Source of the DNA: Planctomycetia bacterium
GTDB taxonomy: Bacteria > Planctomycetota > Planctomycetia > Gemmatales > Gemmataceae
Reading direction: 5' to 3'
NCBI GenBank assembly: GCA_005772955.1
Contig: SXID01000257.1
Coordinates: forward strand, 1-43,427
Length of the DNA stretch: 43,427 nt
Shown here piece after piece: positions 1 through 43,427 of the stretch (its first letter is position 1; each line of letters opens with the position of its first letter). Position numbers and translations under genes: made by a program. A model generated the notes under the pieces. It saw only the letters and a list, made by a program, of their open reading frames with translations, did no database searches and was not told where the DNA came from.

Positions 1-102
1 CGGATCAAGCAGTACCGCCGGGTCGCGACCCGATACGACAAGAAGGCAACCAACTTCCTCGGGTTCGTCTGGCTGGCCTCCATCGCAATTATGCTCGCGT
101 AG
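1..102 (+). CDS. IS5-family transposase, C-terminal fragment (cut by window edge)
   Basis: The first 33 codons are open from base 1 and end in TAG at 100-102. The peptide includes YRRVATRYDKKATNFLGFVW followed by a hydrophobic end, which resembles the extreme C-terminus of IS5/IS4-group DDE transposases (the usual pattern is R-R-[IV]-A-T-R-Y-[DE]-K-x-A-x-N-[FY]). The catalytic region would lie upstream of the window, so it is unknown whether the element is intact. The element should end a short way after the stop, but no terminal inverted repeat can be checked because the left end is missing. Family assignment rests on about 30 residues. Confidence 0.7.
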   Translation, partial: RIKQYRRVATRYDKKATNFLGFVWLASIAIMLA

Positions 103-138
103 CTCACCAAACTCGCCCAGCTTCAGTCAATACGGCCT

Positions 139-164
139 AAACACCAAACACCAAACACCAAACA
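139..164. repeat. 7-bp tandem repeat (AACACCA x 3.7)
   Basis: AACACCA is repeated three full times plus five bases between the transposase fragment and the pilus operon. It is low GC compared with its surroundings. No function is visible. It may mark the edge of the inserted element. Confidence 0.8.
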
Positions 165-233
165 CGGAAATTGGAGAATGCGCCCAACCGCGAGACTTGC
201 GCCAACATTTCGCTAACGTGTCCGTTCAGTTCG

Positions 234-261
234 TTGACAGCAGTGGTGCGGGAGTGATACC
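234..261 (+). promoter_or_regulatory. Possible sigma-70-like promoter of the pilus operon
   Basis: A perfect TTGACA (234-239) is followed after 16 nt by GATACC (256-261), a weak -10 match. It lies about 110 nt before the pilM start. No other candidate of this quality is seen in the 271-nt gap between the transposase tail and pilM. Confidence 0.3.
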
Positions 262-373
262 GTGAATCACACGGTGTACTCGCACCCTCGAAAAGAAGTC
301 GTTCCGTCCGCTCGTTTGGGCGCTGAACCTGGAGTCCGCTGGCGATTCCGCCCGCACCCGGAGAACCGCAATC

Positions 374-2770
374 ATGTCCGTCGCGAAAGGTGTTTGGGGT
401 ATCGACATCGGCCAGTCCGCGTTCAAGGCGCTGCGGCTGGAACTGATCGACGGGAAGCCCATTGCGACCGCGTTCGACTACGTCGAACACGCAAAACTCC
501 TGTCCCAGCCCGACGCGGACGTGGACATGCTCATCCGCGAGGCGCTCGAGAAATTCCTCTCACGTAACAGCGTCAAGAACGACGACGTCGCCATCGGCAT
601 CGCGGGGCAGTCGGGTCTGGCCCGGTTCGTCAAACTCCCGCCGGTCGAAGAGAAGAAAATCGCCGAGATCGTCAAGTTCGAGGCAAAACAACAAATTCCG
701 TTCCCGCTCGAAGAGGTCGAGTGGGACTTCCAGAAGATCGGTGGGGGAGAGACATTCGACGGGTTTGCGCTCGAGACCGAGATCGGCCTGTTCGCGATGA
801 AGAAGGACGTGATCTCCCGCTACATGGGCTACTTCAACAGCAGCAAGATAGAGGTTCACCTCATCCAGATGTCGCCGCTGGCACTGGTCAACTTCGCCAC
901 CTACGAACTGCTGAAACCGAAGGCCGAGCCGCAAGATGGCGAGGCACCTGAAGCGGACACGACCCCAAGCGGGAAGAGTCGCTGCACCGTTGTGATGGAT
1001 GTTGGCACCGACGCTTCCAATCTCATCATCACCGACGGCGGCAAGATCATCTGGCAGCGTCCGATCCCACTGGGCGGAAACAACTTCACTCGCGCGCTCA
1101 CGAAAGAACTGAAACTCACGTTCGCGAAGGCCGAGCATCTCAAGCGAAACGCCGCGAAAAGCCCGGACATGGCCAGCATCCTCAAGGCCATCAAGCCAGT
1201 CCTCACCGACTTCGTCGGTGAGGTCCAGCGGTCCCTCGGTTACTTCACCAACACGCATCGCAACGCCCACGTCGCGCACATGGTTGGGTTGGGCAGCGCG
1301 TTCAAACTCCCGGGCCTCCAGAAGTATCTCGCGGACAAACTCTCGCTTGAGGTGAAGAAGCCGACGAAATTCGAGAAGATGGGCGGCGAGGCGGTGTTTA
1401 GCGACCCGTTGTTTCAGGACAATCTGCTCACGTTCCCCGTCGCCTACGGCCTCGCCCTTCAGGCGTTGGGCCAGGCGCGGATCGCGACCAACCTGCTCCC
1501 GAAGGGGATCGTTGTCGATCGGTTGATCCGGGCCAAGAAGCCCTACGCGGCAGCGTCGGCAGCGGCGTTGCTCGTCGGCCTTGGCGGAATGGCGATGGGC
1601 TTCTCCGGCCCCTACGCCGCCATCAGCGACAAAAACATCGCGAAGGGCATCGAGATGACCAAGACCGCGGGCACCGCGTTCTCCGAGCAGGAGACCGCGT
1701 TCTCCACCAAGTTGGCCCAGAAGCAAAAGAAACAGGACGAGACCAAACTCATCATCGCCGGGCAGGAGGAGCGGTTGAACTGGCCCCGGTGGACCGAAGT
1801 GTTCACCGCCAGCCTTCCGCGACCGGGCGAGACCGGCAACCTGAACGAGACGCGGTCGCGGCCCAACGGCGAGGTCGAGGAGTTCGATCAGGTGAAACTC
1901 TGGAAAGGCGAAGGGAAGGCCGGACAGGAGGCGTACGACTGGTTCCTCCGCCGCATGAGCGAGGGCGTGCCAGTCGAGCGCGCGACGGAGGACGATCGGT
2001 CCGAAAAGCCCAAGTCGCTCGCCTACGTGAACATCGAAACCGTTCACACCCGGTGGGTCACCAATGCCAATGCGTTCATGACGGCTGCCGACGAGCAGGT
2101 GCAGGTCAGGTTCGGCGTCACGATGGCGAACTGGATGAAGGACGACGAACGCGAAAAGGACGCGGCCAAGGGCGACCGGTGGAAGCCGAAGGCGACCGAG
2201 GGCGGCGCGTGGGTCATCGAGATCCGCGGCTACACCGACCACAAGGGCGGCCGCCGGTTTATTGAGCAGTCACTGCTCCGCAACCTCCAACGGACCGACG
2301 TGTTCGCCAAGGACGAAACCAAGGTCGGCCGATACATCGTCGGCGTGCCAGACCCGGTGAAGGGGAAGGTCAGCCACGCGTTCGTCTACAACGTATGGCC
2401 GAACTTCACCCCGCAGTCGGGTTTGTTCGACCACATCGGCGACAAGAAATCGTATCTCGACGGGTTGGTCGGCGGCGGTGGCGGTGGTGGTGGCGGCGGG
2501 AGACTCGACGGACCGGTGGGGCCCCCGGTTGGTCCGGTTAGTCCGGTTAGTCCGGTTGGTCCGGACGGGATGCCGGGCGGGATGCCGGCCGAGTCGCTCG
2601 CGCCCAGTTGGACCGGCCTGGGCAACAGCGGCGGCCCGGCTACGCTACAACCCGGCGCCAAGCGCCCCGATGACAGCACCAAGACGCGGTTCGAGTTCGT
2701 CGTTATGGTTCTCTGGCGTGAGCCGACCCCGTCCACACCGGCGGCCGCGGCGGCACCGCCCGCGCCGTAG
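374..2770 (+). CDS. pilM: PilM-PilN fusion, type IV pilus/secretion inner-membrane assembly protein
   Basis: Cytoplasmic actin-like PilM and membrane-anchored PilN normally form the inner-membrane alignment complex of type IV pili and related secretion systems. Here residues 1 to about 365 read as PilM: phosphate-1 type motif VWGIDIGQSAFKALRL at the N-terminus, a second nucleotide-fold motif VVMDVGTDASNLII near 210, and MVGLGSAFKLPGL near 305. Residues about 370-415 read as PilN: a TNLLP motif just before a hydrophobic segment (about 390-413), then a charged helical stretch. The C-terminal third is periplasmic by inference and has a ten-Gly run, collagen-like GP repeats and an Ala/Pro tail. 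At 798 aa it is about twice the length of ordinary PilM (about 350 aa). The ATG at 374 starts directly before the PilM motif. The two downstream genes are co-directional and also single-pass. The fusion is read directly; the function is inferred from the family. Confidence 0.82.
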   Translation: MSVAKGVWGIDIGQSAFKALRLELIDGKPIATAFDYVEHAKLLSQPDADVDMLIREALEKFLSRNSVKNDDVAIGIAGQSGLARFVKLPPVEEKKIAEIVKFEAKQQIPFPLEEVEWDFQKIGGGETFDGFALETEIGLFAMKKDVISRYMGYFNSSKIEVHLIQMSPLALVNFATYELLKPKAEPQDGEAPEADTTPSGKSRCTVVMDVGTDASNLIITDGGKIIWQRPIPLGGNNFTRALTKELKLTFAKAEHLKRNAAKSPDMASILKAIKPVLTDFVGEVQRSLGYFTNTHRNAHVAHMVGLGSAFKLPGLQKYLADKLSLEVKKPTKFEKMGGEAVFSDPLFQDNLLTFPVAYGLALQALGQARIATNLLPKGIVVDRLIRAKKPYAAASAAALLVGLGGMAMGFSGPYAAISDKNIAKGIEMTKTAGTAFSEQETAFSTKLAQKQKKQDETKLIIAGQEERLNWPRWTEVFTASLPRPGETGNLNETRSRPNGEVEEFDQVKLWKGEGKAGQEAYDWFLRRMSEGVPVERATEDDRSEKPKSLAYVNIETVHTRWVTNANAFMTAADEQVQVRFGVTMANWMKDDEREKDAAKGDRWKPKATEGGAWVIEIRGYTDHKGGRRFIEQSLLRNLQRTDVFAKDETKVGRYIVGVPDPVKGKVSHAFVYNVWPNFTPQSGLFDHIGDKKSYLDGLVGGGGGGGGGGRLDGPVGPPVGPVSPVSPVGPDGMPGGMPAESLAPSWTGLGNSGGPATLQPGAKRPDDSTKTRFEFVVMVLWREPTPSTPAAAAAPPAP
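2527..2562 (+). repeat. 9-bp tandem repeat in the pilM 3' part (4 copies)
   Basis: GGTTGGTCC, GGTTAGTCC, GGTTAGTCC and GGTTGGTCC follow each other in frame and encode the GPV/SPV collagen-like stretch of the PilM-PilN fusion. Length change by slippage would add or remove three residues at a time. Confidence 0.85.
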
Positions 2771-2871
2771 CGTTGCCCACGCCCGACGGGGCGCCCGAAA
2801 CACACTTGCCGCCGCAGTCTGCCCGCGGCCTTACGACGCCGAACACGAACACCGCGAACCGGACCCCAACC

Positions 2872-4797
2872 ATGAAAAGCAATAGTGCCTTCAAGAAGTA
2901 CCACTTCTGGCTCCTGCTGGGATTTGTCCCGCTGTTCACGCTGACTGCCGCGTTCATGGTCAACTCCAAAGTCGGCGGCCAGATCGCCAAGCGGCAGAAG
3001 GAGATCGAGACCGCGAGCAAGGAGATCGCGACCAAGACGAACCCGAAGCCGAGAGCACTGCTCGACGAACTGGACAGGGTCGCTACCCAGGTCGGGAAGC
3101 AACAGGGAAAGCTCCACGAGAATAACTGGGGCGGGCAGAAGAAACTCTACACGTGGCCGGGGAGTTCGCGACCAGGCATCTCACGGGTGTTCGCCGAACT
3201 GGAGCAGAAGAACCTGAGGTTCGGCGACACGATCCCCGACCCGACGGCGGTCTTCAGCGAGTTCCAGCGTGTGGAGACGTACCAGCACGAGTACTCCTCG
3301 CTCAAGAAGGACGGCACCGGGATCGGCACCGGAATGGCCGACCGCATGGCCCCGACACAGTTCGCGAACAACGACTGGCGGACAGTTCTGCGATACGTCA
3401 ACGACTTCGGTCAGGTCGTCACCACCAAGGATCAGGTCTGGCTGATTCTCGAAGACATGTGGATTCAACGGTCGCTCCTCGACGGGCTGAGCTTGGTGAA
3501 CACCGACGTGGCAACCTTCGAGCGCGTCAAGTACGAAAAGAACGGCTCGGTGATCGACGACCCCGCTCCGAAAGCGGTGACGCAGAATAAGACCAAGCGT
3601 CTGTTCCGCAGTCGCACCTGGGAACTGGCGCTGGAACTGGTGCCCGAGGGCGCCAGCCAGCGGCTTAGCGGCACGCTCACCAACATCACCGACCGGCTTC
3701 AACTCATGGGCAACGGCAACGTGATGACGCTCAACGTGTGGCTCTCGCCGGACAAGGGCGCCCAGCCAATCCCGTTCAAGATCGGTGGCGAGTACCTGCC
3801 CGGTCGAGGCTCGAAGAAAACAATCAAAGACAAGGGCGAAGTAGACGCGAACGTGCTGGACATCGTCCCAACTGACGACCACGTCCTCTCATCGGCCACC
3901 ACCGACCTGAGCAAACTGGAGATCGCACGCGTCGAGCAAGTTTTCGACGTCCGTACCGTGCCGGTCAAGCGGATCGACGCGCTCGTCCTGGGTAAACTCG
4001 ACGGCCGGAGCGCTGCGCAAACGATGCGCCCGCCGCTCTCGACCACAGAAGGCGGGCTGTTCACGGATTCGTTCGTGAAGGATCCCACCGCGCCCGACGG
4101 CGTGGACGGTGGAATGGGTGGGCCGTCTGTGATTCCTACCCCGATGTTCCCTCCCCCCGGCGGGCCAGGAACGCCCGGCACCCCGTTGGCCTCCGGTGGT
4201 GGCGATCTTCTGACGATAATCGACGGAAACAAGAAGCGGTATCTCGCGGTAACCCCACAGGTCCGCCGGATGCCCGTCGGCCTCGTGGTCGTCGTCGATC
4301 AGGCGTACATGCAGGACGTGCTGCTCTCGCTCTCGAACTCGCCCCTGCGGTTCCAGATCACCCAGGTCACCTGGACCAGGTTCCGCGGCGCACTAGGCGG
4401 TCTCGGGACCGGCTCGGCAGGCGTACCCGGCGACGGCATCAGCCTTGGCAGGGGCGGGGGCATGGTGATCGGCTTCGGTGGCTCGGCAGACCCGGACGAG
4501 CGCCGCCCGCCGGGTGGTCGCGGTCCGATCGGGCCGTCACCGATCGGACCGCCGATCGGGCCGTCGCCGATGGGACCGGGTACAGGCTCCCCCGGCACCG
4601 GTAGTCCGGCGGCTGTGTCCGATTCGCAGATCACTTCCGGGCTTGTCGAACTGAGCGTGTACGGCATCGTCTCGCTCTACGAGAAGTACGATGTGGCGAA
4701 GGCGCCCGACGCGCCGGTTACGCCGCCAGTTACGCCACCGGTTACGCCACCGGTTACGCCGATGCCCCCGAAACAGCGCCGCCGCTTTCGGGTGTGA
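2872..4797 (+). CDS. PilO-like inner-membrane protein of the pilus operon
   Basis: The protein has a short cytoplasmic N-terminus, one membrane segment at about residues 9-29 (HFWLLLGFVPLFTLTAAFMV), then a charged helical region (about 35-75) and a long soluble part. This is the topology of PilO, the partner of PilN, and the position directly after a PilM-PilN fusion supports that role. Sequence identity to PilO is not obvious, and at 641 aa it is about three times the usual PilO length. Residues about 430-470 and 530-590 are Gly/Pro rich, and the C-terminus has four PVTP repeats and a basic tail. An in-frame TTG at 2773 would extend it by 33 residues of Pro/Thr-rich sequence. I chose ATG 2872 because it places the membrane anchor at the N-terminus. 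The gap to pilM is 101 nt. Confidence 0.65.
   Translation: MKSNSAFKKYHFWLLLGFVPLFTLTAAFMVNSKVGGQIAKRQKEIETASKEIATKTNPKPRALLDELDRVATQVGKQQGKLHENNWGGQKKLYTWPGSSRPGISRVFAELEQKNLRFGDTIPDPTAVFSEFQRVETYQHEYSSLKKDGTGIGTGMADRMAPTQFANNDWRTVLRYVNDFGQVVTTKDQVWLILEDMWIQRSLLDGLSLVNTDVATFERVKYEKNGSVIDDPAPKAVTQNKTKRLFRSRTWELALELVPEGASQRLSGTLTNITDRLQLMGNGNVMTLNVWLSPDKGAQPIPFKIGGEYLPGRGSKKTIKDKGEVDANVLDIVPTDDHVLSSATTDLSKLEIARVEQVFDVRTVPVKRIDALVLGKLDGRSAAQTMRPPLSTTEGGLFTDSFVKDPTAPDGVDGGMGGPSVIPTPMFPPPGGPGTPGTPLASGGGDLLTIIDGNKKRYLAVTPQVRRMPVGLVVVVDQAYMQDVLLSLSNSPLRFQITQVTWTRFRGALGGLGTGSAGVPGDGISLGRGGGMVIGFGGSADPDERRPPGGRGPIGPSPIGPPIGPSPMGPGTGSPGTGSPAAVSDSQITSGLVELSVYGIVSLYEKYDVAKAPDAPVTPPVTPPVTPPVTPMPPKQRRRFRV
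4717..4764 (+). repeat. 12-bp tandem repeat encoding PVTP units
   Basis: Four 12-bp units of the type GTTACGCCACCG run in frame near the end of the PilO-like gene and give VTPP repeats. The two central copies are identical and the outer ones differ by one to three bases. Confidence 0.85.
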
Positions 4798-4801
4798 AAC
4801 A

Positions 4802-4897
4802 CAAGGTAGGCAACTCGCTCCGCGAGTTGCGCGATTGGGTGCTTGCGACGCTCCGCCCATGTGAAGGTGTCACTCGCGGAGCGCGTGACCTACCTTG
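4802..4897. repeat. Palindromic element, GCTCCGCG family (copy 1)
   Basis: Arms at 4802-4826 and 4873-4897 (25 nt each) are inverted repeats with about four mismatches. The core GCTCCGCGAG is shared in type with the element at 39033-39137. It starts four bases after the stop codon of the PilO-like gene and ends about 100 nt before the next start. It could fold in the mRNA between two operon genes. Confidence 0.8.
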
Positions 4898-5001
4898 AAC
4901 TGCAACGAACTCCGAGAAACCAACGCCAACGCCGTGTGCCGCAAACCGTTAGCCGGTAGTGGCGGGCGCCACCTGATTAAACGCTCGAAGAGGGATAAAT
5001 C

Positions 5002-7344
5002 ATGGCCAAGGTAAAGATCAAATTCAACGCGAAGGACTTCCTGCTCCGGCGCGGTGAACTCCTGGCGATGGGCGCGGCCGGGCTGTGCCTGGTTGTGCTC
5101 CTCGGTTGGGGCGCGTCCAAGTGGACCAGCGCCAAGGATCCCAACGACATCGCGAAGGAACTCGCGAACAAGTCCGATCAGGTCAAGCGGACCATAGCCG
5201 AAGGCAAGGCGAGCGACGCGGATCTGGCGCAGGTCGAGTTGCCGCCGTTTCTCAAATTCCCACCGGTCAACAAGCAGGCGAAGACCAGCGACTTCGCGAC
5301 CAACAACCCGCCGTTCGACCCGACCGGTACGCCGAACACGAAGCGCGAGAACCCCATCGTGTACGTTATCGGTGACTATCAGGTGGACCTCACCCGGTCC
5401 GCGATGCCCGGCTACGACATCATCTACGACAACAACGGCGAACCGCTGATTGCGGTTCTCACCACGAAGACCAAGAGCAAACTCGACGCCGCCAAGTTGA
5501 AGGAGGCCGCCGACGCGATCAAGGCATCGGGCGGTAAAGGGAGGAAACCCAAGAGCCAGCAGCCGCCAAAGAACCCGCAGGACATGATGCCGCCCGGTGG
5601 TGCGGCGGCAGGGCCAGCCGGACCGGGCGGGATCGGCGGCATTGGTGGTGGCCAGTTCGACGCCAATATCCAGCGCGATGACAAGGTCATCATGTACGTC
5701 CCGCTCAAGGAGATCGACCAGGCCGTGAATGCTGGCAACGTGCCGGCGCTGACCGTCATCCCGGTCCGGCTGGTCACCATTCACGCGGTCGTGCCGTACA
5801 AGAAGCAACTTGAGGAGATCAAGCGGGCGCTGCGCCTCACGACCGACGCCGAAGCCAAGTGGTGGGGTCCGTGGTACGACGGGTTCGAGATCCAGCGTCG
5901 CGAGTTCCGCATCCTGCCCAACGGTGAGAAAATCTTCGATGTGGATTGGGCCGACCAGCCGAAGGATCCGAAAAGCACCGCTGGCAACTACAGGTTCGAG
6001 GAACGATACATCGAAAAGATCGACACGCGCAAGGTCGGCGACCACTTCGACGAGGGGTTCCTCCCGTACTTCCTGAAGCCAGAGTTGATGCTCTCGATGC
6101 CACTCCCGCTGTTAGCGAAAGACCTCAACATCAAGTACCCGGAGATCCGGTTGAAGACGATCCTCGACAACATCAAGAAGCTCGAGGACGCCAACAAGCC
6201 AAAGGTTTCGGCATCGGAACTCGCCATCCAACTCGCCGGCACGAAGCCGCGGTCGGACCTCTACAAGCCAAAGACGGACAACTCCGGTGGGGTAGGCGTC
6301 GGCGGCGACCTGGGCGGCCAGAGGCCGCCTGGGCCGGGCGGCCCGGGGATGCCGCCTGTCATTCCAATGCCAATGGGTGGCCCCCCGATGGTCGGCATCG
6401 GCGGCGGCACCCCGAAACCGCCCGACGGCATCAACCCCTACGCGGGATCTGGCGCGCCTCCAACCGAGGTCGAGAACTTCCTCCTCCGGTTCCTGGACTG
6501 CGACGTGAAGCCCGGTCGCACCTACGAGTACCGCGTCCGGCTCCGGATGGCGAACCCGAATTACCTGCAGGACAAGTTGGTCGCCAACCCGGAGTTCGCC
6601 AAAGAAACGTACAAGATGCTCTACAGCAAGTGGCTGCAACTCGACGTGTCGATCACTGTGCCGGCCGAATCGTTCCTGTACGCATACGACACGAAGGCCT
6701 ATCGCGAGCAGACCGCAAAAGACTACGCCGCCGCGGACCAGAAGGAGTTGCTGAACCGTCTCCAGATCAAGGATAACCAGGCGGTGGTGCAGATGGCGAC
6801 CTGGATGGAGCAGGTGCGGACCGACGCTGGCACCAAGCGTGAACCGGTCGGGTCGTGGGTGGTCACCGAGATCCCCGTTGGGCGCGCCGAGTACATCGGC
6901 CGCAAGCAGTACGTCAAACTCCCGCTGTGGTCGTCCGAGACGCAACAGTACCTGCTCCGCGAAGTGGCCGACAAGATCGTGGGTGGCCCGAAGGCCACGA
7001 AGGATCTGCCGCAGCCGAAGGGGTGGCTCGTGGACTTCTCTACCAAGTCGATCCTCGTGGATTTCGAGGGCGGCAAGGTGAAGAGTAAGTTCAACGTGGG
7101 GTTCGACGACAAGGGGAACGTGGTCCAAAAGACCCGGCAGTTCGAGGAGGAAGTCGCGACCGAGTTGCTCATCGTTCGCCCGGACGGGAAACTCGTGGTC
7201 CGGAGCAGCAAGTCGGACGATATCGACGAGAACCGCAAGGATGTCGCCTCGAAGTGGTCCGAGTGGCTCAAACTGGTCGAGGGCCGTAAGAGCCCGACGA
7301 CCGGGATGGGCGAACCGACAGGGTTCGAGCCCAAGAAGAACTGA
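5002..7344 (+). CDS. Single-pass membrane protein of the pilus operon, Gly/Pro-rich
   Basis: I do not recognise this 780-aa protein by sequence. It has a basic cytoplasmic N-terminus, one membrane segment at about residues 19-38 (LAMGAAGLCLVVLLGWGASK), and a large extracytoplasmic part with two Gly/Pro/Met-rich linkers (about 193-220 and 430-490). Between and after the linkers are folded-looking regions with many charged and aromatic residues, including one (about 490-560) with GRTYEYRVRLRMANPNY, which could be a beta-sandwich. GAGGG at 4986 precedes the ATG at a usable distance. By position it could take the place of PilP or act as a further alignment-complex component, but no PilP lipobox is present. 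The operon ends after this gene at a clear terminator. Confidence 0.7.
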   Translation: MAKVKIKFNAKDFLLRRGELLAMGAAGLCLVVLLGWGASKWTSAKDPNDIAKELANKSDQVKRTIAEGKASDADLAQVELPPFLKFPPVNKQAKTSDFATNNPPFDPTGTPNTKRENPIVYVIGDYQVDLTRSAMPGYDIIYDNNGEPLIAVLTTKTKSKLDAAKLKEAADAIKASGGKGRKPKSQQPPKNPQDMMPPGGAAAGPAGPGGIGGIGGGQFDANIQRDDKVIMYVPLKEIDQAVNAGNVPALTVIPVRLVTIHAVVPYKKQLEEIKRALRLTTDAEAKWWGPWYDGFEIQRREFRILPNGEKIFDVDWADQPKDPKSTAGNYRFEERYIEKIDTRKVGDHFDEGFLPYFLKPELMLSMPLPLLAKDLNIKYPEIRLKTILDNIKKLEDANKPKVSASELAIQLAGTKPRSDLYKPKTDNSGGVGVGGDLGGQRPPGPGGPGMPPVIPMPMGGPPMVGIGGGTPKPPDGINPYAGSGAPPTEVENFLLRFLDCDVKPGRTYEYRVRLRMANPNYLQDKLVANPEFAKETYKMLYSKWLQLDVSITVPAESFLYAYDTKAYREQTAKDYAAADQKELLNRLQIKDNQAVVQMATWMEQVRTDAGTKREPVGSWVVTEIPVGRAEYIGRKQYVKLPLWSSETQQYLLREVADKIVGGPKATKDLPQPKGWLVDFSTKSILVDFEGGKVKSKFNVGFDDKGNVVQKTRQFEEEVATELLIVRPDGKLVVRSSKSDDIDENRKDVASKWSEWLKLVEGRKSPTTGMGEPTGFEPKKN

Positions 7345-7364
7345 GGCTTTTCGGATGCACTTGG

Positions 7365-7398
7365 ACGCCGCCGGTTTCCCGGCGGCGTTCGTTCTTTT
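7365..7398 (+). terminator. Intrinsic terminator of the pilus operon
   Basis: A perfect 10-bp GC-rich stem (ACGCCGCCGG 7365-7374, CCGGCGGCGT 7379-7388) with a TTTC loop is followed by TCGTTCTTTT. It lies 20 nt after the stop of the third pilus gene. Confidence 0.85.
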
Positions 7399-7492
7399 GT
7401 GGCCCGGATCTGGACACCAGACCTGCGCCACCAATTCAGCTTCCGCGATCCTTCGTGCCCGGTTACCATCCCGAACCCGGAGGAAGACGCGA

Positions 7493-9253
7493 ATGTCCGA
7501 GCGATACCGAGATTACGCCATCCTCGTGGCCGTGTGCGCCGCACTCACTCTGCCGAACCTTGGCGCTTCGAGCCTGTGGGACGTGGACGAGGGCGTGAAC
7601 GCCGAGGCCGCGCGAGAGATGCGCGAGAACGACACGTGGGTGATCCCGACGTTCAACTACCAGTTGCGCACCGCCAAGCCGGTGATGCTGTACTGGATTC
7701 AGCGTGCCAGTTATTCCGTGTTCGGGGTGAGTGAGTGGTCCGCGCGGCTCCCGTCGGTACTCGCGGTCTGGTTCACCGTGCTACTCGTGTACGAGTTGGC
7801 GCGACGCATGTTCGACCGGTCCACCGGGTTGCTTGCGGGCGTGGTGCTGGTCTCGGCGCTGGAGGTGTGCGTTCTCGCGCACGCCGCCACACCCGACGCG
7901 ACTCTGTTGCTGTTCACGGTCCTCACGTACTACCTGTTCTGGACGCGGCACGAGAATGATTCGCGCAAGTGGTGGATCGCGACCGCGGCGGCGTGCGGCC
8001 TGGCGGTACTCACGAAGGGTCCGGTAGGGGTTGCGCTGCCGGGGTTGGTGATCCTGTTGTACTTTGCGTGGAACCGCGAACTCGGCCGGTTGCTCGACCG
8101 CAAGATACTGTGGGCGGCGATCGTGTTCCTGCTGGTCACTGGCCCGTGGTACGGGCTGGTGACAGCCGAGACGCGGGGCGCGTGGGCGAGCGCGTTCTTC
8201 GGGCGCGAAAATCTCCAGCGGTTTGCGACGCCGATGGAGAACCACCGCGGACCGTTCTTCTACCACGCGGCGGCGCTGCTGGTACTGTTCGCCCCATGGA
8301 GCGCGTTCCTGCTCGGCGCGATTTGGTATGGGGTCATGGGCGCGAGAAGAGAAGAACCTCTCCCCCCAACCCCCTCCCCTAAAAAGGGAGGGGGAGAAAG
8401 AACGGAAGAAGCACTAGCTTCTTCTCTGTCTCCCCCTCCCTTCTTAGGGGAGGGGGTTGGGGGGAGAGGTAGTCTTTCTCGCGCCCCCCGCGCGTTCCGA
8501 TTCCTGATCTGTTGGTTCGCCGCGTACCTCGTGTTCTTCTCGGTGGCGGCGACCAAGCTTCCGAACTACATGCTGCCGGTCTACCCGGCACTCGCGGTCC
8601 TCACCGCGCGGTTCCTGACGCGGTGGCGCGGCAGCGAACTCGTTCCCCCGCGATGGCTGATGCCCGCGGGGGTCGCGGCGCTGGTGTTCACGGCGGTCGC
8701 GGTCGGCGGCGGGTTGCTCGTCGTGGGCGACGCGGTGAAGGTACTTCCGACCGGTTCGCGGGTGTTCCCCGGCATCGCGCCGTGGGCCGTGATCGGCCTG
8801 GTGCCGCTCGCGGCGGCGATCGTAATGGTACGGGCGCTGCGGGCGAACGACCGACCGCGGTTCGTGCGAGCGATGGCGATCGGCGCGGTCGCGTTCACCG
8901 GGTTGGTGGCCGCGTTCCCGGCGCTGAAGGTGAACGCCTACAAGGCACCGAAGGAACTTGTACGCGTCAGCGGCGTGGACGACCCCACGCGCGACCTACG
9001 GCTCGCGCAGTTCGACTGGTTCCAGCCAAGCGTGGTGTTCTACGCTCGCCGCGAGGTGACAGAACTGAAGTCCGTGGAGCAGGCAACTGAGTTCTTCTCG
9101 GTGCCCACGCCCGGCTACCTGTTCGTCCCCGCGAGGACGTGGGAGCAGTTCGTGGAGGCGAAGGTCGCGGTGCCGACGCGGGTCGTCGCGAGGCACTACG
9201 ACTTCTACCGGAACTGCGAAATCGTCGTGGTCACCAACTCGCATAACGAGTAA
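7493..9253 (+). CDS. PMT/ArnT-like GT-C glycosyltransferase, polytopic
   Basis: The family moves sugars from lipid-linked donors onto protein or lipid on the outer side of the membrane. The N-terminus has a membrane segment followed by LWDVDEGVNAEAAREM, matching the first luminal loop with its acidic motif in PMT_2/ArnT-type enzymes, and PVMLYWIQRASYSVFGVSEW shortly after. About ten hydrophobic segments follow. The 586-aa length fits. ATG 7493 is chosen because GGAGGAAG lies six bases before it; the open frame extends further upstream into the terminator region, which is not plausible coding sequence. A palindromic element is translated within the gene (residues about 282-331), in a loop between membrane segments. 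The gene converges on glgC. The sugar and acceptor cannot be told. Confidence 0.8.
   Translation: MSERYRDYAILVAVCAALTLPNLGASSLWDVDEGVNAEAAREMRENDTWVIPTFNYQLRTAKPVMLYWIQRASYSVFGVSEWSARLPSVLAVWFTVLLVYELARRMFDRSTGLLAGVVLVSALEVCVLAHAATPDATLLLFTVLTYYLFWTRHENDSRKWWIATAAACGLAVLTKGPVGVALPGLVILLYFAWNRELGRLLDRKILWAAIVFLLVTGPWYGLVTAETRGAWASAFFGRENLQRFATPMENHRGPFFYHAAALLVLFAPWSAFLLGAIWYGVMGARREEPLPPTPSPKKGGGERTEEALASSLSPPPFLGEGVGGRGSLSRAPRAFRFLICWFAAYLVFFSVAATKLPNYMLPVYPALAVLTARFLTRWRGSELVPPRWLMPAGVAALVFTAVAVGGGLLVVGDAVKVLPTGSRVFPGIAPWAVIGLVPLAAAIVMVRALRANDRPRFVRAMAIGAVAFTGLVAAFPALKVNAYKAPKELVRVSGVDDPTRDLRLAQFDWFQPSVVFYARREVTELKSVEQATEFFSVPTPGYLFVPARTWEQFVEAKVAVPTRVVARHYDFYRNCEIVVVTNSHNE
8338..8486. repeat. 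Large palindromic element inside the glycosyltransferase gene
   Basis: Perfect 26-bp inverted arms lie at 8357-8382 and 8444-8469, with further 11-bp perfect outer arms at 8338-8348 and 8476-8486. Each half also folds on itself (CCCTCCCC against GGGAGGGG). It is translated in frame as a Pro/Gly/Lys-rich stretch (PLPPTPSPKKGGG on one side, LSPPPFLGEGVGGRGS on the other). A truncated copy of the same family is at 26264-26302. Confidence 0.92.
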
Positions 9254-9316
9254 CGAGTTGCGAGTTGCGAGTTAAGACAGAGACCAGAGGCACTCGTAAC
9301 TCGCAACTCGCAACTG
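9253..9316. repeat. Palindrome between convergent genes, probable bidirectional terminator
   Basis: A 19-bp perfect inverted repeat (9256-9274 and 9297-9315), built from GTTGCGA heptamers, begins at the stop codon of the glycosyltransferase gene and ends five bases before the glgC stop. It could end transcription from both sides, though no T-run follows. Confidence 0.8.
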
Positions 9317-9320
9317 CGGC

Positions 9321-10613
9321 TTACACCACCGCTCCGTCGGGGATGACAGCGCCACGCGGCACGCAGATGATGCCGTCGCGGATGTGGTACGAGCCGTTCG
9401 GCCCGTCTGCCTCCATCGTGTTGTTCAGATTGGTCAGCCGCACACCGCGTCCGATGCGGCAGTCCTTGTCGAGAATGGCACGTTCGACCACGGTCCCGTC
9501 ACCAATGTTCAGGTCCGGGCGCCCAACCTTACGATTCGCGGCGCGCTGCGAGTCGGTCTCGAACTTGTCCGAGCCAATGATGATCGTGTCGCGGATGGTG
9601 CAACTCACTCCGATGCGACTGCGGACCCCGATCAGGCTCCGCTCGATGCGCGAGTCCGCGCCGATCACGCACCCGTCGGCCACCACGCTCTGCTCGAGCG
9701 CGGCCCCGTTAATGCGACTGGCAGGCAAGTTTCGCATGCGGGTGTAGATCACGCCGTCGGGCGCGAAGAAGTCGAACGGCGGGTTCGGCCCGGCCAGCGC
9801 CAGGCTCGCATCGTGGTAGCTCTTGATGGTACCCAGGTCTTCCCAGTACCCGTCGAACAGGTGGGCGCAGATGTTCTTGGTCTTGTAGTTTCGCGGGAAC
9901 ACCTCTTTGCCGAAGTCCGTCGCGAGCGGTTTCGCAGTCAGCACTTCCAGTAGCACGTCGGTCTTGAACAGGTAGATGCCCATGTTCGCGAGGTAGTGCC
10001 GCCCGTTGCATGCAATCCCGCGGCGCTCAATCCAATCGGCGGAGGTGTAGTACGGCTGCCGCTCTTCGGGGGTCTTGGGTTTCTCCACAAAGCCCGTGAT
10101 GCGGCTCTGCGAGTCCATGCTCAGCAGACCAAACCCGGTGGTGTCCCTTTCCGGCACCGGGATGGCCGCGAGCGTGATGTCCGCGCGGGTCGCGCGGTGC
10201 GTCTCGAACAGGTGGCGGAAGTCCATGCGGTAGAGCTGGTCACCGGACAGGATGAGTACTTCGTCGGGGTTCTCTCGCTCGATGTACGACATGTTCTGCC
10301 GCACCGCGTCGGCCGTTCCTTGGTACCAGTCGGCTGACTCGTTCGTCTGCTGCGCGGCCAGCACTTCCACGAATCCCTTGCTGAACATGTCGAACTTGTA
10401 CGTGTTCGCGATGTGCCGGTGCAAACTGACGCTGAGGAACTGCGTGAGAACATAGATGTTGTGCAGTTCGCTGTTGATGCAATTGGAGATGGGAATGTCG
10501 ATGAGTCGGTATTTGCCGGCGACTGGGACTGCGGGTTTGGCGCGCGCTTTCGTGAGTGGGAACAGCCGCGTACCGCGACCGCCTCCCAAAATGAGGGCCA
10601 GAACGGAACGCAT
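9321..10613 (-). CDS. glgC: Glucose-1-phosphate adenylyltransferase
   Basis: It makes ADP-glucose from glucose-1-phosphate and ATP for glycogen synthesis. The N-terminus has the nucleotidyltransferase signature LALILGGGRGTRLFPLTKAR, then KPAVPVAGKYRLIDIPISNC, which is characteristic of GlgC. LSGDQLYRMDF (central), GFVEKPK and WEDLGTIKSYHDASLAL follow. The C-terminal part (from about 300) has isoleucine-patch hexapeptide character with VADGCVIG and RSLIGVRSRIG, the left-handed beta-helix. 430 aa is the normal length. The start at 10613 puts MRSVLALILGGG at the N-terminus; an upstream in-frame extension to 10796 lacks family sequence. GAGAGG lies eight bases before this ATG. No other glycogen genes are nearby. 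Confidence 0.95.
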   Translation of the reverse strand: MRSVLALILGGGRGTRLFPLTKARAKPAVPVAGKYRLIDIPISNCINSELHNIYVLTQFLSVSLHRHIANTYKFDMFSKGFVEVLAAQQTNESADWYQGTADAVRQNMSYIERENPDEVLILSGDQLYRMDFRHLFETHRATRADITLAAIPVPERDTTGFGLLSMDSQSRITGFVEKPKTPEERQPYYTSADWIERRGIACNGRHYLANMGIYLFKTDVLLEVLTAKPLATDFGKEVFPRNYKTKNICAHLFDGYWEDLGTIKSYHDASLALAGPNPPFDFFAPDGVIYTRMRNLPASRINGAALEQSVVADGCVIGADSRIERSLIGVRSRIGVSCTIRDTIIIGSDKFETDSQRAANRKVGRPDLNIGDGTVVERAILDKDCRIGRGVRLTNLNNTMEADGPNGSYHIRDGIICVPRGAVIPDGAVV

Positions 10614-10865
10614 GGGAACAGCCTCTCGGACCTGAAAGAAAATCGGTTGGGGTGAAATTGGAGAGCCGGTTGCACGATTACGGATGCTAACAGGGTGCTG
10701 CCGCGGGTGAAAGCGAGGAGGTGCAAGAATTGCGAGAGTCGATAGCGAACAGAGAGCCAAATGTGAGGGGAGGAGAGAACAGACAGCAGTTCCCACGCAC
10801 GGTGCCCTCGGTTACAACTATCCCACTGATCCCGCCGACGCGCTCGAAGTGTGTTGGCTTTCACA

Positions 10866-10885
10866 GGGGCTTACGCCCCCGCTCA
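10866..10885. repeat. Half copy of the GGGGCTTACGCCCC palindrome family
   Basis: The 20 bases match one arm of the element at 15830-15911. No second arm is found near it. It lies 25 nt upstream of the pseudouridine synthase start, in the 297-nt divergent gap (10614-10910). The rest of that gap shows only weak AT-richer stretches. Confidence 0.65.
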
Positions 10886-10910
10886 CCTTCAGCCTTCAGT
10901 CACACGAACC

Positions 10911-11636
10911 ATGAGCGATACCAATGCACTTGCCCTCGCGCCCGCCCACATTCTCTACGAAGATCACCACCTCATCATCGTGAACAAGCCGGCACCACTG
11001 CTCACGCAGGCGCCGCCGGGCGTTCCGAACCTCGAAGCACTGGTGAAAGCCTATATCAAGGAGAAGTACGCGAAGCCGGGCGGCGTGTATCTCGGCGTCC
11101 CGCACCGGCTCGACCGGCCCGTGAGCGGGGTTGTGTGCTTCGCGCGCAACACCAAGGCGGCCCAGCGAGTTCACTTGCAGTTCGCGGAACACAAGGTCCG
11201 CAAGGTGTACTGGGCGCTGGTCGAAGGTGTGATATCGCCGGATGCAGGCGAGTGGGGCGACTGGGTTCGCAAGGTCGCGGATGAGGCCCGCGCCGAACGC
11301 GCGACCGAGGGCGAACCTGGCGCGAAACTCGCGACTCTCGAATATCGCGTGCTGAAGATTCTCCCTTCGCTCACGCAGATCGAACTCAGCCCCCTCACCG
11401 GTCGCATGCACCAACTTCGCGTGCAAACCGCGTGGCGCGGGCACCCGGTACTCGGCGACACGCTCTACGGCAGCACACACGCGTTTGGCCCAGTCGCGGA
11501 ACTACCACGCGATCAGGTCGTCGCGCTTCACGCGCGACGGCTGACAATCACGCACCCGTTCACGAGGCTCGAACTGACCGTCGAGGCGCCGGTCCCAAAC
11601 TACTGGCAACCACTTCTCAACGACCCGGTGGCGTGA
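10911..11636 (+). CDS. RluA/RluD-family RNA pseudouridine synthase
   Basis: The enzyme converts uridine to pseudouridine in rRNA or tRNA. The catalytic motif is GVPHRLDRPVSGVVCFARN with the catalytic Asp at residue 68, as in the RluA group (HRLDxxTSG). LTGRMHQLRVQTAWRGHPVLGDTLYG near 165-190 is the second family motif. There is no S4 domain at the N-terminus, so it is a short 241-aa form closer to RluA or TruC than RluD. ATG 10911 is chosen because the 20 residues that a longer frame would add come from the half-repeat upstream. The RNA target cannot be read from the sequence. Confidence 0.9.
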   Translation: MSDTNALALAPAHILYEDHHLIIVNKPAPLLTQAPPGVPNLEALVKAYIKEKYAKPGGVYLGVPHRLDRPVSGVVCFARNTKAAQRVHLQFAEHKVRKVYWALVEGVISPDAGEWGDWVRKVADEARAERATEGEPGAKLATLEYRVLKILPSLTQIELSPLTGRMHQLRVQTAWRGHPVLGDTLYGSTHAFGPVAELPRDQVVALHARRLTITHPFTRLELTVEAPVPNYWQPLLNDPVA

Positions 11637-11709
11637 GTCTTCACTCGTCACTACCATGCTTCTGCGTCCCACAACGCATCCCCACACCCTCCGCAGGAGC
11701 TTGTCCCCC

Positions 11710-12402
11710 ATGCTATCCCGTCGCGAACTGCTTCGTTCCGCTACTGCCGGCGCCGCGGCGCTGGCCCTCCCCTCCTTTGGCCGCGCCGACGGTCCCAAAG
11801 GCTTTGAACTGCCCAAGCTGCCGTACGCGTTCGACGCGCTCGAACCGGCCATCGACGCGAAGACGATGGAGATTCACCACGGCAAGCACCACCAGACGTA
11901 CGTGACCAACCTGAACACGCTGCTCGCGAAGACCCCGGACTTGTTGGGCAAGCCGATAGCGGAACTGGTACGAGACTACAAGAAACTCCCGATGGAACTG
12001 CAGACGCCGGTGCGCAACAACGGCGGTGGGCACCTGAACCACACGTGGTTCTGGCAGATGATGACGAAGGGTGGCACCCCGTTGAAGGGCGATCTGCTGA
12101 AAGCCATCGACGCGAGTTTCGGCACCGTCGATGGTTTCAAGAAGGAGTTCTTGACGGCCGCAATCACGCAGTTCGGCAGCGGGTGGGCGTGGCTGGTGAA
12201 GGGCAAGGAGAAGCCGCTGGCGATCGTGAAGACTGCGAACCAGGACAACCCGGTGATGGAAGGTCACACGCCGCTGCTCGGCTGCGACGTGTGGGACCAC
12301 GCGTACTACCTGAAGTACCAGAACCTGCGCGCCAAGTATGTCGAGGCGTGGTTCAGCGTCGTGAACTGGGACTTCGTCGCCGCGCTGTTCGCGGCCAAGT
12401 AG
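11710..12402 (+). CDS. Superoxide dismutase, Mn-type signature, Tat-exported
   Basis: The protein begins with a twin-arginine signal (SRRELLRSATAGAAALALPS), so it should be exported folded with its metal; cytoplasmic SODs lack this. The metal ligands are visible: H56 (first His of MEIHHGKHHQTYV), H111 (HLNHTWFW), D193 and H197 (DVWDHAYYL). The GGH before the second ligand and the NQDNP stretch resemble MnSOD rather than FeSOD, which has AAQ at the first site; Mn/Fe flexibility cannot be excluded. 230 aa fits about 200 mature residues plus a 30-residue signal. ATG 11710 places the signal at the N-terminus. It converges on the DUF4337 gene across a long palindrome. Confidence 0.93.
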   Translation: MLSRRELLRSATAGAAALALPSFGRADGPKGFELPKLPYAFDALEPAIDAKTMEIHHGKHHQTYVTNLNTLLAKTPDLLGKPIAELVRDYKKLPMELQTPVRNNGGGHLNHTWFWQMMTKGGTPLKGDLLKAIDASFGTVDGFKKEFLTAAITQFGSGWAWLVKGKEKPLAIVKTANQDNPVMEGHTPLLGCDVWDHAYYLKYQNLRAKYVEAWFSVVNWDFVAALFAAK

Positions 12403-12409
12403 GAGAAAG

Positions 12410-12545
12410 CGAAGAGCAGGATTAACCACGAAGGCACAAAGGACACAAAGAAGAGGAAGATCAGAGAGAGCAGTTCGCAAAGCTCTTCTCCTCTCTTCTG
12501 CTTTCTTTGTGTCCTTTGTGCCTTTGTGGTTAATCCTGCTCTTCG
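12410..12545. repeat. Long palindrome, CACAAAGGACACAAAG family (copy 1)
   Basis: Arms at 12410-12450 and 12505-12545 are 41 nt each and match at 40 positions. The inner part continues as an imperfect AAGAAG/CTTCTT palindrome. It fills the space between two convergent stop codons, starting 7 nt after the SOD stop and ending 2 nt before the DUF4337 stop. A relative with the same core sits at 18368-18494. Confidence 0.93.
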
Positions 12546-12547
12546 AC

Positions 12548-13129
12548 TCATTCCAGGCCCGGCACCTTCAGGAACAGGCCGTAGCCGTTCACGCACAGGA
12601 GGAGGCCCAGACCCGCGAGGACGAGACTCGTGGAGAACGCCCACCGCTTGCCGGAGAGCATCGCGACCGACGCGAACACAATCGCGATCTGAAGCAGTAT
12701 CTCGGCGTAATCGAAGTACGGGTCGCGGCGGGTGGCCACATCGCGCTCGTCTTCGAGCTTCCTCGCCTCCGCCATGATCTCTTCTTTCTCCTGCTTGTAG
12801 CCCTCCGCCTTCTTGCGGTAGTTCGCCAGCTTCTTCTCGCGCAACTCCTTCGTTTTCGACTTGTCGCCAGCTTCTTCGATTTCCAGTTCCAGGTTCTCGG
12901 CCGCGAGGACGTACATGTTCTCTCGCACCACCTTCGCCTGGTAGTACGCCCACTGGTTACTGGCCTTCTGTTGGGCCATCACCATGTCCTTGCCGGCGTT
13001 GCTGCCGCCCAGCGCGGTGACCGCCAGCGCGACCGCGTACACGGCCACGCACAACGCGATCTGCCGCGTGAACGGGTCACTCCCCTTCTCTTCGGCTTCC
13101 TTCGGGTCGGGCACTTCCACGTCGGCCAT
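12548..13129 (-). CDS. DUF4337 membrane protein
   Basis: The 193-aa protein starts with a short acidic cytoplasmic segment, then one membrane segment at about 26-43, a long charged helical region (about 45-130, with KASNQWAYYQAKVVRENMY and many Lys/Glu) and two closely spaced membrane segments at about 143-185. QKASNQWAYYQAK is the hallmark of the DUF4337 family, whose function is unknown. The ATG at 13127-13129 fits the family N-terminus. Gene orientation is convergent with the SOD gene and divergent from the secreted protein gene. Confidence 0.88.
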   Translation of the reverse strand: MADVEVPDPKEAEEKGSDPFTRQIALCVAVYAVALAVTALGGSNAGKDMVMAQQKASNQWAYYQAKVVRENMYVLAAENLELEIEEAGDKSKTKELREKKLANYRKKAEGYKQEKEEIMAEARKLEDERDVATRRDPYFDYAEILLQIAIVFASVAMLSGKRWAFSTSLVLAGLGLLLCVNGYGLFLKVPGLE

Positions 13130-13212
13130 GAGGCACCTGTGTGAACTGGAACGGGGTCAGGCGCAGTTGTAGTCCGGCTCAGGAGGTCTGTCCTCCGAAT
13201 ACGTACGCGGGT

Positions 13213-13218
13213 AAACTG
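13213..13218 (+). promoter_or_regulatory. Possible -10 box (TAAACT)
   Basis: TAAACT within GGGTAAACTGTCC lies 32 nt before the ATG at 13250. No good -35 is seen at 16-18 nt upstream. It resembles the GGTANNNT contexts seen before other genes in this window. Confidence 0.25.
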
Positions 13219-13249
13219 TCCGCGTCACGTCACCCGTGGAGATTCACCC

Positions 13250-14005
13250 ATGACCCGGTTGCTCGCACTGACGGCCACGGCGTTCCTCGCCACACCACTG
13301 TGTGCCGCCGACCCCAAACCGACGCCGATCCTCGGCATCGGGGTCGTTTCGGCGGACCAGAAGTTCGTTTTCCTCCCGGCGAAGGAGGGCGGCATCGAGG
13401 CCGTCGATCTCGCGACCGGCAAGGCGGTGTGGACGAACAAGGACGCGAACAAACTGGCCGGCACGTACGACGGCGGTGTACTCGCGTGGGTTGCTGATTC
13501 AAAGAAGTCGAACACGTTCCGCATCGTGGCGGTGAGCACGCCGATCGGCAAGACGGCGGGCACGTCCGATCCGATCGTGCTGCCGGACTGGGCGACAACT
13601 GCGAAAACGCACGGTCGCACGTTCCGCACAGCGGCGAAGGCGGACGCGGGGACAGCAGTCGTGGCGTGGCAAGCGGGGGCGTTCTATGCGGGCGGCGCAC
13701 GCCCGACACCGGAGATCGAAGCCGCTGCACGCAAGAACGAAAGCGGCACCGTGACTGTGGACCTGCGAACCGGGAAGGTGGTACCGACGAAGGACAAGCC
13801 GAAGGACGATGACTTCAAGGTCGGTCCGGCCGGCGGTTTCGGCAACAAGGTCGGGGCTTACGAGTTCCAGATGACCGAGGAACTTCCCGGCTTTAAGCCT
13901 GGCACCGCGATGGTCACGAAGGTGACCTTCACAGTGACGCGGGACAAGAAGGAACTCTGGAAGCGCGAACTGGCCGGCAACCCGTGGATGCCCCCGCCCC
14001 CGTAA
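13250..14005 (+). CDS. Secreted protein of unknown function
   Basis: The first 20 residues form a Sec signal (LLALTATAFLATPLCAAD, probable cut after CAA). The mature part starts with a stretch, VFLPAKEGGIEAVDLATGKAVW, that resembles one blade of a PQQ/WD-type beta-propeller, but the protein at 251 aa is too short for a full propeller and later parts show no clear repeats. It ends in four prolines. ATG 13250 is the first codon giving a signal peptide. It is followed by a 218-nt gap and the DUF1549 gene with its own promoter candidate, so it may be transcribed alone. Confidence 0.72.
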   Translation: MTRLLALTATAFLATPLCAADPKPTPILGIGVVSADQKFVFLPAKEGGIEAVDLATGKAVWTNKDANKLAGTYDGGVLAWVADSKKSNTFRIVAVSTPIGKTAGTSDPIVLPDWATTAKTHGRTFRTAAKADAGTAVVAWQAGAFYAGGARPTPEIEAAARKNESGTVTVDLRTGKVVPTKDKPKDDDFKVGPAGGFGNKVGAYEFQMTEELPGFKPGTAMVTKVTFTVTRDKKELWKRELAGNPWMPPPP

Positions 14006-14129
14006 ACGTGTTCAGCTCTCGGGAGGGGGGCGATTGCGTGTAGCCAGGGTCGCACGACCAGACCTCGCTCCAGACTTCCTCAACGACTCGGCTTCAGTCT
14101 CTGCGTAGTCCTGGCGGGCCAATTTCTGG

Positions 14130-14159
14130 TTGGCAATCGCTCCGCCGCCCGTGTATCCT
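14130..14159 (+). promoter_or_regulatory. Promoter candidate for the DUF1549-DUF1501-WD40 group
   Basis: TTGGCA (14130-14135) and TATCCT (14154-14159) are separated by 18 nt. This is one of the better sigma-70-like matches in the window and gives a leader of about 55-60 nt. Confidence 0.45.
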
Positions 14160-14223
14160 TCACCCTACCTACCCGGCCAACCGTTCCAAACAACGGCCGT
14201 TCCCCGACATGGGGTTCCCGCGA

Positions 14224-15825
14224 ATGCTTCGCTTACACTGGCTGCTCGCCACTCTGATTCTCATCACAACTGGGGTCTTCCGCCCCCCGCTCGCCAAAGC
14301 CGACGAACCGCTCCGCGCCTTCATCGACCGCGAACTCAGCACCGCGTGGAAAGAACAGAAGATCGCGGCCGCGCCGAAGTCCACGGACAGTGAGTTCCTG
14401 CGACGCGTTTACATCGATCTCGTTGGCACCGGTCCCACCTACGACGAGACGACGAAGTTCCTCGCGGACACCGACGCGAAAAAACGCGAGAAGTTGATCG
14501 ACACGCTGCTCGCCGACCCGCGGTTCGCGGGCGCACAGGCAAACGTCTGGGATCTCGCACTCTTCGGCCGGCACCCCGGTAACATTTCGGACACACGCAC
14601 CCGCCCGGCGTTCAAGACGTGGCTCGCGAAGCAGTTCACCGACGGCGTCACACACGACAAGTTGGTGAAGAACCTGCTGCTCGCGGAGCAACCCGGCAGC
14701 GAGATGTTCATGGTGCAGTTCCGCAATGCGCCGGACGAGGCCGCGATCGCCGTGTCTCGCATCTTCCTGGGCACGCAACTCCAATGCGCGAAGTGCCACG
14801 ACCATCCGTTCGATGTGTGGACGCAGAAGGACTTCTATGGCGTGTCCGGGTTCTTCGTGCGACTCGTGGTGCAAGACGCGGGCGGCACCCCCAACAACCG
14901 CACGTTCACGATCGGCGAGAAGAACTCGGGCGAGGTGCTCTTCAGCGGCAACGCGAAGGACGCGGCGCCCGGCAAGAAAGGCGAGCCAATCAAGCCGAAG
15001 TTCCTCGGCGGCAACGTGCTGAACGAACCGCCGACCCCCAAAGATTACAAGGAACCGCCGCTCCCGAAGGGCAGCGAGAAGATGCCGAAACCGACGTTCT
15101 CGCGCAAGGAGAAAATCGCGGAGTGGGTGGTCGCTGCCGACAATCTGTACTTCGCGAACGCGACCGTTAATCGGCTCTGGGCGCAGTTCATGGGTCGCGG
15201 GATCGTTCACCCGATCGACGATTTCCACAAGGAGAACACGCCGTCGCACCCAATGTTGCTCAAAGCGCTCGCGACCGGCTTCGTTGCAAACAAATACGAC
15301 CTGAAGTGGGTGATTCGCGAGATCGCGAACAGCGACGCATACCAACTGAGTGGTGTTAGCGCGTCGAAGGCCTCGCTGCCGATGTGGTTTGAACGCGCCC
15401 GCGTGCGGCCTCTGACGGCGGAAGAACTCGTCGCCGCGATGCGCACCGCGAACAACTTTGAAATCAACCCGAAAGACCCGAACGCGAACTGGGACTATTT
15501 CCTCCGCGCGTTCGGCGAGCCGACCAACGGTCTGGGCGAGTTCCAGGGTAGTCTGAGCGAGCACCTGTTCTTGAACAACTCGGACCAGGTTCGCGCCCTC
15601 TTCCGGCGCAAGAAGGGCAATCTCGCGGACAAGGTTCTCACGTCCACGGAGCCGTGGGAGAAGCGAGTCGAGTTGATGTACCTGAGTGTGCTAAACCGCC
15701 CGCCGAAGCCGAAGGAACTGGAAGCGTTCGTGAGCTTCATCAAGCGCGAGCCGAAGCCAGACGCCGCCGTCGAAGACGCCATCTGGGTGCTGCTCAACAG
15801 CAGCGAGTTTAGGTTCAATCACTAA
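14224..15825 (+). CDS. DUF1549/DUF1553 secreted protein with a CxxCH motif
   Basis: This family is expanded in planctomycetes and usually sits beside a DUF1501 gene. After a signal peptide (LHWLLATLILITTGVF), DUF1549 occupies about residues 25-225, with DSEFLRRVYIDLVGTGPT and a heme c-like CAKCHDHPFD motif (C188, C191, H192). DUF1553 follows in the second half (FANATVNRLWAQFMGRGIVHPIDDF, then RPLTAEELVAAMRTA, and a C-terminal LYLSVLNRPPKPKE-like stretch). At 533 aa it is a shorter member. An in-frame ATG at 14209 would add five residues; 14224 is preferred because GGGG lies nine bases upstream, but the choice is open. The role is unknown; a covalently bound heme and a link to extracellular polysaccharide or redox processes have been suggested from the motif only. 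Confidence 0.88.
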   Translation: MLRLHWLLATLILITTGVFRPPLAKADEPLRAFIDRELSTAWKEQKIAAAPKSTDSEFLRRVYIDLVGTGPTYDETTKFLADTDAKKREKLIDTLLADPRFAGAQANVWDLALFGRHPGNISDTRTRPAFKTWLAKQFTDGVTHDKLVKNLLLAEQPGSEMFMVQFRNAPDEAAIAVSRIFLGTQLQCAKCHDHPFDVWTQKDFYGVSGFFVRLVVQDAGGTPNNRTFTIGEKNSGEVLFSGNAKDAAPGKKGEPIKPKFLGGNVLNEPPTPKDYKEPPLPKGSEKMPKPTFSRKEKIAEWVVAADNLYFANATVNRLWAQFMGRGIVHPIDDFHKENTPSHPMLLKALATGFVANKYDLKWVIREIANSDAYQLSGVSASKASLPMWFERARVRPLTAEELVAAMRTANNFEINPKDPNANWDYFLRAFGEPTNGLGEFQGSLSEHLFLNNSDQVRALFRRKKGNLADKVLTSTEPWEKRVELMYLSVLNRPPKPKELEAFVSFIKREPKPDAAVEDAIWVLLNSSEFRFNH

Positions 15826-15829
15826 ACAG

Positions 15830-15911
15830 GGCGAGCGGGGGCGTAAGCCCCTGATTGCTCAACGACTCGATACGTACGCGAAACAATCAGGGGGCTTACG
15901 CCCCGCTCGCC
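15830..15911. repeat. Palindromic element, GCGAGCGGGGGCGTAAGCCCC family
   Basis: Arms at 15830-15856 and 15885-15911 (27 nt) are complementary apart from a one-base shift in the G runs. It starts four bases after the DUF1549 stop and ends 11 bases before the DUF1501 start. Relatives are at 37164-37285 (inside glnE) and a half copy at 10866-10885. Confidence 0.9.
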
Positions 15912-15922
15912 ACGAGGTTCAA

Positions 15923-17185
15923 ATGTCGCACGCACTTTCGCACCTTTCCCGGCGGGCGTTCCTCAAGGGCGCGGCCGTTACCGGCGGCGGGCTGATCCTG
16001 CCCAACTGGGGCGGACTCGCGCACGCACGATCCGCCGCGGAGACCGTGACCAAGAACAAGAAGCGTTGCATCCTGCTGTGGGCCAACGGCGGCGCCAGCC
16101 AGATCGACACGTTCGACATGAAACCGGGGCGCACGACGGGCGGCCCGTTCCGGCCAATTCAGACGAAGGTGAACGGACTTCAGGTGTGCGAGTACTTGCC
16201 GAAGGTCGGGGCGCACGCGGACAAGCTCGCGGTGATCCGCAGTTTGAAGACGCAGTCGCCGGACCACCCGGACGGCATCTACCACATGCACACCTGCTAC
16301 AAGATGGCCGAGCGCACCCCGCACCCGGAAATCGGCGCGGTGATCGCAAAATTCAACGGCAACCCCGATAGCGATCTGCCGTCGTTCGTGCGCATGGGCT
16401 CGACCGGGAACGGCGGCGCGGGTTACCTCGGTCCGAAGTACGAGCCGTTCGGCATCGACCGCACGGGCCGCATGCCATACTTCACCACGTCGTACCTCAA
16501 GGACGAGGACGAGAAGAAACGCGCCGACCTGTTCCGCTTGGTGGAGGATGAGTTCGCGGCCGAACACAAAGCCGAACCGTTCGAGAGCCACCGCACCGCG
16601 AAGGAACGCGCCTGGCGCCTGCTCCGCGCGAAGGGCGTCTTCGATACGTCGAAAGACTGGGCGAAGGCGAAGGACCGCTACGGCGATACGGAGATCGGTC
16701 GCGGTTGTTTCATGGCGAAGAAGCTCGTGGAAGCCGGTATCCCGTTCGTGGAAGTGGGTCAGGAGAACTACGACAGCCACGGCGACAACTTCGTCGTTCA
16801 CAAGGGGAACATGCTGGGACTCGACCCGGCGTGGAGTTCGCTGCTCGCCGACCTCGCCGACAGCGGGCAACTCCAAGACACGCTAGTCATCTGGATGGGA
16901 GAAGTGGGCCGCACGCCGGGCATCAACAACCGCGCCGGGCGCGACCACTTTATCAGTGCGTGGACCGTGGTCCTCGCGGGCGGTGGCATCAAGGGCGGTC
17001 AGGTGTACGGCGCAAGTGACGCCGATGGCAAGACGGTGAAGGACAACCTCGTGACCGAAGGAGACCTGTTCGCCACGATCTACAAGGCGCTCGGCATCAA
17101 CCACCGCGCGAAGCACCATCACGGCGTGCGCCCAATCTGGCTGACCCCAGAGGGGGCGAAGCCGGTGGACGCGCTGCTCGTGTAA
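15923..17185 (+). CDS. DUF1501 protein, Tat-exported (sulfatase/alkaline phosphatase-like fold)
   Basis: The N-terminus is a twin-arginine signal (LSRRAFLKGAAVTGGG, cut near LAHA). The mature part shows DUF1501 features: KRCILLWANGGASQIDTFDMK, a GGPFRPI stretch, RSLKTQSPDHPDGIYHMHTC, GNMLGLDPAWSSLLADLADS, and a terminal HHHGVRPIWLTPEGAKPVDALL. The His- and Asp-rich layout resembles metal-dependent phosphatase/sulfatase folds, but the substrate of the family is unknown. 420 aa is normal. ATG 15923 gives the signal at the expected place. It is paired with the DUF1549 gene upstream; such pairs are conserved in planctomycetes and probably work together outside the cytoplasm. Confidence 0.9.
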   Translation: MSHALSHLSRRAFLKGAAVTGGGLILPNWGGLAHARSAAETVTKNKKRCILLWANGGASQIDTFDMKPGRTTGGPFRPIQTKVNGLQVCEYLPKVGAHADKLAVIRSLKTQSPDHPDGIYHMHTCYKMAERTPHPEIGAVIAKFNGNPDSDLPSFVRMGSTGNGGAGYLGPKYEPFGIDRTGRMPYFTTSYLKDEDEKKRADLFRLVEDEFAAEHKAEPFESHRTAKERAWRLLRAKGVFDTSKDWAKAKDRYGDTEIGRGCFMAKKLVEAGIPFVEVGQENYDSHGDNFVVHKGNMLGLDPAWSSLLADLADSGQLQDTLVIWMGEVGRTPGINNRAGRDHFISAWTVVLAGGGIKGGQVYGASDADGKTVKDNLVTEGDLFATIYKALGINHRAKHHHGVRPIWLTPEGAKPVDALLV

Positions 17186-17234
17186 GCCGCTTGCGGCTTC
17201 GCGGGGAACACACGCTCGCGAAGCCGCGAGCGGC
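17186..17234. repeat. Palindromic element, CCGCTCGCGGCTTCGCG family
   Basis: Arms at 17186-17203 and 17217-17234 (18 nt, one mismatch) begin at the base after the DUF1501 stop codon and end 15 nt before the WD40 start. A copy of the same family is translated within glnE at 38121-38175. Confidence 0.9.
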
Positions 17235-17249
17235 AATTGAGAGTATCCC

Positions 17250-18362
17250 ATGCCCGACCTCACGAAACCTTCGCAAGCCTGGAACCTCCCGTGGGACGCC
17301 GACTGGGTGACCGCGGTCACGTTCCTCGGTTCGTCGCGCCGCGTCGCGGCTGGCAATAACCTCGGGCAGATTCTCGTGTGGGAACTCCCCGACAAGCCCG
17401 GTGGCGACGCGCCCAAGCCGGTTGCGCGCCTCGACGGCCACACCAACGTGATTTCGCGACTCGCGTCCACGCCCGACGGCAAAACGCTCATCTCGTCGAG
17501 CTACGACCACAAGGTCTGCTACTGGGATATCCCGGCCAAGTTCCCCGACGCGACTGAGCCGATCTTACTCAACGCGCGCACCATCGAGGACACGACGCGA
17601 CGCAAGTCGAACGGCGCGAAGGTGCCGCCGCCGAACGAGGCGAAGGTGTGCGTCCTGAAGGCGTCGAAGACGCTCACCGAACACCAGGAGTGGATTCTCG
17701 GGATGGAGCTTTCGCGCGATGGCAAGACGCTCATCACCGGCGACGACGCCGGGCACATCCTTATCTGGGACGCGACCGCCGCGACTGTGAAGAAGCGGTG
17801 GCAACTCGCGAAGGGCTGGGCTTACGCGGTCACGCTGTCGCCCGATCAGAAGCAGGCGTGCATCACGGAGCGTCTCACGCTCGTGTTCGACAGCGGTCGG
17901 CACGCGGCGGTGAAACTCTGGGACGCGACCACCGGCACCGTGAGCAAAGACCTCTCCGCGGAGAAGGAATTCAAAGGCAACCACATGTCTTCCGCGACCT
18001 ACTCGCCCGACGGCAAGTCACTCGCGATTCTTCGCGGCGGCGAGTCCGGCGGGTTGAGCGGTAAGCCCATCATCCTCGACCCGTCTAGCGGCAAGATCGT
18101 GAGAGAGTGCGGCCCGGGGCACCTCGACGGTGGTACCGATCTCGCGTGGCACCCAGACAGCAAGCACCTCGCTTCAAGCGGGCGCGACACGACGGTTCGT
18201 GTGTGGGACACGACCACGGGCAAACTCGTCTCGGAAGTCGGCAAGGGTCGCGGCGGCCAGTTCAAGGACTGGATCTGCGCGGTCGCATGGTCCGCGGACG
18301 GCAAGTGGATCGCGGCCGGCGACATGGTCGGTGCCGTGCAGGTGTGGACGTTCCCTGGCTAA
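17250..18362 (+). CDS. WD40 repeat protein, cytoplasmic
   Basis: The 370-aa protein has about seven beta-propeller blades, with typical GH...WD endings such as LDGHTNVISRLASTPDGKTL and the YWDI, IWDAT, LWDATTG and VWDTTTGKL strands, ending at VWTFPG. No signal peptide or membrane segment is present, unlike the two proteins encoded just upstream, so it should stay inside the cell. It probably acts as an interaction scaffold. GAGAG lies eight bases before the ATG. In planctomycetes a WD40 gene often follows the DUF1549/DUF1501 pair, which makes a common operon likely, with the palindrome at 17186 between the second and third genes. Confidence 0.88.
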   Translation: MPDLTKPSQAWNLPWDADWVTAVTFLGSSRRVAAGNNLGQILVWELPDKPGGDAPKPVARLDGHTNVISRLASTPDGKTLISSSYDHKVCYWDIPAKFPDATEPILLNARTIEDTTRRKSNGAKVPPPNEAKVCVLKASKTLTEHQEWILGMELSRDGKTLITGDDAGHILIWDATAATVKKRWQLAKGWAYAVTLSPDQKQACITERLTLVFDSGRHAAVKLWDATTGTVSKDLSAEKEFKGNHMSSATYSPDGKSLAILRGGESGGLSGKPIILDPSSGKIVRECGPGHLDGGTDLAWHPDSKHLASSGRDTTVRVWDTTTGKLVSEVGKGRGGQFKDWICAVAWSADGKWIAAGDMVGAVQVWTFPG

Positions 18363-18367
18363 ACGAA

Positions 18368-18494
18368 AGAGGATTTCACCACAAAGACACAAAGGACACG
18401 AAGAAGAGAAGAGCAAGAGAAGTTCCGTTTTGAAGAACTGCATTCTCTTCGGTCTTCTTTGTGTTCTTTGTGCCTTTGTGGTGAAATCCTCTTC
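18368..18494. repeat. Long palindrome, CACAAAGGACACAAAG family (copy 2)
   Basis: Arms at 18368-18407 and 18455-18494 (40 nt, three mismatches) begin five bases after the WD40 stop. The core is the same as in the element at 12410-12545 (ACCACAAAGnCACAAAGGACAC), but the outer ends differ (AGGATTTCACC against AGGATTAACC). Confidence 0.92.
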
Positions 18495-18517
18495 TCTCTT
18501 CTCTTCTGGTATTCCTC

Positions 18518-20605
18518 ATGCGACCTCTCGCGATTCTCGCGGTCGTGTTCCTCTCCGGTGCGATACTCGCCGCGGACGACCTCGTCGTTCTCAAAACCAC
18601 CAAGGGCGAGACGTCGCCGCGAAAGCTGCTGCACGCGGCGCTACTCGCCGATTGCGACAAGCACTTCGTCGCGCGCAAAGCCGAAGTTGAGATACTGAAG
18701 ACACCCGTGGGTGTCGCGGCACGGCAGACGGCGCTGCGGGCGAAGTTCGTTGAGGCGCTCGGCGGGTTCCCGGAGAAGACCCCACTGAACGCGAAGACCG
18801 TCGGCACGCTGAAGCGTGAGGGCTACACCGTCGAGAAGGTGATTTACGAGAGCCGCCCGGAACACCACGTCACCGCGAACCTCTACCTGCCCGACGGCAA
18901 GGGACCGTTCCCCGGCGTGTTGATGCCCCTTGGCCACAGCTCAAACGGCAAGGCCGCGGAGTACATGCAGCGCGGTGCGGTGCTGCTCGCGAAGAACGGC
19001 ATCGCGGCGCTCGTGTACGACCCAATCGGGCAGGGCGAGCGCATGCAGTTACTCGATAAGCTCGGCAACCCCGCGATCAAGGGGACAACGAGCGAACACA
19101 CGATGTGCGGCATCGGCGCGATCCTCGTGGGCCAGAGCACCGCGAGTTACCGCATCTGGGACGGGATTCGCTCGCTCGACTACCTCGCGTCGCACCCCAA
19201 GATTGACGCGAAGAAACTCGGCTGCACCGGCTGCTCCGGCGGCGGCACGCTCACGTCGTACCTGATGGCGCTCGACGACCGCATCGTCGCGGCGGCACCG
19301 TCGTGCTACCTGACGTCGCTCGAACGCCTCTTCGCGACGATCGGGCCGCAGGACGCGGAGCAGAACGTCACCGGGCAGGTCGCGATCGGCCTCGATCACG
19401 CGGATTACGTCTTTCTCCACGCCCCGAAGCCGACGCTCATCCTCGCTTCGACGCGCGACTTCTTCGACATCAGTGGAACGTGGACGACCTTCCGCGAAGC
19501 GAAGCGCGTTTACACGCTGCTCGGCGTGCCCGAGAAGCTCGACATCATCGAAGCGGACGCGAGCCACGGCTACCCCAAGTCGCACCGCGAAGCGATGGCG
19601 CGGTTCATGTCGCGCTGGCTCAAGGGCGAAGACAAGGTGATTGAAGAAGGCGCATTCACCATCGAGAAGGACGCGGACCTGCGATGTACGCGCACTGGGC
19701 AGGTGCTCGACGACCTTCGCGGCAAGTCGGTGTTCGACATGAACGCGATGGCCGCGACCGAGTTCGCGAAGAAGCGCGCCGCGAAGCCGCTGCCGCCCGA
19801 CGAGTTCCTTGACGCGGTCCAGAAGCTAGTGTTGCCGGACGCGGTGCCGGTCTTCAAGACGACCGAGGCCGGCGCGGTCGAGAAGGACCGGTTCGTCATC
19901 AACAAGCGCGTCTTCCAGGTCGGTTCGGGCGTGCCGGTTCCGGCGCTGGTGTTCGAGCCGAAGGGCGAAGTGCCGGCCGGCCCGATCGTCGTCTACGTCT
20001 ACGACTTGGGGGGCGCAGTGGTCGCGGAATCGGCCGGCAAACTCGCGGCCAGCGGCCGGCGCGTGATGACCGTTGATCTGCGCGGGTACGGGGAGACTGC
20101 TCCGGCGGTCGCCAAAGACGACAAGGGGCCGACGTTCGGCGTTGAGTACAAGGAGTCGTTCCTGGCGCTGCACTTGAACCGGCCGCTGCTCGGTCAACGG
20201 ACTGCCGATTTGCTCGGCGTCATCAACACCACCCCAAAGGAACAGGGCGTCGAACTCCTCGGCCTGGGTGCCGCCGGGCCGGTTGCGTTGCACGCCGCGG
20301 CGCTGAACTTCCGCGTCAAGGCGGTCACTATCGACGCCGGTCTCGTGTCGTGGGACAACGTGGTCCGCACGCCGATCAGCCACAATCAGTTGACGAACGC
20401 AGTGCCCGGCGTGCTGAAGGTGTACGACCTACCGGACCTCGCCGCGAGCATCGCGCCGCGCCCCCTTACGATCCGCAACCCGGTTGATGCGGCGGGCAAG
20501 GCTCTCACGAAGGAAGCCGCCGAAGAAGCCTACAAGGACGTGCGCGCCGCGTACAAGAAAGCCAACGCCGCAGACAAATTCACGCTCACCATCGACGCCA
20601 AATGA
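18518..20605 (+). CDS. Secreted two-domain alpha/beta hydrolase (acetyl xylan esterase-like), first domain active-looking
   Basis: After a signal peptide (LAILAVVFLSGAILAAD) there are two alpha/beta-hydrolase-like domains. Domain 1 (about 60-380) has a nucleophile elbow TGCSGGGTLTSYL with Ser240, followed by RIVAAAPSC, LASTRDFFD (candidate acid) and DASHGYPKSHREA (candidate His350). The layout resembles acetyl xylan esterase-type and dienelactone hydrolase-like enzymes; the substrate is unknown. Domain 2 (about 450-690) keeps the fold pattern, but its elbow reads LGLGAAGPVAL, with Ala where Ser is expected, so it is probably not catalytic. At 695 aa it is about twice a single-domain esterase. 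It is followed after a hairpin by a paralogue with the opposite pattern. Confidence 0.8.
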   Translation: MRPLAILAVVFLSGAILAADDLVVLKTTKGETSPRKLLHAALLADCDKHFVARKAEVEILKTPVGVAARQTALRAKFVEALGGFPEKTPLNAKTVGTLKREGYTVEKVIYESRPEHHVTANLYLPDGKGPFPGVLMPLGHSSNGKAAEYMQRGAVLLAKNGIAALVYDPIGQGERMQLLDKLGNPAIKGTTSEHTMCGIGAILVGQSTASYRIWDGIRSLDYLASHPKIDAKKLGCTGCSGGGTLTSYLMALDDRIVAAAPSCYLTSLERLFATIGPQDAEQNVTGQVAIGLDHADYVFLHAPKPTLILASTRDFFDISGTWTTFREAKRVYTLLGVPEKLDIIEADASHGYPKSHREAMARFMSRWLKGEDKVIEEGAFTIEKDADLRCTRTGQVLDDLRGKSVFDMNAMAATEFAKKRAAKPLPPDEFLDAVQKLVLPDAVPVFKTTEAGAVEKDRFVINKRVFQVGSGVPVPALVFEPKGEVPAGPIVVYVYDLGGAVVAESAGKLAASGRRVMTVDLRGYGETAPAVAKDDKGPTFGVEYKESFLALHLNRPLLGQRTADLLGVINTTPKEQGVELLGLGAAGPVALHAAALNFRVKAVTIDAGLVSWDNVVRTPISHNQLTNAVPGVLKVYDLPDLAASIAPRPLTIRNPVDAAGKALTKEAAEEAYKDVRAAYKKANAADKFTLTIDAK

Positions 20606-20641
20606 CCTCGGGACACAGGGCTTCCGCCCTGTGTTCCGAGG
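20606..20641. repeat. Short palindrome directly after a stop codon
   Basis: 16-nt arms (20606-20621 and 20626-20641, one mismatch) with a TTCC loop begin at the base after the stop of the first hydrolase and end 20 nt before the start of the second. No T-run follows, so attenuation or mRNA protection is more likely than full termination. Confidence 0.85.
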
Positions 20642-20661
20642 CGACAAACCACGAGGTTCCC

Positions 20662-22890
20662 ATGCGATCTCTCCCCGCAGTTCTCCTCTCGCTTGCGTCG
20701 GTCGCGTGTGTCGCGGCTGACTTCAAGGATGTGGACCCGACCGTCTTCCCCAAAGACGACCCCCGCGCCAAAGACCTCCCCAAGATGATGTCGGCGGATG
20801 CGCGTAAGCGGATGCAAGAGGCGAACGAGCGCGAGTCGAAAGCGTTCGCAGCCGTTACCACGAAAGCGGACTGGGAGAAGTACCGCGACGTGCGCATCAA
20901 AGCGCTTCGCGCGTCGCTCGGCACGTTCCCCGACGCGCCGAAGGATATGAAGGTGAAGGTGACACGCGAGATCGAGGGCGATGGCTTCGTGATTCACAAC
21001 GTCGTGTTTGAGTCGCGACCGGGGCTGTGGGTGGACGCGAATCTCTACTTGCCCGCGAAGCCGCCCACGAAGATGCCGGGAATCATCATCGCGCACGCGC
21101 ACCACGGCGGTAAAACCGGCGGCGAACTTCAGGACATGGGCATGACCTGGGCACGGGCCGGCACTGCGGTACTGGTGCCCGATCAGCTCGGTTACGGCGA
21201 GCGCCGCCAACACGACTTCAACACCGACAAGGACTACGACAAGCCGTTCCGCGCCGGCCGCCAGGATTACTACTTCCGGTACAACTCGAACTTGCAGCTC
21301 TCCGCCGCGGGCGAGTCGCTGATGGGCTGGATGGCGTGGGACTTGATGCGCGGCGTCGACGTACTGCTCAAGCAAAAGAACATCGACAAGGACCGCATCA
21401 TCATGATGGGTTCGGTGGCAGGCGGCGGCGACCCGGTCGGCGTGACGGCGGCGCTCGACAACCGCATCGCGTGTGTGGTGCCGTTCAACTTCGGCGGCTG
21501 GCAGCCGGAGTCGAGCGTGTTGGAGAACCCCGACCGCGATTTCGCGTGGTTCGGCGACGGCTACTGGGAGAGCACTCGCGGCCTGAAGAACGGCGCGAAG
21601 GACGGCTTCGCGCACTACGTCATCGTCGGCTCGGTCGCGCCGCGGAAAGTGATTCACGCGCACGAGTTCGCCTGGGATGCGAAGACCGACCCCGCGTGGC
21701 CGCGGTTGCAGAAGATCTTCGGCTTCTATGACGCGAAGGACAACCTGCGATTCGCGCATGGCGCGGGCACCGTGCGCGCGAGCGGACCGGGGAACACGCA
21801 CTGCAACCACATCGGCGCGGTGCATCGCAAGATGCTCTACCCCGCGCTGAAGGAGTGGTTCGGGATGCCGGTCCCGGAGGAGTACAGCAAGAACCGCACG
21901 CGCGACGAACTGACGTGCTGGACCGAGGACGCGAGGAAGGAACTGAAGCCGAAGAAACTGCACGAGGTGCTGGACGAACTCGTCCTGGATCGAATCTTCG
22001 CCGGGGTTCGGCGCGATAAAGGGCTGAAGCCAGAAGAAGCGTTTCAGGCGGAGAAGAAGGCGTGGGCCGCGGCGCTGGGGAACATCGAGCCGGCCGCGAA
22101 GCCCGAAGTGCTCGAAAAGAAGGCAGCCAAGATACCGGGCGGGGCATGCATCCCGTTCGCGCTCGACGTGGAACCGGGGATCGTGGTGCCGGGGTTGCTC
22201 CTGTTGCCGCTGAACGCGAAGGGGAAATTGCCCCTCGTCGTGATGGTGGCGCAGGGCGGAAAAGCGGGCTTCCTGAAGCAGCGCGGCGACGCGATCGAAG
22301 CGTTCCTGAAGGCGGGCGTGGCGGTGTGCCTCGTGGACGTGCGCGGAACGGGCGAAACCCAACCGGGCACCTCCGCCGGACGCGGCAGCTCCCGCACGTC
22401 GGTGTCGCAGACGAACCTGATCCTCGGGCAACCGGTTCTCGGCGCGCAACTCCGCGATCTGCGCACCGTGCTACGCTGGGTGCGTACGCGGGACGGCATC
22501 GACGCGACCCGGATGGCGGTGTGGGGCGATTCGTTCGCCGGCACGAACGCGGCAGACGCCAAGTTCGCGGTGCCGCAGGACGCGGACCCGACCGCGACGT
22601 TCTCGGAGCCAAACGCCGGCGCGATCGCGGGCTTCGCGGGCGTGTTCGAGGAAGTCGCGGTGATCTACACACGCGGGCAACTCGCGCCGCAGACGCTATT
22701 CACTTCGCCATACCTGTACTACCCGCACGAGGCCATCGTGCCGGGCGTTTCCAGCCTGGGCGGGTGGCTCACGAGCGGGCGCGCGGTCCGGCGCGAAGGC
22801 GGCGCGGACGGGCTAAACCGCTTGGTCGGCGACAAGCCATCGGCACCGACCGATGCCGCGAAGTGGGTGGTCGAGCAACTGAAGAAGTGA
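20662..22890 (+). CDS. Secreted two-domain alpha/beta hydrolase, first domain lacks Ser nucleophile
   Basis: This is a 742-aa paralogue of the preceding gene in overall layout: signal peptide (SLPAVLLSLASVACVAAD), a first hydrolase-like domain (about 60-420) and a second one (about 450-740). In domain 1 the elbow reads MGSVAGGGDPVGVTAALDNR; aligned with the neighbour's TGCSGGG, Ala253 takes the Ser position. The distal part has KVIHAHEFAWD, KIFGFYDAKDNL and NTHCNHIGAVHRKMLYPALK, a pattern I associate with planctomycete hydrolase-like proteins. In domain 2, VWGDSFAGTNAAD offers Ser624 as a nucleophile, but no clear downstream catalytic His is seen. Activity of either domain is therefore uncertain. 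ATG 20662 puts the signal at the N-terminus; an upstream frame extension runs through the hairpin. It converges on the next gene with only 10 nt between the stop codons. Confidence 0.75.
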   Translation: MRSLPAVLLSLASVACVAADFKDVDPTVFPKDDPRAKDLPKMMSADARKRMQEANERESKAFAAVTTKADWEKYRDVRIKALRASLGTFPDAPKDMKVKVTREIEGDGFVIHNVVFESRPGLWVDANLYLPAKPPTKMPGIIIAHAHHGGKTGGELQDMGMTWARAGTAVLVPDQLGYGERRQHDFNTDKDYDKPFRAGRQDYYFRYNSNLQLSAAGESLMGWMAWDLMRGVDVLLKQKNIDKDRIIMMGSVAGGGDPVGVTAALDNRIACVVPFNFGGWQPESSVLENPDRDFAWFGDGYWESTRGLKNGAKDGFAHYVIVGSVAPRKVIHAHEFAWDAKTDPAWPRLQKIFGFYDAKDNLRFAHGAGTVRASGPGNTHCNHIGAVHRKMLYPALKEWFGMPVPEEYSKNRTRDELTCWTEDARKELKPKKLHEVLDELVLDRIFAGVRRDKGLKPEEAFQAEKKAWAAALGNIEPAAKPEVLEKKAAKIPGGACIPFALDVEPGIVVPGLLLLPLNAKGKLPLVVMVAQGGKAGFLKQRGDAIEAFLKAGVAVCLVDVRGTGETQPGTSAGRGSSRTSVSQTNLILGQPVLGAQLRDLRTVLRWVRTRDGIDATRMAVWGDSFAGTNAADAKFAVPQDADPTATFSEPNAGAIAGFAGVFEEVAVIYTRGQLAPQTLFTSPYLYYPHEAIVPGVSSLGGWLTSGRAVRREGGADGLNRLVGDKPSAPTDAAKWVVEQLKK

Positions 22891-22900
22891 CATCGCGGTG

Positions 22901-24340
22901 TCACGCGGCACGCTTCCCCGCTTCGCCCGTCGTGGGGAACGCCAGCGTCGGTGCTTCGCGCTTCGCGCGTCGTGCGTGCCAACGCACGACGCCCCACGCG
23001 ACCAGCGAAGACCCAAACGCCCACCAGTAGCCCGGCACGACTCGCCCCCACCACGGGCCGACCAGCCACGCGCTCGCGGCCAGCGGAAGCCCACACGCCG
23101 CGAGTACGAGGAAGTCGCGGCGGAACTCCGGGCGCTCAGCCAACACCTTCGCCAGCAGCCAGAAGCCCGGAGCGAGGAACGGCACGAACCACCGGATCGA
23201 CACGCACGCACCGCCGTGGTTCTTCGACAGCACGCCGTACATCAGCCACCCGCACGCGCACCACGCCACGAGTGCGAGCAACTCCACGCGATGCGGCGTG
23301 CCGCGCCTCAACACGAGCGCGCCCGCGGCCAGCGCGAGCAGCAGTGGCGGATTGTTCGTGAGGATGCCCTTCTTTCCGAACAGCAGATCGAGCGTGTATG
23401 TGAACTGCGCGAAGTACCGCGTGCGGACCACGCCGGTCATCGTGGTTTCGAAAGGGCTACCCGGCCACGCGAGGTATTCCGGGTGCATGTTCAGCGGCTT
23501 CAGCCAGTCCCCGCCGATAGCGAAGTTGATCGCGTGCCCAGCGATCACGCAGGGTAACGCCGCGACAACACAAGCAGCAACAGGAAGAACGCTGCGCGTG
23601 CGGAGCGCGACGACCACGAGCACCATTGGCACAAGCGGCGGACCGACACCGAAGTCGAGGTTGTACGCGAACCCGGTAACGAACCCCGCGGCGAGCAGCG
23701 AACCCCACGCGGTGCGGCCTTCGCGTGCGGCGTCCGCGATGCGGCACAGCAGCACGCAGATCGCCGCGACTGCACCGAGTTGCGCGATGTGGTTGTTCGC
23801 GCTTTGGGTGTACGCGGGCAACACGGTCGCGAGCGCGAACGCACCCAGCCACGCAAACCGCCACGCGGGGGACAGCCCGACGCGCGTGCCGATGCTCCAC
23901 ATGCACCCGACCGCGACCGCGTAGCCAGTGCCGCTGAGCAGCACGCAGATCACCCACGCGAACGTATCCGGGCGCTCGCTCGGTTTCGGCAACCCGAGTG
24001 CCATCAGGACGCGGTACGCCGCTGCGAGCGGCACGCTCACAAGCGGTGGCTTGTCCGAGTAGTAGCGCCCGTCGATGAAGAGTTTGTCGAGCGTGCCGCG
24101 GCGTAGGAGAGCGTTCTCGGGAGCGTAGGGCGGCGTGCCGCTCGCAAACTGTTCCGCGGGCGGCGTGAGAAACACACTCCCGTCGATGCAGAAGGTGTTG
24201 CGTTCGACGAGTGATTCGACCGACGCGAGCCGACTGCCGTCGTTCCATGAAGTGGCAAATGGGCGGGCGCTGGCCACCGTGAACGCGAACGCAACCGCCG
24301 CCAGCACCCAAGCTGTAGCCCGATGATCCGCCCACTTCAT
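22901..24340 (-). CDS. Polytopic membrane protein, GT-C-like
   Basis: About ten membrane segments span a 479-aa protein with little soluble sequence. After the first segment comes SWNDGSRLASVESLVERNTF with a conserved Asp in the first external loop, and then YYSDKPPLVSVPLAAAYRVL, which resembles the first and second loops of GT-C glycosyltransferases (an acidic residue, then a KPP-type motif as in PMT/ArnT). I infer a lipid-linked sugar transferase or a relative, but no family member can be named. The start at 24340 gives a short basic N-terminus before the first segment. Its last codons form an 11-bp hairpin (22967-22992) and overlap the converging hydrolase end by position only. Confidence 0.72.
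   Translation of the reverse strand: MKWADHRATAWVLAAVAFAFTVASARPFATSWNDGSRLASVESLVERNTFCIDGSVFLTPPAEQFASGTPPYAPENALLRRGTLDKLFIDGRYYSDKPPLVSVPLAAAYRVLMALGLPKPSERPDTFAWVICVLLSGTGYAVAVGCMWSIGTRVGLSPAWRFAWLGAFALATVLPAYTQSANNHIAQLGAVAAICVLLCRIADAAREGRTAWGSLLAAGFVTGFAYNLDFGVGPPLVPMVLVVVALRTRSVLPVAACVVAALPCVIAGHAINFAIGGDWLKPLNMHPEYLAWPGSPFETTMTGVVRTRYFAQFTYTLDLLFGKKGILTNNPPLLLALAAGALVLRRGTPHRVELLALVAWCACGWLMYGVLSKNHGGACVSIRWFVPFLAPGFWLLAKVLAERPEFRRDFLVLAACGLPLAASAWLVGPWWGRVVPGYWWAFGSSLVAWGVVRWHARRAKREAPTLAFPTTGEAGKRAA
22967..22992. repeat. Perfect 11-bp hairpin within the 3' coding end of the membrane protein
   Basis: GCGTCGTGCGT (22967-22977) pairs with ACGCACGACGC (22982-22992) around a GCCA loop. 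It falls in the C-terminal codons (WHARRAKREA region) of the minus-strand gene. It could be a stop-proximal element like the others or simply a chance result of Arg/Ala codons. Confidence 0.6.
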
Positions 24341-24409
24341 TCGCTGTCTCCCCGCGAGCCGGGAAGATAGCGAGACGTGTAGAGGAACGCAACCGCGAAG
24401 TCAACGCTG

Positions 24410-25804
24410 CTAATCACCCATGCTGAAGAACACGGCGGGCGCGGCGGTCGTGCTTAACGCGTTGATGCGTTCCAGCGCCTTGCGGAACTTCCCGGTCGAG
24501 GCGTAGTGCGTCACGATCACCAGCGGCACCGCTCCGGTCGCTGACGCTCCCGGTTCACCTTCTTCGGTTTCGTGCTGAACCAGACTCGAAATGCTGATCT
24601 CTTCGTCGGCCAGGATACGCGTGATGTCGGCCAGTACGCCGGGTCGGTCCGCGACCTGTAAGCGGAGGTAGAAGCGACTGCGCACACGCTCCGGTGGTTC
24701 CACCGTGAACCCGCGGCCCTCGTGGCTCCACAGCTTCGCCGCCGCAAACGTCCGCTGCGCACGCCCCACACCCAGGTCGATCAGGTCCGCGACTACCGAA
24801 CTCGCGGTCGGCATCTGCCCGGCGCCCGGCCCCTGATAGAGCGTCTCGCCCACGATGTCGCCGTACACCAGCACCGCGTTGTACGCTCCACGCACCTGTG
24901 CGAGCAGGTCCGTGTGGCGGAGCAGTACTGGGGCGACGTGCAGTGCCACCGTGGGCGGGCCGCCGTTCGCGTGGGCCGCGTTCGCCGCGCCGCCGCGACT
25001 CAACTTCGCCCCGTTCGTGCTGTGACTGTGGCCACCGGTCCACGCTTCCGCCAGCAACTTGATCGTGTAACCGAGTTCGTAGGCGAACCGGATATCCATC
25101 GCATCGATGGTGTCGATCCCCTGCCTGGCAATTTCGTGTGGGCGCGCGGCCACACCGAACGAAATCTGCGCCAAGATCGCGAGTTTGTGCGCCGCGTCGC
25201 TGCCGTCCACGTCGAGCGTCGGATCCGCCTCCGCGTAGCCCAACCGCTGCGCCTCCGCCAGCGCCGCAGCGTAGCTCATGCCACGCTCGGCCATCGCCGT
25301 CAGGATGAAGTTCGACGTGCCGTTCAGGATCGCCTGAATCGCGGTCACTTGATTCGCCGCGAGGCTCTCGCCGAGAGCGCGAATCACGGGCACGCCGCCG
25401 GCCACGGCTGCCTCGAAACACACGGTGCGTTCGGCTCTTCGTGCGGCCTCGAACACCTCGGCGCCCGCGTCCGCCAGCAGCGACTTGTTCGCGGTGACGA
25501 CGTGCTTGCCAGCAGCAAGCGCATCGAGCACGACCTTCTTGGCGATGCCAAGACCGCCGACGAGTTCGACCACAATGTGAACGTTGGGGTCGTGGATCGC
25601 GTCCGCGATGTCGGTCGAGATAATGTCGCGCGGGATGATCGGGTCACGCAGTTTCGCATGATCTCGCACAACCACTCGACGCAACGCCAGTGGCCGGCCC
25701 GCGCGCTGCGTGACGCGATCTGCGTGCGCGAGGAGCACGTGCGCCACCCCACCACCCACGGTGCCGCAACCGACGAGTGCAATGTTGATCGTGTCGCCGC
25801 TCAT
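24410..25804 (-). CDS. hom: Homoserine dehydrogenase with C-terminal ACT domain
   Basis: It reduces aspartate semialdehyde to homoserine on the way to threonine and methionine. The N-terminus has the NAD(P)-binding IALVGCGTVGGGVAHVL. The catalytic region shows EAAVAGGVPVIRALGESLAANQVTAIQAILNGTSNFIL and GYAEADPTLDVDGSDAAHKLAIL, both diagnostic for the family. The last about 80 residues (RFYLRLQVADRPGVLADITRILADEEISISSLVQ) are an ACT domain, which in this family usually mediates threonine feedback. 464 aa is a normal length for the ACT-containing type. ATG 25804 has GGAG nine bases upstream; an in-frame ATG at 25819 would add five residues. No other threonine pathway genes lie nearby. Confidence 0.95.
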   Translation of the reverse strand: MSGDTINIALVGCGTVGGGVAHVLLAHADRVTQRAGRPLALRRVVVRDHAKLRDPIIPRDIISTDIADAIHDPNVHIVVELVGGLGIAKKVVLDALAAGKHVVTANKSLLADAGAEVFEAARRAERTVCFEAAVAGGVPVIRALGESLAANQVTAIQAILNGTSNFILTAMAERGMSYAAALAEAQRLGYAEADPTLDVDGSDAAHKLAILAQISFGVAARPHEIARQGIDTIDAMDIRFAYELGYTIKLLAEAWTGGHSHSTNGAKLSRGGAANAAHANGGPPTVALHVAPVLLRHTDLLAQVRGAYNAVLVYGDIVGETLYQGPGAGQMPTASSVVADLIDLGVGRAQRTFAAAKLWSHEGRGFTVEPPERVRSRFYLRLQVADRPGVLADITRILADEEISISSLVQHETEEGEPGASATGAVPLVIVTHYASTGKFRKALERINALSTTAAPAVFFSMGD

Positions 25805-25830
25805 GTCCCCAGGCTCCATGGTGTGTGCCT

Positions 25831-25836
25831 ATTATC
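25831..25836 (-). promoter_or_regulatory. Possible -10 box of homoserine dehydrogenase
   Basis: On the minus strand this reads GATAAT, 26 nt before the ATG at 25804. No matching -35 was found, so only the short leader and the five-of-six match support it. Confidence 0.35.
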
Positions 25837-26263
25837 GCAGGGCGGCGACGTGCGGCCACTCCGGGAAACGACGAACCCGGTGGCACCGGCCACGGGTTCG
25901 TGCGGGAGGACGAACCGGATGGGACGGAACATTGCGTGGACCTCGTGGGTGTGGCTCAGTGCCCGCCAAAAGGTTCTGGTAATACCGGTAATACAGGCCC
26001 GCGCGATTGGAGCAAATTATCGGGAGCACACGAAGTGCCAAAGGAGCATTCGCGCCGGACGACAAACTCGGTGTCCAGAACACTTGAAATCCGAGGGATG
26101 ATGCGTGAATGTGGTCCGATCTGAATGACCGTGTTTACCCGAGGAAGTGCAGGGCAGACGGCGCTCGCGACGGTTTACTGCGTTACCTGGAGCAGGAGTT
26201 GGCGAGCGTGCCGGCCGAGCGCCAGTACGCGGAGCCGAATCGCCCGCTGGTGCGCGAAGACCC
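25837..26263. other. Gene-poor stretch
   Basis: Between homoserine dehydrogenase and the zinc-ribbon protein no reading frame shows family sequence or GC3 bias. A short direct repeat (GGTAATACC, GGTAATAC at 25978-25994) is present and GC content is slightly lower than the surroundings. The frame 26109-26411 is open but the peptide looks non-coding apart from a repeat-derived piece. Confidence 0.6.
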
Positions 26264-26302
26264 TCATTTCCCCCAACCCACTCCCCTAAGAAGGGAGAAA
26301 GA
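26264..26302. repeat. Truncated copy of the CCCCCAACCCNCTCCCCTAA palindrome family
   Basis: The sequence matches about the left half of the element inside the glycosyltransferase gene (8338-8486), through CTCCCCTAA, AAGGGAG and AGAAAGAA. No right half is present, so it is a decayed or partial copy. Confidence 0.75.
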
Positions 26303-26364
26303 ACCCCACTCGCGGACGCTCGCAGCGCATCGACCCACGCCTGCGACACACAGGGTGCGGCTGG

Positions 26365-26370
26365 TAAGAT
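26365..26370 (+). promoter_or_regulatory. Possible -10 box (TAAGAT)
   Basis: TAAGAT within GGTAAGATG lies about 40 nt before the GTG start of the zinc-ribbon protein. The same GGTAAGATG context occurs directly before glnE at 35747. No good -35 is seen. Confidence 0.3.
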
Positions 26371-26411
26371 GTTCTTCGCCCCGGTTCGGTAATCCAGTGC
26401 GAGCCCCCGAC

Positions 26412-26777
26412 GTGAGTTCACCCGTTCCCGACAACTGCCCGGAGTGCGAGTGCGAACTGTACCCGTCCCGCCACACGTACCCGCGACCAGTGCGGACCTT
26501 CGCGGGGCGGATCGTGTTGGCCGCGGGGTTCTTGCTGTCGGGTTTGGTGTTCCTCGGCGCGATCGCGGCCCTTGTGTTACTGCTGATGATGCCCGCGGTG
26601 GTTGCCGGACTGGTGGCGTTCGTACCGGCGTTTGGCGTGGGCCTCGCGGGCGCGGTGCTCTCGGAGCGCCTGGGTCGCGTGCTGAAGGTGTCGTGCCGGA
26701 AGTGCCCGTGGGCGACGAACTACGCCGCCGGGCACCGCCCCTACGGTCAGCGAGTCACCGATTCGGAGCCATCGTGA
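26412..26777 (+). CDS. Small two-TM protein with paired CxxC motifs
   Basis: The 121-aa protein begins with CPECEC (a CxxC pair), has two adjacent membrane segments (about 28-50 and 55-80, GRIVLAAGFLLSGLVFLGAI and then MMPAVVAGLVAFVPAFGVGL), and then CRKCPW (a second CxxC pair). The four Cys on the same side of a hairpin in the membrane could form one zinc ribbon. Function is unknown. GTG 26412 is chosen because the upstream extension of the frame to 26109 passes through a repeat fragment and lacks coding character. It stands alone between a gene-poor stretch and a decayed frame. Confidence 0.6.
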   Translation: MSSPVPDNCPECECELYPSRHTYPRPVRTFAGRIVLAAGFLLSGLVFLGAIAALVLLLMMPAVVAGLVAFVPAFGVGLAGAVLSERLGRVLKVSCRKCPWATNYAAGHRPYGQRVTDSEPS

Positions 26778-26786
26778 CGTGCCAGG

Positions 26787-27038
26787 TCAGTCCTTCTTCT
26801 CCTCCGATGCCTCGCGCTTCGCTTCCCAGCTCTCCGACTTCTTCTGCTTCCCCTTGGCCTGGGTCGTTGCCGACCTTGAGTTCGAGTTTCCGAGTCTGGT
26901 CGATCTTCTTCTTGACGATCTCTCCGGTCCACTTCCAGGTGCCGGTTGGGGTGTCCTTGTCGGCGGCGCGGCGAACCTGACCGCAGCGCTGTTGTACCGA
27001 GCACCGTGGGCGGTCAACCCGCTTCGCAGCTTCGACAC
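26787..27038 (-). pseudogene. Probable remnant of a small planctomycete secreted protein
   Basis: On the minus strand, in one frame (about 26940-26850 region), the translation reads DKDTPTGTWKWTGEIVKKKI and then KLELKVGND, which resembles the TPTGTWKW start of short secreted planctomycete proteins. After KVGND the coding character seems to move to another frame (QAKGKQKKSESWEAKREASE, ending in a stop at 26787), which suggests a frameshift. No start codon, signal peptide or ribosome site is evident. It could also be chance; the motif is short. Confidence 0.3.
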
Positions 27039-27079
27039 GGTTGCCGGTACGAAACCGAACCGCTCCCATGCGAACCCGT

Positions 27080-27085
27080 TATAAT
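27080..27085 (+). promoter_or_regulatory. -10 box TATAAT before the kinase gene
   Basis: A perfect TATAAT lies 102 nt before the kinase ATG. It is unusual in such GC-rich surroundings. No convincing -35 is present at 16-18 nt, so a different sigma factor or an activator may be used. Confidence 0.4.
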
Positions 27086-27186
27086 GCCATCACTTCGGTT
27101 GGGCTGGTTTTCGCTCAAGATCTGCTTGCGGCGGGCGAATGATCCTTAAGTGAGGTAGCAGTGCAATTGGGTCGTAGAGGTTCGCG

Positions 27187-28824
27187 ATGGCGATGAAGTT
27201 CACGTACCGCTCCGGGCAGCGACCGCTCGACGGGTTTACCCTCAAGCGCGGCGTCGGACAGGGCGCGTTTGGAGAAGTGTACTTCGCCATCAGCGACGGC
27301 GGCAAGGAAGTCGCGATCAAACTCCTGTTGCGCGGCCACACCGACGCCGAACTCCGCGGCGTCACGCACTGCATCAACCTCAAGCACCCGAACCTTGTTC
27401 ACCTGTTCGACCTCCGCACCGATGCCCGCGGCGACCACTGGGTCGTCATGGAATACGTGTTCGGCGAATCGCTCGCGCACGTCCTCAACAAGCACCCCAC
27501 CGGGCTGCCCACGCAGGTCATTCGCGAGTGGTTCGCGGCGCTGTGTCGCGGGGTCGGCTACCTGCACAATCAGGGCGTCGTTCACCGCGACCTCAAGCCG
27601 GGTAACATCTTCATCGAACATGGCTTCCTCAAGATCGGCGACTATGGGCTGTCGCGGCGCATCAGTGGCAGCGAAGCCGGCGATCTGAGTCGCGGCATCG
27701 GCACGCCCTACTACATGGCGCCCGAGATCAAGAACGGGAACTACACCGCGAGCATCGACATCTACGCCTGCGGCATCATCCTCTACGAGATGATCACCGG
27801 GTTGCGCCCGTTCAACGGCGAGACGCCTTACGAAGTACTCATCAAGCACATCACGGAAACGCCGGACCTGACGAAACTGCCGGCCCCGTACCGCGAAGTG
27901 GTCGGACGCGCCCTGGAGAAAGACCCGGCGAAGCGGTACACGACCGCCGCCGACCTCGCGCGGGCGGTCGAGGAGATCTTCACCGGCGGACGACGCGAGG
28001 TATCGCTGCCGACGGCGTCGTTCGCAGACGCGGTCATTCCGCTCACGCCGCCGCTTCCGCGGGGCCGCCCGGTCGCGGCGACACCATCGCAAACGGAACC
28101 GGTGAATGTGCCGCCCGGTGCTGTGCGCCCGGTTGCGTTCCCCGTGTCACGCGACCGCGATACGGCCGCGAAGGAGAAGGCACCGGTGCCCGGTCCGCTC
28201 ACGCACACCGCGCGAGACCGGCTTACCGAACTTGCCGGCGGGGTCGCGCTCGCTCCGCTGGTCACAGCCGCGTGTACCGCGCCGTGGGCCGTATTCCAGG
28301 GGCCGGTTCCCTGGACGCTTTTGGGGCGTGTGTTCCTACTCTCGACGGTCCTCGCCTGGGCTGTCATGATAATCGGTCGGTTGCCGAAACGCAGCGAAAG
28401 TAACCCGTGGAGTCGGCGTGCGATTCAGTTGGTGGTCGGTCTGTGCGTCGGCACCCTGGCATTCTGGCTCGACGGTTGGGCGCTACCAACCGGCACCGCG
28501 AACGCCTCCAGCGGTGACATCGTGCTGTTCACCAACCACAGGATCAGTCAGGGCACGCTCACGACGGGGATGAAGTACCTGATCTACTTCGGCGTCACGG
28601 TCGCGGTGTTCCGGTGGTGGACGGCGACTGACCGCAAGCGTCGCGAGCGGGTGCGGTTCACCCCGATCATCGCCGCGACGTTCTGGAGCGCAATCTTCCT
28701 GTTCCTGTGGCCGTGGGAAGCCGCGCCTGCGATGACCGGGGTGTCGGTACTCGTGATCGCCACCATCGCCGCGCAGGTTGCAAGCCCGTGGGCTGGACCG
28801 CCTTCGTTGCGACCGCGTGGTTAG
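27187..28824 (+). CDS. Membrane-bound Ser/Thr protein kinase
   Basis: The kinase domain covers about residues 16-270: glycine loop GVGQGAFGEVY, ATP-anchoring Lys45 (VAIKLLL), catalytic loop HRDLKPGN (D135), a metal-binding DYG (D152) in place of DFG, GTPYYMAPE, and D-IYACGIILYEMITG. This is a Hanks-type kinase of the PknB group. A Pro/Ala-rich linker (about 275-340) leads to a C-terminal part with about five membrane segments (about 355-545), so the kinase faces the cytoplasm and the sensory part, if any, is in the membrane. AGAGG lies six bases before the ATG. A lipoprotein and an ECF sigma factor gene follow on the same strand, which suggests a signalling unit. Substrates are unknown. Confidence 0.93.
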   Translation: MAMKFTYRSGQRPLDGFTLKRGVGQGAFGEVYFAISDGGKEVAIKLLLRGHTDAELRGVTHCINLKHPNLVHLFDLRTDARGDHWVVMEYVFGESLAHVLNKHPTGLPTQVIREWFAALCRGVGYLHNQGVVHRDLKPGNIFIEHGFLKIGDYGLSRRISGSEAGDLSRGIGTPYYMAPEIKNGNYTASIDIYACGIILYEMITGLRPFNGETPYEVLIKHITETPDLTKLPAPYREVVGRALEKDPAKRYTTAADLARAVEEIFTGGRREVSLPTASFADAVIPLTPPLPRGRPVAATPSQTEPVNVPPGAVRPVAFPVSRDRDTAAKEKAPVPGPLTHTARDRLTELAGGVALAPLVTAACTAPWAVFQGPVPWTLLGRVFLLSTVLAWAVMIIGRLPKRSESNPWSRRAIQLVVGLCVGTLAFWLDGWALPTGTANASSGDIVLFTNHRISQGTLTTGMKYLIYFGVTVAVFRWWTATDRKRRERVRFTPIIAATFWSAIFLFLWPWEAAPAMTGVSVLVIATIAAQVASPWAGPPSLRPRG

Positions 28825-28863
28825 TGTTGTCGCGGAACCGCGACCGGAAGAGGAGCGTTTGAC

Positions 28864-29685
28864 ATGAGAAACGCGTGGCGGAACATCCTCCGACTGTCGG
28901 TGGTCGGGTTGTGCTTCGCTCTGGCCGCGTGTAGCAGCAAGCCCACGCCGCGTCCGGGCGGCGCGACTGGGAGCAAGGCGGAAGAGGCCCGCAGGGAAGC
29001 CGAGAAACTCGCGATTGACAGCGTGAACGGGGGCGCGACCGCGCAGGCCGAGACACTGCCTCAACTCGCGGTCAACCGCACGTGGAAGGATCGCGTGCTC
29101 GGCAAGCCGGTTTTGCCGAAGGACGGGAAGCCCCCGCCGCCGCCTGTCGCGCTGGAACCGGTTGTCAAGTTGCCGCCGGGACCGAAGACGGCCCCGCGTT
29201 CTGGTAGCCTCATGCATCAACGCGTCGTGAGTACCGTGCCGTACGCGACCCAGGCAGAAGCGGAAGAGGACGTACTCGAACTGGCTCGCGAACTGGTCGA
29301 GAAGAGGCTGGCCGAACTCGATCCACCCGTGCGCTACAAGCTGTCCGGCAACGAGGTGCGGACCGAGTTTCTCCGCAAAGACAGCCGCGATGTGCGCGAG
29401 CCGGACGCGGCGGAGAAAGAAACTCTCGCCCAGTATGGTGTAACCGGGAAGCTGGAGTACGTCGCGTACGACGTGGAAGTGACGGCCGATCAGGTGCGGG
29501 AGTTGCGTGCGCAGGAGCGCGTCGCGGGCGGGCTGCGAATCCTCGGGATGCTGGTCGCGGCGGCGCTCGCGGGCTTCCTGTTCCTTCGCGCCGACGAGTG
29601 GACCCGCGGCTACCTCACGAGCTGGCTGGCACTCGGTGCCGTCGCGCTCGCAGGCGGTGCTGCGGCGGCGCTGCTTTTTGTGTAA
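28864..29685 (+). CDS. Lipoprotein with C-terminal membrane hairpin
   Basis: A lipoprotein signal ends in LAACSS (lipobox, Cys at about residue 20). A Pro/Lys-rich region follows, then a helical segment, TQAEAEEDVLELARELVEKRL, then a mixed region and finally two membrane segments at about 218-270 (LRILGMLVAAALAGFLFLRA and then WLALGAVALAGGAAAALLFV). A lipid anchor together with two membrane helices at the other end is unusual. I do not recognise a family. The gene starts 39 nt after the kinase stop with GGAGCG upstream, so the two are probably co-transcribed. Confidence 0.75.
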   Translation: MRNAWRNILRLSVVGLCFALAACSSKPTPRPGGATGSKAEEARREAEKLAIDSVNGGATAQAETLPQLAVNRTWKDRVLGKPVLPKDGKPPPPPVALEPVVKLPPGPKTAPRSGSLMHQRVVSTVPYATQAEAEEDVLELARELVEKRLAELDPPVRYKLSGNEVRTEFLRKDSRDVREPDAAEKETLAQYGVTGKLEYVAYDVEVTADQVRELRAQERVAGGLRILGMLVAAALAGFLFLRADEWTRGYLTSWLALGAVALAGGAAAALLFV

Positions 29686-29718
29686 CCGCACACGGTTGCG
29701 TTCCGAAGCGTGAAACGG

Positions 29719-29753
29719 GATCGCTCCCCTCCGCGGCCTCGGGTCGCGGCTAA
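29719..29753 (+). repeat. Short shared motif upstream of the ECF sigma gene
   Basis: GATCGCTCCCCT and CGGGTCGCGGCTAA (29740-29753) recur in the same order at 35717-35744, upstream of glnE, with closer spacing. Both copies lie 16 nt before a start codon. Confidence 0.6.
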
Positions 29754-29769
29754 ACGAAACACGAAACGT

Positions 29770-30405
29770 ATGACTACCGAATCCGATCGGCTGCTCATCC
29801 ACCGCGTGCGCAAGAACGACCAGTCCGCGTGGGCGGAACTGGACAAGCGGTATCGCGGCCGGCTCACGGCCTACGTGCGCCGCCGACTCAAAGACCACGC
29901 CTCTGTCGAGGACGTGGTGCAAGAAACATTCATTGGGTTCAGCAACAGCCTCGTGAACTACGACGACAAACGCGACCTCCAGACGTGGCTGTTCACCATC
30001 GCGGCGCATAAGGTCACGGACCAGTTGCGGAAGATGGGCCGGCTCCGCTACCAGAGCGGCACCGACAAGGAAGACGAAGTGATGGGCCAGACGCCCGACG
30101 ACCGGCAACGCGGCGCGTCCAGCCTCGCCCGCAGTTCCGAACAGCGTGAGCGCGAAGAGGACGCCCTGGGTCAGGCTCTCCGCGACCTCCTCCGCGACTT
30201 CCAGGCGAAAGGGGAGTGGGTGAAGGTGATGGCCCTCGAACTCTTGTATGTGAAGGGGTGGGGCAATGCCGAAGTCGCGGCCAAACTGAAACGGACCGAA
30301 CAGGACATCGCGAACCTGAAATTCCAGGCGAAGAAGCGACTCCACGACCACCTCGTCGCCGCGAAACTCTCGCCGGCGGTGTTCCCGGAATTGCAGTCCG
30401 ACTGA
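29770..30405 (+). CDS. ECF sigma factor (sigma-70 family)
   Basis: Sigma region 2 lies at about residues 25-95 (AWAELDKRYRGRLTAYVRRR, SVEDVVQETFIGFSNSL, DLQTWLFTIAAHKVTDQLRK), and region 4 at about 150-200 (ALELLYVKGWGNAEVAAKLK, then TEQDIANLKFQAKKRLHDHL, a helix-turn-helix). 211 aa fits. The linker (about 100-145) is longer than usual and charged. ATG 29770 is chosen because the 20 residues upstream derive from a repeat. No anti-sigma gene is evident; the kinase two genes upstream is a candidate regulator, since planctomycete ECF factors coupled to Ser/Thr kinases are known. Confidence 0.9.
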   Translation: MTTESDRLLIHRVRKNDQSAWAELDKRYRGRLTAYVRRRLKDHASVEDVVQETFIGFSNSLVNYDDKRDLQTWLFTIAAHKVTDQLRKMGRLRYQSGTDKEDEVMGQTPDDRQRGASSLARSSEQREREEDALGQALRDLLRDFQAKGEWVKVMALELLYVKGWGNAEVAAKLKRTEQDIANLKFQAKKRLHDHLVAAKLSPAVFPELQSD

Positions 30406-30564
30406 AAGATAAGGGGGAAAAGAGTGAGCGGGTGTAGGGAAGACAAAGCGTTGCGGCCTTGTCTTGTCTTCCCGTCCAATTTGACCAACTCCCGCCCGCG
30501 TGCTACCGGTTACGGGTGGGGATCACTCGCGATTCCCATTCGTTCCTCTGGTTCCGCCCGCCCC

Positions 30565-31275
30565 ATGACTACGCTGGACGACATCACCCTCGAAACCACC
30601 ATCCCCGGCCACACACGCCACCGGGTGTGGGTACACCCGGAACTGAAGTCGCATTCGCTCCTCGTGCTCACGTTCGATCGGCTCCATCTGACCCCGCTCG
30701 CGGGCGTGCCGAAGACCGGACTGATCTCGGCGATCGAAGCCGGGGACAACCTCGATAACCTCCTCGGTCCGCTCGCGGTGGTCGTGAACCTGATCGCGGT
30801 GCGCCATCTGAAGCTCGATCTGCTGAGGAACTCACTGATTGTCGAATACGTGAACGGTGGCCTCGGTACAAGCCAGTTCACGGTGGTGTTCGACACACCG
30901 GAAGCCGCGGACGCGTGCTTCACGCAACTCTGGCGCCGACTCGGTGACGGCTACCAGTTTCAACCGTACAAGCGCGACGCCTGGGCGCTGGCCCGCGGGC
31001 CTCTCTCGCTTCTGGCCGGTGCGCTCGTCGCGACGGCGCTGCTTGCGTTCGCCCTCAGCGCGTTCGAGGATACGGCCTCCGCTCGCGCCGCAGCGCGGCT
31101 CTCCGTCTCGGACGGCGCGAAGATCACCGCGAAATCGCGCCTGGAATTGCTGTGCGGTCGGATAGACTGGCGCGCCGTGTGTGCCACCGGTGGGATCGCC
31201 GCAGGCGCTTCCCAGGTGTGGCTCTACCGCCGGCTCACGCGCCCACCGGCGAGCCTCGAAGTGATGCAAAGCTGA
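30565..31275 (+). CDS. Two-TM protein of unknown function
   Basis: The 236-aa protein has a soluble N-terminal region (about 1-145) of alternating strand-like sequence (HRVWVHPELKSHSLLVLTFD, LLRNSLIVEYVNGGL), a first membrane segment at about 152-172 (LSLLAGALVATALLAFALSA) and a second at about 200-220. I do not recognise a family. ATG 30565 gives a sensible N-terminus; the open frame starts earlier (30424) but has no coding character there. It stands 159 nt after the sigma factor gene and 18 nt before the next gene, with which it probably forms an operon. Confidence 0.65.
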   Translation: MTTLDDITLETTIPGHTRHRVWVHPELKSHSLLVLTFDRLHLTPLAGVPKTGLISAIEAGDNLDNLLGPLAVVVNLIAVRHLKLDLLRNSLIVEYVNGGLGTSQFTVVFDTPEAADACFTQLWRRLGDGYQFQPYKRDAWALARGPLSLLAGALVATALLAFALSAFEDTASARAAARLSVSDGAKITAKSRLELLCGRIDWRAVCATGGIAAGASQVWLYRRLTRPPASLEVMQS

Positions 31276-31293
31276 TGGCGAACAGGAGTGCGA

Positions 31294-31773
31294 ATGCGTC
31301 GCGAAGATTGCGTCGAGTTGTTCAAGCGGATCCCCGAGACCTCGCACGCGCAGGTGAACTTCGTCCTGCACAATCAGTTCGTGTTGTGCGTGGACATAGT
31401 CGTGCGGTTCGAGCCGACCTACGTCGTATTCCGCGGACGCGAAGGCGGCACCACCGACGAGGGACGCGCGTTCTTCGTACCCTACGAGGAGATCGCGTAC
31501 TTCCGGCTCGAGCGCGTCGTGCGCATAGGCGAACTGAAGCAGATGTACGGCGAATCGGGCCACATCGACGCCGAGGACCGGCTCTCGAAAGGCGAGACAC
31601 AGGAAGAGAAAGCGGAAACGGCAAAACTTGTGTCGGACTCGCAGACCCCACCACCGTCGAACGGCATCCCACTCGACCCGGCCGGCATCGCCAAGCAGAA
31701 TCTGCTCGACCGCATCCGCGCCACCCGCGCCACCGTCGCCGGCCTGACCGGAAAGTTGACCGATCGCAAGTAG
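31294..31773 (+). CDS. Small conserved protein of unknown function
   Basis: The 159-aa protein starts with REDCVELFKRIPETSHAQVNFVLHNQF, followed by a strand-rich middle (VLCVDIVVRFEPTYVVFRGR) and GRAFFVPYEEIAYFRLERVV, ending in a helical tail. The middle part resembles a small beta-barrel with a 'FVPYEEI' strand, a pattern I recall from hypothetical planctomycete proteins. ATG 31294 has AGGAG five bases upstream; a GTG six bases earlier lies over that site. It follows the two-TM gene by 18 nt. Confidence 0.7.
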   Translation: MRREDCVELFKRIPETSHAQVNFVLHNQFVLCVDIVVRFEPTYVVFRGREGGTTDEGRAFFVPYEEIAYFRLERVVRIGELKQMYGESGHIDAEDRLSKGETQEEKAETAKLVSDSQTPPPSNGIPLDPAGIAKQNLLDRIRATRATVAGLTGKLTDRK

Positions 31774-32097
31774 TGCGAGTGCTTCGCGCGCGTGAAGAGT
31801 GATTCGAGTTGAGCCGTCAGTTCGCGCCCGCGGCGGCGCATCACCACGTCGACCGTCGCGAGCAATTGGGACACATCGAGTTCCTTGAAGCCATCCGGCC
31901 CGGTGGAACGACGGCACCTGACGCGGCGGTCCTCGGAGAGGCAAATTCGCATCCGTAGCGTCCTTCAAAGAACCGCTAACTTGGCCGGCGCGGTCTCGAC
32001 TTTCGGGCCGCGTGGCGTCAACCCCGGCCGCCCGTGTTCTGGTGACCGTGCCGAGCAACACGGCCACGCGAGTTGGCGGGCGTGCCCCGCCCGGCCT
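31774..32097. other. Intergenic stretch before miaB
   Basis: No reading frame with family sequence is present. A minus-strand frame (31482-31952) has acceptable codon use over its first 60 codons and GAAGGA eight bases before its ATG, but most of it lies antisense to the preceding gene, so it is not called. Confidence 0.5.
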
Positions 32098-32125
32098 TTG
32101 AACCTTTTCGCGGCTCCTGTATCTT
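32098..32125 (+). promoter_or_regulatory. Promoter candidate for miaB
   Basis: TTGAAC (32098-32103) and TATCTT (32120-32125) are separated by 16 nt, with a leader of about 95 nt to the miaB start. Confidence 0.4.
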
Positions 32126-32227
32126 TCACTGCTGTCCCTCCGTCTCCCGTGTCCTGCGCCGCACTTGCATTCGCAATCTCGGTCGGACGCGGGCCGGCCG
32201 GCCCCGTCTCATAACGGTAACCCGCCA

Positions 32228-33754
32228 ATGACAGGTCAGAAAGTCTACATCGAAACTGTCGGCTGCCAGATGAACGTGCTCGACAGCGAGTTGGTCATCG
32301 GCGCGCTTCGTAAGCACGGCTACGATCTCACCGATTCACCCGCCGACGCGGACGTGCTGCTGTTCAACACCTGCTCGGTGCGCGAACACGCGGAGGACAA
32401 GACGTACTCCGCGCTCGGCCGCGTGCGACTCTTGAAACGCGACAAGCCGGGCACGGTTATCGGTGTACTGGGCTGCATGGCGCAGAAGGATCAGGATGCG
32501 ATCCGCAAACGTGCCCCTTACGTGGACATGATCGTCGGCACGGGGCAACTCGGTGCGGTGCCGGAACTGGTCGAGAAGGTGCGAGCCACGCGCGAGCCGC
32601 AACTTGCGGTGAGCCTCGGCCGCACCGATGGTGGGCGCAACGAAGTCGAAGCCAGCTTCATCAGCTACGACCCGGCACGCGACCCCTCAATGCGGCCGAC
32701 GCCGTTCCAGGCGTATGTGCGAATTCAAATCGGGTGCGACAAGTTCTGCACGTACTGCGTGGTTCCGAGCACGCGCGGCCCGGAGCAGAGCCGCCCGCCG
32801 GAACACATCTGGGGCGAAGTGCGCCAACTCGTCGATCAGGGCTGTAAGGAAGTCACGCTCCTCGGCCAAACGGTGAACAGCTACGTCTACACCGAAGGCG
32901 ACCGACGCACACGGCTCAGCGACCTCATCGCAGGGATGCACGACGTGCCGGGTTTGGAGCGCATCAAGTTCGTGACGAACTACCCGAAGGACATGACCGA
33001 CGACCTGCTCGACGCGGTGCGCGAACTCCCCAAAGTGGTGAAGTACCTGCACGTCCCGGTGCAATCCGGCTGCGACGGAATCCTCAAACGCATGAAGCGG
33101 AACTACACCGCGAGCTACTACATGGAGATGCTCAGCCGCTGTCGCGAGTTGGTGCCGGGCGTGTCGGTCAGTTCCGATTTCATCGTCGGCTTCTGTGGCG
33201 AAACCGAGGAGAGCTTCGCGAAGACGATGGAGTTAGTTCGCGTCGCGCAGTTCAAGAACTCGTTCATCTTCAAGTACAGCGAGCGCGGCGGCACGAAGGC
33301 CGCGGACCACTACCCGGACGACGTGCCCGACGACGTGAAGAAACGCCGCAACAATGACCTGCTCTTGGTACAGAACGAGAACAGCCGCACCGACCACCGC
33401 GCACAGGTGGGCAACGTGGTGGAAGTGTTGGTTGAAGGTCCGAGTCGCCGCGAGCGGAGCGCGTCGAACCAGGCAAACCGCGAGAGCGCGAGCCACGTCA
33501 CGCAACTCACCGGGCGCAGCATGGCGGACCACATCGTCGTGTTCGACGGCCCAGAGCGACTCATCGGCAACACGGTGCGCGTCGCGATCACCGACGCCTC
33601 GCCGTTCACGCTGTATGGCAACGTGCTAGTTGAAGCGGCGGTGGGTGTGGACGAGGCGAACCCCGACCGCAAAGTCGGGGGTGTTGGTGCGCAAAACACC
33701 TCCGACCTTGCGGTCGGGATTCGCCAGAATCGTTTCTCTCTTCCTCTCGTGTGA
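32228..33754 (+). CDS. miaB: tRNA-2-methylthio-N6-dimethylallyladenosine synthase
   Basis: This radical-SAM methylthiotransferase modifies A37 of tRNAs that read codons starting with U. The N-terminal UPF0004 domain holds the auxiliary cluster Cys residues C13 (ETVGCQMN), C49 (NTCSVREHA) and C83 (LGCMAQK). The radical-SAM cluster is C170, C174 and C177 (CDKFCTYC), followed by HVPVQSGCDGILKRMKRNYT and SSDFIVGFCGETEESF. A TRAM domain closes the protein (about 395-480). The family usually ends there; here the last about 30 residues derive from a palindromic element (33655-33725). ATG 32228 matches the family start; upstream frame extension has no family sequence. 508 aa is slightly long because of the added tail. 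Confidence 0.95.
   Translation: MTGQKVYIETVGCQMNVLDSELVIGALRKHGYDLTDSPADADVLLFNTCSVREHAEDKTYSALGRVRLLKRDKPGTVIGVLGCMAQKDQDAIRKRAPYVDMIVGTGQLGAVPELVEKVRATREPQLAVSLGRTDGGRNEVEASFISYDPARDPSMRPTPFQAYVRIQIGCDKFCTYCVVPSTRGPEQSRPPEHIWGEVRQLVDQGCKEVTLLGQTVNSYVYTEGDRRTRLSDLIAGMHDVPGLERIKFVTNYPKDMTDDLLDAVRELPKVVKYLHVPVQSGCDGILKRMKRNYTASYYMEMLSRCRELVPGVSVSSDFIVGFCGETEESFAKTMELVRVAQFKNSFIFKYSERGGTKAADHYPDDVPDDVKKRRNNDLLLVQNENSRTDHRAQVGNVVEVLVEGPSRRERSASNQANRESASHVTQLTGRSMADHIVVFDGPERLIGNTVRVAITDASPFTLYGNVLVEAAVGVDEANPDRKVGGVGAQNTSDLAVGIRQNRFSLPLV
33655..33725. repeat. Palindromic element translated as the C-terminus of MiaB
   Basis: Arms at 33655-33685 and 33695-33725 (31 nt, three mismatches) are read in the miaB frame as EANPDRKVGGVGAQNTSDL and AVGIRQ. 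The gene stops 29 nt later. Confidence 0.92.
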
Positions 33755-33764
33755 GGAACCTCCC

Positions 33765-35717
33765 ATGCGGTACGCGCTCGCGACCCTTGTCGCGTTCGTC
33801 ACGCTGCCGGCGTTCGCGGCGGAGCCGGCGATGCCTGAAGGCGCGGTCGCGCGCCTCGGCACCATGAAGTTCCGCACATCGGGCAGCACGCTCTGCCTCT
33901 CACCCGACGCCACGCGCGCCGCAGTGCGCGTGCGCAACGGGATCGACGTATTGAACCTCGACACGGGCGAAACAGTCGCACAAATGCGCGACGAGAAGAA
34001 GCTCCCGGACGTGATCATTGGGCGCGAGTCATACCGGCTCACCTTCGCGTTCGCAGGCAGCGGGAAGGAGATCACGTCTTCCGGTGCCGATGCCGGTGTT
34101 CACGTCTGGGACGCGACCAACGGTAAGTTCCTGCGCACCATTCCCGGGCCAAAAGGGAGCAACGGCAAACCCGCATACGTGTCCAAAGTTCACAATTGTC
34201 AGCTCGCCGACTTCCTGATCGCCGAGGCGGGTGCGTGGCAGAAGCTCGACGTGAAAGCCGGCAAGTGGACCGCGTTCACCGGTGGCTGGCACCACATCTC
34301 GGACGTGTCGCCGGATGGCCGCTGGATCACGGATTACACGGACATGGCGAGCGTCGAGAACTACGTCGGCGTCACCGACTCGAAGCTGAGCAAGAGCGTG
34401 TACTCGGGCGAGAGCGGCGGCGCGTACCCGTTCCAGCAGTCGCCCTCGCCCGACGGCAAACTCGTTGCGTGTACGACGGACGAACGCGGGCCACAGGTGT
34501 GGAACATCGCCACGAAGAAGGAAATCAAACTGACGGGTGTGGACCCGAAGATCAGCTACGGCCGACCGTTATTCACGCCCGACGGCAAGGTGCTGCTCGT
34601 GAACCTGCCGTACTCGATCTACGACGAGAAAACGTCACCGCATTTCGCGCGGTGGGACGTGGCCACCGGCGAACGGCTCGAAGACTGGGCGATCCCGGCG
34701 CGCATTGACTCGTGGGCGGTCGATCACAAGAACAACCGGCTCGTCGTGATCGCGGGTCAGTGCGTGTTCCGACTCGACTTCGCGACCGGCAAACTCACTG
34801 CGCCGCCGAACGGGTTCCGCGGGTACGCGCGGCCGGCCCTCTCGCCCGACGGCAAGTTCGCCGCGGTCGGCGACGCGGTCGGCATGCTGCGCGTTTGGGA
34901 ATCTCCCTTCACCGGTAACCCGCGCCCGATCCGCGACGCCGACAGCGCGATTCACGATCTTCAATTCTCGACGGACAGCAAGACGCTGTTCGTGGGCCAC
35001 GCGGACCGCACCGCGACGGTGTGCGACCTCACCACGGGCAAGGAAACATATCTGAAGGCGCCTGCGGAGAAGTTGCCCAAGCACACTTACACGCGCACGA
35101 TGAACCTCGCCGCGTCGCCCGACGGCAAGACGCTCGTGGGCGAAGCCGAGGGCGAGCGGATGTGGGCGTGGGACGTGCCGAGCGGCAAGGTGCTGTGGGA
35201 GATCAAGGCCGATGAGAAGGGGAATGGCGTCACTGGGTGCCGCCCGGTGTTCGTGGCCGACGGCTCCGCGGTCTATTACGGCCAATCGAAGGGCGAAATC
35301 GCGAAGCTCGACGCGCGCACCGGCAAGGAGCTGGGGCGATTCGCGGCGCCCGTGAAACTAAAGAGTTGGGTGTCGCGGCTCGCGCTGTCACCGGACGGCA
35401 AGCAACTCGCCGCGCACACCTATTACAACGACGGCGAACTGGTACTGTTCGACATCGGCAAAGACACCGCGATCTGGACGCAGAAGTTCACGCTCAATAC
35501 CGCGGTGGGCGGTTTGGCGTTCGCGGGGAACGGCGCGGTGGTGACAACGCACGGCGACGGAACCGTTCGCGGGTGGAAGGCCGCCGACGGCACGGAAGCG
35601 TTCGTGCTTCGCGGCCCGTCCGGGTACGTCGAGCGATTGCAAGTCACCGCCGACGGCACACACGCGATCACCGACGCGCCCGGCGCAACGGCGATCGTGT
35701 GGAAACTGCCGAAGTGA
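33765..35717 (+). CDS. Secreted WD40-type beta-propeller protein
   Basis: A Sec signal (YALATLVAFVTLPAFAAEP) is followed by many propeller strands with the SPDGK/SPDATR turns (LCLSPDATRAAVRV, QQSPSPDGKLVACT, PALSPDGKFAAVGD, AASPDGKTLVGEAE, LALSPDGKQLAAHT), VWDATNGKFL and VRGWKAADGTE. At 650 aa it could form two propellers or one of about 12-14 blades. There are no catalytic domains. GAGGAA lies before ATG 33765; the frame extension upstream passes through the miaB repeat and is not used. It follows miaB by 10 nt, so read-through expression is possible. Confidence 0.85.
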   Translation: MRYALATLVAFVTLPAFAAEPAMPEGAVARLGTMKFRTSGSTLCLSPDATRAAVRVRNGIDVLNLDTGETVAQMRDEKKLPDVIIGRESYRLTFAFAGSGKEITSSGADAGVHVWDATNGKFLRTIPGPKGSNGKPAYVSKVHNCQLADFLIAEAGAWQKLDVKAGKWTAFTGGWHHISDVSPDGRWITDYTDMASVENYVGVTDSKLSKSVYSGESGGAYPFQQSPSPDGKLVACTTDERGPQVWNIATKKEIKLTGVDPKISYGRPLFTPDGKVLLVNLPYSIYDEKTSPHFARWDVATGERLEDWAIPARIDSWAVDHKNNRLVVIAGQCVFRLDFATGKLTAPPNGFRGYARPALSPDGKFAAVGDAVGMLRVWESPFTGNPRPIRDADSAIHDLQFSTDSKTLFVGHADRTATVCDLTTGKETYLKAPAEKLPKHTYTRTMNLAASPDGKTLVGEAEGERMWAWDVPSGKVLWEIKADEKGNGVTGCRPVFVADGSAVYYGQSKGEIAKLDARTGKELGRFAAPVKLKSWVSRLALSPDGKQLAAHTYYNDGELVLFDIGKDTAIWTQKFTLNTAVGGLAFAGNGAVVTTHGDGTVRGWKAADGTEAFVLRGPSGYVERLQVTADGTHAITDAPGATAIVWKLPK

Positions 35718-35744
35718 TCCGTTCCCCTTCGGGTCGCGGCTAAC
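35717..35744 (+). repeat. Short shared motif upstream of glnE
   Basis: GATCCGTTCCCCT (35717-35729) and CGGGTCGCGGCTAA (35731-35744) repeat the pattern found at 29719-29753, again 15 nt before a start codon. It starts at the last base of the WD40 gene stop codon. Confidence 0.6.
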
Positions 35745-35748
35745 CGGT

Positions 35749-35754
35749 AAGATG
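35749..35754 (+). promoter_or_regulatory. -10-like box six bases before the glnE start
   Basis: TAAGAT ends five bases before ATG 35760. If used, the mRNA would start at or next to the start codon (leaderless). No ribosome-binding site is seen, which is consistent with that. No clear -35 is found. Confidence 0.35.
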
Positions 35755-35759
35755 GTGTC

Positions 35760-38700
35760 ATGGCTTCCCACGAAGACACCATCTTGAAGGCCGTGCGCGA
35801 CGCCGACCGCGGGCGGCGCAACCTCGCGGCTCTCGCGACTCACTTCGGCACCGTCGCGCCGGACCTGTTCGCGCCGCTTGGTCGGTTGCTGCCGCGAACC
35901 GCCGATCCGGACATGGCGCTCAACAACCTGGAACGCCTCTTCGCGCGGCCGGACGCACGCGCACACCTGCCGGCACTCCTTGAGAACCGCGGGCGCGAAC
36001 TCGAGGCCACGCTCCAACTGCTCGCCACCTCGCAGTTCTTCGCGGACACACTCACGGTCTACCCGGAGTTCCTCGCGACCGTGTTTCACGTGTCCAAGCG
36101 GAACCCGTCCACTGCGGAACTCGTCGCGCAGTTGAAGAGTGATGTGGATGCGGCCAGGGACGACGCGGGCGTGCTCCGCGCGTTCCGCCGGTTCCGCGCC
36201 CAACACACACTCCGCATCGGCATCGGCGACGTGATTCGCGACCGCCCGCTTGAGGAGATCACACGCGAACTTGCGCGGCTCGCGGACTCATCCGTGGAGG
36301 TCGCCCTGCGGCACGCATTACGGACCGTTGGCGCGCGGTTCGGCAACCCCACCGCACCCGCTGGCCAGCCCGCGAAGATCACGGCGCTCGCGTTCGGCAA
36401 ACTCGGCGGCGACGAACTGAACTACTCCAGCGACATCGACCTGATGTTCGTCTACGACGTGGACGGTGAAACGAATCGACGATCGGGCGTGAACAACGCG
36501 GAGTTCTTCGGGCGCGCGATCGGCGAACTGGTTCGACTGCTCTCCAGCTACACCGACCGCGGAGGCGCGTACCGCGTGGACCTGCGTCTACGCCCCGAAG
36601 GGAACCGCGGGCCGCTTGCGCGGTCGCTCGCCAGTACACTCAGTTACTACGACACGATGGGCCGCACGTGGGAGCGCCAGGCACTCATCAAACTGCGGCA
36701 CGTTGGCGGCGACCCGTCCCTCGCACGCGATTTCCTCCAGGCGATCGAGCCGTTCGTGTACCGCAAGTACTTCAGCTTCTCAGAAATCAACGAGGTGAAA
36801 GCGCTCAAGCGGCAGATGGAGTCGAAAGCGGCACGCGCGCAAACACAGGACGCGGACTTTCCACGCGACGTGAAGACCGGACGCGGTGGCATTCGCGACA
36901 TCGAGTACACGGTGCAGTTCCTTCAACTGCTCAACGGCGGCGACCTGCCGGCGGTGCGCCAGCGGAACACGCTACTCGCGCTCGACGCCCTCGAAATCGC
37001 GGGCTGTCTGAACTCGCCGGAGACGTACATCCTCGCGGACGCGTACCGGTTCTTGCGCAAAACCGAGCACCGACTACAGTTGCTGTTCGACCTGCAAACG
37101 CACAAGCTCCCCACGGAGGCGGACGAACTGCGCAAGCTCGCGCGGCGGATGGGCTATGCCGAGGCAAGCGGGGGGCGTACGCTCCCGGATGCAACACCAA
37201 GCAGCAACGAGCAAGACAACCACCCGGGGCTTTCCCCCCGCTCGTCTCAAGCGGAAGAATCCGCGGGCGTACGCCCCCCGCTCGCCGCGCAAAAGCGATC
37301 GCCCCTCGACGAATCCGACCCGCCGCCGCTCGACACACGCGACCTGCTGATCGACCCACTGGACCGGTTCCTGAAAGACTTGCACGACAAGACCGCGATT
37401 GACCGCACCATTTTGAACCACCTGCTGCACCAGTCGTTTCAAGGCGAAGACGAGCAGTCGGAGCCGGAAGCGGACCTGATCCTCGACCCAGACCCAGACG
37501 CGGAAACCGTTCGCGCGGTTCTCGGCCGCTACCCGTTCCGCGACATCCCGAAGGCGTTCGCGAACCTGTTAGCGCTGGCCCGCGAGAGCGTGCCGTTCCT
37601 GTCCGCGCGCCGGTGCAGGCACTTCCTCGCGAGCATCGCGCCGCCGTTGTTGCGTGCCGTGGCCGCCAGCCCGGACCCAGACGCGGCGCTCACCGACCTG
37701 GAACGCGTCAGCGCCTCGCTTGGCGCGAAAGCCGTGCTCTGGGAACTATTCAGCATCAGTCCGCCGAGCCTCAAGCTCTACGTCGAACTGTGCGCTGGCA
37801 GCCCATTCCTCTCTGCGCTACTCGTCAACAACCCTGGCATGGTGGATGAACTGCTCGACTCGCTCGTGCTGAACCAGCCGCGAACCGCCGACGAATTGCA
37901 CACCGAACTGACCGAACTGCTTCGCGGTGCGACCGACCCTGACCCGATCCTGCACAGTTTTCAGGACAAGGAGTTTCTGCGGGTCGGTGTCGGCGACTTG
38001 CTCGGCAAGGCGGACGTGCGCATCACCACTGCGGCCCTCTCGGACGTGGCCGATACCATTCTGAATCAGGTGGTGGAGTTGGTGGAACCGGAGGTTCAAG
38101 CGAAGTTGGGCGTACCGGAGCCGCTCACGGCTTCGCCAGAGGCGCACGCGGAGGCACTCGCGAAGCCGCGAGCGGCCCAGCCTTGTCCCTATGTCCTCCT
38201 CGGCCTCGGCAAACTTGGCGGGCGCGAGATCAGCTACCACAGCGACCTCGACCTGCTGCTCGTATATGCGGCCGACGGCACCACGTCGCGCGGCGAGTCG
38301 AACCAGTTGTACTTCACCGAACTGGCGCAACGCGTCATCAAGACCGCGAGCCGCATGGGGCCGATGGGCCGCCTCTACGAAGTGGACATGCGGCTCCGGC
38401 CGACGGGCAAATCCGGGAGTTTGGTACTTCCGCTAAGCGAGTTCCGCCGGTACTTCGCCGGGGGCACATGTCAACTTTGGGAGCGCCAGTCGCTTAGCCG
38501 CGCGCGTGTCGTTCGCGGAGACGTCGCGTTCGCGGACGAAGTAATGGACGCGATCCGTGCCGCGATGCTCGGCCCGGCGTGGTGTCCGCAACTGGTGGAC
38601 GAGGTGCGCGCAATGCGCCAGAAACTCGAATCGACTGCCAGCGTGCGGAGCCTGAAACGCGGACCCGGCGGGCTTACCGACGTGGAGTTCGCGGTGCAAC

Positions 38701-39038
38701 TGCTACAACTGAAGTACGGTCGCGAACACCCCGACGTGCTGACGCCGAACATGTGGGACGCACTCGACGCACTGGCCGTACGCGGGGTGTTGCCAATTGA
38801 TAACGCGACCGCATTGCGCGACGGCTATTCCTTCCTGCGTCTGGTTGAGACGCGGTTGCGGATCGTAACCGACCGACCGCTGACGGAGATCCCCGAACCG
38901 GCCGACGATCAGGCGAAACTCGCGCACCGGCTCGGGTTCGTGACGACCTCGGACTTCCTCGCCGCGTTCCGCCAGGCCACCGCGAGCGTGCGTGCGGCTT
39001 ACCTCGCGATCACCTCGCGCGAGCGATCTTCATCGTAG
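35760..39038 (+). CDS. glnE: Glutamine synthetase adenylyltransferase/deadenylase
   Basis: The bifunctional enzyme adds and removes AMP on glutamine synthetase in response to nitrogen status. It has two nucleotidyltransferase domains: N-terminal (about 140-460) with KLGGDELNYSSDIDLMFVYD and RGGIRDIEYTVQFLQLLNGG, and C-terminal (about 760-1085) with GLGKLGGREISYHSDLDLLLVYA, RLRPTGKSGSLVLPLSEFRRYF and GPGGLTDVEFAVQLLQLKYG. The GSDxD-like metal motifs are intact in both. At 1092 aa it is longer than the usual about 950-1000. The excess comes partly from two repeat-derived segments, at about residues 469-509 (37164-37285) and 788-806 (38121-38175). The stop codon lies within a third palindrome. 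Short -10-like box just before the start suggests a leaderless mRNA. Confidence 0.95.
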   Translation: MASHEDTILKAVRDADRGRRNLAALATHFGTVAPDLFAPLGRLLPRTADPDMALNNLERLFARPDARAHLPALLENRGRELEATLQLLATSQFFADTLTVYPEFLATVFHVSKRNPSTAELVAQLKSDVDAARDDAGVLRAFRRFRAQHTLRIGIGDVIRDRPLEEITRELARLADSSVEVALRHALRTVGARFGNPTAPAGQPAKITALAFGKLGGDELNYSSDIDLMFVYDVDGETNRRSGVNNAEFFGRAIGELVRLLSSYTDRGGAYRVDLRLRPEGNRGPLARSLASTLSYYDTMGRTWERQALIKLRHVGGDPSLARDFLQAIEPFVYRKYFSFSEINEVKALKRQMESKAARAQTQDADFPRDVKTGRGGIRDIEYTVQFLQLLNGGDLPAVRQRNTLLALDALEIAGCLNSPETYILADAYRFLRKTEHRLQLLFDLQTHKLPTEADELRKLARRMGYAEASGGRTLPDATPSSNEQDNHPGLSPRSSQAEESAGVRPPLAAQKRSPLDESDPPPLDTRDLLIDPLDRFLKDLHDKTAIDRTILNHLLHQSFQGEDEQSEPEADLILDPDPDAETVRAVLGRYPFRDIPKAFANLLALARESVPFLSARRCRHFLASIAPPLLRAVAASPDPDAALTDLERVSASLGAKAVLWELFSISPPSLKLYVELCAGSPFLSALLVNNPGMVDELLDSLVLNQPRTADELHTELTELLRGATDPDPILHSFQDKEFLRVGVGDLLGKADVRITTAALSDVADTILNQVVELVEPEVQAKLGVPEPLTASPEAHAEALAKPRAAQPCPYVLLGLGKLGGREISYHSDLDLLLVYAADGTTSRGESNQLYFTELAQRVIKTASRMGPMGRLYEVDMRLRPTGKSGSLVLPLSEFRRYFAGGTCQLWERQSLSRARVVRGDVAFADEVMDAIRAAMLGPAWCPQLVDEVRAMRQKLESTASVRSLKRGPGGLTDVEFAVQLLQLKYGREHPDVLTPNMWDALDALAVRGVLPIDNATALRDGYSFLRLVETRLRIVTDRPLTEIPEPADDQAKLAHRLGFVTTSDFLAAFRQATASVRAAYLAITSRERSSS
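37164..37285. repeat. Palindromic element translated within glnE (copy of the CGGGGGGCGTACGC family)
   Basis: Arms at 37164-37189 and 37260-37285 (26 nt, three mismatches) enclose another CCCCCCGCTCG unit. It is read in frame as a Gly/Arg/Pro/Ser-rich segment of about 41 residues between the two catalytic halves. The same family is intergenic at 15830-15911. Confidence 0.9.
38121..38175. repeat. Palindromic element translated within glnE (copy of the CCGCTCGCGGCTTCGC family)
   Basis: Arms at 38121-38136 and 38160-38175 (16 nt, one mismatch). It encodes PLTASPEAHAEALAKPRA just before the second catalytic motif. The same family follows the DUF1501 stop at 17186-17234. Confidence 0.9.
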
Positions 39039-39137
39039 TCATCACGCTCCGCGTGATGTCCGCGGGGCGATGCCGTTTTTCCGCGAAGGTCACTTGCGCT
39101 GCGAGGCGACATCACGCGGAGCGTGATGACTACGATA
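39033..39137. repeat. Palindromic element containing the glnE stop codon (GCTCCGCG family, copy 2)
   Basis: Arms at 39033-39061 and 39109-39137 are a perfect 29-nt inverted repeat. The TAG of glnE (39036-39038) lies in the left arm. Relative of 4802-4897. Confidence 0.95.
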
Positions 39138-39226
39138 AAACCCCGCACGTTCGCCCGGATTCCCCAGGTTCTCAGGGCCGCGACGGGGATTCTAAAATCC
39201 GCGAAACCGGCCGGCGTCCGGTCGGG

Positions 39227-39232
39227 TAGAAT
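39227..39232 (+). promoter_or_regulatory. Possible -10 box (TAGAAT)
   Basis: TAGAAT in the context GGGTAGAATAGGC lies 47 nt before ATG 39279. No clear -35 lies at the usual distance. Confidence 0.35.
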
Positions 39233-39278
39233 AGGCGTGACCATCCGGTCGGTTCCATCTCGGAAAGGATCGAAACTC

Positions 39279-40262
39279 ATGATGCGCCTGTCCCGCCTGG
39301 GCCTCGCGGCCGTGTTCGTCGCGACACTGACTGCCCCCCTCGCCCGTGCCGCCGAGCCGGACAAGCTCCTGCCAGCGGAAGCCGACACCGTCGTCTACAT
39401 CAACTTCAAGCAGATTGTCGAAGCTGACGTCATCAAGAAGTACGCGCTCGACCAAATCAAGCAGGCGCTCAACGGTCAGGACGCCAAGAAACTCCTGGAA
39501 GATATGGGTCTCGACCCGATGAAGGACATCGAGAAGGTGTGGGTCGGCACCGCCGGTTCTGGGCCGGACGACACGAAAGCGCTTGTCATCATGCACGGCA
39601 AGTTCGATCCAGACAAGCTGTTCAAGGCCGCTGAGGCCGTCACCAAGAAGGACGGCGACAAGTTCAGCATGATCAAGGACGGCAACACCACGATGTTCAA
39701 GTATCAGCCGGATCCGGGCAACCCGATCTACGGCACCGTGGTCAACAACACCACCGTCGTCGCCGGCACCGACAAGAAGCTCATCGCCACCGCACTGAAA
39801 CAAGACGAGGCGAAAAAGGCACCGATCAAGGCTGACCTGACCAACCTCCTCAAGTCACTCGACGAGAAATCGTCGCTGTTCGCGGTGTCACTGGTGAAGG
39901 GCAAGTTCGACGCCGTCGCAGGCGGGCTGCCGGACAAGCCGATCGACCTGACCGGGCTGGGGAAGGCACTGCCGAAGGCCGACACTCTCAGCATCGTGGT
40001 GAAGGTCACCGCCGACGTCAACCTCGAAGTCATCTTCGGCATGAAGGATGATGACGCGGCCGAGGACATGGGCGCCGCAATCGCCAAATTGATCACCGAT
40101 CTCGGCGGGTTCGTCCCGGTCTTGGTCGCGTTCGAGCCGAAGGCCAAGCCGCTGGCCGACGTCATCAAGACGCTCAAGTCGAAGGTGGAGAAGAAGAGCG
40201 TCACCATCACCGGGAAGGTCACCGGCGACATCATCGGCAAACTGATCACGCCAGAAGGGTGA
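39279..40262 (+). CDS. Secreted protein of unknown function
   Basis: A Sec signal (LGLAAVFVATLTAPLARAAE) precedes a 300-residue mature part, rich in Lys and Asp, that starts PDKLLPAEADTVVYINFKQI. The VVYINFKQI stretch and later LVIMHGKFDPDKLFKAA resemble planctomycete secreted proteins that I know only as hypothetical; two roughly repeated halves (one from about 30, one from about 180 with SSLFAVSLVKGKFDAVAG) suggest an internal duplication. ATG 39279 (a second ATG follows directly) gives the signal at the N-terminus. A strong hairpin follows the gene. Confidence 0.75.
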   Translation: MMRLSRLGLAAVFVATLTAPLARAAEPDKLLPAEADTVVYINFKQIVEADVIKKYALDQIKQALNGQDAKKLLEDMGLDPMKDIEKVWVGTAGSGPDDTKALVIMHGKFDPDKLFKAAEAVTKKDGDKFSMIKDGNTTMFKYQPDPGNPIYGTVVNNTTVVAGTDKKLIATALKQDEAKKAPIKADLTNLLKSLDEKSSLFAVSLVKGKFDAVAGGLPDKPIDLTGLGKALPKADTLSIVVKVTADVNLEVIFGMKDDDAAEDMGAAIAKLITDLGGFVPVLVAFEPKAKPLADVIKTLKSKVEKKSVTITGKVTGDIIGKLITPEG

Positions 40263-40284
40263 GCGACTCGCAACGACGGAACGT

Positions 40285-40324
40285 ACGACACGAGCGACCA
40301 CAAGGTCGCTCGTGTCGTTGTTTG
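40285..40324 (+). terminator. Hairpin terminator after the secreted protein gene
   Basis: A perfect 15-bp stem (40285-40299 with 40304-40318, ACAA loop) is followed by TGTTTG. The T-run is weak, but the stem is the strongest short hairpin in the window and lies 22 nt after the stop. Confidence 0.8.
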
Positions 40325-40353
40325 GGGCGCGCCTGGGCGCGTTTTCAGCTCCA

Positions 40354-40426
40354 GTTTCGCGCCCACCCCGGCGGGGCGGTGGCGTCCCACCAGAGAAGTA
40401 CCGCCCCTCCGGGGCGGGCGCGAAAC
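40354..40426. repeat. GC-rich palindromic element before the peptidase gene
   Basis: Arms at 40354-40380 and 40400-40426 (27 nt, two mismatches) around a 19-nt loop; the arms contain GCGCCCACCCCGGCGGGGCG, itself partly self-complementary. It lies 91 nt after the previous stop and about 30 nt before a -10-like box, unlike the other elements, which hug stop codons. Confidence 0.9.
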
Positions 40427-40455
40427 GACCGTGTGTTATCCCAGGCGCGAGGTGG

Positions 40456-40461
40456 TATGCT
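40456..40461 (+). promoter_or_regulatory. -10-like box (TATGCT) just before the peptidase start
   Basis: TATGCT in GGTATGCTAGC ends seven bases before ATG 40469, giving a leaderless or near-leaderless mRNA. The ATG at 40457 lies inside this box and would add only four residues before the signal peptide. Confidence 0.35.
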
Positions 40462-40468
40462 AGCGCCC

Positions 40469-42706
40469 ATGAAAATCACCACCCTCGCGCTCACTTTCAC
40501 CCTTTCCTGCGCCGCCTTCGCGCAAGCGGCCGACCCTACACCAAGCAAGCCCGTGGACACGTCGTTCCTCAAGAAGTTCGCCGAAACGCGGCGGTTCACG
40601 CTCGGCCGCCCGCAGAACCCGAAAGTGTCCCCCGACGGCAAGACGGTGCTGTTCCTCCGCGCCGAAGCCAACAAGCCCACGCTCAAGTTGTTCGAGTTCG
40701 ACTGCGCCACCGGGCAATCGAAGGAACTTCTGTCGCCGGAATCGCTACGGAAGGGCGGAGAAGAGAACCTCACGCCCGAAGAGAAGGCGCGACGCGAGCG
40801 GATGCGGCTCTCCGCCGGCGGCTTCGCGGACTTCCACTTCGACGCGACGGGGAGGAACATCCTGCTGCCGCTGTCGGGCAAACTATTCGTGTTCGAACGC
40901 GCGACCGGGAAGGCCACCGAGTTGAAGACCGGTGTCGGTGGCGCACTCGTCGATCCGAAGTGGAGTCCCGACGGGAAGAAGGTCGCGTACGTTCGCGGGT
41001 TCGACGTGTACGTCGTCGATCTGGCGACGAACACCGAAAACGCTGTCACGAAGGGCGGTACCGCTCTCAACACCTACGGCCTCGCGGAGTTCGTCGCGCA
41101 AGAGGAGATGGCGCGGTTCACCGGGTACTGGTGGTCGCCGGACAGCAAGCACATCGCCTACGAAGAGGCCGACCACACCGGTGTGGAGACGTGGTACGTC
41201 GCGGACCCGCTGAAGCCCGATCAGAAACCGCTCGAGCAGTTCTACCCGCGACCGGGCAAGAAGAATGTTGCCGTGCGCGTGGGTGTGGTTTCCGTCGAGG
41301 GCAGCGAAACGGTGTGGCTCGACTGGGACAACAAAGCCTACGAGTACCTCGCGGCGGTGCGGTGGGAAGACTTCGCCCCGCTCACGCTTCAGGTGCAGGA
41401 CCGCAAGCAACAGAAGTTGCTGCTGTTGGGCGCTGACATCAAGACCGGAAAAACGAAGAAGTTGCTCGAAGAGACGGACGCGGCGTGGATCAATCTAGGG
41501 TCCAACGGCCCGCAATGGAATGGTGCTCTCGGCGGTTTCGTGTGGCTCGGAGCGGACAAGGAAGGCGAAGCCGAGATTCAGCACCGCAACGACGCCGGCG
41601 TACTCAACAACATCCTCGTCCCCGCCAAGCACCGGCCCGACGCGGTGATGAGCGTGTACTCGTCGCGATTCGACACGTTCATCGTCTACGCGGGCGGCAC
41701 GGACCCGACACAGCGACACGTCTACCGCCACAAAACGCGCAGCCTGAACGTGAACCCCGGCTCGGAGAACGACGAGGCACTCACAAGCGCCGCGGGCATC
41801 CACAACGCGGTGTTCGGCAAGTACGGCGGGCCGTTCGTAGTCACGTCTACCACGTTGAAAGCGATGCCAAAGAGCACGGTGTTCAACCGCGATGGCGTGC
41901 CGCTCGGCGAACTACCGAGCGTCGCGAAGGAACCTGACTTCACGCCGAACGTGAAGATCGAGAAGATCGGCGACTTCTACACCGCGATCGTGCGCCCGAA
42001 GGACTTCGACCCGAAGAAGAAGTACCCGGTCTTGCTGGACGTGTACGGCGGGCCGAAACACCTGCACGTCGTCCAGGCGATGCGCAACTGGCTCGTCCCG
42101 CAGTGGCTCGCGGACCAGGGGTTCATCGTGGTCGCGGTGGACAACCGCGGCACACCGGGCCGTGGGCGCGAGTGGGAACGCAGCGTCTACCAGAAGTTCG
42201 GCACAGTTCCCCTTGAGGATCAGGTGAAGGGACTGCACTTGCTGTGCGACAAGTTCCCGGAACTGGACAAGGACCGCGTCGGAATCGTGGGCTGGTCGTT
42301 CGGTGGGTACATGGCCGCGAACGGCGTGCTTCGCGCGCCGGAGGTCTTCAAAGCGGCGGTCGCGGGCGCACCGGTCACCGGCTGGGAGGACTACGACACA
42401 CACTACACCGAGCGCTACATGGGCCTTCTGCCCGAGTCGAAGAAGCAGTACGACGACGCGAGCCTGCTTCCGCTCGCGAAGGACTTGAATCGCCCGCTGT
42501 TACTGGTTCACGGCACCGCTGACGACAACGTGTACTACCGGCACACGCTGAAGCTCTCCGACGCGCTATTCCGCGCCGGTCGCGACTTCGAGTCGCTCGC
42601 GCTGCCGGGCGTGACGCACATGTACACGTCCGACCCCGTGGTGATGGAACGCCTGTGGGCGAAAACAGCCACGTTCTTCAGGACGCATTTGGGCGAACCG
42701 AAGTGA
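40469..42706 (+). CDS. Secreted S9-family peptidase (dipeptidyl peptidase IV type)
   Basis: The enzyme cleaves peptides after Pro or Ala at the penultimate position, outside the cytoplasm. A Sec signal (TTLALTFTLSCAAFAQAAD) is followed by a propeller domain of about 450 residues, with the double-Glu-like motif FVAQEEMARFTGYWWSPDS that in DPP IV binds the substrate N-terminus (the E-E pair). The catalytic domain has the nucleophile Ser610 (GWSFGGYMAA), acid Asp685 (HGTADDNVYY) and His717 (GVTHMY). 745 aa is the normal length. ATG 40469 is preferred; ATG 40457 would add MLAP and overlap the -10-like box. The next gene overlaps its stop by four bases. Confidence 0.94.
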   Translation: MKITTLALTFTLSCAAFAQAADPTPSKPVDTSFLKKFAETRRFTLGRPQNPKVSPDGKTVLFLRAEANKPTLKLFEFDCATGQSKELLSPESLRKGGEENLTPEEKARRERMRLSAGGFADFHFDATGRNILLPLSGKLFVFERATGKATELKTGVGGALVDPKWSPDGKKVAYVRGFDVYVVDLATNTENAVTKGGTALNTYGLAEFVAQEEMARFTGYWWSPDSKHIAYEEADHTGVETWYVADPLKPDQKPLEQFYPRPGKKNVAVRVGVVSVEGSETVWLDWDNKAYEYLAAVRWEDFAPLTLQVQDRKQQKLLLLGADIKTGKTKKLLEETDAAWINLGSNGPQWNGALGGFVWLGADKEGEAEIQHRNDAGVLNNILVPAKHRPDAVMSVYSSRFDTFIVYAGGTDPTQRHVYRHKTRSLNVNPGSENDEALTSAAGIHNAVFGKYGGPFVVTSTTLKAMPKSTVFNRDGVPLGELPSVAKEPDFTPNVKIEKIGDFYTAIVRPKDFDPKKKYPVLLDVYGGPKHLHVVQAMRNWLVPQWLADQGFIVVAVDNRGTPGRGREWERSVYQKFGTVPLEDQVKGLHLLCDKFPELDKDRVGIVGWSFGGYMAANGVLRAPEVFKAAVAGAPVTGWEDYDTHYTERYMGLLPESKKQYDDASLLPLAKDLNRPLLLVHGTADDNVYYRHTLKLSDALFRAGRDFESLALPGVTHMYTSDPVVMERLWAKTATFFRTHLGEPK

Positions 42707-43113
42707 ATCACTTCACCGAATCCGACTGGCGAGATGAGTCTCGCACGGAACTTCTCGTGTACGCAGTGAATCTCCCGGATCACATTCCACTTTCCGGGAG
42801 ACTTGGAGCGGAAACACATTCTTCTCGGCTGTGCTACCGCGCGGCTTTCCTGGAATCGGCACCGCTCATTTACGACAGCTTCGGGAACCCCTTCCGCCCG
42901 GTAGCCTGCTCCCCATCGTTGCGCACTGACACCACGATGTCACTGGCTCGCGGGCTATACGAGTCGCGTGAGTTCCGCGCGATGCCGATTTTGGCCGATG
43001 CCCTTCAAGACGCGGGATGCGACAACGACGAAATCCTCAACCACTGTCGCGACGCGAACGCGACGCACGTTCGCGGGTGCTGGGTGCTCGATCTCGTACT
43101 CGAGAAGGCGTGA
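42703..43113 (+). CDS. Truncated Gemmata-type protein (C-terminal domain)
   Basis: The 136-aa product ends in a domain I recognise from proteins of Gemmata relatives: FGNPFRPVACSPSLRTDT, LARGLYESREFRAMPILADA, LQDAGCDNDEILNHCRD and HVRGCWVLDLVLEKA. In those proteins it follows a longer N-terminal part beginning TEAEW and a Cys-rich cluster. Here a short TESDWRDESRTELL start is joined almost directly to the end, so a middle part seems to be missing. GTG 42703 overlaps the stop of the peptidase gene (GTGA), which would couple translation. It may still be expressed or may be decaying. Function of the domain is unknown. Confidence 0.6.
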   Translation: MNHFTESDWRDESRTELLVYAVNLPDHIPLSGRLGAETHSSRLCYRAAFLESAPLIYDSFGNPFRPVACSPSLRTDTTMSLARGLYESREFRAMPILADALQDAGCDNDEILNHCRDANATHVRGCWVLDLVLEKA

Positions 43114-43135
43114 CCGGTGCTTCGCGGGCCGCGCG

Positions 43136-43164
43136 TTGTCGCCGTGCGCCGCGGGCACTATGCT
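43136..43164 (+). promoter_or_regulatory. Promoter candidate for tRNA-Ser
   Basis: TTGTCG (43136-43141) and TATGCT (43159-43164) are separated by 17 nt, ending about 55 nt before the tRNA. Confidence 0.5.
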
Positions 43165-43218
43165 TATTGAACGGGCGGACCCGATGGCGATTCCGAGCGT
43201 CTTTCGGGTGCGGCTCAC

Positions 43219-43305
43219 GGAGAGGTGGCAGAGTGGTCGATTGTGCAGCACTGGAAATGCTGTGTACGGGAAACCGTACCGAGGGTTCGAATCCCTCCCT
43301 CTCCG
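43219..43305 (+). tRNA. tRNA-Ser (anticodon GGA)
   Basis: Acceptor stem GGAGAGG (43219-43225) pairs with CCTCTCC (43298-43304), discriminator G at 43305. The anticodon loop CTGGAAA gives GGA. A long variable arm (GTACGGG-AAA-CCGTAC type) is typical for tRNA-Ser, and GGTTCGAATCC forms the T loop. The CCA end is not encoded (GCTC follows), so it must be added after transcription. Confidence 0.96.
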
Positions 43306-43313
43306 CTCGCTTT

Positions 43314-43344
43314 CGAACGCTCGCCGTAACCCGGTGAGCGTTCG
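43314..43344 (+). terminator. Hairpin after tRNA-Ser
   Basis: A 12-bp stem (43314-43325 with 43333-43344, one wobble position) starts nine bases after the tRNA. The tail GCGTTTCG has only three T bases, so it could equally be a processing or pausing signal. Nothing else is recognisable to the window end. Confidence 0.55.
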
Positions 43345-43427
43345 GCGTTTCGAGAAGGACTCTCGGTTTGGCACACTCAACTGGGTCACAACTGTGCCAA
43401 TCGATCGCAGCAGCCCAATCCCGCAAC

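Follow-up and report, generated by a model that had tools for sequence, protein, structure and literature searches.

Rickettsia palindromic elements (RPEs) are palindromes that are found in frame within genes (reviewed in PMC10969869), and in-frame inserts described as WPE-like are seen as well with Wolbachia (PMC4224334). REPs also can be intragenic, with different REPs found at about the same recB site in two Xanthomonas species (PMC3733652). RAYTs have been described as always flanked by two inverted REPs (PMC2817692), and CGTC repeats apparently exist without a dedicated transposase (PMC3733652). C-rich palindromes like those considered here are widespread, and they are not known to have a mover. 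Caulobacter VsrA, which is a DUF559 protein, causes an SOS response if a methylase is missing, and for it a part in the repair of mismatches at methylated sites has been proposed (PMC12907096). The relevant sections of PMC12907096 contain no link between VsrA and palindromic repeats, nor was a paper linking DUF559 to palindromic repeats found in the open-access literature as searched by titles and abstract openings, a search which does not show that such a link is absent from print.

We consider here a palindrome from what we term the window, i.e., the whole 43,427-nucleotide stretch of planctomycete DNA that was analysed. Like RPEs and WPEs, this palindrome belongs to a family of dispersed, roughly 150-bp palindromes found in frame in unrelated genes, with several families existing, though this is a likeness that does not involve sequence comparison. 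Differences are that the host here is of another phylum, that the palindromes are C-rich hairpin doublets, that the encoded peptides are of PLPPTPSPKKGGG type, and that such hairpins lie beside DUF559 genes. With REPs and REPINs are shared a small hairpin unit, inverted doublets, many copies, and some intragenic occurrence, and with RAYTs the placement of a partner gene between two inverted units, the candidate partner here being DUF559. Unlike with REPs and RAYTs, however, the unit consensus lacks a GTAG or CGTC tag, and the associated enzyme is a DUF559/Vsr-like nuclease rather than a tyrosine transposase, with no Y1_Tnp locus found to carry the unit. The likeness to MITEs is one of shortness, lack of an own transposase, and terminal inverted repeats, but here no target duplication was found and no known transposase with the same ends was identified.

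The palindrome, at 8338-8486, is real and far beyond chance. Its arms (8338-8408 and 8418-8488) are 71 nt long and 82% complementary without gaps. As RNA the segment folds at -133.1 kcal/mol, versus a mean of -65.4 kcal/mol (sd 4.4) for 200 dinucleotide shuffles, of which none was as good. Each half is itself a hairpin unit (see Table 1 for their cores), and the outermost 11 bp pair perfectly. The first-pass annotation, made from the sequence alone, had described a nested palindrome, halves that are themselves hairpins, a reading frame open across the whole element, perfect 11-bp outer arms, and a truncated copy of the same family near 26264. All of this held, the outer arms as pairing but not as family sequence, and the truncated copy as a partial copy, i.e., as a half-unit core. 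Beyond that annotation's view were the approximately 30 in-frame copies of which this is one, the outer arms not being family sequence, and the link to DUF559. As candidate ends of the element the outer arms can be ruled out: They are missing in the nearest orthologue (L060/L101) as well as in the consensus of 104 half-units. As a separate matter, and by reading only, G runs at 8447-8466 of the right half could form a G-quadruplex.

Table 1. Features of the locus and of a further partial copy, in window coordinates.
Feature	Position	Strand	Remarks
ArnT/PMT-like GT-C membrane glycosyltransferase ORF, 586 aa	7493..9253	+	Frame open through palindrome
Left outer 11-bp arm	8338..8348	+	Outside repeat-family consensus
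Left palindromic half-unit	8351..8396	+	Core 8364-8394, one mismatch from genome's commonest unit
Spacer between half-units	8397..8429	+	With small inner hairpin
Right palindromic half-unit, inverted	8430..8470	-	Core 8432-8462, exact match to genome's commonest unit
Right outer 11-bp arm	8476..8486	-	Outside repeat-family consensus
Single partial half-unit, same family	26271..26297	+	One mismatch over 27 nt of core

The gene within which the palindrome lies matches Pfam PMT_2 (2.8e-31) and PMT (9e-24), and the best PDB hits of a Foldseek search with the transferase model are to ArnT (5f15, 1.1e-16; 5ezm, 5.2e-16). That model was built from a 13-sequence alignment and has a mean pLDDT of 67.9. 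Residues 286-329, which is most of the insert, are modelled at a pLDDT below 50 and between helices 267-282 and 330-352. The insert, that is, is predicted by the model to be a disordered loop between two transferase helices. A different, heptamer-based palindrome (units of TAACGAG and CGAGTTG, then of ACTCGCA) is found at 9244-9315, and as it overlaps the end of the transferase gene, the stop codon of that gene lies inside of it.

A genome search for the half-unit core, allowing up to three mismatches, yields 80 matches, versus none for a reversed-pattern control. The consensus from 104 half-units is AAGAACCTCTCCCCCCAACCCCCTCCCCTAAGAAGGGAGGGGGAG, starting at about AAGAACCTCTCC, which in the window is at about 8352. 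With 45 inverted doublets of the half-unit present in the genome, the family consists of dispersed palindromes that are made up of two inverted, approximately 45-nt, C-rich hairpin units. Around those 45 doublets flanking direct repeats are not in excess, for k of 2-9 and 18 offsets, which is the outcome of the target-duplication check that had been suggested for this locus. Neither a GTAG nor a CGTC tag is present at the hairpin foot in the consensus of the genome's 104 half-units. In some relatives' variants the outer ends read GGTAGGT, by eye not at the stem foot.

The window's copy is not alone in lying within a gene: About 30 copies in the genome, itself included, are in frame. This follows from a census of 58 distinct sites in the same genome, of which 40 came from a first search, with those 40 scored out of 143 first-look candidates, and 18 from a search with the half-unit core. 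At 30 sites, representing 28 ORFs, the reading frame continues uninterrupted across the element and there is coding signal to either side (31 sites given unrounded cut-offs). The other sites include two candidate gene breaks, 22 with coding on one side or on the other strand, and three with no coding signal. Of 1179 random segments taken from these loci, 722 are in-frame coding, i.e., 61% versus about 53% for elements, so there is no enrichment in genes. Copies, that is, occur in genes at about the rate expected by chance, yet they almost always are in frame. The elements are RPE/WPE-like both in being a many-copy, dispersed palindrome and in their large in-frame share (30-31 of 58), though translation has not been shown. 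The in-frame habit is of a known kind but is seen here in a new group, that is, in a bacterium outside of the Rickettsiales where 28 predicted genes, including some for conserved enzymes, contain in-frame palindromes.

Of the 27 further ORFs with elements, 23 have Pfam matches. For 17 of the 27, matches of known position extend across the insert or sit on either side of it, and two more have a second matching stretch whose position was not given. Host ORFs include those for chorismate synthase, UvrA, and Lnt, with chorismate synthase the clearest case: Alignment to 5z9a covers residues 9-274 and 326-406, and the element occupies 277-322. Two of the three reading phases are in use, giving rise to PLPPTPSPKKGGG and LSPQPPPLRREGE types of peptide, and the third phase contains a TAA within the commonest unit. 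A related one-contig genome, G063, has another variant, for which 20 sites were sampled and 7 proved to be in frame. Unit spacings in G063 look like multiples of three, but with 7 of 20 sampled sites in frame these spacings were dropped as a coding signal.

The same loop can be followed across orthologues. Loop DNA was obtained from 82 loci, of which L060-L063 were dropped as duplicates of G074, G069, G065, and G056, leaving 78; L143 was without flanks. Among the closest orthologues that come from named records, two carry the label Gemmata. Loops span 15-282 nt, with 37 of the 78 at 15-54 nt, and loop length is a multiple of three in 75 of 78, the exceptions being G062, G064, and G094. Two of these, L150 (G062) and L152 (G064), have a frameshift or stop that interrupts the transferase gene, though sequencing error is not excluded. 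C-rich units of the window's kind, in varied variants, are seen by eye in 12 of the 78 loops, i.e., those of G000, G074, G063, G069, G076, G071, G043, G062, G064, G070, G068, and, from another genus, G093. The loop of L105 (G071) has in addition a ACCGTCAGGGAGCGGGTG-type palindrome nested within its C-rich doublet.

Ten other loops were joined as one query and searched against their ten genomes, with 40 candidates scored in each genome. Eight of the ten match elsewhere in their own genome (G065, G073, G032, G036, G045, G084, G057, and G067), with G065 having only one other matching place; for G041 and G066, self-matches only were found among the 40 candidates that were scored. Inspection by eye shows short tandem units making up the loops of G065, G073, G036, G045, and G067. 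It shows C/T-rich palindromes, though of other sequence, in G032 and G084, and another palindrome in G057. A palindrome scan finds above-threshold instances in 15 of 78 orthologues in windows overlapping the loop, versus 3 of 78 at other places of the scanned gene, and two of the latter three are also among the 15. For L142 and L122 the loop window extends upstream, and part of the palindrome may therefore be outside of the loop. In L120 (G093) and L122 (G094) the gene has a palindrome at a second site as well, its windows beginning 450-600 nt upstream of the main loop.

Do loops resemble the dispersed repeats of their own genomes? In 10 of the 11 C-rich loops of the genus the hairpin tip is, by eye, of one of three types, each of which is dispersed as well in that same genome. 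Across 19 genomes of the genus, however, TAA[A/G]AA tips are found in 10, TGAAGG in 12, and TGGGAA in 3. As the two common types are present in 10 and 12 of 19 genomes, a match in tip is weak evidence. Only the rarer TGGGAA is telling, with that tip present in the transferase gene of one of its three genomes, G069, where the gene copy accounts for 2 of the 6 hits.

Identity of the loop to that of the window, counting gap columns, is 53-61% in seven relatives, versus 75-83% for the flanks; in G074 it is 84% for the loop and 85-88% for the flanks. This pattern could reflect a tolerant loop that has been hit repeatedly or, instead, an old insert that has been overwritten from other copies, and within the Gemmata clade the two are not separated. 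Outside of that clade, different repeats in the same loop are separate events. Given short loops without an insert, loops with C-rich units, and loops with other dispersed repeats, this is a tolerant, repeatedly hit site. One protein loop that is hit repeatedly by different repeats provides, in turn, a natural map of insertion tolerance in a membrane protein.

The orthologues bear as well on the inference, made prior to this comparison, that the segment is an insertion kept in frame within a loop, one which is either neutral or has a role. An insertion kept in frame is supported: Loops are short in 37 of 78 and others are long and palindromic, with 75 of 78 multiples of three, and alignment finds the segment to be absent from many orthologues. 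That all orthologues might retain the amino acids without the DNA palindrome, which would have refuted insertion, does not hold. Neutrality fits better than does a role, as relatives carry other palindrome variants or other repeats in the loop and the residues are predicted to be disordered, and a role for the peptide is unsupported.

The surprising part of the analysis is a link to DUF559. In mobA (L192; G000:C11:1700-5400) two elements enclose a DUF559 domain, with all in one frame, and the mobA of G074 (L202) has the same element-DUF559-element arrangement, also in frame. The mobA insert resembles DUF559/Vsr-like endonucleases in matching PF04480 (9e-33) and PDB 3hrl, an endonuclease-like protein (2.9e-15), but the role proposed for the DUF559 protein VsrA is in mismatch repair. 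DUF559 is found in 17 of 19 genus genomes, as 19 full-length copies, and at 1e-20 in 23 of 149 genomes of the phylum, with 29 loci besides those of the window's own genome. A plasmid set consists of 13 of 38 DUF559 records, for taxonomic spread, with Neisseria, E. coli, and Pseudomonas aeruginosa rows excluded. Eleven partial DUF559-like loci, nine without a located domain, were left unscored. At some loci DUF559 has such units on one or both sides, its activity being unknown.

Generic palindromes are not informative in this regard. They are found near DUF559 in 16 of 19 genus loci versus 2 of 19 distant zones, and in 12 of 29 phylum loci versus 3 of 29, but these counts were rejected as unspecific since 31% of random window intervals and 10 of 18 genus control gene flanks also have one. 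A first specific rule is satisfied, for the genus, at 18 of 19 loci within 350 bp. Its controls there are zero hits across 27,178 bp of distant zones, one of 18 control flanks, and none of 8 Y1_Tnp loci. For the phylum this rule, the stricter one, gives 13 of 29 loci, and the distant zones, 45,478 bp in all, contain 7 hits. A looser rule, i.e., C/T-armed hairpins within 300 bp, was written with knowledge of the genus and phylum flanks, which makes the phylum figure partly post hoc; DNA of the plasmid loci was unread before that rule was run. By the looser rule a hairpin is present at 18 of 19 genus, 24 of 29 phylum, and 10 of 13 plasmid loci, for 52 of 61 in total. Controls score 5 of 69 for flanks of the transferase (with ends set at fixed offsets from the loop and thus approximate), 3 of 61 for distant zones (0, 2, and 1 for genus, phylum, and plasmid), and 0 of 8 for Y1_Tnp loci. 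Fisher tests against the control flanks yield 2.5e-13, 2.2e-13, and 3.3e-7 for genus, phylum, and plasmid, respectively, with loci treated as independent. The genus copies nevertheless are not 19 independent events, as several share a neighbouring gene. The spatial association of hairpins with DUF559 is strong, with mechanism only inferred, there being no data on cutting or movement.

The looser rule misses L199 in the genus, L228, L230, L241, L244, and L252 in the phylum, and L253, L254, and L262 among plasmids. Plasmid matches are from Deinococcus and Proteobacteria, and all three misses are the three cyanobacterial loci. In L253 and L262 DUF559 lies among CCCC..GGGG hairpins that fall outside of the C/T-arm rule, and L254 has none. 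Left and right flanks are inverted copies of each other (score of at least 14) at 26 of 29 phylum loci versus 12% of mismatched pairs, at 6 of 13 plasmid loci versus 10%, and at only 7 of 19 genus loci versus 23%. Inverted symmetry around DUF559 in the genus indeed is weak, with 5 of 19 above the 95% level. On plasmids DUF559 occupies differing places among hpa genes in three Deinococcus species and lies between sufB and sufC in a Sphingomonas. Such varied positions look like movement, and may be that, but are not proof of it. Nor do hairpins and DUF559 strictly co-occur: Hairpins of the two common types number 40 in G068 and 57 in G075, neither of which has a full-length DUF559 (G075 being 68% complete); G066, G067, G071, and G073 have DUF559 but neither common hairpin type, with their DUF559 flanks mostly bearing other C/T-rich hairpins; and G016 and G056 have neither DUF559 nor the common types.

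Our main reading, to which we assign a probability of roughly 0.7, is that the segment is a REPIN- or MITE-like repeat, inserted in frame, serving as a near-neutral linker, and belonging to a family for which DUF559 is the inferred driver. The repeat family, the orthologue pattern, the in-frame state of about half of the copies surveyed, the loop having been hit more than once, its predicted disorder, and the DUF559 association are shown; translation and the mobilizer step are inferred. By this reading the segment would be a non-autonomous repeat consisting of two inverted, approximately 45-nt, C-rich hairpin units around a variable spacer. It would have inserted, in frame and without detectable target duplication, into a tolerant, disordered loop of an ArnT-like protein, and presumably is translated, though this has not been measured, as a linker of little or no effect. 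A DUF559 nuclease may cut or nick the hairpins and thereby drive their copying or conversion, which is inferred by analogy with what has been proposed for RAYTs and REPs. Doublets, it may further be inferred, would derive from hairpin-DUF559-hairpin units, and selection would have removed nearly all out-of-frame intragenic copies.

Other explanations can be offered. It could be that repeats are moved instead by a Y1 tyrosine transposase, RAYT or IS200-like, with DUF559 only a passenger or a repair enzyme. For this there is the precedent of REPs and RAYTs (PMC2817692), eight Y1_Tnp matches in the genome (six above the Pfam cut-off), and some palindrome in 6 of these 8 loci. Neither the C-rich unit nor a looser-rule hairpin is found at any of the 8 loci (2.0-3.3 kb each), however, versus 18 of 19 genus DUF559 loci. 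This makes the Y1 explanation unlikely, with the caveat that the Y1_Tnp scan was of this genome only (278 contigs), to the exclusion of relatives' Y1 genes. Less likely still is that the association with DUF559 is simply one of small genes situated within palindrome-collecting intergenic DNA. Generic palindromes in fact are frequent at gene flanks, but same-type hairpins are present near DUF559 at 52 of 61 loci, versus only 5 of 69 control flanks, 3 of 61 distant zones, and none of the 8 Y1_Tnp loci; a control using short orphan genes is lacking. A similarly low standing is given to the idea that the translated hairpin is functional in the transferase, e.g., by ribosome pausing at PPTPSP along with a stable mRNA stem between membrane segments. 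In its favor, different palindromes recur in the loop (15 of 78 overlapping it versus 3 of 78 elsewhere in the gene). Against it, most of the 78 orthologues lack an above-threshold palindrome at the loop, 37 loops are no longer than 54 nt, the G067 loop is a dispersed repeat below the palindrome threshold, the gene is interrupted in G062 and G064, and the same family is found in 28 ORFs of the genome.

The most serious of these alternatives, and one that remains possible, is that spread occurs by template switching or gene conversion between hairpins only, that is, without a dedicated enzyme, and that DUF559 genes are parasites settling in hairpins. The lack of a detected target duplication is consistent with this, and the lower identity of loops (53-61%) than of flanks (75-83%) in seven relatives fits replacement from other copies, though it fits separate insertions as well. 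On its own, however, template switching leaves unexplained the neighbourhood of DUF559 and hairpins in distant taxa.

A bolder version of the DUF559-driven reading is that C/T-rich palindromic repeats form a superfamily extending across phyla and that DUF559 nucleases are its dedicated partners, with hairpin-DUF559-hairpin as the autonomous form and dispersed doublets, which in this genome often lie in frame in genes, as short derivatives. Taken jointly, these claims seem to us as apt to be wrong as right. If true, then the DUF559-hairpin pair would represent a second enzyme-repeat system, one that is parallel to that of RAYT and REP. The presence of DUF559 beside such hairpins in Planctomycetota, and on Deinococcus and Proteobacteria plasmids, in any case makes it a testable candidate mover.

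Within the window, palindromes are not limited to those described above. A scan yields 13 in total, with further strong ones at 12409-12545, 15829-15911, 18366-18493, 33654-33725, and 39028-39139.
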